From a bacterium (lineage in GTDB: Bacteria; Armatimonadota; Zipacnadia; Zipacnadales; UBA11051), in NCBI GenBank assembly GCA_021372615.1, contig JAJFUB010000037.1:1-49246 (forward strand): a stretch of DNA of 49,246 nt, written 5' to 3'. Positions within the stretch are counted from its first letter, which is position 1. Every line of letters starts with the position of its first letter. Below are positions 1 through 49,246 of the stretch, in pieces. The translations under genes were made by a program, and so were the position numbers. The notes below the pieces were generated by a model, which worked only from the letters and a program-made list of their open reading frames with translations, was not told the origin of the DNA and searched no databases.

Positions 1-53
1 CCGACCGCGACCGGCTGGTAGCACGCGACGGGTCGCGGTCGGTGACCGCTCCC
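1..53. repeat. Truncated palindromic element (REP family A) at the window edge
   Basis: A 12-nt arm CCGACCGCGACC (1-12) is repeated inverted as GGTCGCGGTCGG (31-42). The right part, running to GTGACCGCTCCCAC (ending at 53), matches the arm of the palindrome at 4492-4542 and the half-copy at 15476-15500. The element probably continues to the left of the window. Confidence 0.8.
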
Positions 54-110
54 ACATCCTGCTTCCTACACCAACATCCTGCTTCCTAAGCCCCACGTCC
101 TGTCTCCCAT
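54..110. repeat. Three imperfect tandem copies of a ~20-nt unit
   Basis: ACATCCTGCTTCCTA starts at 54 and again at 74. A degenerate third copy, ACGTCCTGTCTCCCA, starts at 95. The array lies just downstream of the stop codon of the heparinase-like gene and has no obvious function. Confidence 0.6.
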
Positions 111-120
111 GCCCTACGCT

Positions 121-3100
121 CTACAGCCCCTGCACCTGCGCCTCACCCTCCTGCCGGGGCTTCCCGTTCTCCAGGCGCACGAAGACGTTGTTGTAGAGCA
201 CGGCCTCATCGCCCTCGCCGTGGTCGTAGATGAACAGCATCCGCCGTCCGTCGCCATCGGCGTCGGCAAAGTCTTCGAGCTTGCAGGGGCGGTCCAGCAC
301 GATCTTCCCCTCCGCCACCCGTGCCACCCGGAAGCGCGCCTTCTGAGACTCATCGGTCACCAGCGCGCCGTCATAGGTGCCGGGCTTGACGCCGCGCGTG
401 GCCTCGATGGGCGGGGCCAGCTCCGTGGACACCGTGAGCTTGTCGTCGCTGACGCCGTCCAGTCGTGACCGGAAGAGGATGCTGTTGCACTCCAGCCGCA
501 CCTTGTCCCCTGGCGGTAGCACCTCGGCGATGCGCCAGGCCGTGCGGTGCTTCCCGCCGCGCAGGAAGAGCATCCGGCCCTTGAGCGCGTCGCCGACGGG
601 TAGCTTGCCATCGAGGGTGACGATGTTGTCAGTCACGTCAATCGCCGTGATCTTCAGCCGCTGTGCCGGCGCGGCCTGGGCGATGCCCACGCCGTTCTTC
701 AGCAGCTTCATGCCGTTGACGAGATGTGCGCAGCGGAGCTTGCCGTCCTGCTCGGACCAGTAGCCGAAGCTGCCCTGGAAGGTGAACTCGCCGCACTTCA
801 CGGGTGTGGTCGCGTCGAAGGTGTACAGGAACGTATCCACCTGTCCGCCGGCGAGGGTGACACGCACAGCGACCGGCGGGAAGTCGGCGGGTGCCGCGCC
901 CTGTGCGGCGGGCCCCGCCGACACTTGCAGCCTCTCGATCTTCTCGATGAATGGCTGTCCCACATACGGCTGCCAGACCGCGACGAACTCGCTGGCGCCG
1001 TCGGGCGCGGTGTCTTCAGGGAAGAGGAAGCGGATGGGCGGCGAGTCGGGCTTGCCGTAGCGGGCGGTGAAGTACTTGCGGCCGGGCTGGCCGAGCAGGT
1101 TCAGCCGCAGGTGGACATCGGCCTTGTCATACAGCCAGTCGGCCCACGCGTCGCCATCGCCCTGAGCCTCCTGCGGCTCGAGGATGTTGTTGTTCAGATG
1201 GCGGCTCATGCTCTTGATGTCGAACGGCTCGGTGGCTTTGGGGCCGAAAGTCAGGCTGGACTGGAAGTCCTTGTGGGCCGGTCCGTGGAAGCAGTACGTG
1301 CGGGTCGTCCCGCCAGCCATGCGGAACACGTCGAACAGGTAGACATTGCCGCCCGGCGCATCGGCCAGGCAGACGGCCCGGCGGTAGACGCGGTTGGGGA
1401 AACCGGCCGGCTCGGCCGAGAGGTCGGCGAATGACGCCTCGGGCGCGGCGGCAAACTGCTCCAGCGTGCCATGCGCCGTGCCGCCGCTGTACTGGGGCGA
1501 GCGGTCAATCATCCCGGTGTTGTGGTGAACGACATGGCCCGTCGCGCCCAGCGGGTGTGCCCAACACGGATAGCCCAGCTCCGGCGCCAGCGGCGCGTCA
1601 TGGGCCCAGAACTCCACGTTCAGGTTGTCCTGGTGCTGGTGGCCGACGCCGTAGCCGTAGCGGAAGGCCAGGCCCGCGCGCTGCTCGACCTTCTCGGCAT
1701 CGGGGCGCGACTCGAGGAATGCAAAGCCCACGCCATCGAGCACGCGGCTGCGCAGCGGCGGCGCGGGACCGACCTGCTTGACCTGCTCGGCCACTTCCGG
1801 CCACACGTCCGGCTCGAACAGATCCGGGGCGCTCCGTCCGGTCAGGGCCAGCGCGCGGGCCAGTGTGTCGGTCGGCCATCGGTGATAGGCGCGGGTGTAC
1901 TCGACGCGCCGGATCGAGGGCGCGCCCTGCGGCAGCTTGGCCCCGGCGGCGTTGCCGTCGTCGCCGTAGCAGGGCCGGTGGTCCCCGGCCACGAGCATCT
2001 CCGTCCAGGCGTCATACTCCGCCCGCAGCTTCGGGTACTGCCGCACGTCGTACAGGTTGCAGCGCGCCCTCCACTTCGGCGACTGCACCTGGGACAGGAT
2101 CTCCGCCAAACCCGACTTGGCCGACACGTAACCCAGCGCGTAGTCAAAGCCGTTGACGAGCGTGATGCCCTCGCGGGTGAGGGTGTTCACGAGCATCTCG
2201 TCATCGAAGCCGCCCTTGCTCAGGCCGCTGTTGTACGAGTTGGTGAACAGCTTCTCGATCCACGCATCGCTCGGGGCGCCCATGTTGGCGCAGACGGCGA
2301 TGTAGGCCGCGTCGCGCTCGCGGGCGCCCTGGTTGCCGCCCGACAGTCGGTTGTTCACCCAGTCCCACCCGAAGAGCTGGATCAGGTAGGTGTCAATCAG
2401 GGTCTTCACATCGGCGGGCGTCTTGATTGCGGGGTCCTTGGCCTGCAGGAACTTGACCAGGGCGGTGTCGCGGTCAAGATAGTCGAAGATGGCGTCATAG
2501 CACTGGGCGGCCGGGACGGTCAGCCCGGTGCGCTCCCAGTTGCCGTCCACCAGCAGCCGCCCCGGCCGCAGGTAGCCGGTCTGTACCTGCTGCCAGGTCA
2601 TGTCCATGCCGGGGTACACGTACGCCAAGCGCGCCAGCAGCAACCCGGCCTTGTGGGCAGCCTGCTCGTCCCCGAGCAGCAGGTAGCGCTCGCCCAGGCG
2701 CTTCATCTCGCCCCCGGTGGACAGCCACATGGTGTGGTGGTTGTGCAAGCCCACCCAGCCGGCGATCTGCTTGCGGTCGCGGTTGCCGGTCGGGTCGTAG
2801 CCCCAGCCGTCATCGGGCGTGTCGCCGCTGGTGAAGTCGTCCTTCGTGATGTCATTGCTGGGGAAGGCTTTGCCGCACAGCGGGCACTTGGCCTTGTAGG
2901 TCCCGCGCGTGACGTGCTGCCAGGGGTAGAAGGCGCTCTTCTCGTAGATCTTCTCGCCGCACGCGGGGCAGGGCCAGGTGCTGTAGCACTGGCGGGGCAT
3001 GTTCCAGGAGGGGAGGAAGCCGAAGACCTGGTCATCGGTCATGTTCTCAAAGAACGAAGCGCCCTTGAGGGCCTCACCCAGTTGGGGGTACTGCTGCAGG

Positions 3101-3567
3101 TTCTGCCGGGCGATCTTCACCCGCTCGGACGTGTAGAACGACCGCCCCTGCTTGCGGGCCGACCGATCGAGCTGCGGTGTGTCCTTGACCTTGTCCTCGA
3201 TGTCCTCGCGGTAGGAGAACACACGCAGGGGGACGGTGAGCTGCTTGCCGTCGCCGGTTGCCAGCAGGATGCTGCCCGCCGTGATCCCCCGGTCGGAGCG
3301 GAAGTACAGCCGCGTGAAAGGCCGGTTGGGGCCGGGCTTGGTCTGGTCCAGCAGCTTGACGCCCTCGGGGCAGGTCGCCTGGATCGGCGCGCCGGGCGGC
3401 TGGTTGAGCTGCACGAAGAATACCTGCTCCATCACGGGCACGGCCGCGGGCCCGATGAACGGCTCGGGCTGGAGGTGATACGGATCGGGCTTCTGGGCGA
3501 GGGCGGGAGCCATCAGGGCGATGGTCAGTCCGCCCAGGAGAGCGGCACAGGGCAACAGACGATCCAC
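121..3567 (-). CDS. Secreted heparinase II/III-like polysaccharide lyase family protein (1148 aa)
   Basis: Probably a secreted enzyme acting on acidic polysaccharides. I place the start at a GTG at 3567, where GGGAGGTG lies 5 nt upstream and a clear signal peptide follows (VDRLLPCAALLGGLTIALMA, then PALAQ). An earlier ATG at 3642 lies inside an intergenic repeat and is less likely. The middle of the protein, near residue 640, has GYGVGHQHQDNLNVEFWAHD, which matches the His/Asp/Asn-rich core of the heparinase II/III beta-sheet domain. The N-terminal half should be the alpha-helical toroid. An insertion near residues 200-250 has two CxxC pairs (CPACGEK and CPLCGKAF) and looks like a zinc ribbon. 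The C-terminal ~350 residues look like extra beta-rich modules. Substrate is unknown. It is transcribed alone, with repeats on both sides. Confidence 0.8.
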   Translation of the reverse strand: MDRLLPCAALLGGLTIALMAPALAQKPDPYHLQPEPFIGPAAVPVMEQVFFVQLNQPPGAPIQATCPEGVKLLDQTKPGPNRPFTRLYFRSDRGITAGSILLATGDGKQLTVPLRVFSYREDIEDKVKDTPQLDRSARKQGRSFYTSERVKIARQNLQQYPQLGEALKGASFFENMTDDQVFGFLPSWNMPRQCYSTWPCPACGEKIYEKSAFYPWQHVTRGTYKAKCPLCGKAFPSNDITKDDFTSGDTPDDGWGYDPTGNRDRKQIAGWVGLHNHHTMWLSTGGEMKRLGERYLLLGDEQAAHKAGLLLARLAYVYPGMDMTWQQVQTGYLRPGRLLVDGNWERTGLTVPAAQCYDAIFDYLDRDTALVKFLQAKDPAIKTPADVKTLIDTYLIQLFGWDWVNNRLSGGNQGARERDAAYIAVCANMGAPSDAWIEKLFTNSYNSGLSKGGFDDEMLVNTLTREGITLVNGFDYALGYVSAKSGLAEILSQVQSPKWRARCNLYDVRQYPKLRAEYDAWTEMLVAGDHRPCYGDDGNAAGAKLPQGAPSIRRVEYTRAYHRWPTDTLARALALTGRSAPDLFEPDVWPEVAEQVKQVGPAPPLRSRVLDGVGFAFLESRPDAEKVEQRAGLAFRYGYGVGHQHQDNLNVEFWAHDAPLAPELGYPCWAHPLGATGHVVHHNTGMIDRSPQYSGGTAHGTLEQFAAAPEASFADLSAEPAGFPNRVYRRAVCLADAPGGNVYLFDVFRMAGGTTRTYCFHGPAHKDFQSSLTFGPKATEPFDIKSMSRHLNNNILEPQEAQGDGDAWADWLYDKADVHLRLNLLGQPGRKYFTARYGKPDSPPIRFLFPEDTAPDGASEFVAVWQPYVGQPFIEKIERLQVSAGPAAQGAAPADFPPVAVRVTLAGGQVDTFLYTFDATTPVKCGEFTFQGSFGYWSEQDGKLRCAHLVNGMKLLKNGVGIAQAAPAQRLKITAIDVTDNIVTLDGKLPVGDALKGRMLFLRGGKHRTAWRIAEVLPPGDKVRLECNSILFRSRLDGVSDDKLTVSTELAPPIEATRGVKPGTYDGALVTDESQKARFRVARVAEGKIVLDRPCKLEDFADADGDGRRMLFIYDHGEGDEAVLYNNVFVRLENGKPRQEGEAQVQGL

Positions 3568-3587
3568 AGAGACACCTCCCGGGACGA

Positions 3588-3748
3588 TCCGTGGGCTGCC
3601 GCCCACGGCTACATACGCGGGCCCCTGTGGGGCCGACGACATACGAACCGGCCCGCCCGCCTCGAGGGGGCCGACGGCACGCGGCCGGGGCCGTCCGCGC
3701 CGCAGGCGCCGACGTGTGTAGCCACGGGCGGGAGCCCGCGGGGGACAC
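3588..3748. repeat. Inverted doublet of GC-rich hairpin repeats (REP family B)
   Basis: Two related hairpin modules face each other. The left one has GTGGGC-TGCC-GCCCAC (3591-3606), then GGCTACATACG and GGCCCC-TGT-GGGGCC (3620-3634). The right one, read on the minus strand, has CGGGCTCCCGCCCG then TGGCTACACACG and a GGCGCC hairpin. Together they form a REPIN-like structure filling the 200 bp between the heparinase-like gene and the URO-D gene. They may also act as transcription stops. Confidence 0.7.
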
Positions 3749-3768
3749 CGGCACCCCTCCTCACCTCT

Positions 3769-4953
3769 CTATCCGGCCGCCCCCCCCGAAGGGGCCGGCG
3801 AACCGTTCGCCGCAAACCACTCCCCCACCGCCAGGAACCGCTCCAGCGGCGTCGGCAGCCCATCGGCACCCAGCCCCAGCAGCAGCTTGGCCTTTCGCAG
3901 GCGCGGCGTGTACAGCGCGTCGAGCGCCCGGTGCATCTGCTCGGCCGTCACCTCAGACGCCTGGAAGATGCTACCATCGAAGACCCCGCCCATCAGGATG
4001 AAGTCCTCGCCGCACACATCCAGCGCCTGCTCAAGCGTGGTGTCCCCGTGCGGCGGCGGGGTCGTGGCATGGGCGCCGTCCAGGCCCGTCTCGCGGATGA
4101 TGGGCAGCAGGTCCCGCAGGTGCCCGCACATGTGGAAGATGACCAGCTTGCCGTGGGCGTGGCAGACATCTACGACCGCGCGTAGCTGTGGGAGGCTGTA
4201 GCGGCGATACAGCGCCGGGCTGATCATCGTGGAGCTGGTGTTCTCGACGGGGATGAGCGCCCGGGCGGGGCTACACCGGGCCACGATCTCCCATTCCTGC
4301 AGGCGGGCCTGCTGCATGGCGTCCAGCAGCGCCTCGACCTCCCGGGGGTAGTCCTGCCACAGCCCGTAAAAGGCGACGAGGCCCATGTCCAGCTCCAGCA
4401 ACTGCTGCACCGGCGAGGGGGCGAGGGTGGGGATATACACGCCCTGATCGCCCAGGGCGGCCTCGGCGCGGGTGAAGCTCTCGCGGCTGGCGTGGGAGCG
4501 GTCACCGACCCCGACAGCATCGCGGTCGGTGACCGCTCCCACAGTCTCCTCCTCGTAGCGCGTCCCCTCCCACATGCGCCGCGCCACCTGCAGGTCCGCC
4601 CGCGTCTCGACCGGATGCTTGAGCGGATGACTCCGGCGCGTGCAGGAAGTCAGCTCCCCCCATGCGGTGCGGACGGTCGTCACCTCCGTGCCGTCGGGCT
4701 GGGTCGCGGTCTCCACCTCGTGTGGCGGCTCGACGCGCCGCGCCGGTGACACGACCTGCTGGTCGGCAGGGAGGCCATAGTTGCCGAACTGGAGAATGTC
4801 ACAACCGATGTGGCGGTAGAAGTCCAGGACGGGGAGGCTCCGGACGGGCTCAGGCATGACCGAGCGCGTGAGACTGTCCACGAGCGTCGTCCAGCACAGT
4901 CGCGGCGGCGTCTCGTGGCGCAGGATGCTCTCGAGGCACTGACGGCCGGTCAT
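3769..4953 (-). CDS. Uroporphyrinogen decarboxylase (URO-D) superfamily protein carrying an in-frame palindromic insertion (394 aa)
   Basis: A URO-D-fold TIM-barrel protein. The family includes haem-pathway decarboxylases and corrinoid or methylcobamide:CoM methyltransferases, so the reaction cannot be named. ATG at 4953 is preferred because AGGAGGGGCGCA directly precedes it. An upstream ATG at 5010 would add 19 atypical residues. Typical C-terminal features include FHMCGHLRDLLPII and GEDFILMGGVFDGS. Haem genes are absent nearby, and the unrelated N-terminus argues against true HemE. Codons 138-154 are encoded exactly by a 51-nt palindrome (4492-4542) whose arms also occur between genes elsewhere in the window. 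This looks like a mobile repeat turned into coding sequence. It is divergent from the GT2-GRE operon. Confidence 0.85.
   Translation of the reverse strand: MTGRQCLESILRHETPPRLCWTTLVDSLTRSVMPEPVRSLPVLDFYRHIGCDILQFGNYGLPADQQVVSPARRVEPPHEVETATQPDGTEVTTVRTAWGELTSCTRRSHPLKHPVETRADLQVARRMWEGTRYEEETVGAVTDRDAVGVGDRSHASRESFTRAEAALGDQGVYIPTLAPSPVQQLLELDMGLVAFYGLWQDYPREVEALLDAMQQARLQEWEIVARCSPARALIPVENTSSTMISPALYRRYSLPQLRAVVDVCHAHGKLVIFHMCGHLRDLLPIIRETGLDGAHATTPPPHGDTTLEQALDVCGEDFILMGGVFDGSIFQASEVTAEQMHRALDALYTPRLRKAKLLLGLGADGLPTPLERFLAVGEWFAANGSPAPSGGAAG
4492..4542. repeat. 51-nt palindromic element (family A) inserted in frame in the URO-D gene
   Basis: A perfect 19-nt inverted repeat, GTGGGAGCGGTCACCGACC (4492-4510) and its complement (4524-4542), with a 13-nt loop. 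Its minus-strand reading begins exactly at codon 138 and ends at codon 154, adding VGAVTDRDAVGVGDRSH without a stop. Half-copies of the arm occur at 31-53 and 15476-15500 in noncoding DNA. Confidence 0.9.
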
Positions 4954-5063
4954 TGCGCCCCTCCTGGGGGGAACTCCGCCCCGTCGCCATACGCTGAAGT
5001 ACTGAGTCACGATCCTGCCGGGGACGGCCCGGGCTCGGCCGCCGCCGGCCTTGCGAGTGCAGC
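4954..5063. other. Divergent intergenic region
   Basis: These 110 bp must hold promoters for the URO-D gene (minus) and the GT2 operon (plus). The minus-side ribosome binding site AGGAGG is clear. No strong SD precedes the plus-strand ATG at 5064. I see no convincing -35/-10 pair or riboswitch fold. Confidence 0.5.
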
Positions 5064-5795
5064 ATGATTCGACAGGACGACCAGCCCGACCTCTCTCTCA
5101 TCATTCCGGCGTACAACGAGGCGCAGCGCCTGCAGCCGAGCCTGGGGAAGATCCTGGCCTACCTGCGCGCGTGCGACTTCCGCGCCGAGGTCGTCATCGT
5201 GGATGACGGCAGCAGCGACGGGACGGGCGACCTCGCCCGCGAACTGCTGGAGGGGCGAACCGCCTACCGCATCCTGCGCAACGAGCCGAACCGGGGCAAG
5301 GCGCTATCGGTCAAGCGCGGGCTGCTGGAGGGCCATGGGCGCTACCTGCTCTTCTCGGACGCGGACCTCTCGACGCCCATCGAGGAGGCCGACAAGCTCC
5401 TGGCCGAGCTGCGGGCCGGGGCCGACGTCGCCATCGCCTCGCGGCAGCTACCGGGCTCGAAGCTGGCGGTGCACCAGCCCTGGTACCGCGAGATCGGCGG
5501 CCGGGCGTTCGGCAGGCTGAACCAGCTTGTGCTCCTCCCCGGTATTCCCGACAGCCAGTGTGGCTTCAAGGCCTTCACGCGCGAGGCCGCCCACCGCATC
5601 CTGGAGCACCAGAAGCTGGCCGGCTGGGCCTTCGACGCCGAACTGCTCTACATCGCCCGCAAGCTGGGCCTCAAGATCGCGCAGGTCCCGGTGACGTGGA
5701 TCAACGACCCTAACAGCAAGGTGAAGATGCTGACGGACGGGATGAAGATGGTGCGCGACCTGCTGCGCGTCAAGCGCCTGCACCGGGACCTGTAG
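5064..5795 (+). CDS. Family 2 glycosyltransferase, dolichyl-phosphate-glucose-synthase type (243 aa)
   Basis: A GT-A-fold transferase likely to move a sugar from a nucleotide-sugar to a lipid phosphate carrier. The N-terminus has LSLIIPAYNEAQRL and VVIVDDGSSDGT. The metal-binding DxD is in LLFSDADLSTP (about residues 96-106), the form typical of polyprenyl-phosphate glucose/mannose synthases. PDSQCGFKAFTREAAHRIL and GWAFDAELLYIARK are also typical. There is no transmembrane segment, so it is a soluble or peripheral member. The stop codon is followed immediately by the ATG of the glycyl radical enzyme (0 nt spacing), so the two are probably translated together, although a functional link is not obvious. 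Confidence 0.88.
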   Translation: MIRQDDQPDLSLIIPAYNEAQRLQPSLGKILAYLRACDFRAEVVIVDDGSSDGTGDLARELLEGRTAYRILRNEPNRGKALSVKRGLLEGHGRYLLFSDADLSTPIEEADKLLAELRAGADVAIASRQLPGSKLAVHQPWYREIGGRAFGRLNQLVLLPGIPDSQCGFKAFTREAAHRILEHQKLAGWAFDAELLYIARKLGLKIAQVPVTWINDPNSKVKMLTDGMKMVRDLLRVKRLHRDL

Positions 5796-7859
5796 ATGGC
5801 TACCGATCACTCCTCGCTGCCAGCGCCCATTCGCGAAGCCCGCATATTCGAGGAGCTGCTCCGGAACGCCCGCATCGAGCTGCCGGCCACCGGCCGCCTG
5901 GTCGGCAGGCTGGGTCTGGCGGGCAACTTCGCCGAGCAGGCCATCGCCCTGGGTGCACCCGCGCCGCCCGCCATCCCCGAAGACGCCGCGCAGATGCGCG
6001 CGCGGTACTTCACCTTCGGCGAGTACAGCCTCGCCCACACCACCCTCAACCACCCGTTGATCCTGCATCACGGCCTCGGCAGCCTCATCGAGCGTCTGCA
6101 CTCCCTGGAACCCGAGCCAGACGAGCCGACGGACCCCATGCTGGCGGGCATGTCCATTGCGCTCTCGGCAGTGTGTCGCTGGATCGAGCGGCACTGGAAG
6201 GCGGCGCGCGCTGCGGCCGAGGCAGCCCGGGGCGACGAGCGGACGCGCCTGGAGAGCCTCGCCGAAGCCTGTCGGCTGATCGGTTGGTACCCGGCGCACT
6301 CCTTCCACGAGGCCCTGCAGGCCGTTCTCTTCATGCGCCTGGCGGTGGGCCTCTCCGAGCGCAGCCAGGCGTCACTGTCACTGGGCCGGCTGGATCAGGA
6401 CCTGCTGCCCTTCTACCGCGACGACCTGGCAGCGGGGGTGCCCCAGCCGGAACTCGAGGAGTTGCTGGCCGACTTCTTCGTGGCGCTCAACGAGTTCGGC
6501 GACCCGGCCTCGACGGTGAACCTGGGCGGGGCGGATGCCGAGGGCCACGACCAGTGGAACGAGCTGTCTGACCTGATCCTGCGCACAGCGGTGCGACTGC
6601 ACCTGCCCGCGCCGCTGCTGGCGGTGCGGATGCACGAGGGCATGGCGCCCGAGACGCTCGACGCCGTGACGCAGCCTGCGCTGCTGGAGATGGGACAGCC
6701 GACGTTCTATGGCGAACTGCCCTGCCGGGAGGCGCTGCGGCGGCGTGGCGTGCCCGAGACGGACCTGCCGCGCTGGGTCGCCAATAGCTGCATGGGGCTG
6801 ATGATGCCGGGGGAGGAGATCAGCGACATGTGGGCGGCGGTGGTCAACGCGCCGCTGGCGCTGGAACTGGCGACCAACGGCGGCGCCCCGTATCGCGGCG
6901 AGATGCCGCTGGCCCTCGGCGTGCCCGAGGGTCCTGCGCCGGTGACCTTCGCTGACCTCCATGCCCGCTTCCTGGCGCACTTCGACGCCCTGCTGGAGTG
7001 GGCGCTCGCGCGCAACGCGGCCCGCACCGACTGGATCGCGGAGCACTGGCCCAACCCGTTCCTCTCCGCCCTCACTGCCGACTGCCTTGAGCGCCGCCTG
7101 GATCGCGCCGGGGGCGGGGCGCGCTACCACATCATCACTGTGGAACCGATGGGGCTCGTCAACGTGGCCGATGCGCTGACCGCCGTCCGCCGTCTGGTGT
7201 ACGAGCAGCAGCGCTACACGCTCGACGCCCTCGTGGCGGCCGCGCGGGATGACTTCGCGGGCCGCGAGGACTTGCGGCAGGAGCTGCTGGCCCAGCCCAA
7301 GTACGGCAACGGCCAGGCGGAGGCGGATGAGCAGCTCCGCGCGCTGGCCGAGCACGTCGCCGCGTGGGTGGCGCCGCACTCGTCCGGCAACCGCTACGTC
7401 GCCCCGTCCTTCCACACGCTCAACGCGCACATCGCGGCCGGCGCGCAACTCGGCGGCGGCCTGGAGGGACGGCGTGCCGGCCGGCCGCTGGCCAAGAATG
7501 TCGGCACCACCCCCGGCCTGGCGCGGCAGGGACACACGAAGCTCGTGCTCTCGGCCACCGCCTTCGACCAGCGCGACTTCGACGGCGGGCAGGCCCTCGA
7601 TCTGTCGCTCCAGGCCGCGACGTTGCGCTCGCCCGAGAACCGCCGCAAGTTCCAGGCCCTGCTACGGACGTACTTCGAGCGCGGCGGCCTGCAGGTGCAG
7701 GTCAACGGCGTGACCGCCGACCAGCTTCGCGCGGCCCTCGCCGACCCCGACGAACACCGCGACCTCACCGTCCGCATCGCCGGCTACAGCGCCCGCTTCG
7801 TCGGTCTGTCCCCGGCGGTGCAGGAGGAGATGGTCGAGCGTTTCGAGGCCGGGCTATAG
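5796..7859 (+). CDS. Glycyl radical enzyme, pyruvate formate-lyase family (687 aa)
   Basis: An oxygen-sensitive radical enzyme. The N-terminal PFL-type domain is recognisable from SFHEALQAVLFMRL and LSLGRLDQDLLPFYRDDL. The C-terminal glycyl radical motif is LTVRIAGYSARFVGLSP, with the radical glycine at Gly663. The probable thiyl cysteine is Cys332 in WVANSCMGLMMPG. This loop lacks the glutamate two residues after the cysteine (GCxE) found in dehydratases and C-N or C-S lyases, and it lacks the double cysteine of true PFL, so substrate class is open. At 687 residues it is shorter than most relatives (about 760-860). No radical-SAM activase is encoded in the window. It is 12 nt upstream of a URO-D gene and directly after a GT2 gene, which suggests a shared, possibly anaerobic, pathway. 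Confidence 0.9.
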   Translation: MATDHSSLPAPIREARIFEELLRNARIELPATGRLVGRLGLAGNFAEQAIALGAPAPPAIPEDAAQMRARYFTFGEYSLAHTTLNHPLILHHGLGSLIERLHSLEPEPDEPTDPMLAGMSIALSAVCRWIERHWKAARAAAEAARGDERTRLESLAEACRLIGWYPAHSFHEALQAVLFMRLAVGLSERSQASLSLGRLDQDLLPFYRDDLAAGVPQPELEELLADFFVALNEFGDPASTVNLGGADAEGHDQWNELSDLILRTAVRLHLPAPLLAVRMHEGMAPETLDAVTQPALLEMGQPTFYGELPCREALRRRGVPETDLPRWVANSCMGLMMPGEEISDMWAAVVNAPLALELATNGGAPYRGEMPLALGVPEGPAPVTFADLHARFLAHFDALLEWALARNAARTDWIAEHWPNPFLSALTADCLERRLDRAGGGARYHIITVEPMGLVNVADALTAVRRLVYEQQRYTLDALVAAARDDFAGREDLRQELLAQPKYGNGQAEADEQLRALAEHVAAWVAPHSSGNRYVAPSFHTLNAHIAAGAQLGGGLEGRRAGRPLAKNVGTTPGLARQGHTKLVLSATAFDQRDFDGGQALDLSLQAATLRSPENRRKFQALLRTYFERGGLQVQVNGVTADQLRAALADPDEHRDLTVRIAGYSARFVGLSPAVQEEMVERFEAGL

Positions 7860-7871
7860 GAAGGAACGACC

Positions 7872-9014
7872 ATGACCTCCCGCGAGCGCCTTCTCGCCGC
7901 CACCCGCCGCCAGCCGGTGGACTATGTGCCCTGCTGTATGCCGTTCAACCCTCTTTCCGCCGCGCAGCGGCGCGGCCGCTCGTGGAACTTCCCCTGGGCC
8001 CCGGAGACGACGACGGTCGAGCAACTCGCCTACCAGGTCGGGGAGCTGGGTCTCGACCAGGTCGTGCACCTCGGCTGCACCGTGTCGCAGGCCGCCCCGG
8101 GCGTGGAGAGCGAGGTCCGCCTCGACGGCGATGTGCTCCACAAGACATTCCACACCCCTGCGGGCGACCTGCACGCCGCCGTGCGGATCAACGAGATGTG
8201 GCCCCACGGGCAGGACATCCCCTTCCACAGCGACTTCAACATCGGCCACTTCGTCGAGCCATGGCTGCAGACCGAGGGGGACCTGGCGGCGCTCATGCAG
8301 GTGCGGCAGCCGCTGCCTGCTGAGGAGGCGCGGGCCAGCGCCATCCGGGCGGTGGAAGGCGCCCGGGCGCTGGCGGGGCAGTGGGACCTGGCGACCGTCG
8401 CCAGCGTCGGGACGGGCCTGACAGGGGCCCTGCAACTCTTCGGCGCCACAGAGCTGTGCCTGATGGTCGTGGAGCAGCCGGAGTTGGTGGAGGCCTACGT
8501 GGAGCACGAGCACCAGCTCAACCTGCTGGCTCTGCGCAGCCTGGCCGGCCTGGGGGTGGACATGGTGCGCCGCAATGGCTTCTACGAGACGGCGGACTTC
8601 TACGGCCCGGCGATGCTGGAGCGCTTCCTGGGGGATCGCCTCCGGGCGGAGCGCGACGCGGCCCACGCGGGCGGGATGCTGATGACCTACACCGTCCACA
8701 CGGGCGTCATGCCGATCCTGGACTACCTGGCCGGCCTGGGCCTCGACGCCCACTGCGGCATTGACCTGGCCTTCGATGGCGTCGTCCCCGCGCAGGTGCG
8801 CAGCAAACTGGCCCCGACCAGCAGCCTGTGGACGGGCCCCTCCAGCACCTACCACCTCTGGAACGGCCCCGAGCCCACGCGTGAGGCGGTGCGCCTCACG
8901 TTCGACGTCATGGGCAAGACGGGCCTGGTCCTGTCGCCCTGCGTGTCGGCCCACAGCATCATGCCATGGGAGAGCACACTGGCGATGGTTGACGAGTGGA
9001 AGCGGCTGCGCTAG
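7872..9014 (+). CDS. URO-D superfamily protein, possible methyltransferase-type (380 aa)
   Basis: A second URO-D-fold protein, diverged from the one at 3769-4953. The start ATG at 7872 follows AAGGAACGACC. Family features include MTSRERLLAATRRQPVDYVP at the N-terminus and a C-terminal GLVLSPCVSAHSIMPWES, where the Cys and His resemble the metal-binding motif of MtaA-like methylcobamide:CoM methyltransferases. Metal binding is inference. It lies 12 nt after the glycyl radical enzyme, so both are likely co-transcribed. Its TAG stop (9012-9014) overlaps the comEC stop on the other strand, leaving no room for a terminator between the two convergent genes. Confidence 0.82.
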   Translation: MTSRERLLAATRRQPVDYVPCCMPFNPLSAAQRRGRSWNFPWAPETTTVEQLAYQVGELGLDQVVHLGCTVSQAAPGVESEVRLDGDVLHKTFHTPAGDLHAAVRINEMWPHGQDIPFHSDFNIGHFVEPWLQTEGDLAALMQVRQPLPAEEARASAIRAVEGARALAGQWDLATVASVGTGLTGALQLFGATELCLMVVEQPELVEAYVEHEHQLNLLALRSLAGLGVDMVRRNGFYETADFYGPAMLERFLGDRLRAERDAAHAGGMLMTYTVHTGVMPILDYLAGLGLDAHCGIDLAFDGVVPAQVRSKLAPTSSLWTGPSSTYHLWNGPEPTREAVRLTFDVMGKTGLVLSPCVSAHSIMPWESTLAMVDEWKRLR

Positions 9015-11443
9015 GGCCCGCGACGGGCGCTGCCCTGGACGGTAGCGGTGCGGCCGTCGCTGGTGACGGTGACCCCGCCGTTCACGTCGGTGCGCCACAC
9101 CTGCAGGCCCAGCTTGGCGAAGCGCTGCAGAGTCCTCTCCGGTGGGCTGCGGTCGTCGCCAGCGCACGAGACGATGACATCGCGCGGGCTCACCGCTTGC
9201 AGGAAGGCCTCCGTGCACGACCCACCACTGCCATGGTGCGGTGCGAGCAGCACGTCAGCGTGTAGCGCCCCCGGCTGTGGGTAGTAGTGCAGCAGCCGCT
9301 CCTCCCCCTCAGCGGCGATGTCCCCCGGGAACAGCATCACCGTCTGCTGATGGGCCAGGCGCAGCACGAGGCTCCCGTTGTTCACGGCGTCGTCGCGGAA
9401 CGAGGCGGCAGCGGAGGGGCCCAGCGCTTCGAGCCACGTGTGGGCGCCCAACCGCATCCGACTGCCCGGCACGAATGTCTCTGTGGTGATGCCCTCCGCG
9501 CGGGCGCTCTGGAGCATCTGTAGCCACCCCGCTTCGGCCCCGGCTGACGGGCCCAGCAGGAGCCGCCGCGTGGGGACGGACTCCATGAGGGGCGCCGCCA
9601 GGTTGCAGTGATCCTCGTGGGCATGGCTGATGACGATGGCCTCAAGGGCGCGCACATGGCGCAACGCCAGGAAGGGGAGGACGCGCCGGCGCAGGATCTC
9701 TTCGGCCTGGCCGGGGATCGGGTCGGCCCCCGCGTCAATGAGGACCTTCCCCGCCGGGGCTTCCACCAGTACGCACTGCCCCGCGCCGACATCCAGCACG
9801 TGCACCCGCAGCCGGTCGGCGGGCAGCTGCACGGCCACCGCCCACAGCAGCGCCACGCCCAGCACAGCCACCCCCGCTGCGACCGCCCAGCGCGCATCAA
9901 CCGCCAGCACACGCTGTCGCAGCGGCGCAGACCGCAGGATCAGGAACAGGGCTGCCGCCAAGGCGTACCAGAGCACGAACCACGGCCACCACAGGTGGAT
10001 CGGCCCGAGCACGGCCAGTGGCAGCGAGGCGAAGAAGGTGTTGCTCCACAGCATGACATCCAGCAGCGTCCGCGCGACGGCGCACAGCGGCACGGCCAGG
10101 GGCAGCCACACCAGCCCCGCGCCGATCGCCACCAGCCCCAGGTAGAGCAACAGGGCCGCCAGCGGGACCGCCACCAGATTGGCCAGCAGGCCGCCGAGGA
10201 CGAGGGAGTTGTAGTGCTGGATGATGACCGGAGTGGTCAGCAGCCAGGCGCCCACGCTGCCCAGCCCGGCCGCCAGGAGCACCGATCGCAGGCCGCTGCG
10301 CTGCGCCCCCAGGCCGGGCGGCCAGGCGAGGTATACCCCGATGGTGCCGCCATAAGTCAACTGGGCGCCCACATCATAGACCGTGCCGGTGTCCAGCAGG
10401 CTTAGCAGCAGGGCCGAGGCGGCAAGGGCAGTCGGGAGGTCGTAGCGGCGCCCCCACGCGAACGTACCGAGCAGAACGACGGCCATGGCCACAGCGCGGT
10501 TGATCGAGGCGCCCAGCCCCGCCAGCAGGGCGAACACCAGCAGCCCTGCCGTCACGACCACCAGCCCCCACAGCGGCAGCACGCGCCGGGTCCCACGCAC
10601 CAGGAAGATCAGGGAGAAGGCGATGATCGTGACCTGCGACCCCGAGGCCACGAGCAGGTGGATGGTGCCACTGCCCCTGAAGAGGGCCTCGATGCCATCC
10701 GGCACCGGTGCGGCGTGCATCCCGTAGACCATGCTCGCCAGCAGCGAGGCGTAGGTCTCGGGCGTGGCCCCGGGCGTGGCCCGAGTCAGCACGTCCAGCA
10801 GGCGCTCCCGCCAGCGCTCCAGCCGCTCCTCGAGGCCGGCTCGCCAGGGCTGGCCGGCCCGCACCTCGGCGATGGTCTCGGCCCGACCCTCGATGTGTAT
10901 GCCCCGACGCGCCATGTCTTCCCGCTTGACGCCATGGCCCCGCGGACCGGGGCATGTCAACGTGACGTCCTCCAGCGCCAGCACATCGCCACCATGCACG
11001 AGGGGCTCGGCTGGCAGGGAGCAGTGCGCCCGGCCGCGCACGAGGGGCTTCAGGTCCAGCACGACGCTCTGCCCCCACGGCGCCCGTCGCTCGACGCTGC
11101 AGACGTGGGCTTCCAGTTCCGGCAGCTTCAGTTGCGTGGGCAGGGCCCGCACGTCTGGGTTCGGGGTGATCCGCCAGGCGTGCAGCGCGCCGCCGAGGAG
11201 GAAGACACACAGCAGGAGAAGCCGCGAGGCGACGCGGGGAGCGCGGCCGAGGGCGCAGGCCGTGAGCAGCACTGCCGCGACACAGGTCAGTGTGACGGGG
11301 AGCGGCGGGGGGCGGAAGCCATCGGCCCAGACGATGCCCAGGAGCAGGGCGACGGTCAGCCACACCAGGGGGCGCTGCAGGAGCGGCTGCGCCTCGGCTC
11401 GCAGCAGGGGCCACCAGCCCGGCGCGTCGGGGGGGCGGGTCAT
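9011..11443 (-). CDS. comEC: ComEC/Rec2 competence DNA channel protein (810 aa)
   Basis: The inner-membrane channel that carries single-stranded DNA into the cell during natural transformation. Hydrophobic segments near residues 25-90 lead into a DUF4131-type soluble region. The polytopic competence domain (about 230-540) contains HLLVASGSQVTIIAFSLIFL. The C-terminal metallo-beta-lactamase-like domain shows VHVLDVGAGQCVLVE, VISHAHEDHCN (around residue 605, the HxHxDH-type metal motif with Glu before Asp) and LLAPHHGSGGS. Length is normal for the three-domain form. The start ATG overlaps the comEA stop (ATGA), so the two are translationally coupled. The stop overlaps that of the convergent URO-D gene. 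Confidence 0.95.
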   Translation of the reverse strand: MTRPPDAPGWWPLLRAEAQPLLQRPLVWLTVALLLGIVWADGFRPPPLPVTLTCVAAVLLTACALGRAPRVASRLLLLCVFLLGGALHAWRITPNPDVRALPTQLKLPELEAHVCSVERRAPWGQSVVLDLKPLVRGRAHCSLPAEPLVHGGDVLALEDVTLTCPGPRGHGVKREDMARRGIHIEGRAETIAEVRAGQPWRAGLEERLERWRERLLDVLTRATPGATPETYASLLASMVYGMHAAPVPDGIEALFRGSGTIHLLVASGSQVTIIAFSLIFLVRGTRRVLPLWGLVVVTAGLLVFALLAGLGASINRAVAMAVVLLGTFAWGRRYDLPTALAASALLLSLLDTGTVYDVGAQLTYGGTIGVYLAWPPGLGAQRSGLRSVLLAAGLGSVGAWLLTTPVIIQHYNSLVLGGLLANLVAVPLAALLLYLGLVAIGAGLVWLPLAVPLCAVARTLLDVMLWSNTFFASLPLAVLGPIHLWWPWFVLWYALAAALFLILRSAPLRQRVLAVDARWAVAAGVAVLGVALLWAVAVQLPADRLRVHVLDVGAGQCVLVEAPAGKVLIDAGADPIPGQAEEILRRRVLPFLALRHVRALEAIVISHAHEDHCNLAAPLMESVPTRRLLLGPSAGAEAGWLQMLQSARAEGITTETFVPGSRMRLGAHTWLEALGPSAAASFRDDAVNNGSLVLRLAHQQTVMLFPGDIAAEGEERLLHYYPQPGALHADVLLAPHHGSGGSCTEAFLQAVSPRDVIVSCAGDDRSPPERTLQRFAKLGLQVWRTDVNGGVTVTSDGRTATVQGSARRGP

Positions 11444-12162
11444 GGCACCACGTAGGGCCGGAGGGTCTCGACGCGCTCCTCGCCGAAGCCGGGCACATTC
11501 TGCAGATCGTCCACGCTGCGGAAGGGGCCATGCTGGGTGCGGTACTGGATGATGGCGGCGGCGAGCTGGCCCCCGACGCCGGGCAGCCCGTCCAACTCCT
11601 CCCGGCTGCCGCTCGTGAGGCTGACGGGCTTGAGGCGGGTCAGATCGAGCGCGGGACCGGGGCGACGCGTCGGCGACGCGGCAGGGGTGGTCGTAGCGGC
11701 GGGCACGGTAGCGGGCGGGGCGGTGGTGGTCCGGGGCGCCGCCACGGCGGCGCGGGGCGCAGCCTCGGTGGCTGGCTGCGGCTGGGCGGCGAAGGCGACC
11801 TTGACCTGATCCCCGTCCTGCACGTAGCCCGCCAGGTTCACCGAGGCGGGGTCGGCCTCGGGGCTCAGCCCGCCTGCCAGTGCCACGGCTTCGGACACCC
11901 GCGAGTGCTCCGGCAACCAGTACAGTCCGGGCTGTCGCACGGCTCCGACGACATGTACGGCCACGAGTGGCGGGGCGCTCTGCGGCTGAGGGGCGACGAC
12001 TTCGACGGTCGCCTGTGCGCGGCCGCGGCCGGCATGGTTCAGCGACAGCACCAGGAGGGCCAGCAGGATGGCCGCCAGGCCGATCAGGATGAGGCCTTTC
12101 TGGCCCCGCGATAGCTCCGTCAGTTGAACTCGCCTCCCCGTGTGGCGGTTCAGTACCCCCAC
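11440..12162 (-). CDS. comEA: ComEA-like DNA receptor with SLBB and helix-hairpin-helix domains (about 240 aa)
   Basis: A membrane-anchored DNA-binding receptor for transformation. From the N-terminus it has a transmembrane anchor (GLILIGLAAILLALLVLSL), an SLBB domain (VAVHVVGAVRQPGLYWL, then VSEAVALAGGLSPEAD), an Ala/Pro/Thr-rich linker, and a C-terminal helix-hairpin-helix region (LDGLPGVGGQLAAAIIQYR and VDDLQNVPGFGEERVETLRPYV). The start is uncertain. The frame stays open to 12276, but that extension is repeat DNA without protein character. I use an in-frame GTG at 12162. A non-standard CTG start near 12123, with GGGGAGG about 10 nt upstream, is also possible. Its stop overlaps the comEC start by 4 nt. 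Confidence 0.88.
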   Translation of the reverse strand: MGVLNRHTGRRVQLTELSRGQKGLILIGLAAILLALLVLSLNHAGRGRAQATVEVVAPQPQSAPPLVAVHVVGAVRQPGLYWLPEHSRVSEAVALAGGLSPEADPASVNLAGYVQDGDQVKVAFAAQPQPATEAAPRAAVAAPRTTTAPPATVPAATTTPAASPTRRPGPALDLTRLKPVSLTSGSREELDGLPGVGGQLAAAIIQYRTQHGPFRSVDDLQNVPGFGEERVETLRPYVVP

Positions 12163-12164
12163 AA

Positions 12165-12228
12165 GGACGAGAACCCCTACGCGCTTCGGTAGAGCTGCGC
12201 TACGCGTGTCGCGGGGTCTGTTCTCCAC
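12165..12228. repeat. Imperfect palindrome upstream of comEA
   Basis: GAGAACCCCTACGCG on the left pairs imperfectly with CGCGGGGTCTGTTCTC on the right, around a GC-rich centre. It covers the part of the comEA frame that I judge noncoding, and could be a REP-like element or a transcript leader structure. Confidence 0.5.
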
Positions 12229-12278
12229 CGATCCGCCATGCACCTGCTCCAGTTCCACCCGTAGTGCGAGCACCATCG

Positions 12279-12393
12279 GTAGTGCGGGCTTCCAGCCCGC
12301 TCCTCAATCCGGAGGGAAGGAGGGGAAACGCCCGTGAGACGGGGGCTTCCGCCCCCGCCTAGCGTGAGCCGCGCCTCCGGCGCTCAACGGCGC
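12279..12393. repeat. REP family C hairpin plus two further hairpin modules
   Basis: A 22-nt hairpin beginning GTAGTGCGGGCTTCC occupies 12279-12300, identical to copies at 17281, 17327, 29570, 32430 and 32476. It is followed by a GACGGGGGCTTCCGCCCCCG-type hairpin (about 12335-12358) and a GTGAGCCGCGCCTCCGGCGC hairpin (about 12364-12384). Both modules also occur in the composite repeats at 17271 and 32343, in a different order. Confidence 0.85.
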
Positions 12394-12488
12394 CATCCCC
12401 TCATCCCCTCATCCCCTCATCCCCTCATCCCCTCATCCCCTCATCCCCTCATCCCCTCATCCCCTCATCCCCTCATCCCCTCATCCCC
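12394..12488. repeat. 8-bp minisatellite (TCATCCCC)n, about 12 copies
   Basis: Eleven perfect units run from 12401 to 12488, preceded by one truncated unit. The same unit appears inverted at 15423-15470. It lies just upstream of the dacB-like promoter. Confidence 0.95.
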
Positions 12489-12526
12489 GCCCCCACCCTC
12501 CCCTTCCCCGCCCCCGCGCGGAAGGC

Positions 12527-12532
12527 TATAAT
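12527..12532 (+). promoter_or_regulatory. Probable -10 box for a leaderless dacB-like transcript
   Basis: A perfect TATAAT sits in very GC-rich DNA. The ATG of the next gene begins 7 nt after its last base, where transcription would be expected to start, and there is no Shine-Dalgarno sequence between them. This predicts a leaderless mRNA. I see no good -35 hexamer. Confidence 0.6.
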
Positions 12533-12538
12533 CCCGCC

Positions 12539-13645
12539 ATGCTCCCCTGGCGACGGACCCTTCTCCCTGGCCTGCTGGTTCTAGTCTGTATCGGTCCGGC
12601 GCTGGCTGACCTGCACCAGGACCTCGACGCCATCCTCGCTGACAGGGCCATCGCGCAGGCGGGGGTGTTGGTGACGACCCTGGAGGGAGAGACACTCTAC
12701 GAACGCGCGCCCGACTTGCCGCTCATGCCGGCCTCGAACATGAAGCTGGTGACGGCGGCCCTGGCGCTGCGCACCTGGGGCGACCACTACCGCTTCCGCA
12801 CGGCAGTCTACGGGGACCAGCCCCTCGGGGCCGACGGGACGCTGCCGGGCAACCTGTATCTGGTCGGCGCGGGCCATCCGCTGCTGGACGATGACTTCCT
12901 GGCCCGCCTCGCCCGTGCTCTGGCCGGAGACAAGCTCAAGGGCGTGGCGGGGTCGGTGGTCGGCGTGCGGCGGATCACCAACGGGCTGGACGCAGACCGG
13001 GAGCTGCAGGAGGCGCGACTGGTGGACCAGGCGTTGCGAGCCCAGGGGGTCGCCGTCGGGGGCGTGCCGCGGGCCGGGGAACTGCCGGAGGGGGCCTGCA
13101 GGCTGCGCGGCTGGGAGTCCGACACCATCGAGACGCTGGCCCTACGGATGAACAAGCCGAGCAACAACCGCATTGCCGATGGCCTGATGCGCAGCCTGAT
13201 GATCGCGCACGAGGCCAACGGTGGCGGCGTTGATGCTCTGATGAAGCAGGCCTGGCGGCACCTGGGGCTCGACCTGGACGGCTGCGTGTTCGTGGACGGC
13301 AGCGGCCTGTCGCGCCGCAACCGGCTGACGGCCCGCTTCCTGGTGGGGTTGCTGCGCACGATGCGCACCGACAGCCCGCAGGCGGGGGCCTTCGTCCACA
13401 CGCTGCCGGTGGCGGCGGTGGACGGGACCTTGCGCAAGCGGATGTGCAACTCGTGCGCCGCCGGCACGGTCCGCGCCAAGACCGGCTTCCTGACCGGTGC
13501 GTGCACGCTGTCAGGCTACGTGGACCGCAACGACCGGCGGCTGGTGTTCTCGATGCTGATGAACGGGCATACGGTGGACGGGGATGTGATCCGCACCCTC
13601 CAGAACCGCGCCTGCGCGGCGCTGGCCAGGAGCTGTGGGCCATGA
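12539..13645 (+). CDS. dacB: D-alanyl-D-alanine carboxypeptidase/endopeptidase, short PBP4 (peptidase S13) type (368 aa)
   Basis: A periplasmic or extracytoplasmic penicillin-binding protein that trims peptidoglycan peptides. A signal peptide (MLPWRRTLLPGLLVLVCIGP, then ALA) is followed by the three active-site motifs: SxxK at Ser66-Lys69 (PASNMK), SxN at Ser208-Asn210 (KPSNNRIAD) and KTG at 314-316 (RAKTGFLTG). The distance from SxxK to SxN is only 142 residues, against about 240 in E. coli DacB, so most of the inserted domain II is missing, near VVGVRRITNGLDADREL. The reading frame is intact, so this is a compact form rather than a pseudogene. The stop overlaps the next gene's ATG (ATGA), which couples it to the ABC transporter. 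Confidence 0.9.
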   Translation: MLPWRRTLLPGLLVLVCIGPALADLHQDLDAILADRAIAQAGVLVTTLEGETLYERAPDLPLMPASNMKLVTAALALRTWGDHYRFRTAVYGDQPLGADGTLPGNLYLVGAGHPLLDDDFLARLARALAGDKLKGVAGSVVGVRRITNGLDADRELQEARLVDQALRAQGVAVGGVPRAGELPEGACRLRGWESDTIETLALRMNKPSNNRIADGLMRSLMIAHEANGGGVDALMKQAWRHLGLDLDGCVFVDGSGLSRRNRLTARFLVGLLRTMRTDSPQAGAFVHTLPVAAVDGTLRKRMCNSCAAGTVRAKTGFLTGACTLSGYVDRNDRRLVFSMLMNGHTVDGDVIRTLQNRACAALARSCGP

Positions 13646-14604
13646 GCGATCTCGCCCTGGAGACCCACCACCTCGCCAAGCGCTACGGCCGCCTTCAGGC
13701 CGTGGACAGCCTCGATCTGCGCGTGCCGGTCGGCTGCATCTACGGCTTCCTGGGGCCCAATGGCGCCGGGAAGAGTACGACCATTCGCATGTTGCTGGGG
13801 CTGATCCGGCCCACCGGGGGGGAGGCCTTCCTGCTCGGGCGGCCCGCCCGGCCGGACCACCCGTCGGTCCGGCGCGAGGTCGGGGCGCTCGTGGAGGGGC
13901 CGGCCTTCGTGGACTACCTGTCGGCCCGGCGCAACCTGGAGATGCTCTGGGCGCTATCCGGCGGGGTACGAGCCCCCGCCCTACAGGGGCGCCCCCATGA
14001 CCGGGCGGTGGACCAGGCCCTGGAGCTGGTGGGCCTGACCTCCCGCCAGAGCGACCGGGTCAGGACCTTCTCCCATGGCATGAAGCAACGGCTCGGCCTG
14101 GCCGGGGCCCTGCTGGGGCACCCGCGGCTGCTCGTCCTCGATGAGCCGGCCAACGGCCTGGACCCCCAGGGCCTTGTCGAGGTGCGCGACCTGCTGCGCC
14201 GCCTGCGTGACGAGCACGGGATGACCATCTTCCTCTCCAGCCACCTGCTGCACGAAGTCCAACTCATCTGCGATGAGGTGGGGGTGGTGCGGCGCGGGAG
14301 GCTCATCGCGGCCGGACTGGTGACGGAACTGCTTGCCCGGCGCGAGACGGAACTGCGGGTGGAGGTGGACGACGCCGAGCGGGCGCGGCAAGTGGCCGGG
14401 GCGCTGCCCTCCGTCCGGCAGGTCGAGATGACGCCGGAGGCCCTGCGGGTGGTCGTGGAGCCGGGCACGGCGGCCGAACTGAACGCCGCGCTGGTGCAGG
14501 CCGGCCTGCGCGTCTCGGCCCTGGCGCCGGCGGCTCCGGACCTGGAGCGGTTCTACCTGGAGTTGGTGAAGTCCGATGAAGCTCCTGGTGTGCCTACGTC
14601 TTGA
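13642..14604 (+). CDS. ABC-2 type transporter ATP-binding protein (320 aa)
   Basis: The ATPase subunit of an ABC-2 exporter. The Walker A motif is GPNGAGKSTT and the signature region is TFSHGMKQRLGLAGALL. The Walker B motif is LLVLDEPANGLDPQG, followed by the H-loop in IFLSSHLLHEV. A ~90-residue C-terminal extension is typical of CcmA/YadG-like subunits. The ATG at 13642 overlaps the dacB stop and has AGGAG 9 nt upstream. Residues 107-118 (GGVRAPALQGRP), between the Q-loop region and the signature, are encoded by a hairpin-forming GC-rich stretch that starts on a codon boundary, a possible in-frame repeat insertion. It overlaps the permease gene by 29 nt. Confidence 0.92.
   Translation: MSDLALETHHLAKRYGRLQAVDSLDLRVPVGCIYGFLGPNGAGKSTTIRMLLGLIRPTGGEAFLLGRPARPDHPSVRREVGALVEGPAFVDYLSARRNLEMLWALSGGVRAPALQGRPHDRAVDQALELVGLTSRQSDRVRTFSHGMKQRLGLAGALLGHPRLLVLDEPANGLDPQGLVEVRDLLRRLRDEHGMTIFLSSHLLHEVQLICDEVGVVRRGRLIAAGLVTELLARRETELRVEVDDAERARQVAGALPSVRQVEMTPEALRVVVEPGTAAELNAALVQAGLRVSALAPAAPDLERFYLELVKSDEAPGVPTS
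13960..13995. repeat. Hairpin-forming insertion candidate inside the ABC ATPase gene
   Basis: GGCGGGG (13960-13966) pairs with CCCCGCC (13974-13980) around a 7-nt loop, followed by the self-complementary GGGGCGCCCC (13986-13995). The segment starts exactly at codon 107 and encodes a Gly/Pro/Arg-rich stretch where most relatives have a short loop. No second copy is present in the window, so membership of a repeat family is inference. Confidence 0.45.
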
Positions 14605-15418
14605 ACTGGTCAAGATCTTCCGCCAGCGCGGCACGTATGTCGCCTATGCCATCCTGGCGGTTGTGACCGGGCTGACCGTATGGGGCCTGCACCAGTACGG
14701 CGCGCCGCACCGCCTGCAGGTCAGCCACCGCGCCGGCACGGAGATGGCCGTGGGGGGGAACCTCGTCACGGCCTTCACCGTGGCGCGACACCTGATGGAC
14801 CCCGTCTTCCTCGTGCTGGTGCCGATGCTGGTGGCGATGGTGTGCGGCGGGCTGGTGGCCGCCGAGCACCGCTCCGGCGTGTTGCGTACCTGGCTCTGCC
14901 GGCCGGTCTCGCGGCTGACGCTGTTCACCGCCAAGGGCCTGTCCGGCGGCCTCTACGCCATCACCCTGTCGCTGTTCCTGGGCCTGTTCGCGCTGGCGGT
15001 GGGCTATGCGGTCTTTGGCGGGGGCGACCTCATCACCTATAGCCGCGACGGGCTGGTCATCCTGGAGGAGGGCCTGGCCTGGCCCCGGATGGCTGTGGCC
15101 TATGGCGTGGCCGCGCTGCTGATGTGCTGCATCGCCTCACTGGCCCTGCTGGCGTCGGTCATCTTCGAGAACCCGCTGGTGGCCGCGGGCTGCGCGGTGG
15201 CCGTCATTCCGGTCAGCGGCATCCTGCAGCACATGGAGTACTTCAAGTGCCTGGAGCCGTACCTGCTGACCACCTACCTGGATGTCTATGGCGAGGCCTT
15301 CAAGGCCACTTTGCAGTTCGCCGACTTCCGCGCGGCGCTCACTTGCGCTGCCGGGTATTGTCTTGTACCGTATGTACTGGGCGCGATCATCTTCTGGCGG
15401 CGGGACGTGACGTCGTGA
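14576..15418 (+). CDS. ABC-2 type transporter permease (280 aa)
   Basis: The membrane subunit partner of the preceding ATPase. It starts with a short cytoplasmic helix (MKLLVCLRLELVKIFRQRG), then six likely transmembrane segments including YVAYAILAVVTGLTVWGL, FLVLVPMLVAMVCGGLVA, ITLSLFLGLFALAVGYAVF, MAVAYGVAALLMCCIASLAL and a last one ending in VLGAIIFWRR. The motif AAEHRSGVLRTWLCRPVSR is typical of ABC-2 permeases. The 29-nt overlap with the ATPase gene indicates translational coupling. Substrate is unknown. Co-transcription with a DacB-type enzyme suggests an envelope role. Confidence 0.85.
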   Translation: MKLLVCLRLELVKIFRQRGTYVAYAILAVVTGLTVWGLHQYGAPHRLQVSHRAGTEMAVGGNLVTAFTVARHLMDPVFLVLVPMLVAMVCGGLVAAEHRSGVLRTWLCRPVSRLTLFTAKGLSGGLYAITLSLFLGLFALAVGYAVFGGGDLITYSRDGLVILEEGLAWPRMAVAYGVAALLMCCIASLALLASVIFENPLVAAGCAVAVIPVSGILQHMEYFKCLEPYLLTTYLDVYGEAFKATLQFADFRAALTCAAGYCLVPYVLGAIIFWRRDVTS

Positions 15419-15422
15419 GCCG

Positions 15423-15470
15423 GGATGAGGGGATGAGGTGATGGAGGGATGAGGGGATGAGGGGATGGAG
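15423..15470. repeat. 8-bp minisatellite (GGATGAGG)n, 6 imperfect copies
   Basis: Units are GGATGAGG x2, TGATGGAG, GGATGAGG x2 and GGATGGAG. This is the complement of the TCATCCCC array at 12394-12488, so the two arrays flank the dacB-ABC operon in inverted orientation. Confidence 0.9.
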
Positions 15471-15475
15471 AGGGC

Positions 15476-15544
15476 GTGGGAGCGGTCACCGACCGCGACC
15501 GGGTGGCGAGATGATCGCGTGGGCGCGCGTGTCCCCACGCGCGC
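15476..15544. repeat. REP family A half-element plus REP family D hairpin
   Basis: GTGGGAGCGGTCACCGACC, followed by GCGACC (15476-15500), matches the arm of the palindrome inserted in the URO-D gene. Next is GCGCGCGTG-TCCC-CACGCGCGC (15523-15544, 9-bp stem). The latter also occurs at 29502-29523 with the same upstream TCGCGTGGG. Confidence 0.85.
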
Positions 15545-15588
15545 AGCCTTCCCGCCCGCCAGAGTGCGCCGCAGTGACTGAAGGCATC

Positions 15589-16329
15589 ATGACCGAACCA
15601 CAGATGTCCCGTTCCGATGTGAAGAGGCTGGCACTCCTCCTGGCCGGTCTGGTCCTGACCGCCTCGATTGGCCTGGGCGCCCAGAGCGGCAAGGACATCC
15701 TGCGCCGGTCGCTGGACCTGAGCGCCGCCATCCAGGACTACTCGGCTGATGTGGTGGCCGTCATGAACCTGCCCGGGGTGCAGGTGCCCCGCCGCACGGC
15801 GAAGGTGTACTACAAGCGCCCCAACAAGGTCGCCATCAAGTCGCGGGGGGTCGTCATGATCCCCAAGCGGGCGCTGATGCCCGGCAACCTGGGGACGGAG
15901 ATCACGAAGGACACACAGGTGCAGATCGTCGGCAAGAGCACCGTGGGCGGGGCTGTTGTGTACGCTCTGAAGGTGATCCCGAACGAGCAGACGGCGCCCC
16001 CACCCACCCGGCGGCGGCCACCCGATCCGGACGAACCCGCTCCGCCCGCACGGGGGCACAGCCAGGAGCGTCTCTTGGTGTGGGTGCGGGGGGACCGCTA
16101 CACCGTCGAGCGCATGGAGGTCTACTCCGGCCAGCGCAAGGAGCTGTCCGTGGCGTGGACCTACCAGCTCATCAGCGGCCGGTTCTGGATGCCCCGGACC
16201 ATCGTCGCGCGCCTGAGCGAGTGGCGCCCCGACAAGGCAGGGCAGAGCGAGGGCACCGTGTCGGTGACCTTCAGCAATGTCCGCGCCAACACCGGCCTGT
16301 CCGACGACCTGTTCAAGGAGAAGAAGTAG
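15589..16329 (+). CDS. LolA/outer-membrane lipoprotein-sorting-like secreted protein (246 aa)
   Basis: A secreted protein resembling LolA-type (DUF4292/LolA-like) carriers. A signal peptide (VKRLALLLAGLVLTASIGLGAQ) follows the ATG at 15589, which has AAGG upstream. The longer open frame to 15457 is repeat DNA. The body has the alternating beta-strand pattern of the half-barrel lipoprotein carriers: IQDYSADVVAVMNLPG, YYKRPNKVAIKSRGVVMIPK and WMPRTIVARLSEW. A Pro/Arg-rich loop (PPPTRRRPPDPDEPAPPARG) interrupts the middle. The next gene starts 2 nt after its stop. Function as lipid or lipoprotein carrier is inferred from overall shape only. Confidence 0.6.
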   Translation: MTEPQMSRSDVKRLALLLAGLVLTASIGLGAQSGKDILRRSLDLSAAIQDYSADVVAVMNLPGVQVPRRTAKVYYKRPNKVAIKSRGVVMIPKRALMPGNLGTEITKDTQVQIVGKSTVGGAVVYALKVIPNEQTAPPPTRRRPPDPDEPAPPARGHSQERLLVWVRGDRYTVERMEVYSGQRKELSVAWTYQLISGRFWMPRTIVARLSEWRPDKAGQSEGTVSVTFSNVRANTGLSDDLFKEKK

Positions 16330-16331
16330 CC

Positions 16332-17183
16332 GTGTCACCGCGTGTGGCCCCGCCGGAGAGCCATGGCGGCCGCGTGGAGCGGGCGCTGTACTTCCGCTGC
16401 CGCCGAGGGGAAGCCGCGGCGCTGGCGACGCTCGCCTACCGTCTCATGGACCGCCTCTACACGGCGGCCTCGTTCGTGGCGCCCGATGAGGCTTCCGCCA
16501 CCACGGCGGTGGTCCTGGCCTGGGAGGACACGCTGGCGCTGTTGACGCGGCACCATGTGGGCGGGGGCCTGCGGGGCCGGGCCCTGGGGCGGCTGGGGCA
16601 GCGTCTGCTGGACTACGGCGATCGGGACGCCGTCCGCCGGGCCCTGCAGAACGCCGCCCACGAGGACGAGGAAGCGCTCCTGCCGATCCCGGATGAGACC
16701 GTCAAGCCGCTGGTGGACCTGGCCCAGCGCTACGCCCCCGGTATCGCCACGGCCTGGCAGGAGCGGCAGGCGCTGCGCCAGCGTGTGCTGCAGTCCGTGG
16801 GCGCGGCCGGGCTGCTGGTGCTCCTGTACGGTGGCTGGCTGTTCGTGGGCCCGGCGGTGACCGGGCAGGAGTTGCACCTGACCTGCCTGCAGCAACGCAT
16901 CGTGCGGCGCGAGCTGATCGAGAGCCTGCGCGACTTCGCGGCCACGCTGCCGGACCCGCAGGGCGCCGACCGCGCCCGGGCCCGGACACTCCAGCAGGCC
17001 TCGCTGGCCCTCGAGGAGATCGTCAACGCGTCGGGCCGCCAGTCTCTGCGCTATCTGAGCCAGCGTCTGGAACGCGAGGACCTGCCCGTACAGGTCGCAG
17101 AGATCGCCACCGAGTACGAGGGCGTCCCCCGGCAGGAGCTGATGCAGACCCAGCTTGTGCTGGAGGAAGTGCAGGGGTTGTAG
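16332..17183 (+). CDS. Single-pass membrane protein of unknown function (283 aa)
   Basis: Not recognised with confidence. The GTG start at 16332 lies 2 nt after the upstream stop. Residues 1-160 form a soluble helical domain whose start (RCRRGEAAALATLAYRLMDRLYTAASFV, then ASATTAVVLAWEDTLALL) faintly resembles sigma-70 region 2. A transmembrane segment follows (VLQSVGAAGLLVLLYGGWLFVG, about residues 153-175), then a ~100-residue Gln/Glu/Arg-rich extracytoplasmic helical region (RELIESLRDFAATLP). The layout recalls transmembrane regulators with an inactive sigma-like cytosolic part, but I see no clear -10-recognition helix. It is coupled to the LolA-like gene. Confidence 0.55.
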   Translation: MSPRVAPPESHGGRVERALYFRCRRGEAAALATLAYRLMDRLYTAASFVAPDEASATTAVVLAWEDTLALLTRHHVGGGLRGRALGRLGQRLLDYGDRDAVRRALQNAAHEDEEALLPIPDETVKPLVDLAQRYAPGIATAWQERQALRQRVLQSVGAAGLLVLLYGGWLFVGPAVTGQELHLTCLQQRIVRRELIESLRDFAATLPDPQGADRARARTLQQASLALEEIVNASGRQSLRYLSQRLEREDLPVQVAEIATEYEGVPRQELMQTQLVLEEVQGL

Positions 17184-17499
17184 GGGTGGGACGGCGGGAA
17201 CTGGAACGGCGGGAACGGTGAGGCGGGAACGATGAGGCGGGAACACGGGAACGGCAGGCATACGGCCTTTCTGAGTGGGGGTAGTGCGGGCTTCCAGCCC
17301 GCCCCAGGTGGGGCCGTGTGGCCTTGGCGGGCTGGAAGCCCGCACTACGGTCGAGGTGAGCACCGGAGGCACGAATCAGTGAGACCGGCGTGGCCGGTCT
17401 CCAGGCGGGGGCGGAAGCCCCCGTCACCCGCGGCCCCTCCTCCCCTCCCACTCGTTGGTCGGGGGCCGGAATCGCCGCCGCATCGCTGACGAGAAGACC
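17184..17499. other. 316-bp intergenic region made of repeats
   Basis: It holds an imperfect tandem array of GGCGGGAAC units (17189-17255) and then the 164-bp composite repeat (17271-17434). A C-rich stretch leads to the lipoprotein gene. I see no gene and no clear promoter here. Confidence 0.8.
17271..17434 (+). repeat. Composite ~165-bp repeat with a REPIN core (copy 1)
   Basis: The core is the 22-nt hairpin GTAGTGCGGGCTTCC... (17281-17302) and its exact inverted copy (17327-17348), 68 bp overall. Three further hairpins follow: CACCGGAGGC-type, GAGACCGGC/GCCGGTCTC and GGCGGGGGCGGAAGCCCCCG. The whole unit is about 90 % identical, by eye, to the inverted unit at 32343-32507, and both have a GGCGGGAAC array on the same outer side. 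Confidence 0.9.
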
Positions 17500-19200
17500 A
17501 TGAGACGACTAGCCACCATCCTTCCGGTAGCGTTGATGTTGGTGCTCCTGAGCGGCTGCATGAGCCGCACCGAGCGCCTGTTCCAGCGCGCCGAGATGTT
17601 CCTGAGCCAGGGGCAGCCCGAGCTGGCCGGCGCGGAGTACTATCGCCTGGCGGTCAAGTACCCCCGCTCCAGCTTCGCGCCCAATGCCCTCTATAAGCTC
17701 GCCTACCTGTACCGCGAGGAGTATGACGACCCGCCGAAGGCCATCCAGACTTACCGGGTGCTGGCAGAGCGTTACCCCGACTGCGCCTATGCCGACGAGG
17801 CGTGGCTGTGGATCCTGCAGATCCAGGGCGCGCAGCTCAAGGACATCGCGGGGATGCGCCAGACGCGCGACATCATTCGCCAGCGTTTCGCGGATGACGA
17901 GCGCGTGTGCGCCACGGCACAGGTGGAGTTCGCGCGGGCGCTGCTGAATGCCGGCCAACTCAGCGCCGCCGAGGCCGAGGCACGGGCCGTGACGGCGGGC
18001 TACCCGCGCCAGGAGCGGCAGTGCGCGGCCTCGCTGCTGGTCCTGGCCCGCATCCTGGAGAAGCGGGGCGGCAAGCAGTCCGACCAGGCGGTGCGCGCCT
18101 ATGAGCAGATCGTCAGCCGCTACCCCGACACCCCCAGCGCCGTCGAGGCCAAACGGGCCATCGGCTGGCTGTACTACGGGCTGCGCGGGCAGCAGATGAA
18201 GGCCGAGCAGCAAGCCAAGGCGCGGCTGGCGCGCGTGATCGGCAACATCCCGCCGGTGTCGGCCGAGAGCAGCCCGCGCTTGAAGCCCATGGCGTGCCTG
18301 AGCAGCCTCCTGGGCGCGCAGGGCGTGACCGCCCCGCCGGAGGCCTTGCTGGTTGCCTGCGGCGCCGCCTTCGACTTCTGGTTCGAGGCCGACCAGCCTG
18401 ATGCGCCCCGGCTGCGCCTGCCACGCAATGCACTCAGCGACGCCACCGAGCAGTATGGCTTCAGCGTCAATGTCAGCGCCGTCGCCTCGGCGGAGGCGAG
18501 CTTCGCGGGCCTGAGCGGGGCCATCGCGGCCGGGCATCCGGCCATGGTGCCGGTGACGAGCGGGGGGAACTGGTGGATCGTCGCCGGATACAAACCGGCC
18601 GAGGATCTTGTTTATGTTCTTGGTCCCGGACAACGGGCACCGCGAGCGATGGCCCGCACTGAGTTCCTCAGCCGCTGGGCGCGGAGCGCAGCCGGCCATG
18701 CGCGTTGCGTGACCGGGCCATACTTCCAGCTTTCCCTCGGCGGTCGGACTGCCGCCCCCGACCCGTCGGCCGTCGTCCGGGCCATGGCGCGGCGCGCCGG
18801 CGAGAACCGGTCGAGTGTGGCCAGTGGCTACGAGGCGTTGACCAACGCCCTGGCGACGCGGGCGGCGGACGCCACTGACGCCCAGCGCAGTCAACTGCGC
18901 ACGTGGGCTGAGCATCGCCTGCCCGAGATCCTGGCCGAGCGCCAGGCTATCGCCCGCTTCCTGGCGAACGCAGCCGCCGCCGTGCCGGACTTGAGCGAGA
19001 CGCTGCAGAGCGCCGCGCAGGGCTATGGTGAGGTGGCGGGGCTGGGCCAGCAGTTGCGCGAGCGGGTCCTGGCGCTGACGGCGCCGACCGCCGCCGAGGC
19101 CGCCGCGGACCAGGCCTGGCCCGAGGCCGCGGCCCTGGCCCGGCAGATGCAGGAAGCAGAGGAGCGCGCGCTGCAGCAGGTGGCGTCCCTGGCCCGCTAG
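17500..19200 (+). CDS. TPR lipoprotein fused to a BtrH/C39-like domain (566 aa)
   Basis: The ATG at 17500 gives a lipoprotein signal peptide (MRRLATILPVALMLVLLSGC) with the lipidated cysteine at Cys20. Residues ~25-240 are BamD/YbgF-like tetratricopeptide repeats (QGQPELAGAEYYRLAVKYPRS, KAIQTYRVLAERYPDCAYAD and AYEQIVSRYPDTPSAVEA). Residues ~260-410 look like a papain-fold domain of the BtrH N-terminal/C39 type: Cys266 in PMACLSSLLGAQGV, then CGAAFDFWFEAD, and AAGHPAMVPVTSGGNWWIVAGY, where the family often has a catalytic His. No matching His is obvious, so it may be inactive. The C-terminal ~140 residues are helical. It probably works at the cell envelope and heads a three-gene operon. Confidence 0.72.
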   Translation: MRRLATILPVALMLVLLSGCMSRTERLFQRAEMFLSQGQPELAGAEYYRLAVKYPRSSFAPNALYKLAYLYREEYDDPPKAIQTYRVLAERYPDCAYADEAWLWILQIQGAQLKDIAGMRQTRDIIRQRFADDERVCATAQVEFARALLNAGQLSAAEAEARAVTAGYPRQERQCAASLLVLARILEKRGGKQSDQAVRAYEQIVSRYPDTPSAVEAKRAIGWLYYGLRGQQMKAEQQAKARLARVIGNIPPVSAESSPRLKPMACLSSLLGAQGVTAPPEALLVACGAAFDFWFEADQPDAPRLRLPRNALSDATEQYGFSVNVSAVASAEASFAGLSGAIAAGHPAMVPVTSGGNWWIVAGYKPAEDLVYVLGPGQRAPRAMARTEFLSRWARSAAGHARCVTGPYFQLSLGGRTAAPDPSAVVRAMARRAGENRSSVASGYEALTNALATRAADATDAQRSQLRTWAEHRLPEILAERQAIARFLANAAAAVPDLSETLQSAAQGYGEVAGLGQQLRERVLALTAPTAAEAAADQAWPEAAALARQMQEAEERALQQVASLAR

Positions 19201-19214
19201 GTCTGCGAGCAACC

Positions 19215-20048
19215 ATGGAGTTCGATCGCACCACCCGACGGCGACTGTCGGCCCTGGGTCGCGAGGGTGTTGACCCGGCGGCCCCTCTCGTGACGTCTCC
19301 GTCCCGTCCGCCGGGCGTGCGCCTGGTCGGAGACCCCGAGGAACTCCACGGCGCGCTCGACGAGCTGCTGCCGGGGGTTGTCCGCGAGCTGGACGAGGGT
19401 GAACTCTACGAGCTGACCGTGCCGGTGGCCGCGCTGGGCGACTGGGCGGCCGAGGCGATCCGCACCTGGGAGCAGGCCGCGCGCGATGGCCGCTTCCCCG
19501 GGGCGGCCCATCCGGCGAGGAATGTGCCGCCCGAGCAGGTCGTCTTCTTCGATACGGAGACGACCGCACTCAGTAACGCGCCGCTCTTCCTGGTCGGGGC
19601 CCTGGCCCTGGGCGAGGAGGGGCCGGTCATTCGCCAACTGCTGGCCCGCGACTATGCCGAGGAGCGCGCGGTGCTGGCCGAGGCGCGGCGGCTGCTGCAC
19701 GCGGCCGACCTGGCCGTCAGCTACAATGGCAACAGCTTCGACCTGCCCTACCTGCGCGACCGGTTGCGTTACCATCGGCTCGGCCCGCTGCATGTGCGGG
19801 GCCATCTGGACCTGCTGCCGGTGGCGCGGCGGCGTCTGGGGCGGTCGCTGGGGAACTGCAAGCTGCAGACCCTCGAGCTACACCTGTGCCGCCGCCGGCG
19901 TGGCCATGACATCGCCGGGGAGCACATCCCGCAGGCCTACCATGACTTCGTGGCCGATGGCGACGCCTGGCAGATGCGGCGCATCATCGAGCACAACGCC
20001 TATGACATCGTGACGCTGGCCGAACTCTCCGCGCATTTGACCGACTGA
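19215..20048 (+). CDS. YprB-like DEDD-type 3'-5' exonuclease / RNase H-like protein (277 aa)
   Basis: A cytoplasmic nuclease of the ribonuclease H-like superfamily. The three exonuclease motifs are visible: VVFFDTETTALSNAPLFLVG (Exo I, D and E), AVSYNGNSFDLPYLRDRL (Exo II, with Asn-x-x-x-Asp) and HNAYDIVTLAELSAHL (Exo III, final Asp). The pattern matches Bacillus YprB and related RNase_H_2 proteins, where the domain is often followed by TPRs. This one ends after the nuclease domain. It starts 14 nt after the lipoprotein gene, so it is probably co-transcribed, though the roles differ. Substrate (DNA or RNA) cannot be told from sequence. Confidence 0.82.
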   Translation: MEFDRTTRRRLSALGREGVDPAAPLVTSPSRPPGVRLVGDPEELHGALDELLPGVVRELDEGELYELTVPVAALGDWAAEAIRTWEQAARDGRFPGAAHPARNVPPEQVVFFDTETTALSNAPLFLVGALALGEEGPVIRQLLARDYAEERAVLAEARRLLHAADLAVSYNGNSFDLPYLRDRLRYHRLGPLHVRGHLDLLPVARRRLGRSLGNCKLQTLELHLCRRRRGHDIAGEHIPQAYHDFVADGDAWQMRRIIEHNAYDIVTLAELSAHLTD

Positions 20049-20079
20049 GGGACCTGCCCCCGCGAAAGGACACCATATC

Positions 20080-21876
20080 GTGGACTCGATACCGCCCGGC
20101 GATGACCGGCGCCCGGAGGGCGAGACGCCCGAGCCGCAGGACAGCCGCGACCGGATAGACTGGGAAGAGGAGCCGCAGGAGGCAGCGCCCCCGCCGGGGG
20201 ATGAGACCCCGGACGGTGGCGAGGCCCTGCCGCCCTTCCCCCCTGCCGACGCGGACGAGGGCTCCGTATGGATGGACCCGGACTACGTCGAGCCGCTGCC
20301 GCCGCCGGCGCGCTCGTCGGGCGGTCTGCTGACGGGCGTCGTGGTCGGCGTCCTGGCCCTGTCGCTGATCGCGGCTACGCTGTGGGGCATCCGCGAGTAC
20401 CGGCAGCGGGCGATGGTGCTGAACGCCGCGCAGCAGGCGCTGGCGCTGATCTCGGCCGGGGCCCCGCCGGAGTTGGCCAAGGAGATGTCCGACATCCAGG
20501 CTTACCTGACCTCGGGCCAGGCCGACCAGGCCGCCCAGCGGCTGGAGACGCTGCGCGCGGCCATGGGCCAAAAGCAGCCCGGCGCCGCCGGGGCCGCCGG
20601 TGGCGGGGAAGCCATCCCCGAGACCGCTTACAGCGACCTTCCGCCCGATGCCGCGCAGTTCTTCCGCGCGCACCAGGACCTGTTCCGCAAGTTCCTGCTC
20701 ATGTGCGCCAAGGCCAGGGAGCTGAAGGCGCAGGGCAAGAACGTGGATGAGCTGCGCAAGGTGCGCGACCGCACCATCGAGGCCGCGCGCCTGGGCCAGC
20801 AGCCTGAGGTCGAGAAGTACATGCAGCAGATGTACGGGATGCTGCGCGGGGAGATGGGTGGCGCGGAGCGTGGCCCGCTGGGCAAGAAGGCCCAGCGCCT
20901 CAAGGCCGCCGTCGACCGCGCGGCCAAACGCGGTCGCGACGTGCGCGCCGTCTTCCCGCTGATGAAGAAGGCTGAGCAGGCTGCCGAGGCGGGCAACTTC
21001 GAGCAGGCCGAGAAATACATAGACCAGGCGCTGGCCGCGGTGCGCAGTGCGCCCCGCCGCAGTGGCCGCGGCGGCGGAGACTTCGCCCGACGCATGCGGA
21101 ACATGCGCCAGGGCCGCGCCAACCCGCTGGCCCCCTTTGCCCGCGTGCTCTTGGGCGTGATGGCCGCCGAGGAAGCCAACCTCAAGGCCGTCACCCAGGA
21201 TCTGCTGCAGATGCGGCAGTGGGTGCTGAGCGATACGCCCGAGAAGCCGGCCGAGCCCGAGGAACTCAGCCCGCTCATAGACCGCGCCCTGGGCGAGATG
21301 CAGACGATGTCGAACCGCCGCCAGGAGCTGGCCCGGACGATGCGCAGTCGGAACGCCAAGGGGCGGCCCGGCGGCGGCGCGTTGGCGCAACTGGCACGGC
21401 GCCAGCAACTCACGCCAGAGCAACGGCGCGAGATGTTCGCCCTCCTGCTGGAGCGCCTCACCCCCATTCTGGATGAGGCGCGCAAGCTGTCTGACGCGGA
21501 CTACCAGGCGCAGCGGCCGTCGCTGATCCGCAGCATCGTGGCGGCAGTGCTGGAGCGACCGCGCCCGAACACGGCCGTCGCCCCCCAGCCGGCGCCTCTG
21601 CCCACCGACCCCGAGCAGCGGGTCCGGGCCAAGATGCTGGAGGCCTCCAAGGTTCTCAAGCAGTGGGAGCTGCAGGGGAACGACACCGCGCCGGCCGAGG
21701 AGCTGTTCGCCAAAGCGCGCCAGGCTCTCTACGCCCGCGACTATGCGGAGGCGGAGAAGCTGGTGGACGAGGCACGGAAGCTGCTGGGGATGACCGAGGA
21801 GCCAGGGACTCAGGGGGCCACGGTGGGCGGGACGGGCGACAACGGCATCAAGCTGAACCTGCGTGCCCGGCCGTAG
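20080..21876 (+). CDS. Single-pass membrane protein with long Ala/Gln/Arg-rich helical domain, unknown function (598 aa)
   Basis: Not recognised. The GTG at 20080 has AAAGGA 10 nt upstream. The first ~78 residues are acidic and Pro-rich (REPEAT-like EGETPEPQDS and PPPGDETPDG), followed by one transmembrane segment (GGLLTGVVVGVLALSLIAAT). The rest is a long alpha-helical region rich in Ala, Gln, Arg and Lys, with recurring AAAL/QAEKYIDQALAAV and YAEAEKLVDEARKLLGM stretches that look like loose TPR or coiled-coil repeats. The internal similarity between FEQAEKYIDQAL and YAEAEKLVDEAR suggests duplication. It is the last gene of the operon and is followed by a strong hairpin. Confidence 0.6.
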   Translation: MDSIPPGDDRRPEGETPEPQDSRDRIDWEEEPQEAAPPPGDETPDGGEALPPFPPADADEGSVWMDPDYVEPLPPPARSSGGLLTGVVVGVLALSLIAATLWGIREYRQRAMVLNAAQQALALISAGAPPELAKEMSDIQAYLTSGQADQAAQRLETLRAAMGQKQPGAAGAAGGGEAIPETAYSDLPPDAAQFFRAHQDLFRKFLLMCAKARELKAQGKNVDELRKVRDRTIEAARLGQQPEVEKYMQQMYGMLRGEMGGAERGPLGKKAQRLKAAVDRAAKRGRDVRAVFPLMKKAEQAAEAGNFEQAEKYIDQALAAVRSAPRRSGRGGGDFARRMRNMRQGRANPLAPFARVLLGVMAAEEANLKAVTQDLLQMRQWVLSDTPEKPAEPEELSPLIDRALGEMQTMSNRRQELARTMRSRNAKGRPGGGALAQLARRQQLTPEQRREMFALLLERLTPILDEARKLSDADYQAQRPSLIRSIVAAVLERPRPNTAVAPQPAPLPTDPEQRVRAKMLEASKVLKQWELQGNDTAPAEELFAKARQALYARDYAEAEKLVDEARKLLGMTEEPGTQGATVGGTGDNGIKLNLRARP

Positions 21877-21903
21877 CGCCGGGGCCGCGTGATCGGACGG
21901 ATC

Positions 21904-21932
21904 GACAGGACAGGCCACTTGCCTGTCCTGTC
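21904..21932 (+). terminator. Perfect 12-bp hairpin, probable terminator
   Basis: GACAGGACAGGC (21904-21915), loop CACTT, then GCCTGTCCTGTC (21921-21932). It lies 28 nt after a stop codon. No U-tract follows, so termination may need another factor, or it may separate two transcripts only partly. Confidence 0.65.
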
Positions 21933-21999
21933 CGCGTTCTGGCGAAGGAGAACACGCCCTCGGCGGGAAGCATAGACCATGCTCTACCGGAGGTTCACC

Positions 22000-24918
22000 A
22001 TGCGCTGGTTCATCGCCCTGCTTGCCCTCGTGCTCGTGTCCCTGCCCTGCCTCGCGCAGGTCCAGCCGGTCGCCCTCATGAGCTATGACCGGGACTTCAG
22101 CGCCCAGTCGCCCACCGGCGCCATTGCCGGGACGCCGGAGGGCAAGCCGGAGTTGGCCCCCGGCAAGGTCGGCCAGGCCCTCCAGTGCGGCCCGAAGTTC
22201 GGCCATGTCCTCTACCCCACCAAGGGTGTCCTCAGTCGCGACTCGGGCACCGTGGAGATGTGGGTCTGCCCGGTGGACTGGCAGTCGGATGACGGCAAGT
22301 TCCACGTCTTCTTCGAGACCCGCGGACAGGGCGCTCTGTACCTGTACGAGTACTTCAGCACCGACCGCTTGCTGATGCTCACCTGCCCCGAAGTCGCCGG
22401 GCCGTATGCCTCCAGCCAGATCCCCACGGACTTCAAGCCCGGTGTGTGGCGTCACATCGCCGGCACCTGGTCGCGCCAGGGCGTGATGGTCTATCTGGAC
22501 GGGAAGCCGGCGGCGGCCTTGCCGGCCCTCGGCGACCTACCCACACAGCTTGGCGAGACCTTCCGCGTTGGCGACGAGCAGTGGCAGTTCCCCCGCGAGT
22601 CGTCCTCCCTCGTGGATGAGGTGCGCATCTACGACCGGGCGCTGACGCCCGCCCACATCGCGGCCCACGCCAAAGGTGACTTCAACTTCACCGTGCCGCT
22701 CAGCGCGCAGACCTGCCACGTGAGCGCGGATGTCAACCCCAAGGACTACACGGTCGCCGCCTGCCTGGACACCGGCGGGGCGGACGTGGCGGACGAGCAG
22801 CTCAAGGTCCGTCTCCGCCTGCTGCCCGCCGGACGGCAGCCTGTGCCGGTGGGACCGGTGCTGCCCGTGCAGGGCGGACAGGCGCGAGCGGTCCTGCCGT
22901 TCCCCTCGCGCGAGCCCGGCGACTATGACCTGATCGCCGAGGTCATGCCCGAGGGGGCTCCGGCTTTCCAGATCAAGCGGACCGTGACGATCCCGAAGAC
23001 CGACTGGCTGGGCAACAGGATCGGGCTGGAGGACAAGGTCCTGCCGCCCTGGACGCCGCTGCAGGCGAAGGGGACGGAGATCAGCATGTGGGGGCGGACG
23101 TACGCCTTCGGTGGCGGCCGCACGATGCTCCCGGCGGAGATCAGGACCGCCGGGGCACAGGTGCTGTCCCGGCCGGTGGCGCTGAACCTGGTCAGCGGCG
23201 GCAAGCCGGTGCCCTGGCAGACACAGCAGGTACGTCTGCTCAGCAGCAGCCCGACCAAGGCCGCCCTGGAGGCCAGCGCCTCCGCCAACGTGGGCGGTCG
23301 GTCGGTCCGCTTCCGCACCGCGATCACAGCTGAGTATGACGGCCTCCTGGTCTTTGAGATGGCGTGCGACAAGCTCAACGAGGCCCCGCTGGAGGGCCTG
23401 ACGCTGGAGATACCTGTCAGGGCGGAGAATGCGATCTACCGCCATCGCTATGGCCCCACGTGGATTCCGACCTCCGGTAACGTGCCGCCCGGCGAGGGCG
23501 TCGTGGACAAGACGAAGTGGGTGCCATTCGCGTGGCTCGGGGACAACGACCGGGGGCTGTTCTGGTTCACCGAGCATGACGCCGCCTGGGCCGACGGCCA
23601 GGCGGAGAACGCCATTGAGATCGTGCGGCAGGGGCAGGAGATCGTGCTGCGGCTGAACCTGCTCGGCAAGGGGCAGAAGCTGCCCGCGGACTGGAAGCTC
23701 GTGTTCGGGCTGCAGGCGACGCCGGTCAAGCCGATCCCGCGGGACTGGCGCAAGTGGCGCATGACAGGCGTCCTGGCCGGCAACAAGGTGACCGCCCGCC
23801 AGAATGTGCAGATCGTGTGGCCGCAGGCCAACAAGCAGGATTCGCTGGCGGCCTTCGGCTGGCCCGAGGCCGCCGACCCGAAGCTCTTTGCTGAGCACAT
23901 CAACGGCCTGCACGACCAGAAGCTCCTGGCCGTGCCCTACCTGTGCCTGACGTGGATCACCGACAGCACGCCCGAGTGGCAGTTCTTCCGGCCGGACTGG
24001 GACATGGGCGGCCGCGACTCGAGCATTCCGGAGGCCGGGTGGCGCCACGCCTTCGCCCTCGTCTCGCCCAACGGCAAGGGCTACCAGGACTTCATCATGT
24101 ACCGCACCAAGCAGTTCGTGGACCGCTACGGCATTGACGGGAGCTACCACGACCAGACCCACCCGTACATGTCCAACGCCGTGGCGACCGGGGTGGGCTA
24201 CAGGCGGGACGGCCTGCCCGTGCGGGGCACGCCGATCCTGGGCTACCGCGAGCTGTACCGGCGCAACTACGCCCTCTTCAAGGGGCTGGGCAAGCCCACG
24301 TTCCTGCAGGCCCACATGTCGGGCAAGATCACGATCCCGGTCCTGGCTTACGAGGACTCGTATCTGGATGGCGAGCACTTCCGCGGGGTCGTCAAGGACA
24401 GCTACCTGGATGTGATGACCCTCGACAGCTTCCGCTGTGAGTACATGGGCCGACAGTGGGGCATCATGCCCTTCTTCCTGCCCGAGTTCGACGAGGAGAA
24501 CCGGCCGAAGGTCGAGCCCACGCGCGGGCTGATGGCCCTGCTGATGATCCACGATGTGGCCGTCTGGCCCATCTGGTGCAACGGCCAGGTCGTGGACGTG
24601 GCCCTCAAGGCGCTCGACGACTTCGGCTGGGTGGACTCCACCTTCATCCCCTACTTCGACCCGAAGCCCCCGGCGGCGACGGACCTGCAGGATGTCTACG
24701 TCAGTGCCTACCAGAGGGCCGATCACTCGACGCTCCTGGTGGTCGCGAACCTCGGCCGCGAGAACCGCGAGGGGGCGGTGAAAGTGGACCTCGCGCGCCT
24801 GGGCCTCAAGACCGCAACGGCCGTGAGTTGGCCGGACCAGGCCGCGCTGCCGATGCCCAACGGCACACTGACGCTGGCGGTGCCGGGGCTCGGATATCGT
24901 CTCGTCGTCCTCAAGTAG
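22000..24918 (+). CDS. Secreted LamG plus GH123-like (DUF6067) glycoside hydrolase (972 aa)
   Basis: The ATG at 22000 has GGAGG 6 nt upstream and a signal peptide (MRWFIALLALVLVSLPCLAQ). A LamG/concanavalin-like domain covers about residues 30-230: GTVEMWVCPVDWQSDDG, HIAGTWSRQGVMVYLDGKP and LVDEVRIYDRALTPAHI are diagnostic. A beta-sandwich region follows, then the GH123/DUF6067 signature KWVPFAWLGDNDRGLFWFTE (around residue 505-525). A TIM-barrel region has RYGIDGSYHDQTHPYMS near residue 712 and LDSFRCEYMGRQWG, and a small C-terminal beta domain ends the protein. GH123 enzymes release N-acetylgalactosamine from glycolipids by substrate assistance, but the substrate here is inferred only from family resemblance. 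First gene of a three-gene operon. Confidence 0.82.
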   Translation: MRWFIALLALVLVSLPCLAQVQPVALMSYDRDFSAQSPTGAIAGTPEGKPELAPGKVGQALQCGPKFGHVLYPTKGVLSRDSGTVEMWVCPVDWQSDDGKFHVFFETRGQGALYLYEYFSTDRLLMLTCPEVAGPYASSQIPTDFKPGVWRHIAGTWSRQGVMVYLDGKPAAALPALGDLPTQLGETFRVGDEQWQFPRESSSLVDEVRIYDRALTPAHIAAHAKGDFNFTVPLSAQTCHVSADVNPKDYTVAACLDTGGADVADEQLKVRLRLLPAGRQPVPVGPVLPVQGGQARAVLPFPSREPGDYDLIAEVMPEGAPAFQIKRTVTIPKTDWLGNRIGLEDKVLPPWTPLQAKGTEISMWGRTYAFGGGRTMLPAEIRTAGAQVLSRPVALNLVSGGKPVPWQTQQVRLLSSSPTKAALEASASANVGGRSVRFRTAITAEYDGLLVFEMACDKLNEAPLEGLTLEIPVRAENAIYRHRYGPTWIPTSGNVPPGEGVVDKTKWVPFAWLGDNDRGLFWFTEHDAAWADGQAENAIEIVRQGQEIVLRLNLLGKGQKLPADWKLVFGLQATPVKPIPRDWRKWRMTGVLAGNKVTARQNVQIVWPQANKQDSLAAFGWPEAADPKLFAEHINGLHDQKLLAVPYLCLTWITDSTPEWQFFRPDWDMGGRDSSIPEAGWRHAFALVSPNGKGYQDFIMYRTKQFVDRYGIDGSYHDQTHPYMSNAVATGVGYRRDGLPVRGTPILGYRELYRRNYALFKGLGKPTFLQAHMSGKITIPVLAYEDSYLDGEHFRGVVKDSYLDVMTLDSFRCEYMGRQWGIMPFFLPEFDEENRPKVEPTRGLMALLMIHDVAVWPIWCNGQVVDVALKALDDFGWVDSTFIPYFDPKPPAATDLQDVYVSAYQRADHSTLLVVANLGRENREGAVKVDLARLGLKTATAVSWPDQAALPMPNGTLTLAVPGLGYRLVVLK

Positions 24919-24960
24919 TGGCGCGATTCATCGCGCCCGTCCCGATGGAGGCACAAGCGG

Positions 24961-26391
24961 ATGAAGCTCCTCTGCCGTGCACTGCCGGTGCTACTGCTTG
25001 TGGCGGCCTGTGCCTGTGCCGACGTGCCCCTCGCCATCGTGGCCGAGGGGCCAACGGTGGCGGCGACGCCGGGGCTGCAGCGGGTCCTCGTGTGCCAGTT
25101 CGGCGGCAAGTCATCCGCGCCGGAGACGTGGCCGCTGGTGGAGCTGTTCGGCCCGCTGCCTGACGCGCAAGGCAAGGACCTGCTGGCCGCGCACCCCGAC
25201 TGGCTGGCCCTGGGCGCGGACGGCAAGACGCGCCTGGAGGCCACGCCGTGCTATGGGCTGGCGCCGGTGCGGCAGGCGCGCGCGGCGCAGATCGGGGCGC
25301 TGGCGAAGGCCGGGGCGGCGGGGGTATGCCTGAGCGCCCTCCCCCGCGCCGACTGGCCCGCGAAGACCAACATCGTCCGTGGCTTCGGCCTCAACCCCGA
25401 GGTGGTCTCCCTGTTCAAGGCGCGCTACGGCCGCGATCCTCTCGCGGCTGGGGAGACCTCCGTAGACCGCGCCCTGTTCGCCGGTCTGCAGGCGGAGGCC
25501 ATCGGGGAGCTGCTGAGCGCGATCCGCAAGCAGTGCCCCCGCCTGAAGCTGGCGCTGGCCTGCACGCGCAGCGACCTCGTGCCCTACACTGCCACCGGCG
25601 CCGCGCTGGATGTGCCCGGGTACGTGGGGCAGGGGCTGCTGGATGAGGCGATGGTGAGCGGTGCGGCGACGCCGGACCTGATGGGCCTGAAGCTGCAGAC
25701 GGACGCGCCGCTGCCGGCGTGGGCGTGGTGTGCGGCGCCGACCCCGCAGGCGTTGCGGCCCGTGCTGGTGGCGGCGTTCCGCGCGACAGCCCTGGATGGG
25801 ATCGTCGTGCAGACAGCCGGGACGCCCGAGAACATCGTCCGCCTCGTCCGCGAGGTCGAGGCTGCCGTCCGGGCCCAGCGGGAGACGCAGGCGGCGCTGG
25901 AGCAGGCCATCCAGTCAGGGCAGCTCAGGCAGGTAGCGGGCTGTGAGGCCAAGGGCAAGGAAGATCAGGCGACGGTGCACGGGGTGGCACAGGGCTTCCG
26001 GGTAGCGGAGACGACCCAGATCGCGGCCGTGGGTCTACTGCTGGCCCTGCGCGGTCCGGACGCCTTCTCGCTGGCGCCGCTGTCGGTCACGATCCGCGCC
26101 GATGCCGCGGGCAAGCCGGCGGGCGAGGCCCTCGCCACGGCCACGATCGCCGCCGACGGCCTGTCCGCCGAGCCGGGCTACCGCTGGGCCTATGCCCGGC
26201 TGGATCACCCGCTGGCGCTGCAGCCGGGGACGGCGTACTGGCTCCATATCGCCGACCCACACGGCGCCACGAGCAGCTACATGTGGCGCCTGGCCAAGGG
26301 CGGCGGCTATGACGGTGGCCAGGCCTGGAGCAGCAAGTATGACTACGGGGCCCACGACTGGGCCTTCGCCATCTTCGCGGAGGGGAAGTGA
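24961..26391 (+). CDS. Secreted GHL10-like protein with C-terminal carbohydrate-binding-like domain (476 aa)
   Basis: A signal peptide (MKLLCRALPVLLLVAACACA) follows the ATG at 24961, with GGAGG 11 nt upstream. The body resembles the GHL10-like TIM barrel, most clearly in GFGLNPEVVSLFKARYGRDP (about residues 140-160). The usual acidic catalytic residues cannot be placed with certainty. The C-terminal ~145 residues (VAQGFRVAETTQIAAVGLLL, GKPAGEALATATIAADGL and LALQPGTAYWLHIADPHG) match choice-of-anchor R-type beta-sandwich domains found at the ends of secreted proteins. It is 42 nt after the GH123-like gene and 1 nt before the next gene, so it is part of one operon. Confidence 0.7.
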   Translation: MKLLCRALPVLLLVAACACADVPLAIVAEGPTVAATPGLQRVLVCQFGGKSSAPETWPLVELFGPLPDAQGKDLLAAHPDWLALGADGKTRLEATPCYGLAPVRQARAAQIGALAKAGAAGVCLSALPRADWPAKTNIVRGFGLNPEVVSLFKARYGRDPLAAGETSVDRALFAGLQAEAIGELLSAIRKQCPRLKLALACTRSDLVPYTATGAALDVPGYVGQGLLDEAMVSGAATPDLMGLKLQTDAPLPAWAWCAAPTPQALRPVLVAAFRATALDGIVVQTAGTPENIVRLVREVEAAVRAQRETQAALEQAIQSGQLRQVAGCEAKGKEDQATVHGVAQGFRVAETTQIAAVGLLLALRGPDAFSLAPLSVTIRADAAGKPAGEALATATIAADGLSAEPGYRWAYARLDHPLALQPGTAYWLHIADPHGATSSYMWRLAKGGGYDGGQAWSSKYDYGAHDWAFAIFAEGK

Positions 26392-26392
26392 C

Positions 26393-28306
26393 ATGATGAC
26401 GGCACGACGGTGGCTGCTCGGCCTGCTGCTTCTTCCCGGCGTCGTCTGCGGCGCCGATGACGTCCGCCTGGGCTTCGAGGGCGACTGGCAAGCCGGGCCG
26501 GTGCGTCCGCTGGTCGCCGAAGGCCTCACCCAGTCGCCCGGCCACAGCGGGGACGCGGTGGGCCTCGGCCCCGACAGCAAGCTCGCAATCCCGGCCCCGG
26601 CCTTCCTCAAGGATGGCTTCGACATCCGCCTGTGGGTGTGGCATGAGAAGGCCCTGACCGACTACCAGTATGACGAGCTGGTCTACCTGTACCACGAGAC
26701 GCCCAACTGGCGGAACCGGATCAGCCTCATCAAGCGCGCCGGGACGGACTACCTGCTGTTCTCGCTCAGCGACGACACCGGCGCGGCCAAGGGCGCGGAC
26801 TTCGCGGGCAACTGGTTCGCGATGAAGAGCCCGCCACTGCGGTGGGTCGCCGGCACGTGGCACGAGCTGCGCGTCACCGCCAGCCGCGCGCGGGGCGAGG
26901 CCGCCCTCTATGTGGACGGCCGGTGCGTCGCGGCGGCTACGGGGACGCAGTTCCCGCAGGTCGTGGCCGACCGGCTGTGGCTGGGGAGCCTGCAGGGCCG
27001 GTCGCAGATGCGGGGCGTGCTCGATGATGTCACCATTGCCCCGGCGGCGGGGGGTCTGTCCCCGAGCGACCGCGCAGCGGTCGCAAAGGGGGCTGACCCC
27101 ATCACCCCAGACCGGGGTCAGCCCCCTGCGCCGGTGGCTCCGGGGACAGACCTCTCTGACGGCAAGGAGATCACGCTCAACCTGGACTTCTTCGATGTGT
27201 CCATCAGCACCGACACGTGGGACATGGCCGACCATCGCGGCGAGATGGACCGCATCATGCGTCTGGCCGCCCATGCCGGGGTGGACCGCATCCTGTTCCG
27301 CGTGTCCATCTGCGGGGTCGTCTGCTATCGCTCCAAGGTCATGTACGTGGCCGATGACAAGGCCTTCGCCAGCTACCACCGGGACTTGCTCGACACGCCC
27401 GTGGCCAACACGCCATGCTACATCCCGCGGATGGCGGACCTGATGAAGGCGACCGACCCGCTGCGCGATTGCGTGGAGCTGGGCCACAAGTACGGGCTGA
27501 AGGTCTGGGGCTGGATCACCGTCTATGACAGCCTGTACTACGCGCCCGAGGGGGAGTTCTTCCATGATCACCCGGAGTACACGTGGGTCAGCCGCGACGG
27601 GACCAAGCACATCCCCGGCGTGCCGTGCTACGCCTACCCGGAGGTGCGGGAGCTGCGCCTCAAGGAGATCGAGGAGATCCTGGGCTACGGCGTGGACGGC
27701 ATCTACCTGTCCATGCGCAGCCACTCGCCGTGGCCCAAGGACGGCTCCGGCGCCCGCGAGTACGGCTATAATGCGCCGGTCATCGCCGAGTACCAGCGGC
27801 GTTACGGCAGCGATCCTCGCCAGGCCAAGCCGGGCAGCCTGGAAGAGCTGCGCTTCGTCAAGCTCAAGGGCGAGTTCCTCAAGCAGTTCCTGACCGAAGC
27901 CCACAAGCGCTGTCAGGCCCGGGGCAAGCTACTCTCGATGAACGCCTCGTGGGACGCAGTGGACCCGGCGACGGCGGCGCGCATGTACGTGCCGGCCGAC
28001 GACCTGTGCCGCGAGCGCATCGTGGACGAGCTGTGCCTCCTGTCGGGGGCTAACGCCGACCTGACGCGCTGGCGGGTGCTGGGCCAGAACCGGGTGCGGC
28101 TGACGACCTTCACGGGGATGTTCTCGCCGCAGTACGAGGTCGGCCACGCCGCCTGGGTGCAGGGTCTCCAGCAGATGCTGCGCAACCCGACCCTCGACGG
28201 CACCTGCTTCCACGAGTTCGGCAACGTGCTGTACTTCCACATGTGGGACGACATCCGGCGGGTGGTGGCGGAGTGGCGGGCAGAGCGAGGCCGGGCCCCG
28301 CAATAG
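26393..28306 (+). CDS. Secreted LamG-like plus GHL10-like glycoside hydrolase with repeat-derived linker (637 aa)
   Basis: ATG codons at 26393 and 26396 both fit the GGAGGGG site upstream. The signal peptide is MMTARRWLLGLLLLPGVVCG. A LamG-like jelly roll spans about residues 30-220 (WHELRVTASRARGEAALYVDG and LWLGSLQGRSQMRGVLDDVT). Residues 221-253 (SPSDRAAVAKGADPITPDRG and flanks) are encoded by a composite palindromic repeat that keeps the frame open and forms the linker. A GHL10-like barrel follows: ADHRGEMDRIMRLAAHAGVD, GLKVWGWITVYDSLYY, then NAPVIAEYQRRYGSDPRQ around residue 460 and a final barrel strand region with HMWDDIRRVVAEW. Substrate unknown. Confidence 0.75.
   Translation: MMTARRWLLGLLLLPGVVCGADDVRLGFEGDWQAGPVRPLVAEGLTQSPGHSGDAVGLGPDSKLAIPAPAFLKDGFDIRLWVWHEKALTDYQYDELVYLYHETPNWRNRISLIKRAGTDYLLFSLSDDTGAAKGADFAGNWFAMKSPPLRWVAGTWHELRVTASRARGEAALYVDGRCVAAATGTQFPQVVADRLWLGSLQGRSQMRGVLDDVTIAPAAGGLSPSDRAAVAKGADPITPDRGQPPAPVAPGTDLSDGKEITLNLDFFDVSISTDTWDMADHRGEMDRIMRLAAHAGVDRILFRVSICGVVCYRSKVMYVADDKAFASYHRDLLDTPVANTPCYIPRMADLMKATDPLRDCVELGHKYGLKVWGWITVYDSLYYAPEGEFFHDHPEYTWVSRDGTKHIPGVPCYAYPEVRELRLKEIEEILGYGVDGIYLSMRSHSPWPKDGSGAREYGYNAPVIAEYQRRYGSDPRQAKPGSLEELRFVKLKGEFLKQFLTEAHKRCQARGKLLSMNASWDAVDPATAARMYVPADDLCRERIVDELCLLSGANADLTRWRVLGQNRVRLTTFTGMFSPQYEVGHAAWVQGLQQMLRNPTLDGTCFHEFGNVLYFHMWDDIRRVVAEWRAERGRAPQ
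27053..27152. repeat. 100-nt composite palindromic element inside the GHL10-like gene
   Basis: Outer inverted repeat GGTCTGTCCCCG (27053-27064) and CGGGGACAGACC (27141-27152). Nested inside are GCGACCGC-GCA-GCGGTCGC (27066-27084) and GGGGGCTGACCCC (27088-27100) with its perfect complement at 27114-27126. The reading frame stays open across the element, which encodes the linker between the LamG-like and barrel domains. Confidence 0.85.
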
Positions 28307-28344
28307 GGCCGGCGGCCTCGCCTGCCTGTGAGTGGACGAGGCCG
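28285..28344. terminator. Bidirectional hairpin region between convergent genes
   Basis: GCGAGGCC (28285-28292) pairs with GGCCTCGC (28314-28321), straddling the stop codon. CGGCCTCG (28313-28320) can instead pair with CGAGGCCG (28337-28344). The genes on either side converge here, so these alternative stems may end both transcripts. Confidence 0.5.
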
Positions 28345-28346
28345 GG

Positions 28347-29345
28347 CTACACCTGCTCGGTCAGCGTATCGTAGAACTCCACGATGCTGCCACGCTGCGC
28401 GGCATCCATGAACCGCATGGCCTCACGCGGGTGCTGGTTGAGCATCCCGGTGATGAGGTACGGCAGGTCATAGCCCCAGTGGACCTTCTCGCGCAGGGGG
28501 GCGATCTGCTGCTCCAGGCACTGCAGAATCGGGCGCAGGTGGTAGGCGGGATTCTTGAGGAAGGCGATCAGCAGCTCCAGCGGGCAGTTCCCCGCGCCGC
28601 GTCCGAGGCCGCCGATCGTGGCGTCCAGGTAGTTGGCGCCGTGCACGATGGCCTCGATCGTGTTGGCGTACGCCAGCTGCTGGTTGTTGTGGGTGTGGAT
28701 GCCCAGTTGCTTGCCGGTGGCGTCGGTGATGGCCAGGTACTTGCGGGTCAGTGCCTCGATCTCCTCGGAGTAGAAGGCCCCGAAGCTGTCCACCAGGTAG
28801 ATGGCGTCCACGTTGGTCTGAGCCACCGCTTCCAGCGCGTCGTCCAGATCGCTCTCGTGCACTGCCGAGACGGCCATGAGGTTCACGGTCGTCTCGTAGC
28901 CCTTCTGGTGGGCGTCCTGAATGATCTCGATGGCGCCGGGGATCTGGTGGATGTAGGTGGCTACCCGGATCATGTCCAGGACGCTGTCGTCGGCCGGCAG
29001 GATGTCCTCGTGGTAGTCGGTGCGGCCCACGTCGGCCATCACCGAGAGCTTCAAGTCGGTGGGGTTGTCACCGACGATGCGGCGCAGGTCGTCCTCGCTG
29101 CAGAACTTCCAGGCGCCGAACTCCCCCGGCGCATAGATGCGCCGGGACGACTTGTACCCCAGCTCCATGTAGTCCACGCCTGCCGCGACGCATGTGTCGT
29201 ACACGGCGCGCACGAAGCTGTCCTCGAACTGGTGGTCGTTCATCAACCCCCCATCGCGGATACTGCAGTCCAGCACCTTGATCTCTTGCCGCCACGTGAC
29301 CCAGGTGCCTTTGCCATCGGTCTGCGACACGGTGTTCTCCTCCAT
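28347..29345 (-). CDS. DRE-TIM aldolase family protein (4-hydroxy-2-oxovalerate aldolase-like, 332 aa)
   Basis: A TIM-barrel aldolase of the HMG-CoA-lyase-like family. The ATG at 29345 has AAGGAG 8 nt upstream. The open frame to 29588 is repeat DNA. The divalent-metal and catalytic motif is LDCSIRDGGLMND (residues 25-37, Arg30-Asp31). YMELGYKS and LVDSFGAFYSEEI follow, then the metal-binding GIHTHNNQQLAYANTIEA and GLGRGAGNCPLELLIAFL. This closely resembles a family annotated only as 'aldolase catalytic domain-containing protein', often near surface-sugar genes. Here the next upstream gene on the same strand is a GT4 glycosyltransferase. The exact substrate is not known. Confidence 0.85.
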   Translation of the reverse strand: MEENTVSQTDGKGTWVTWRQEIKVLDCSIRDGGLMNDHQFEDSFVRAVYDTCVAAGVDYMELGYKSSRRIYAPGEFGAWKFCSEDDLRRIVGDNPTDLKLSVMADVGRTDYHEDILPADDSVLDMIRVATYIHQIPGAIEIIQDAHQKGYETTVNLMAVSAVHESDLDDALEAVAQTNVDAIYLVDSFGAFYSEEIEALTRKYLAITDATGKQLGIHTHNNQQLAYANTIEAIVHGANYLDATIGGLGRGAGNCPLELLIAFLKNPAYHLRPILQCLEQQIAPLREKVHWGYDLPYLITGMLNQHPREAMRFMDAAQRGSIVEFYDTLTEQV

Positions 29346-29501
29346 TGGGGAACTCCTTACTACAAAGCCCCTCACGGCTCGGCTGACCCTCCGTGCAGCC
29401 CATCGCTCGTTTGACTCGAGGGGAGCAGTATCGTACACCAAGATCGCCCGGGGGAACAGTGGTTTGTGGCGGGATGGCGGGATGGGGAGATGGTCGCGTG
29501 G

Positions 29502-29591
29502 GCGCGCGTGTCCCCACGCGCGCAGGTGTGCGCAGACGGCTGCGGCTCTGGAGAGCCGCGCTCCATGGCGCGGGCTGGAAGCCCGCACTAC
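29502..29591. repeat. REP family D hairpin, GCGGCTCT hairpin and REP family C single copy
   Basis: GCGCGCGTG-TCCC-CACGCGCGC (29502-29523) matches 15523-15544. GCGGCTCT-GG-AGAGCCGC (29542-29559) follows. A minus-orientation copy of the 22-nt family C hairpin, ending AAGCCCGCACTAC, is at 29570-29591. Together they fill most of the 274 bp between the aldolase and GT4 genes. Confidence 0.85.
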
Positions 29592-29619
29592 CGACGGAGG
29601 GGGAGAACCGGGGCCCGCC

Positions 29620-30906
29620 CTATGTGCTCGGGGCGGGTTGAGCCCCGAAGAGGGTCTGGATGAGGTAGTGGTACCGGAGGCCGAGGGCCTCCAGCGAGAA
29701 TTCCGCCACCGCCCGTTCCCGACCGGCCAGTCCCATGCGCCGGGCCTCGTCCGGACGGCTGAGCAGCTTCACCGCCGCCTCCGCGATGGCCGCGACATCC
29801 TCCGCGCCGGCCAGGTAGCCGGTCTCTCCGGCCAGGACCAGCTCGGCATTGCCCCCCGAGTCCGTGGCGATGATCGGGAGCGAGGCCGCCATCGCCTCGG
29901 GCAGCGTCCGCCCGCAGGCTTCGCCGCCCAGGGCCGGGCAGTCCGGGAGGTGCAGGCCCCGGGGCTGGCGGTGGGTCTCCAGCGTCGGTGTGTGCGCGAA
30001 GACATCAAACGCGGGCAGTATCTGCGGGATGTCATCCCGCCAGCCCAGGAAGTGCGTCTTGTCGGCCACCCCGAGCGTGGCGGCTAGCTCCTTCAGGGCC
30101 GGCTCGTACGGACCCGACCCCGCCATGACCAGGAGGGCCTCGGGGACGCTGGCGACGATGTCCGGCAGCGCCCGGATCAGGAACTCCTGCCCCTTCCCGC
30201 GCACCATCCGCGCGACCGTACCCAGGATGCGAGCCTGTGCGGGGAGGCCCAGTGCGGCCCGCGCCGCCGCCGGCGTCGGGTAGGCCTCCGCCGGGGGCAC
30301 CCGCACACCGTTGTACGTGACCCACAGGCGGGACTGGTCCAGGTAGGGCGCCGCCAGCGTCCAGTAGCTGGCCACCGCCGCCGACACACAGGCGATGGCG
30401 TCCACGCGCTGCAGCGCGCGGGCGACCAGCGGCCCCAGCGGCCCGCTGGGCACACAGAAGTTGCGGTTGGCGAAGATGAGCCGGGGGTTCCCCACGGACT
30501 TGCGGCCCCAGTTGAGGAACGGCAGCGCATCGGCGCTGTACTCGATGAGTACGTCCGGCCGCAACGCGCGCAGTGCCGCCCCCAGGCGCAGCGGCGTGCG
30601 GCCGAAGTCGGTCCGGCCGGGCTGGAAGGTCTGTAGCCTGGCCCCCGCCCCCTCGAGCTGCTCCCGCACACCGGCGGGAACAGGCTTGTGCGGGTGGGCC
30701 AGCAGGACAGCCCGGTAGCCCTGCAGGCCGAGACCGGTGGTGAGGTCAATGGAACTCTTCTGGCGCCCGGTGCCGGTCAGCTCCCCGGTCAGCACCACGA
30801 CGGTCGTCTCGGCGGGGGGCCTGACGTTCTGCACCGGGGGCGGACAGCGGAAGGTGTCCGGCAGGCCGGGCAGATCATACGGGATGCGGGCGGTCGTCAT
30901 GGGCAT
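29620..30906 (-). CDS. Family 4 glycosyltransferase (428 aa)
   Basis: A GT-B-fold, cytoplasmic retaining glycosyltransferase acting on surface or lipid-linked sugars. The ATG at 30906 has AAGGGA upstream. The C-terminal donor-binding domain shows RILGTVARMVRGKGQEFLIRA-like (residues 226-246), AGSGPYEPALKELA, FLGWRDDIPQILPAFDVF and CGRTLPEAMAASLPIIATDS (the E-x7-E region), then GNAELVLAGETGYL. Residues 311-328 (THRQPRGLHLPDCPALGG) break this region just before EACGRTLPEAM, where relatives have no insertion, and are encoded by an imperfect palindrome. It may therefore carry a repeat-derived insertion beside the active site. It lies downstream of the tldD-pmbA pair. Confidence 0.87.
   Translation of the reverse strand: MPMTTARIPYDLPGLPDTFRCPPPVQNVRPPAETTVVVLTGELTGTGRQKSSIDLTTGLGLQGYRAVLLAHPHKPVPAGVREQLEGAGARLQTFQPGRTDFGRTPLRLGAALRALRPDVLIEYSADALPFLNWGRKSVGNPRLIFANRNFCVPSGPLGPLVARALQRVDAIACVSAAVASYWTLAAPYLDQSRLWVTYNGVRVPPAEAYPTPAAARAALGLPAQARILGTVARMVRGKGQEFLIRALPDIVASVPEALLVMAGSGPYEPALKELAATLGVADKTHFLGWRDDIPQILPAFDVFAHTPTLETHRQPRGLHLPDCPALGGEACGRTLPEAMAASLPIIATDSGGNAELVLAGETGYLAGAEDVAAIAEAAVKLLSRPDEARRMGLAGRERAVAEFSLEALGLRYHYLIQTLFGAQPAPST
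29923..29976. repeat. Palindromic in-frame insertion candidate inside the GT4 gene
   Basis: CCGCCCAGGGCC (29924-29935) is an imperfect inverted match to GGGGCTGGCGG (29961-29971). The 54-nt stretch encodes 18 extra residues interrupting the conserved GT4 E-x7-E region. No second copy is seen in the window, so repeat origin is inference. Confidence 0.4.
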
Positions 30907-30948
30907 GGCACGGAATCCCTTGTTCGCAGTGCAGCAGTTGGTGGTACG

Positions 30949-32274
30949 TCAGAACTCCGTCGCGCTGCTGAAGGTGAAGCGGTCTATGCGCATCGCCGGG
31001 GCCCAGACGTAGTCGGCCAGCTTGCCGTCCCGCGAGATCAGCGAGACGCACGAGAGCGCCTCCAGGATGCTCTGGGTGAAACGCAGGTTCTTGATGGCCC
31101 CGGCGATCTGCCCGTCCTCGATCAGGAACGTGCCGTCCCGCGTCATGCCGGTCAGCACCGTCTTGATCGGGTGGATCATGTTGGTGTAGTGGAAGCGCGT
31201 GACGAGCACCCCGCGCTGGGTCTGGGCGATCATGTCCGCGACGCTGCTGTCGCCCGCGGCGACGAGGAGGTTGATGGGCACCGGCCCCCAGGAGTTGGGC
31301 GCCGGCAGGCCGTGGCCCGTGCTCTGCCGTCCCTCCTTGTGCGCCGTGTACGAGTCCCAGACGACGCCCTCGGCCACGCCGCCGGTGATGAGGGGCACCC
31401 GCTGCTTGGGCACGCCCTCGAAGTCGTACGCCAGGCGGTGGCCGCGCGGGTCGAGGCCGTCGTCCCAGATGGTGATGTTGTCCCCGCAGATCTTCTCGCC
31501 GAGGCGCTCGTTCACAAACGAGCGTCCCTCCTGCACCGCCAGCGCCCCCAGGCCGTACATCGAGAGCATCATGACCATGTCGGCGACGGCCTCGGCTTCG
31601 AGGATGACGGTGTACTCGCCGGGTGGCAGGGCCTGCGGGTCGCGCGAGGCGCGGCACTTCGCGGTGGCGACGCGGCCCAGGCTGCCGCCGGAGATGTCCG
31701 CCAGTCTGGGGCTGGAGGTGCGGGCATAGCCCGAGCCGCCCGCGCCGCTGACCACCAGCGACATCTCGGCCATGCTGCGCCGCTGCGTGGCCCGCACGCC
31801 CAGGGAGTTGGCGACGGCGATCTCGATGAGGCCCGTGCTGCAGGCGCCCGAGGCAGTGAAGTCCTCGGCCGCGGCGAGGGCGATGGCCTCGGCCACGGTG
31901 GCGGCCCGTTGCTCGGGGTCACAGGCAGCCGCGGCGGCATCGGCGAAGTCCGTCTCGCCCGTGTACGGCAGCGGCCCGGGCAGGGACACAAAGTCCTCGT
32001 CGGCCGCCGACACCAGGGCCAGGCGGTACGCGGCGTCGGCCAGTTCGCGCAGGCCTTCGGGCGACACGTCCGTGCTGCTGGCCACGCCGACGCGCTGACC
32101 GACGACTGCCCGCACGGTCGCGCTCACGCCCTCTTCCGCCACGTTCTGGTGGATGGCGTTGTTGGCGAAGCGCGTGAGAGCCGCTGCCTCGGTGGACAGC
32201 ACGACCTCCGTCTGATCGGCGCGACTGGCCTGCAAGACGAGGTCACACAGGTCAAGAGCTTGCTGCTGGTCCAT
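30949..32274 (-). CDS. pmbA: TldE/PmbA family protein, partner subunit of TldD protease (441 aa)
   Basis: The non-catalytic partner of TldD. In E. coli, TldD and TldE form a cytoplasmic metalloprotease that degrades peptides and processes microcin B17. The ATG at 32274 has AAGGATG upstream. Diagnostic features are EVVLSTEAAALTRFANNAIHQNVAEEG near the N-terminus, YTVILEAEAVADMVMML, and TRFHYTNMIHPIKTVLTGMTRDGTFLIEDGQI in the C-terminal half. The HExxxH zinc motif is absent, as expected for this subunit. It is downstream of tldD, from which a composite repeat separates it by 283 bp. Confidence 0.92.
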   Translation of the reverse strand: MDQQQALDLCDLVLQASRADQTEVVLSTEAAALTRFANNAIHQNVAEEGVSATVRAVVGQRVGVASSTDVSPEGLRELADAAYRLALVSAADEDFVSLPGPLPYTGETDFADAAAAACDPEQRAATVAEAIALAAAEDFTASGACSTGLIEIAVANSLGVRATQRRSMAEMSLVVSGAGGSGYARTSSPRLADISGGSLGRVATAKCRASRDPQALPPGEYTVILEAEAVADMVMMLSMYGLGALAVQEGRSFVNERLGEKICGDNITIWDDGLDPRGHRLAYDFEGVPKQRVPLITGGVAEGVVWDSYTAHKEGRQSTGHGLPAPNSWGPVPINLLVAAGDSSVADMIAQTQRGVLVTRFHYTNMIHPIKTVLTGMTRDGTFLIEDGQIAGAIKNLRFTQSILEALSCVSLISRDGKLADYVWAPAMRIDRFTFSSATEF

Positions 32275-32342
32275 GAGCGCCCATCCTTTGCGCCGAGAGA
32301 GACAAGGACGACGACCGCCGTAGCGATATCAGGAAAGGGGAG

Positions 32343-32507
32343 GGCCGCGAGTGACGGGGGCTCCCGCCCCCGCCTGGAGACCGCCTGCGCCGGTCTCACT
32401 GAGCCGCGCCTCCGGCGCTCACCTCGACCGTAGTGCGGGCTTCCAGCCCGCCAAAGCCACACGGCCCTACCTGGAGCGGGCTGGAAGCCCGCACTACCCC
32501 CACTCAA
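32343..32507 (-). repeat. Composite ~165-bp repeat with a REPIN core (copy 2, inverted)
   Basis: Family C hairpins at 32430-32451 and 32476-32497 form the same 68-bp inverted doublet as copy 1 at 17281-17348. The GGAGACCG/CGGTCTC and GACGGGGGCTCCCGCCCCCG hairpins and the flanking GGGAACG array (32517-32558, inverted) are also shared. It splits tldD from pmbA. Confidence 0.9.
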
Positions 32508-32557
32508 GAGGACCGAATTCCCGACGTTCCCGTGTTCCGGACGTTCCCGTTCCCGCC

Positions 32558-34009
32558 TTACTCCTTCATCACCCCGACGCTGATCTTGCGGAAGCGGGCG
32601 GCGCTGGTGCCGTGGCCGACGCGGGCAGTCTGCATCGGCTCGCCCTTACCGCAGTTGGGCACGCCCCACAGGACCCACTCCTCGCGCTTGCCGACCGCAT
32701 CGCACTTGCCCCAGAACTCCGGGGTGATCGCCGCGTAGGTCGCGTTCTTGTAGACGCGCCCGAGGCTCCCGTCCTTGATCTCGATGGCCTGCTGGGTGCC
32801 GAACTGGAAGTTCAGACGCTTGTCGTCAATGCTCCAGGAGGTGTTGGTGAGCAGGTAGAGGCCGTCCTGCGTGTCCGCGATCATCTCGTCCAGGCCCCAG
32901 TCGCCCGGCTCGAGGTTGATGTTGGTCATGCGGATGATCGGCAGGCGATTGGCGCCGTCGGCGCGCATCGTGCCGCTGCTCGTCCGGCCGATCGTCGGCG
33001 CCGTCTCGCGCGAGGACAGGTAGCCCACGAACTGCCCCTCGCGCACGATGTCCGTGCGCTGGCCCGGCACGCCCTCATCGTCATAGGCGAACGACCCCAG
33101 GCCCCCCGGCACCGTCGCATCGGCCACGATGTTGACCGCGTCGGAGCCGTAGCGGAAGTTGTTCAGCTTGTCGGTGGTCAAGAAGCTGGTACCCGCAAAG
33201 GAGGCTTCCATGCCCAGCACGCGGTCCAGCTCGATGGGGTGGCCGCAGGACTCGTGGACCTGCAGGGCCAGTTGCGAGCCCTCGAGGATGATGTCACGCT
33301 CCCCGGCGGGGCAGTGGGGCGCCTCCAGCAACTCGACGGCCTCCCCGGCGATGCGCTCGGCGTGCTCGGGCAGGTCCATCTCCTCGACCATCTCCCACCC
33401 CCGCGCGCCCATGTTGCCGCCGTGGCTGGACGGGTATGACCGCACCTGCGTGTCCGAGCCATCGGGCGCCACCGCCCGGGCGTCAATCCCTGCCCCGGTC
33501 TCAATGCGCTCCTGGGTGATGTCGGCGCCCTCGGTGCTGGCGAAGTGCTTCTCCTCCCGCAGTGCGCGGATGAAGCCGGTACGCACCTTGATCTCGCTCG
33601 GCCCGTGCATCGCCTGGTCGCAGTCCATCAGCAGGGCGATGCGCTCCTCCAGCGGGACCTCGAAGGGGTCCTTGCGCACGTCCGCCTTGAGGCGGGCGCG
33701 GGCCGGCTCGACCGGGGACAACTCCACCTCCCGCTGCTTGGCGGTGGCGCTGGCCCGGGCGATGCGCACCGCCAGCTTCGCGGCCTGGCGAATGGCGTCA
33801 GGCTGGAGCGAGGTGGTGCTGGCGAAACCCCAGGCACCCTCGGTGATGACGCGGATGCCGATCCCCTGGTCGCGCCGCGATGACAGCCCCGTGACCGAAC
33901 CGTTCTTGACGTGCACCGTCTCGTCATGCTGCCTCACGAAGCGCGCGTCGGCATACGAGGCGCCGGCGTCCTGCGCGGCCTCGAGCGCCAGTTGGGTGAG
34001 GTCTTCCAT
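32558..34009 (-). CDS. tldD: TldD family metalloprotease (483 aa)
   Basis: The catalytic subunit of the TldD/TldE heterodimeric zinc protease. The HExxxH motif is at His252-Glu253 and His257 in ALQVHESCGHPIELDR. The N-terminal YADARFVRQHDETVHVKNG and GIGIRVITEGAWGFAST match the family's beta-strand start, and the C-terminal ASSRETAPTIGR-like region (LSSRETAPTIGRTSSGTMRA) is also typical. The ATG at 34009 has GGTGG a few bases upstream. It lies 72 bp after ftsY, with two hairpins between them. Pairing with the PmbA-like gene downstream supports a functional complex. Confidence 0.93.
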   Translation of the reverse strand: MEDLTQLALEAAQDAGASYADARFVRQHDETVHVKNGSVTGLSSRRDQGIGIRVITEGAWGFASTTSLQPDAIRQAAKLAVRIARASATAKQREVELSPVEPARARLKADVRKDPFEVPLEERIALLMDCDQAMHGPSEIKVRTGFIRALREEKHFASTEGADITQERIETGAGIDARAVAPDGSDTQVRSYPSSHGGNMGARGWEMVEEMDLPEHAERIAGEAVELLEAPHCPAGERDIILEGSQLALQVHESCGHPIELDRVLGMEASFAGTSFLTTDKLNNFRYGSDAVNIVADATVPGGLGSFAYDDEGVPGQRTDIVREGQFVGYLSSRETAPTIGRTSSGTMRADGANRLPIIRMTNINLEPGDWGLDEMIADTQDGLYLLTNTSWSIDDKRLNFQFGTQQAIEIKDGSLGRVYKNATYAAITPEFWGKCDAVGKREEWVLWGVPNCGKGEPMQTARVGHGTSAARFRKISVGVMKE

Positions 34010-34020
34010 GTGTCACCACC

Positions 34021-34077
34021 GTGGACCGCGGGCTTTGCAGCCCGCGAGGGAGGCGCGGGCTGGGAAGCCCGCGGCCC
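34021..34077. repeat. Inverted doublet of GCGGGCTT hairpins (REP family E)
   Basis: ACCGCGGGCTTTGCAGCCCGCG and GCGCGGGCTGGGAAGCCCGC form two hairpins facing each other, followed by GGCCCAATGTC. A similar doublet in the same orientation, also followed by CCAATGTC, is at 46799-46873. It fills the ftsY-tldD gap. Confidence 0.8.
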
Positions 34078-34081
34078 AATG

Positions 34082-34948
34082 TCAGAACAAGTCCTCGGCA
34101 AACTCCTGCGCCGAGAAGAGCTTGAGGTCCGTGACCTTCTCCCCGACGCCGATGAGCTTGATCGGGATGCCGAGCTGGTCGGCAATCGTCAGCACGACGC
34201 CGCCCTTCGCGGTGCTATCCATCTTCGTCAGCACGATGCCGGTGACACCGATGGCCTCGTGGAACTGCTTGACCTGGTTCAGGCCGTTCTGGCCGGTGGT
34301 GGCATCCATCACGAGCAGGCGCTCATCGGCCGGGCGACCCAGCTCGCGCTCGACGACGCGGCCGATCTTGCGCAGCTCCTCCATCAGGTTCGTCTTGGTG
34401 TGCAGCCGCCCGGCGGTGTCAATGATCGCCAGTTGCGTGCCGCGCGCCTTGGCCGCCTGCAGGGCGTCATAGGCCACGGCGCCGGGGTCCGAGTCCGGCT
34501 TCTGGGCCACGATGTCGCAGCCGATGCGCTCGGCCCAGACGCGGAGCTGGTCAATGGCCGCTGCGCGGAACGTGTCCGCCGCTACCACCATCACCTTGTT
34601 GCCGTGCGACTGGTACCAGTTGGCGATCTTGGCGATGGTCGTCGTCTTGCCGGTGCCATTGACACCCAGGACCAGGAACGTCGTTGGAGCGATCGCGCCG
34701 GTGTTGAGCGAGGTTTCCCAGGGCGCCAACATGCGCTTGACGCGCTGCTTGAGCAGCCCTTCCAGACCGGCGGGGTCGGTGATGTGCTCCCGTTCGGCCT
34801 TGTCTCGCAGCTCCTCGACCAGCTTCACAGCCAGCGGGGCGGCGACATCGGCCTGGATCAGGGCCTCCTCGAGTTCTTCGAGCAGTTCGTCATCAATCAC
34901 ACTGCGCCCGCGCAGCACGGTGCTGACGCGGGAGAGAAACTTGCGCAA
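34082..34948 (-). CDS. ftsY: Signal recognition particle receptor FtsY (288 aa)
   Basis: The SRP GTPase receptor that delivers nascent membrane proteins to the translocon. The start is TTG at 34948, with GGAAGG about 12 nt upstream. A short N domain is followed by the G domain: G1 [63 protein letters not shown] and [12 protein letters not shown], then [16 protein letters not shown]. It lacks the long acidic A domain of E. coli FtsY, which is common outside Proteobacteria. smc and ftsY are adjacent in many bacteria, but here four accessory genes separate them. Confidence 0.97.
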
Positions 34949-34985
34949 GGGACTTCATCCTTCCCAGCTATAGCTGCGCCGGTTG

Positions 34986-36503
34986 TCAGTTGGCGACTAT
35001 CACGGCGCACGGATTGCGTTCGAGGGCCTCGCCGGCGGCGATGTCCACTGGCTTCTTGCCCTCATTCCACGACAGCGTACCGTCGGCGGCCAGGCGCGTG
35101 GCATCCACGTCCTCATCGCCCTCGAACTCGCCCTTCGGCCCCACCATGGTGAGCACGACGATCGCGCCGTCGGCCCCGTCGGGCAGCACGATCGGGCCCG
35201 TCTCCTGCCACTTGGAGGTGCACACGGCCGCAGAGCGGTCGCCCTGGTTCCACATCATCGCACCCGTTGCGGACAGGCGCTGGGCCATCACGTTGACGTT
35301 GCCGGCCTCCTCGCCGGTGCGGGCCTCGACTTCGAAGACGAAGATGGCGCCGCCGTCCGAGGTGGCCAGCGCGCGGGGGGCGCGCTCCTGGGACTTGCCG
35401 GAACTCACCGTCGCGGAGCGGTCGCCCTGGTTCCACATCATCTCGCCCTGGGCGTTCAGACGCTGGGCCATGACGTCAATGTCGCCGGCGTTCTCGCCCT
35501 CCGTCGGCTCATACTCGCAGGCCACGATGGCGCCACCCATCCCGTCGCTGACGGCCACAGGGCGTCGCTCCAGACCCTTGGCCGTACACACATCCTTGGC
35601 CCCGCTCCACAGGAGCTTGCCGTCGCCGGAGAGACGCTGGGCCATGATGTCCACATCGCCCTTGTGTTCCCCCGCGGCGTACTCGAACTCAAAAGCGACG
35701 ATCACGCCGCCCGCGCCATCCGAGATGGCGCAGGGACGGCGCTCGGGGTTGTCCGTGGCGGCGATGTCCGTGGCTCGCTTGCCCTCGTTCCACAGGACCT
35801 CGCCCGAGGCCGAGATGTGCTGGGCCATGACGTCCATGTCGCCGTTCTCGCCTTCCCACTCGAACACCACAATCACGCCGCCCTGGCCGTCCGGCACCGC
35901 CACTGCCCGCCGTTCGGTCGCCGGCGAGGCCGCAACGGCAACGGACTGCTTGCCCTCTCGCCACAGCGGCCGGCCCTGCCCGTCCAGGCGCTGGGCCATG
36001 AGGTCAACGTCCTTCTTCTCGCCCAGCCACTCATACACCACAATGGCTCCGCCGCGGCCGTCACTGACCACGACGGGATGGCGCTCGGTGCCCTTGGAGG
36101 AGGCCACCGGCACCGGGCTGTCGCCGTTGTTCCACAGCGCCTTGCCGCTGGCATCCACGCGCTGGGCCACGATGTCCTTGTCGCCGGCATCCTGGCCCGA
36201 GGCGAACCGGTACTCGTAGGCCACGATGGCGCCGCCGGCGCCGTCTTCACACGCTGCCGGCGCCGTCTCGAAGTCCTTGGCGGTCGCCACCAGCGCCGGG
36301 TCGGCGTGCCCCGCCCAGCCGGTCTGGCCGGTCTCGGTGAGACGCTGTAGATGGATATCCACGTTGGCGTCGGCGCCGCCGGCCTTGTCCCGCTGCTCGT
36401 AGAACACGAACAGCGTCCGGGCCGCCGCGCGTTCCTGCACGCCGGCAGTGAGAGCAATACCCAGTGCGAACGCGACGACGGCGAGCAGCCAGTCACGGCG
36501 CAT
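34986..36503 (-). CDS. Secreted eight-repeat, propeller-like protein of unknown function (505 aa)
   Basis: The start is taken as the ATG at 36503 (GGAGGTG upstream) rather than the GTG three bases before it. A signal peptide or anchor (MRRDWLLAVVAFALGIALTA) leads into eight repeats of about 60 residues. Each is built on GGAIVVYEW ... DVDIMAQRLDAxG ... LWNEGxR ... ERRPVAVSDG. Examples are GAIVAYEYRFASGQDAGDKD and GAIFVFEVEARTGEEAGNVN. The regular four-strand pattern suggests a beta-propeller on the cell surface, possibly binding sugars or protein. I cannot assign a known family. It sits 30 bp downstream of the beta-helix gene, within the accessory block between smc and ftsY. Confidence 0.65.
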   Translation of the reverse strand: MRRDWLLAVVAFALGIALTAGVQERAAARTLFVFYEQRDKAGGADANVDIHLQRLTETGQTGWAGHADPALVATAKDFETAPAACEDGAGGAIVAYEYRFASGQDAGDKDIVAQRVDASGKALWNNGDSPVPVASSKGTERHPVVVSDGRGGAIVVYEWLGEKKDVDLMAQRLDGQGRPLWREGKQSVAVAASPATERRAVAVPDGQGGVIVVFEWEGENGDMDVMAQHISASGEVLWNEGKRATDIAATDNPERRPCAISDGAGGVIVAFEFEYAAGEHKGDVDIMAQRLSGDGKLLWSGAKDVCTAKGLERRPVAVSDGMGGAIVACEYEPTEGENAGDIDVMAQRLNAQGEMMWNQGDRSATVSSGKSQERAPRALATSDGGAIFVFEVEARTGEEAGNVNVMAQRLSATGAMMWNQGDRSAAVCTSKWQETGPIVLPDGADGAIVVLTMVGPKGEFEGDEDVDATRLAADGTLSWNEGKKPVDIAAGEALERNPCAVIVAN

Positions 36504-36536
36504 CACGACACCTCCGATGGGCGCGTCATTCCCAGC

Positions 36537-39185
36537 TCAGCGGGCCGCCGGCCGGAACTCCACGTTATCCAGATAGAATACCGACTCGCCCTGCGTGACC
36601 GACATCACCACCACGCAGTTGAGTGTCTCGAACTTCTCGGCATGGGCAAGGGTGAACGTCTTCGCCTCGCCGCCGGCGGGTCTGACGGTTAGTTCGTACT
36701 TGCCGGTGTTTTGCTTCCCGAGGCCGCAGGTGATGTCACACCGTACCCACTGGCCGGGCTGCAGGTCCATGATCGGCTGGTCGCTGGCCTTCAGATGCCC
36801 TTCGGCGTCGGTCGCCAGGTGCGGGCCGAGACTGTAGTGGTAGGGGTCATCGCGCCATTCGTAGACGAACAGCGCGCCCTGCTCCCAGCGCAGGTCGAAG
36901 CCGGCCCGCAGCACCCCGTCCTCCAACTCCAGCGGGTAGGTGATGTACGGCACGAAGCTGAGCTTGACGCCTGGCTTCTCGGCGACGCGCAGGCTGTGCT
37001 TGCCGGAGGCGGCCGTCTCCTCGGTCACGCGCACGGTCGCCAGGTCGCCCTCTTCCCCGACGTGCGCGTTACGCTCCATCTCGTTGACGGCGTAGTCCTC
37101 GTACGTCCGCAGCGGGGCCTGGGCGGGCTTGACGAGGGCTGTCGGGCGGTAGTCGGTCACGTCGCGCACGACCTTGACCTCAGGCCGGGGCCACGTGCGC
37201 CGCTCAGGGCTCTGGTAGACGCCCGTGCGTGACAGATCAATCGGCTTGAAGCCCAGCTTCAGCGCCGGCGAGGTGGGCTTGAGGGCATAGTTGCGGTGCG
37301 CCGGGTCCACGAACTGCGGGTCGGCGACCAGCGCCCCCTCCTCCTGCCCCAGTGCCTGCCACGCCTCCCACGAGCCCTTCCTCACCAGCCCCGGGGCAGT
37401 GATGCGGATGGGGTCGCCGCCCGCCCACAGCAGATTGTGATCGAACGTGTAGACCGCCTTGTCGGCGCTGCGAGCCGTATAGCCGGTCGCGCTCTGGCCG
37501 GGCGAGACGAGGACGTTGCGCGTCACGCGGTTGCCGCGGCACTCGTACTTGGGCCATGTGCTCAGGTACGCCTGGTGCTGCTGGCCGTCCACGCAGATGT
37601 TGCTCTCGAACACGTTCTCCATGCCGCCGTTGACCATGTACGCCCCAAGCACCGTGTTGTAGCACACGTTGTCGTAGACGTGCCAGCCGCTGGAGTGGGT
37701 GTCCAGGTAGATGCCCCACGAGAACATCGGCGCCTGCAGCTTGCCCTCGGCGTTGGCGCCCCAGCCGCCGGAGTCGTGGATCAGGTTGTGATGGATCGAG
37801 TTGCCCCAGTTGTATCTGCGGTTCCGGTCCATCTGCTCATCCATCGGCAGGCCCCAGTCCAGCGCCGTCGCCGCCTCGATGATGCTGGTGTCGAGCGTCA
37901 CGAGGTTGGAGTGGTGGCCGACGTTGTAGGCGATCTCACAGCCACCGCCCACGTCCATTCCGATGGCATATCGCGGGGTGTCGTGGATCAGGTTGCGCGT
38001 GATCTTGCAGCGCATCATGCGGTGGCCGTACACGCCCCCGCAGCGGTTGTGAATGCGCCCCCAGCCGATGTCCCAGATGTAGTTGTTGTCAATCACATGG
38101 TCGGTCACGCGCTCGTGGTCCTTGCTCGTGCCGATGAGGCTTACGCCGTCGCCCTGGGTGGCGGTGATGTCGCAGCCGCGTACGGTGCAGGCATGGGTGT
38201 CGTCGCCCAGGTAGACCCCGACCTCGGCATTGCGCAGGTCGCAGCGCGTGATGGCGCAGCCCTGCGCGCCGGTCAGTTGGATGGCCCGTCCGCGGCAGTC
38301 GCGGACATCCACGCCGCTGATCCGCACGTTCTCCACGAACTGCTTCTCGGCCGGCTGGCCCTGGAAGACAAAGGCCGAGGTGAGCGCGGGGACGATGACC
38401 CGGTCCTTGCCATTCGGGTCGCCGGACGGCGGCCAGAAGTACAGCGTCTTGGTGTCAGGGTCCACGCACCACTCGCCCGGCGCGTCGAGTTCCTCCAGCA
38501 GCCCGCACAGGTAGAACGGGTTGCCGGGAGAGAGCACATAGACGCCCCTGCTGGCCTCGATCACGCGCGCGGCGGCATCCACGCTCTTGACCGGGCAGTA
38601 CTGGGTCTCATAGTTGAGCTTGTCGTGGAACATCATCCACGCCCGCTCGGGATGAGCCCAGCGTTCCGGGTGTAACGCCCCCTCGGCATACCGGAACTTC
38701 GTCTTGGTGTTCGTCTCGACGAGGCCCTGGCTTTGCAGGAAGCCGCCGGTGCGCGGGTGCTGCGGGTCGAAGTTGGGCACGCGCGCCCACGGCTGCATCT
38801 TCACGTTGTAGTACAGCTCGCGGAAGCTCAGGTCCGGCAGGTCCAGCCCGGACAGGTCGGCCTGCAGAATCTTGCCCCGCCACGGCTTCCACCCGGTGAC
38901 GCGCCGCCCGCCGGAGAGGACGGGCTCCTGGCCGGGCGCACTCTCGATGACGAGCCCGGAGTCGGCGGGGCCAAGGGTGATCGTCTCACTCAGCGCGTAC
39001 GTGCCCGGGCCGACATGGATGCGCACCGTATCGCCAGGCTTGCGGGAAGCGCGCGCCTGATCCAGAGCCTGGGAGAGCGACTTGATCGGGCCGGTGGTAG
39101 ACACCGAGAGGTTGAGTTCAGCAGCTAAGGTGACGGTGCAGGACAGGACGAGAGCGGCGAGCACTACCTTAGGCATTGCGGGCAT
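36537..39185 (-). CDS. Secreted right-handed parallel beta-helix protein, GH141-like (882 aa)
   Basis: Probably a polysaccharide-degrading enzyme. The start is ATG at 39185, with GGAGG 10 nt upstream inside the preceding PIN gene, or ATG at 39176. A signal peptide (VVLAALVLSCTVTLAAEL) follows. The N-terminal region has SLSQALDQARASRKPGDTVR and PGQEPVLSGGRRVTGWKPWR, as in GH141-type enzymes. The beta-helix core contains ISGVDVRDCRGRAIQLTGAQ, NAEVGVYLGDDTHACTVRGC and NLIHDSGGWGANAEGK. The C-terminal ~180 residues form a beta-sandwich likely to bind carbohydrate. Substrate cannot be told. It overlaps the PIN gene by 22 nt and is probably in the same transcript. Confidence 0.8.
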   Translation of the reverse strand: MPAMPKVVLAALVLSCTVTLAAELNLSVSTTGPIKSLSQALDQARASRKPGDTVRIHVGPGTYALSETITLGPADSGLVIESAPGQEPVLSGGRRVTGWKPWRGKILQADLSGLDLPDLSFRELYYNVKMQPWARVPNFDPQHPRTGGFLQSQGLVETNTKTKFRYAEGALHPERWAHPERAWMMFHDKLNYETQYCPVKSVDAAARVIEASRGVYVLSPGNPFYLCGLLEELDAPGEWCVDPDTKTLYFWPPSGDPNGKDRVIVPALTSAFVFQGQPAEKQFVENVRISGVDVRDCRGRAIQLTGAQGCAITRCDLRNAEVGVYLGDDTHACTVRGCDITATQGDGVSLIGTSKDHERVTDHVIDNNYIWDIGWGRIHNRCGGVYGHRMMRCKITRNLIHDTPRYAIGMDVGGGCEIAYNVGHHSNLVTLDTSIIEAATALDWGLPMDEQMDRNRRYNWGNSIHHNLIHDSGGWGANAEGKLQAPMFSWGIYLDTHSSGWHVYDNVCYNTVLGAYMVNGGMENVFESNICVDGQQHQAYLSTWPKYECRGNRVTRNVLVSPGQSATGYTARSADKAVYTFDHNLLWAGGDPIRITAPGLVRKGSWEAWQALGQEEGALVADPQFVDPAHRNYALKPTSPALKLGFKPIDLSRTGVYQSPERRTWPRPEVKVVRDVTDYRPTALVKPAQAPLRTYEDYAVNEMERNAHVGEEGDLATVRVTEETAASGKHSLRVAEKPGVKLSFVPYITYPLELEDGVLRAGFDLRWEQGALFVYEWRDDPYHYSLGPHLATDAEGHLKASDQPIMDLQPGQWVRCDITCGLGKQNTGKYELTVRPAGGEAKTFTLAHAEKFETLNCVVVMSVTQGESVFYLDNVEFRPAAR

Positions 39186-39616
39186 AGCTCGGTGACCTCC
39201 AGGCCGGCCTCGGCGAGGCCGGCGGCACACTCGCGCCAGTCGGTGTCTACCGCGTTGTAGATCGGGGCGGGAGGATCATACGTCAGGGCCACGGCGGCGA
39301 ACTTGCGGTCGCTACGGTCCAGCGGGTCCAGGCAATCGGGTAGCCGCCAATCTCCGGACGCCTCGGGGCGGCACGGACGGTACTCGATGCGACCTGACCT
39401 GTGGATCAGTTGCCCCAGCGTCCTGCATTGCGCCGAGTTCTCCGGCAGACGGCGGAAGTACTCATGGATGATCTCCTCACTGTCATCCACGGCGAGCACC
39501 AGTGTGGTCCGCAACGCGGCGATGGTATCTACGCAGGCTTCCACGCAGTCCTCGTCAGCCTGCTCGGCCATCTCGGCGGCGACGGCCCACACGTTGGTGT
39601 CAATGACCACGGCCAT
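39164..39616 (-). CDS. PIN-domain protein, possible toxin nuclease (150 aa)
   Basis: A small PIN-fold RNase candidate. The ATG at 39616 has AGGGGGG upstream and begins MAVVIDTNVWAVAAE with the PIN DTN motif at Asp6-Asn8. Acidic residues are conserved in pattern: Glu47/Glu48 in DDSEEIIHEYFRR, Asp103 in RSDRKFAAVAL, and Asp124/Asp126 in NAVDTDWREC. All four positions needed to bind metal are present, so it is probably active. It starts 4 nt after the stop of the AAA ATPase gene, which suggests they act together. I see no separate small antitoxin gene. It could be a defence effector, a toxin controlled by the ATPase, or a housekeeping RNase. Confidence 0.7.
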   Translation of the reverse strand: MAVVIDTNVWAVAAEMAEQADEDCVEACVDTIAALRTTLVLAVDDSEEIIHEYFRRLPENSAQCRTLGQLIHRSGRIEYRPCRPEASGDWRLPDCLDPLDRSDRKFAAVALTYDPPAPIYNAVDTDWRECAAGLAEAGLEVTELCPQCLR

Positions 39617-39620
39617 GCAG

Positions 39621-40943
39621 CTACCCCCCCTGCCGTCTCCGCGCAAGCATCGCCTTCGTCATCGCCTCCAGGTCGCCGATGCTGTCGCCGAAGAAGTCGT
39701 TGGGCCAGTTCTCGATCTGACCGTACTCATTGAGGCGGATCGGCTCCAGATGTGACGCCCCCTCACGCAGTTCGCAGAAGTAGATGGCGATGTTCTCCGG
39801 GCTGGCGAGTTCCGACTGCGCCTCCGCTATCCGACGCTGTAGGCGGGACAGGAGGTACTCACTGTGCGTTTCGATGATGAGTTGGAGGTCACGCTGTCCG
39901 GCGACCTCGATGAAGAGGTCCGCTAGCTCTGCGGCTGCGCGAGGATGCAAGTGTATCTCGGGTTGCTCGAAGAGCAGGATCGATCCCTGAGGGGCGAAGA
40001 GCATCTGGACGAGTACCGGCAACAACTGCGACACCCCAAAGCCGACGTCCGGGAGTACCGTCTCCACGTCGTCGGCTCCGGGCACGACCAGCTTCACCTC
40101 GTGGTAGCGAGTATCTGCGCCAATCGGCGTCACCATGAGGCGGGTCGCGAGGCCAGATTCCCTGAGCCATCTCGCTGCTTCATCGATCAGGCCGGGCTGG
40201 CCATCGTAGTCTGTCAGAACCTCGCGCACACTGGCTATGAGCGCATCCACTGCGCTGCTACCGTCCTCAAGCAGGCTTCCTGGCACCTCGCCGGACCACT
40301 GGTATACACGCCGGGGGCGTTCCCGGATCGGCCCCAGGTACCGGGTGCGCCCCGTGACCAACTCGAACTGCCGGTTGAGTTCCAGCAGACTGTAACCGGG
40401 CAGAATCGAGGAGACTGCTCTGGGTAACGCGTAGCAACTCTCCGGGGTCGGGAAGCCTACGTCCAGCAAGACCGGACCATCCTCGCTGGTGAGTGTGCCC
40501 GCGTACCTGCTGCTGTCCTGCCTGTCCAGGCTAAAGCGGAACCGAGGTGCCGCCAGTGCGTAGGCCAAGTGGTGAATGTCAACGTCGCCATCCAGACGCC
40601 ACTCGGCCTCGTATCTGACTTCACCCATGGTTATGTTCTCGCGCTCCGGCTCGGTGAATGACATATGCGGGCGCGGCACCCAGTCCACCCGTGCCCTGAG
40701 CGGTCGGCTGCTATCATGCCGGTGGATCAGGTCCGCAAAGGAGCCATAGTCGCGATAGGCACCCCTGAACGCAATTGACCTTCCTCGATCCGTGCTCTCG
40801 GCCGTCTGCTTGAGCATCAGCAGCGAGTCCAGGATCGCCGTCTTCCCCGAGCTGTTGGCCCCGAAGATCAGTGTGATCGGCTTGAGGTCCATCTCAAGCC
40901 GCTCCCATGACTTGAAGTTGCCTAACTCCAGTCTCCGCAGCAT
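39621..40943 (-). CDS. AAA/ABC-type ATPase with DUF3696-like C-terminus (440 aa)
   Basis: A cytoplasmic SMC/RecF-like P-loop ATPase of the kind found in OLD-family and defence-type modules. The ATG at 40943 has AAAGGGA upstream. It begins MLRRLELGNFKSWERLEM and has Walker A GANSSGKT (residues 28-35). A long, helical and variable middle follows, with Walker B ILLFEQPEIHLHPRAAAEL near residue 325 and IIETHSEYLLSRLQRRI. The C-terminus, AIYFCELREGASHLEPIRLN and QIENWPNDFFGDSIGDLEAM, matches DUF3696. It has no TOPRIM or HNH domain of its own and is followed 4 nt later by the PIN gene. It starts 29 nt after the smc stop. Confidence 0.85.
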   Translation of the reverse strand: MLRRLELGNFKSWERLEMDLKPITLIFGANSSGKTAILDSLLMLKQTAESTDRGRSIAFRGAYRDYGSFADLIHRHDSSRPLRARVDWVPRPHMSFTEPERENITMGEVRYEAEWRLDGDVDIHHLAYALAAPRFRFSLDRQDSSRYAGTLTSEDGPVLLDVGFPTPESCYALPRAVSSILPGYSLLELNRQFELVTGRTRYLGPIRERPRRVYQWSGEVPGSLLEDGSSAVDALIASVREVLTDYDGQPGLIDEAARWLRESGLATRLMVTPIGADTRYHEVKLVVPGADDVETVLPDVGFGVSQLLPVLVQMLFAPQGSILLFEQPEIHLHPRAAAELADLFIEVAGQRDLQLIIETHSEYLLSRLQRRIAEAQSELASPENIAIYFCELREGASHLEPIRLNEYGQIENWPNDFFGDSIGDLEAMTKAMLARRRQGG

Positions 40944-40972
40944 CGTGCACACGTCCCTTTCGCCGCGTATGC

Positions 40973-43900
40973 CTACCCCGCCGCCTGGCGCTGCTCGGCT
41001 TCCTTCTGGGCTTGCTCCAGCTCCACTGAGATCAGCTTGGAGCACCCCGGCTCCTGCATCGTGATCCCGTGCAGCACGTCCGCCTTCTCCATCGTCCGCG
41101 GGTTGTGCGTGATCACGATGAACTGGCTGCGCTCGGCGAACTCGCGCAGCATGTCCGCGAAGCGGTCCGTGTTGGCCGCGTCCAGCGCGGCGTCAATCTC
41201 GTCCATGACGCAGAAGGGGCTGGGCTTGACCCGCAGCAGCGCGAAGAGCAGCGCCAGCGCCGTCATCGCTCGTTCGCCACCCGACAGCAGCAGCAGGTTC
41301 TGCTGCTTCTTGCCCGGCGGGGTGACGATGACATCCACGCCGGAGTTGAGCGGGTCCTCCGGCGCGGAGAGGGCCAGTTGCGTGTCGCCGCCGCCGAAGA
41401 GCCGCTTGAAGATCTCGTCGAACTCGACGCCGACGCGCTCGAAGGTCTCCATGAAGGCGGCCTGGGCGGCCTCGTCCAGTTCGGCGATGACCTGCAGCAG
41501 GTCGGTCTTCGCGGCGATCAGGTCATTCTGCTGGTTCTCCAGGAACGTCTCGCGCGCGCGCAGGCGCTCGCACTCCTCGATGGAGCCGAGGTTGACCGAG
41601 CCCAGGTTGCGCATCTCCGAGCGCAGTTGCGCGGCTTCGCGCCGGGCCTGGCTCTCGCTCATGCCCTCCAGCTTCACGTCCAGCGCCTGCTCGATGGGCA
41701 TCTGGTAGATGTCCTGGAGGCGCTCGGTGACGGCCTGCAGGTTGGCCTCGGCCCGGGCCAGCGCCAGGTCGGCGACGTGCAGGCGCTCGGTCTGCTGCTC
41801 CTGGGCCTGGCTCAGCTCGCGCCGCTTGGCATCGGCCTCGGCGACCTTGTCACGCAGGTGGGCGAGCTGCTCAGCCTTCTCATCGGCCTCGGTCTCCAGG
41901 GCCGCGGCGCGCTCCAGGTTCGCGGCCTCGTCGCTGCCCTGCGACAGCTCGGCCTCGATCCGTTTGAGCTCGGCGGCGATGTGCGTCAGCTCGTTCTCGG
42001 CGGCCTGGCGGGCGGCCGTCGCCTGCTGTAGGTCCGCCGCGGCGCGCTCGCACAGGCCCTGGTTGGCCGCGATCTGCTGGCGCAGCTCAGCGACCAGCAC
42101 CTGCCGCTCGGTCAGGGCCTGCCGCAGCGTCTCGCGCTCGGCGGCAGTTCCGGCCTGCTGCCGCGCCTGCTCGATCTCCTGCTGGAGCTCGGCAATGCGT
42201 CCGCGCGCCGTCTCGGCCTGCTGCAGCGTGTCCTGCTGCCGCTCGGCGCTCTCCTGCAGGCGCTGCTGGAGGCGCTTGATCTCCTGGGCCATCTCCCCGG
42301 CGGCCTCGACGGCCGCGCGGATCTGGTCCTGCTGGTGCTTGACTTCCCCCTCCTGCTGACGCAGGTCGCTCCGCAACTGGTTGACCTGCTCGACGGCCTC
42401 GGCGGCCAGTTGCCGCCGCTGGTTCACCTCGGCCTCAAGCTGCTCGTCCACGCGGTACATGCGGCCCAGCCAGGTCTTCAGCTCCTCGATCCGCTCGTCC
42501 AGCGTGTCCAACTCGCGCTGGCGGCCGAACTCCTGTCCAGCACCGCCCTCCATGACCCCGCCGTAGACGGCGCCCTCGGGCTCGAGCACTTCCCCCGCCA
42601 GTGTCGCGACGGTGCAGCGGCCGTTGAGGCGGTGGAAGGTGTCCACGGCGGCTTCGAGGTCGCTGCAGATGACGATGCGGCTCAGGATGGCTTCGACCGG
42701 CGCGCCGACCTGGCGGTCCACCTTGATGAGCTTGGCGGCGATGCCCAGGCAGCCGCTGCGCAGGCCGCTGGTGTTGATCGGCTCCGCCGCATGGCGCGCC
42801 CCCAGCGTCAGCGGCAGGAAGGCGGCTCGTCCGAGCGTGTTGGCGCGCAGATACTCGATGCCGCGCAGGGCGTCATCCTGCGTGTGGCACAGCACCCACT
42901 GCAGCTTGTCGCCCAGGGCCGCCTCGATGGCGACTTCGAACTTCTGGGGCACGTCGAGAGCCTCGGCCAGCAGGCCCCGCACGCCGCTCAGCTTGCCCTC
43001 GCTGACGGCCTGCATGACCTGCCGCGCGCCCTCCTCGAAGCCCTCGTAGCTGTCACGCAGCTCCTGCAGCACGCGCCGCCGCGACTCCAGGGCGCTGACG
43101 GCTTCGGCCAGGATGTTGCGCTTCTGGTTCTGGTCGCGCACCACGCCCTGCACGTAGGCGACGTCGGCCTCGGCCTCCTGCTGCCGTGCGATGGTCTCCT
43201 GCAGCGCCGTCTGCAGCGCCTGCATGCCGTCCTCGTACTCCCCGGCCTGCGCCTCGACGGCCTCCCGCCGCTCCTCGAACTGCTCGCGCTGGCTCTCCAG
43301 CCGCCCGATGCGCTCCTGCAGATCGGCCTGCAGGCTGGCCAGCGCCGCCGCCTCGTTCTCCAGGCGAGCGATCTGCTGGAGGGTCTTGACGCGCTGCTCC
43401 TCCATTTGCTGGGCGCGCTGCTGCTGCTGCTGGGCGGCGTTGCGGCGTCGGTCGTACTCGGACTGCTGCTCGCGCAGGCCCTTGTCCTCGCTCCCGAGGC
43501 GGTCCTGCAGAGCCTGCCGTTCGGCCTGCAGGGCGTCATTTTGCTGCGACAGGCTCTCCTGCCGCCGCCGGTGCTCGGCCAGCGCTTCGTCCAGCGTTTC
43601 CTGGCGCGCCGTCAGTGTGCGCTGGCGCTCCAGGTTGACGGCGCGGCGCTCGCGCGCTTCGGTCGCCACGCGCTGCAGGCGCAGGGCCTCCAGGCGCAGC
43701 TTCTCCAACTCGTTTTCCAGCGAGAGCGAAAGCGCCTGCAGCTTCTGGTGCTCGGCGTCCAGCTCGCTCATCAGGTTGCGGGTGATCTGCAGGTCGGCGG
43801 TGGCGACAGCCACCTCGTTGGCCAGTTGCCCGCGCTTCTCGGCATGACGGCGGTAGTCGGCCCCCAGCAGGTACAGCTCCAGGCTCTGCAGCTTCTCATC

Positions 43901-44554
43901 CAGCGTCTTGTAGGCACGGGCCCGCTCGGCCTGCTGCTCCAGCGGCTCGCGCTGGCTGCGTAGCTCGTGGACGATATCCGCCACGCGGGTCAGGTTGATC
44001 TCCGTGGCTTCCAGCTTCCGCTCGGCTTCAGTGCGCCGCACGCGGTACTTGCGCACCCCGGCGACCTCTTCGAGCAGTTCCCGCCGGTCCTCGCCCCGGA
44101 TGGACAGGATGGCGTCAATCTCGCCCTGGCCCACCACGGAGTACGCCTTGGGCCCCACGCCGGTGTCCAGCAGCAGCTCCCGCACGTCTTTGAGGCGGCA
44201 GGCGGTGTTGTTGATGAGGTATTCGCTATCGCCAGCGCGGAAGATGCGGCGAGAGATGACGACCTCGGAGAACTCGGTGGGCAGCGTGCGGTCGGAGTTG
44301 TCGAGGGTCAGGTGCACCTCGGCCATGTTGAGCTGCCGCCGGCGCTCGGAGCCCACGAAGATGACGTCCTGCAGGTTCTCGGTGCGCAGCGTCTTGGCGG
44401 ACTGCTCGCCCAGCGCCCACAGGATGGCGTCGGTGACGTTGCTCTTGCCGACGCCGTTCGGCCCGACAATGGCGCTCACGCCGGGATGGAATTCCAGTTC
44501 CGATTTGTCCGCGAAGGTCTTGAACCCTCGCATTTCGAGGCGTTTGAGGTACAA
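40973..44554 (-). CDS. smc: Chromosome segregation ATPase SMC (1193 aa)
   Basis: The condensin subunit that compacts and separates chromosomes. The TTG at 44554 is the likely start, since MYLKRLEMRGFKTFADKSEL is the canonical N-terminus. Walker A is GPNGVGKSN (Val where most SMCs have Ser). The hinge lies around residues 520-660 (LLAEALDVPQKFEVAIEAAL and GRCTVATLAGEVLEPEGAVY), between two long coiled-coil arms rich in Gln, Glu and Arg. The C-terminal head has LLLSGGERAMTALALLFALL and Walker B PFCVMDEIDAALDAANTDRF, then the H-loop VITHNPRTM. Length is normal. It is followed on the same strand by the AAA and PIN genes. Confidence 0.97.
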   Translation of the reverse strand: MYLKRLEMRGFKTFADKSELEFHPGVSAIVGPNGVGKSNVTDAILWALGEQSAKTLRTENLQDVIFVGSERRRQLNMAEVHLTLDNSDRTLPTEFSEVVISRRIFRAGDSEYLINNTACRLKDVRELLLDTGVGPKAYSVVGQGEIDAILSIRGEDRRELLEEVAGVRKYRVRRTEAERKLEATEINLTRVADIVHELRSQREPLEQQAERARAYKTLDEKLQSLELYLLGADYRRHAEKRGQLANEVAVATADLQITRNLMSELDAEHQKLQALSLSLENELEKLRLEALRLQRVATEARERRAVNLERQRTLTARQETLDEALAEHRRRQESLSQQNDALQAERQALQDRLGSEDKGLREQQSEYDRRRNAAQQQQQRAQQMEEQRVKTLQQIARLENEAAALASLQADLQERIGRLESQREQFEERREAVEAQAGEYEDGMQALQTALQETIARQQEAEADVAYVQGVVRDQNQKRNILAEAVSALESRRRVLQELRDSYEGFEEGARQVMQAVSEGKLSGVRGLLAEALDVPQKFEVAIEAALGDKLQWVLCHTQDDALRGIEYLRANTLGRAAFLPLTLGARHAAEPINTSGLRSGCLGIAAKLIKVDRQVGAPVEAILSRIVICSDLEAAVDTFHRLNGRCTVATLAGEVLEPEGAVYGGVMEGGAGQEFGRQRELDTLDERIEELKTWLGRMYRVDEQLEAEVNQRRQLAAEAVEQVNQLRSDLRQQEGEVKHQQDQIRAAVEAAGEMAQEIKRLQQRLQESAERQQDTLQQAETARGRIAELQQEIEQARQQAGTAAERETLRQALTERQVLVAELRQQIAANQGLCERAAADLQQATAARQAAENELTHIAAELKRIEAELSQGSDEAANLERAAALETEADEKAEQLAHLRDKVAEADAKRRELSQAQEQQTERLHVADLALARAEANLQAVTERLQDIYQMPIEQALDVKLEGMSESQARREAAQLRSEMRNLGSVNLGSIEECERLRARETFLENQQNDLIAAKTDLLQVIAELDEAAQAAFMETFERVGVEFDEIFKRLFGGGDTQLALSAPEDPLNSGVDVIVTPPGKKQQNLLLLSGGERAMTALALLFALLRVKPSPFCVMDEIDAALDAANTDRFADMLREFAERSQFIVITHNPRTMEKADVLHGITMQEPGCSKLISVELEQAQKEAEQRQAAG

Positions 44555-44586
44555 GTGTGTTCACCGTCTCGGGGTGATGCCGCTCG

Positions 44587-44676
44587 GAGGGGCCGGCTAT
44601 CAGCCGGCCCGTCGTCGGCACCGCAAGTTGACGACTGATGGTCTGAACGGCGGGCCGGCTAATAGCCGGCCCCTCC
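44587..44676. repeat. REPIN-like inverted hairpin doublet (REP family F)
   Basis: GGGCCGGCT-ATC-AGCCGGCCC (44590-44610) and GGGCCGGCT-AAT-AGCCGGCCC (44652-44672) are two 9-bp hairpins flanked by inverted GGAGG/CCTCC, so the two halves form an inverted pair. They lie between the smc and aldo/keto reductase genes. Confidence 0.85.
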
Positions 44677-44698
44677 AACGGCTCTCGCCGTCTCCCGC

Positions 44699-45832
44699 CT
44701 ACTGCGCCGGCACGCTGATCCCCAGCCGCTTCATCTGCTCGACCATCTCGGCCATGAAGTCGGCGATGGGCAGGCTCTGCGGGCATCTCTCCGTGCACTG
44801 GCCGCACGCCACGCATTCCGCCGGGTCCACCTTCAGCCGCGACAGGTAGGCCTTCAGGGCTTCCTCATCGTCCAGGATCTTCCACATCTGGAAGGGCTGG
44901 ATCGCGTTGCGCAGCGGGAGGCCCTGCGGGCAGGGCTCACAGTAGCCGCAGCGGGTGCACAGGCCGCTGGCCAGGTCGGCGTAGTCGGCCAGGTAGTCCA
45001 CGGCGTCTTCGCCGCGGGCCATGAGCGCGTCGGCCTCGTCGGCAATCTCACAACTGGAGTTGACCTGGTCGAGCGAGGTGAAGCCGACCGGGACGCAGGT
45101 GATGCCCGCGTGGGCCAGCAGCCACCGCTGGGCGGCCTGGGCCGGGTCCTGCTCGCCCACGTGCTCGGCAATCAGCTGCCCCAGCTGCCCGCTTGTCGAG
45201 GCCAGGAGGCCTCCGGCCGTCGGCTGCATGGTGAAGCAGCCGATCTGGTGCTCCTGACAGTAGTCTATGACGACGCGGAAGTGCCGCTTGGCGATATTGT
45301 AGGGGATCGTCACCGCGGCGAACTCGCCGGTCTTGAGCCACTGGACTACGTTCTCGGGCACATCGTGCGAGGTGGCGTAGACGTAGCTGACCAGCCGCTC
45401 GTCAATGGCCTTGTAGATGCCCTCCAGGGGGCCACCCTTGGCGAAGAAGGCTTCCCACATCTCGTTGTTGGACAGCGACCAGCCGCCGAAGAGGTCGAGG
45501 CGCTCGACGCCGAGGGTCTCCAGCGACCAGTCAATGTTGCGGCGAGCGTCATCCGCCGTCATCATCCAGCCCGGCTTCCACTCCTCGGACGGGCGGCAGA
45601 TGGCCTTCGAGCAGACGTGGATCTCCTCCTGGCGCCCGCGGAAAGCTTTGCCCAACCATGCCATGCTGTTCTTGTACAGCGGCCCCGTCTCGAAGAAGTT
45701 GACGCCCAGGTCCAGCGCCCGGTGGACCATGGCGATACCCTCTTCTTCGAGGTCGTCGTGGCCGTAGCGCATGCCGCCAAAGGAGATGACGGAGAACTCG
45801 AGGTCGGTGCGTCCGACGCGGCGGTACTTCAC
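44699..45832 (-). CDS. Aldo/keto reductase with two C-terminal [4Fe-4S] clusters (377 aa)
   Basis: An oxidoreductase joining an aldo/keto reductase barrel to a ferredoxin-like tail. I use the GTG at 45832, preceded by GGAGG with 5-nt spacing. The frame stays open to 46048 but that part is repeat DNA. AKR features are YRRVGRTDLEFSVISFGGMR, Tyr53 in FETGPLYKNS, and Lys76 in IHVCSKAICR. The usual catalytic Asp is Glu48. The position of the catalytic His is occupied by Trp118 in RLDLFGGWSLSN, so normal hydride-transfer chemistry may be altered. Cys292/295/298/301 and Cys340/343/346/350 form two ferredoxin-type clusters. Divergent from the guanylate-kinase-like gene. Confidence 0.85.
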   Translation of the reverse strand: MKYRRVGRTDLEFSVISFGGMRYGHDDLEEEGIAMVHRALDLGVNFFETGPLYKNSMAWLGKAFRGRQEEIHVCSKAICRPSEEWKPGWMMTADDARRNIDWSLETLGVERLDLFGGWSLSNNEMWEAFFAKGGPLEGIYKAIDERLVSYVYATSHDVPENVVQWLKTGEFAAVTIPYNIAKRHFRVVIDYCQEHQIGCFTMQPTAGGLLASTSGQLGQLIAEHVGEQDPAQAAQRWLLAHAGITCVPVGFTSLDQVNSSCEIADEADALMARGEDAVDYLADYADLASGLCTRCGYCEPCPQGLPLRNAIQPFQMWKILDDEEALKAYLSRLKVDPAECVACGQCTERCPQSLPIADFMAEMVEQMKRLGISVPAQ

Positions 45833-46046
45833 GGGAACCTCCACGAGAACCCACGGGTGGGCGCTAGCGCGCCCACGCGCCATAACATGCGCCCGCCGGA
45901 GCACCGGCGGGCAGGCGCGCCCCATGTCCGTAAGGTACACAAAACGCCGCCAAAAGGCAAGCTCGGGCAGGAGGCTGCCGACCGTCCGCGGAACCTTCAG
46001 GTGGGCGCAGACAAGCTTGTACTGGTGATCGAGGGAGGGGGTAGGC
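45833..46046. other. Divergent intergenic region with two hairpins
   Basis: GTGGGCGC-TAGC-GCGCCCAC (45857-45876) and GCCCGCCGG-AGCA-CCGGCGGGC (45891-45912) are perfect stems near the reductase start. The less GC-rich stretch from about 45925 to 45960 (TACACAAAACGCC) is the likeliest place for promoters, but I cannot mark a convincing pair. GGAGGGGG precedes the plus-strand ATG. Confidence 0.6.
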
Positions 46047-46793
46047 ATGTCACGATTGCTGATCCTGACGGGCCCGTCGTGTGTGGGGAAGTCACCGCTG
46101 CTGGCCGCGCTGCGGAAGTTCTACCCGGAGCTAGCCGAGCGGATGCACCCGCTGGTGCTCTACAACGACCGTGAGCCGCGTCCGGGGGAGCAAGACGGTG
46201 TCACATATCACTTCCGCCCGCGTGAGGCCATTGAGGCCCTGCGGGGCCAGCCGGGCTTTGTCGTGCTGCCCGTGCGGCACGACCTGCAGGCCCTGGAGAT
46301 GGCGCAAGTGCGGGCGATCCTCGAAGCCGGGCGCGAACCGTTCTTTGAGGGCAATGTCTACATCGCCGAGGCGCTTCTGCGGGCGCCGGAGCTGGCGGAC
46401 GTGCCCAAGGTATCTGTCTTCCTGTCCCCCCTGGCCCTCGACGAGGTGCAGTTCCTGCGCGGCCAGCCCCATGTGAGCCTCGAACGGCTGGTGTGCGATC
46501 TGATGCGGCGGAAGCTGCTGCGCCGCACCCAGATGCAGAAGGGCCTCCTGGGGGAGCCGGACCTGCGCGACATCGAGGCCCGCTGTGGCGCGGCCTACGC
46601 CGAGCTGCAGTACGCCCCCCTGTTTGACTGGGTGCTGCCCAACCACGACGGCGAGGGCAGCGAGGACTGGCACGCTTCGTACTATCCGCTGGGCGATGCC
46701 CGCCGTTGCGTGCTCGACCTGGCCGCCATCCTGAGCGGCGACGCCCCCGGCCCCTGCTGGGCGGAGCACTGGCCGGCCGACCTGTTCGCCTGA
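46047..46793 (+). CDS. Guanylate-kinase-like P-loop protein (248 aa)
   Basis: A P-loop protein of the guanylate kinase family. The P-loop is LILTGPSCVGKSPLLAAL, and the GMP-binding-like segment NDREPRPGEQDGVTYHFRPR corresponds to the TRxPRPGExdGxdYxF block of Gmk. EGNVYIAEALLRAP and VSVFLSPLALDEVQFL follow. It is longer than Gmk (about 200 aa) and lacks the usual Ser/Thr after the P-loop lysine (KSP rather than KTT or KST), so nucleotide specificity may differ. The C-terminal ~60 residues are not typical. It could be a repurposed kinase or a nucleotide sensor. It is divergent from the reductase gene and upstream of the GH84-like gene. Confidence 0.72.
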   Translation: MSRLLILTGPSCVGKSPLLAALRKFYPELAERMHPLVLYNDREPRPGEQDGVTYHFRPREAIEALRGQPGFVVLPVRHDLQALEMAQVRAILEAGREPFFEGNVYIAEALLRAPELADVPKVSVFLSPLALDEVQFLRGQPHVSLERLVCDLMRRKLLRRTQMQKGLLGEPDLRDIEARCGAAYAELQYAPLFDWVLPNHDGEGSEDWHASYYPLGDARRCVLDLAAILSGDAPGPCWAEHWPADLFA

Positions 46794-46798
46794 GCCGC

Positions 46799-46873
46799 TG
46801 GACCGCGGGCTTTCCAGCCCGCAGCCGTAGCCGTCGGAGCGCGGGCTTCCCAGCCCGCGGCCGCGCTCCAATG
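46799..46873. repeat. Inverted doublet of GCGGGCTT hairpins (REP family E)
   Basis: ACCGCGGGCTTTCCAGCCCGC and GCGCGGGCTTCCCAGCCCGCG flank a GCCGTAGCCGTCGG spacer and are followed by CCAATGTC. The same arrangement is found at 34021-34077. It fills the gap before the GH84-like gene. Confidence 0.8.
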
Positions 46874-46892
46874 TCCCCCCGAGGTGCCCTCT

Positions 46893-49217
46893 GTGCGCAA
46901 CTGCTTGCTGCTGTCGGCCTTGTTCCTGTGCGGCGCGGTCTGCGCCGCCGCCCCCTATGCCGGCTTCTACACCGGCGCGATCATCCCGACGCCACAGCAT
47001 GTGACGATGGCCCCGCAGGCCTGGGAGATCGGCGCCGGCAAGTCGCTTCAACTCTCCTTGCTGTTGCCTCGGGAGGCCGGGGAGGCGGAGCGGCTGGCGG
47101 CCGAGGACATCGCCGCCCGCGTGCGCTTCCTGTGCGGGGCGGAGCCGCAGGTGCGGCGCGTGAGTAGCCTGCCCACCGGGGGCGGGGGCACGTTCATCGC
47201 CCTGGGCCTGCCCGGGTCGGCCACACCGCCCGAGCGGCCCGAGGGCTATGTCATCCGGCCCTGGGAGCAGGGCGGGGCGCGAGGCCTGGTCGCCCTGGGC
47301 CGCGACGCCGCCGGCCTCACTTTCGCCGCCCAGACCCTCGTGCAGCTCTTCGAGCGCCAGGGCGACCGGCTGCTGCTGCACCCGGCGACCATCCGCGACT
47401 GGCCGGTCTACCCCCTGCGCTCGTTCAAGACGGGGGGGGCCTTCGATCCGGGGTCGCAAGCCGCTGACATGGCTGCCTTCGCGCCCTTCGCCAAGTTCAA
47501 CTGCTACAACACCTGCTATACCGCCCTGGGGGCCGACAAGTGGGTGAACCCCTCCCCTGAGTACCGGCAGTTCGTGACGGACACGACGCGGGCCATGAAG
47601 GCGCGTGGCCTGGACTGCATGCCCTTCGTGAACCCCTACTACCTGTGGAAGGAGCACATCGAGACCTCGGACGAGGGCGACCTCGCCAAGCTCTTCGAGG
47701 CCTGCCGGATCGGCCCGGAGGCCGGCGGCACGCGGGTGATGCTCTGTCTGGATGACTTCGCCAGCGAGCCGGACAAGCAGGGGCCGAAGCTCTACCACGT
47801 GCGCAGCAAGCGCGACCAGGAGCGCTGGGGAGACGATCTGGCCGCCGTCAACCTCGCCATGGTCAACGACCTGGCCCGGCGCCTCAAGCAGGCCTACCCG
47901 CAGTGCAAGCTGTACGTGGTGCTCCCATACTACTGGAACCCGGGCGGCTACTACCGCCAGGAGGGCGAGAAGTACCTGCAGGCGATGGGCCAGGGCCTCG
48001 ACCCGGCGGTCACGGTCGTCTGGACCGGCCCGAGCGTGCGCTCGGCGATCATCAGCAAGGCGCAGATTGACACCTACCAGGGGCTGCTCGGCGGGCGCAA
48101 GGTGATGCTGTGGGACAACACGATCTACATGCACCACAACCCGCCGCACTATCTGCTCGACACGTTCCACACCAAGTACGCCGAGGACTTCTGGAAGCTG
48201 ACGACCGGCGAGGTGCACCTGAACACTGGCGGCGGCCCCATCTACAAGTGTGGGGTGCTGTCGGCGGCGGACTACCTGTGGAACCCGCAGGCCTTTGACC
48301 CCGAGAAGTCCCTCCGCAACGCCATCGCCGCCCTGGCCGGCCCCGACCAGGTGGGCGACCTTCTGGCCTTCCGCGATGCCTTCTACACCATCTACGACAG
48401 CTATGCCGCCCAGTTCGGCAAGGGCACGGCCTTCCTGGCCCGGGTCAAGCAGATGACCTCGCGGCCGTTCGACGAGGCCGGGCTGGCGGAGGTGACGGCG
48501 GCCCTGGACCAGGAGAGGGCACTCGCCGACAAGATCGCCACCGGCTGCCCCAACAAGCCCCTCGCCGAGGAAATCCAGCAGCGCTGCAGACTGCACGATC
48601 CATACCGCGAGGCGTGCGCGCTGCTGGCCAAGCTGCCGCCGCTGACCGCTGCCGACGCCGCCAACATCGCCCCCAACGCCACTGCCGAGCAAGTCGCGGA
48701 CGGGCGACCCGCGTCGTGGGGGCTCTACACGGGCGCAGGCTCCGGCACGCTGGGCGTGGCGCCGGGCCGCCAGGGCGGCTCGTGCGGCAAGCTGACGGCC
48801 ACCAAACTCTATGAGTGGGGCGATGGCCGCCAGTCCATCAACGTCGCGCTGATGGTCGGCGACAGCAATGGCTTCGTGGGTGAGAAGACCCCACCGGTGC
48901 TCCCGCTGCACGGCTATTACTACAGCTTCTGGATGAAGGGCACCGCGCCACGGGTCGTCGTCAGCTTCGTGACCTGGGATGAGAAGGGCGACCGCGAGAG
49001 TCGCGTCAGCGTGCCTGCCAAGCCGGTAGCCGTCACTCCGACCGCCGACTGGACGCGCGTGACCGGCAAGTTCGTGACCCCGCTAACGGCTGCGCGTGGC
49101 TGCCTGAAGATCAACATTGACGGCTACACCGACCAGGGCGGCGGGCTGGGCGAGGTCTATGTGGACGACGTCTATGTCGGCCGCAGCCAGGCCGCGAGCT
49201 TGCAGCAGAAACCATAG
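46893..49217 (+). CDS. Secreted GH84-like beta-N-acetylglucosaminidase (774 aa)
   Basis: Probably an extracellular N-acetylhexosaminidase. The GTG at 46893 has GAGGTG 6 nt upstream, and the signal peptide is VRNCLLLSALFLCGAVCAAA. An alternative GTG is at 46884. Residues ~30-150 look like the GH20/GH84 N-terminal domain (PTPQHVTMAPQAWEIGAGKS). The catalytic barrel contains the Asp-Asp pair at 287-288 (MLCLDDFASEPDKQ), matching the GH84 general acid and stabilising residues. VVLPYYWNPGGYY and VVWTGPSVRSAIISKAQIDT, then RKVMLWDNTIYMHH, are also typical. The C-terminal ~170 residues (APGRQGGSCGKLTAT and YYYSFWMKGTAPRVVVSFVT) form a jelly-roll likely to bind carbohydrate. Ends 29 bp before the window edge. 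Confidence 0.83.
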   Translation: MRNCLLLSALFLCGAVCAAAPYAGFYTGAIIPTPQHVTMAPQAWEIGAGKSLQLSLLLPREAGEAERLAAEDIAARVRFLCGAEPQVRRVSSLPTGGGGTFIALGLPGSATPPERPEGYVIRPWEQGGARGLVALGRDAAGLTFAAQTLVQLFERQGDRLLLHPATIRDWPVYPLRSFKTGGAFDPGSQAADMAAFAPFAKFNCYNTCYTALGADKWVNPSPEYRQFVTDTTRAMKARGLDCMPFVNPYYLWKEHIETSDEGDLAKLFEACRIGPEAGGTRVMLCLDDFASEPDKQGPKLYHVRSKRDQERWGDDLAAVNLAMVNDLARRLKQAYPQCKLYVVLPYYWNPGGYYRQEGEKYLQAMGQGLDPAVTVVWTGPSVRSAIISKAQIDTYQGLLGGRKVMLWDNTIYMHHNPPHYLLDTFHTKYAEDFWKLTTGEVHLNTGGGPIYKCGVLSAADYLWNPQAFDPEKSLRNAIAALAGPDQVGDLLAFRDAFYTIYDSYAAQFGKGTAFLARVKQMTSRPFDEAGLAEVTAALDQERALADKIATGCPNKPLAEEIQQRCRLHDPYREACALLAKLPPLTAADAANIAPNATAEQVADGRPASWGLYTGAGSGTLGVAPGRQGGSCGKLTATKLYEWGDGRQSINVALMVGDSNGFVGEKTPPVLPLHGYYYSFWMKGTAPRVVVSFVTWDEKGDRESRVSVPAKPVAVTPTADWTRVTGKFVTPLTAARGCLKINIDGYTDQGGGLGEVYVDDVYVGRSQAASLQQKP

Positions 49218-49246
49218 GGCGACCGGTCGCGTGGGCCGGGACATCC

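Follow-up and report, generated by a model that had tools for sequence, protein, structure and literature searches.

Here, we propose that the 51-nt palindrome at positions 4492-4542 of the window (the whole 49,246-nt stretch of DNA that was analysed) is very probably a RAYT-mobilised REP doublet that landed in a URO-D gene and is tolerated there as flexible loop residues. The repeat is dispersed through the genome, it forms a clean in-frame insertion in a loop predicted to be disordered, its spread is specific to this lineage, and sibling REPs lie at RAYT genes of sister lineages. The genome has dozens of such predicted peptides, of which this is one. An earlier note on this DNA had claimed that 17 codons for a URO-D family protein derive from a mobile palindrome, and this is borne out by the repeat being dispersed and by its absence from homologues of the protein.

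Results

The palindrome consists of two 23-nt REP elements (GTGGGAGCGGTCACCGACCGCGA) in inverted orientation flanking a 5-nt spacer, and reads GTGGGAGCGGTCACCGACCCCGA + CAGCA + TCGCGGTCGGTGACCGCTCCCAC (Table 1). The outer 19 nt of its arms are perfectly complementary and are followed by one mismatch and then 3 more pairs. As in a REPIN, two inverted REPs make up one hairpin unit. On the minus strand the insert is exactly codons 138-154 of ORF 4953..3769 (ATG start), in phase 0 and stop-free, and translates as VGAVTDRDAVGVGDRSH. On re-reading, the coordinates, 51-nt length, 19-nt inverted repeat, phase and stop-free frame (codons 138-154) given in the earlier note were all correct. The two further sites in the window where it had placed parts of the arm both hold the repeat, as complete perfect 23-mers, with slightly different limits (Table 1). 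Two near neighbours of the insert-bearing gene, at window 5796-7859 and 7872-9014, encode a glycyl radical enzyme and another URO-D family protein.

Table 1. REP units in the window and the gene that hosts the doublet
Feature	Position	Strand
Gene hosting the doublet; 394-aa protein of the URO-D superfamily (PF01208), weakly similar to MtaA/CmuA methyltransferases	3769..4953	-
REPIN-like REP doublet; 17 codons VGAVTDRDAVGVGDRSH, residues 138-154	4492..4542	-
Inverted REP unit GTGGGAGCGGTCACCGACCCCGA; class 1/class 2 hybrid, one stem base from class 2	4492..4514	+
5-nt spacer CAGCA separating the two inverted REP units	4515..4519	no strand
Perfect class 1 REP unit GTGGGAGCGGTCACCGACCGCGA, forming the 5' arm as read on the coding strand	4520..4542	-
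Single perfect class 1 REP close to the contig end, outside predicted genes	33..55	-
Lone perfect class 1 REP that no single coding-like frame crosses	15476..15498	+

The genome is one fragmented assembly of 6.41 Mb in 171 contigs. The genome-wide arm search that had been suggested for it showed the repeat elsewhere: the 23-nt unit has 313 matches at up to 3 mismatches, against 0 for the reversed control, and its 10-nt core occurs 28 times as an exact inverted doublet, GGGAGCGGTC...GACCGCTCCC. Sampled copies are sharply bounded, with C or T as the preceding base in 97% (T in 100 and C in 89 of the perfect copies), and have a GTGG head in about 91% and a GTAG head in about 9%. The stem and loop of the class 1 REP are GCGGTC ACC GACCGC. 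The family therefore combines a high copy number with a GTAG or GTGG (GYRG) head beside a palindrome, which is what characterises GTAG-type REPs. The same 23-nt pattern has 0 or 1 match in each of 100 related genomes, six of them from the same family, and thus the expansion is specific to this lineage. Relatives in the order carry GTAGGAGCGG-headed sibling REPs with lineage-specific stems.

Several further repeats were observed. Contigs C9, C10, C58, C66, C73 and C75 of G000 begin or end in the 23-nt REP; the assembly thus seems to break at the REP, whose copies are probably more numerous than counted. Ten same-orientation REPs form a tandem array with a spacing of about 27 and 53 nt (L147 5603-5944; also L022). 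Within the window, a second palindromic family, GTAGTGCGGGCTTCCAGCCCGC, also GTAG-headed, lies at 12278-12303, 17280-17353, 29570-29596 and 32429-32502, and arrays of an 8-nt unit, CATCCCCT (about 12 copies), and of its degenerate reverse complement lie about 3 kb apart (12394-12489 and 15422-15469).

The 17 residues are absent from ten homologues of related genomes (33-59% identity; L040 was aligned only up to a stop within its range), and the nearest homologues have exactly 17 fewer residues between the conserved blocks: YEEET[17 aa]ASRESF aligns with YEELPGHAESF, YEPVEGAEESF and others. The empty site is thus read from homologues at 33-59% identity, all from other genera, and the alignment confirms the clean 17-residue gap at residues 138-154 that the earlier note had asked about. 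Modelling, its other suggestion, places the insert in a low-confidence coil: in an AlphaFold model built with ten sequences (mean pLDDT 89, pTM 0.87), residues 140-152 are the only internal segment with pLDDT below 50, between a strand (132-135) and a helix (155-170). Structures that match the model in fold are uroporphyrinogen decarboxylases and a Methanosarcina methyltransferase, NCBIfam gives a weak MtaA/CmuA similarity, and a PDB sequence search with the protein gave no match.

An eleventh homologue, L068 (from a MAG labelled Planctomycetota), has a different insertion in the same loop, built of TCCCCTCTCCC...GGGAGAGGG palindromes that are dispersed in its own genome (25 matches against 0 for the control). 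The loop thus accepted two unrelated palindromes independently and is one that tolerates insertions. In a relative, the URO-D homologue itself is overlapped at its 3' end by a GTAGGAGCGGCTTCAGCCGCGA REP (G009:C88:21335-21356, beside L046).

The survey of REPs inside genes covered stretches around REP copies, 132 clusters in all, 109 of them with usable flanks, with many REPs at contig ends left out. Coding potential was scored by a codon model trained on long ORFs, and homology was added for part of the gene calls. On this basis 42 of the 109 testable clusters (about 40%) lie in frame inside coding-like ORFs, which is not the extragenic distribution expected of a REPIN. Where both flanks look coding (44 clusters), the downstream frame offset is 0, 1 or 2 in 42, 2 and 0 cases, respectively, so that the reading frame is kept across the inserts, and many other proteins in the genome do carry the same kind of insert.

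By Pfam and PDB comparisons, MutS and UvrA each carry inserts at two sites, and further inserts map to MPG, RluD, valyl-tRNA synthetase, anthranilate synthase, a glycyl radical enzyme, an FGGY kinase, an acetyl xylan esterase (AXE1), a NuoF-like protein and others. One of the MutS peptides falls in a gap of about 20 residues relative to a solved bacterial MutS, and a single REP in AXE1 corresponds to a gap of 7 residues; in-frame insertions absent from homologues are thus found for URO-D, MutS and AXE1. Other palindromic sequences have given MutS (L087) and UvrA (L097) additional repeat-like peptides in frame (GPLPTGEG; GGLPPTPSLKG twice).

The earlier note had expected that a length divisible by three would be needed, and this is only partly so. 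Lengths of 3n+1 never occur in genes, but 50-nt dimers keep the frame too, so one flanking base must be involved. In genes, dimer lengths are 3n or 3n+2, whereas outside genes all three forms occur (3n+1: 0/22 in genes against 7/20 outside, p = 0.003). Predicted hairpins are also weaker for in-gene dimers, with a median of -42.8 against -55.3 kcal/mol outside genes (p = 0.004). For these dimer statistics, one dimer just below the coding threshold (L116, in the MPG gene) was moved by hand to the in-gene group because a Pfam match runs through it.

The REPs fall into two stem classes, class 1 being GTGGGAGCGGTCACCGACCGCGA (GCGGTC/GACCGC stem) and class 2 being GTGGGAGGGGTCACCGACCCCGA (GGGGTC/GACCCC stem), which differ by a compensatory pair. 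Of 30 clusters with class 2, 24 lie in genes, compared with 18 of 79 class-1-only clusters (Fisher p = 8e-8; p = 6e-7 when counted per gene), a bias that comes from one assembled genome and was noticed after data inspection. Among perfect copies with usable flanks, 25/29 of class 2 and 39/142 of class 1 are in genes. Class 1/class 2 heterodimers are mostly 50 nt long with a 4-nt spacer, and 12 of the 13 short heterodimers are in genes. The URO-D copy is near this short-dimer type, with class 1 on one side, a class 1/class 2 hybrid on the other and a 5-nt spacer. All 12 in-gene 50-nt dimers, hetero- and homodimers alike, share one phase out of two that are free of stops, and their predicted peptides resemble VGxVTDxxxxxSVTxPT. 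A literature search, with supplementary files outside its scope, found no report linking heterodimers with intragenic location, and the gene bias of the class 2 stem and of short heterodimers is apparently new.

With regard to mobilisation, the genome has seven Y1_Tnp matches, and six of its genes match the REP-associated tyrosine transposase model (NF047646), two above the cut-off. A search of this assembly for a RAYT with the exact REP beside it found none; the RAYT on contig 34 has GTAGGAGCGCCAGCTTCCAGCTGGC in its flanks, a REP that differs in its stem and has a GTAGGAGC head. In the sister genus G001 the family REP is GTAGGAGCGGTCACCAGACCGCGA, and GTAGGAGCGCTCACCAGAGCGCGA lies on either side of the only RAYT match there; RAYTs of G021 and G037 are flanked by GTAGGAGC- or GTGGGAGG-headed REPs. 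These sibling REPs make RAYT mobilisation the best-supported mechanism, which for the exact REP we infer. A further RAYT of this genome, on contig 146 (L134 / L212), has multiple copies of CCAGTGCCGGCGTCTCGCCGGC in its flanks, and these appear to be a further REP family that has a RAYT of its own.

Discussion

How might 17 codons have come to lie in the URO-D gene? The element would be a REPIN-like REP doublet of the GTAG superfamily, with the GTGG head of this lineage. A RAYT-type HUH transposase would have copied it as single-stranded hairpin DNA, which may then have landed in the URO-D gene beside a pyrimidine. Through its net length of 51 nt and its stop-free frame, it would have added 17 mostly polar, flexible residues to a strand-helix loop, where they would be tolerated. 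Most likely, the protein gains no function from the insert.

One option is that the insert was co-opted, either its mRNA hairpin or its loop peptide having a selected role in mRNA stability, translation pausing or protein interaction. We judge this unlikely. The insert RNA does form a very stable predicted hairpin (-49.5 kcal/mol, z -10.5), and both the common frame of the 50-nt dimers and the strong gene bias of one stem class would fit selection; however, the inserts lie in functionally unrelated proteins at unrelated positions, the peptide is unstructured in the AlphaFold model, and in-gene dimers fold less stably than outside ones, the opposite of selection for a strong hairpin. It is very improbable that the URO-D gene is a pseudogene, or that translation does not run through a frame open only by chance: fragmented as the assembly is, the homology and the confidently modelled structure resume beyond the insert in the same frame as before it, and frame-keeping in 42 of 44 clusters is unlike decaying genes. 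That the 17 residues are an ancestral family loop resembling the repeat by convergence is hardly credible, since, for all that the loop varies in length and is also extended in L068, the insert DNA is identical to many of the hundreds of copies elsewhere in the genome, other homologues do not have the residues, and the extra residues of L068 come from a different palindrome that is itself dispersed there.

A tolerated REP doublet thus remains our preferred reading, and the stem-class bias could reflect selective survival (a frame-keeping length and a less stable hairpin) rather than targeting. It is quite possible, though we lean slightly against it, that there is a REP subtype specialised for genes: short-spacer class 2/class 1 heterodimers, typically 50 nt, frame-keeping and stop-free in the frame used, whose mismatches would weaken the full-length hairpin and which would thereby persist in coding DNA, decorating many core proteins with one recurring 17-residue peptide. 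Having gene-dwelling and mostly intergenic REP classes makes it testable whether mobile hairpins in genes are targeted or merely survive. The same split makes testable the suggestion that heterodimers are favoured by escaping hairpin-cleaving nucleases (PMC3733652). The inserts are also naturally occurring cases in which conserved enzymes tolerate 8 or 17 additional residues.

Among known systems, the element resembles REPINs (Bertels and Rainey 2011, PMC3116915) in consisting of two inverted REPs as one hairpin and, probably, in belonging to a REP family related to RAYT genes. Unlike in the best-studied REPINs, the spacers here vary more in length and sequence, that of the URO-D copy being only 5 nt, and many copies are intragenic, whereas Pseudomonas REPINs were described as extragenic (PMC3116915). 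The palindromic elements of Rickettsia (RPE; work of Ogata, Claverie and colleagues, cited in PMC3733652) are likewise palindromes in frame in otherwise conserved genes, but sequence and host lineage differ here. We reject an assignment to RPE on sequence type, as RPE-4 and RPE-6 were assigned to CGTC repeats, not GTAG (PMC3733652), and the head here is GTGG/GTAG.

The closest match is with GTAG REPs (Di Nocera et al. 2013, PMC3733652), which, including GTGG-headed ones, are known in PVC bacteria and others. They were reported in 2013 inside ORFs of Opitutus terrae, Thauera, Rickettsia and others, adding short peptides, often in DNA-repair genes; their dimers encode 20-30 residues, and heterodimers were described too (PMC3733652). 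The "possibly undescribed" class of the earlier note had therefore already been reported, and the URO-D insert belongs to this known intragenic GTAG-type kind. The family shares with GTAG REPs such as the O. terrae GTAG-20 (GTGG heads) a GTRG head, a small loop and a GC-rich stem of 6-9 bp, along with high copy number, inverted dimers including heterodimers, and copies inside genes (PMC3733652). The host genes also agree: recurrent insertions were reported in uvrA, tRNA synthetase and pseudouridine synthase genes (PMC3733652), and here uvrA is hit twice and tRNA synthetase and pseudouridine synthase genes are hit. Unlike the REPs described there, those of this genome have the GCGGTC ACC GACCGC stem and loop, lie in genes in about 40% of testable clusters, and include a second stem class found mostly in genes, an association that we did not find in the main text of PMC3733652. 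One genome shows high-density decoration of its proteins by REPs, in about 40 genes including those for MutS, UvrA, valyl-tRNA synthetase and a DNA glycosylase.
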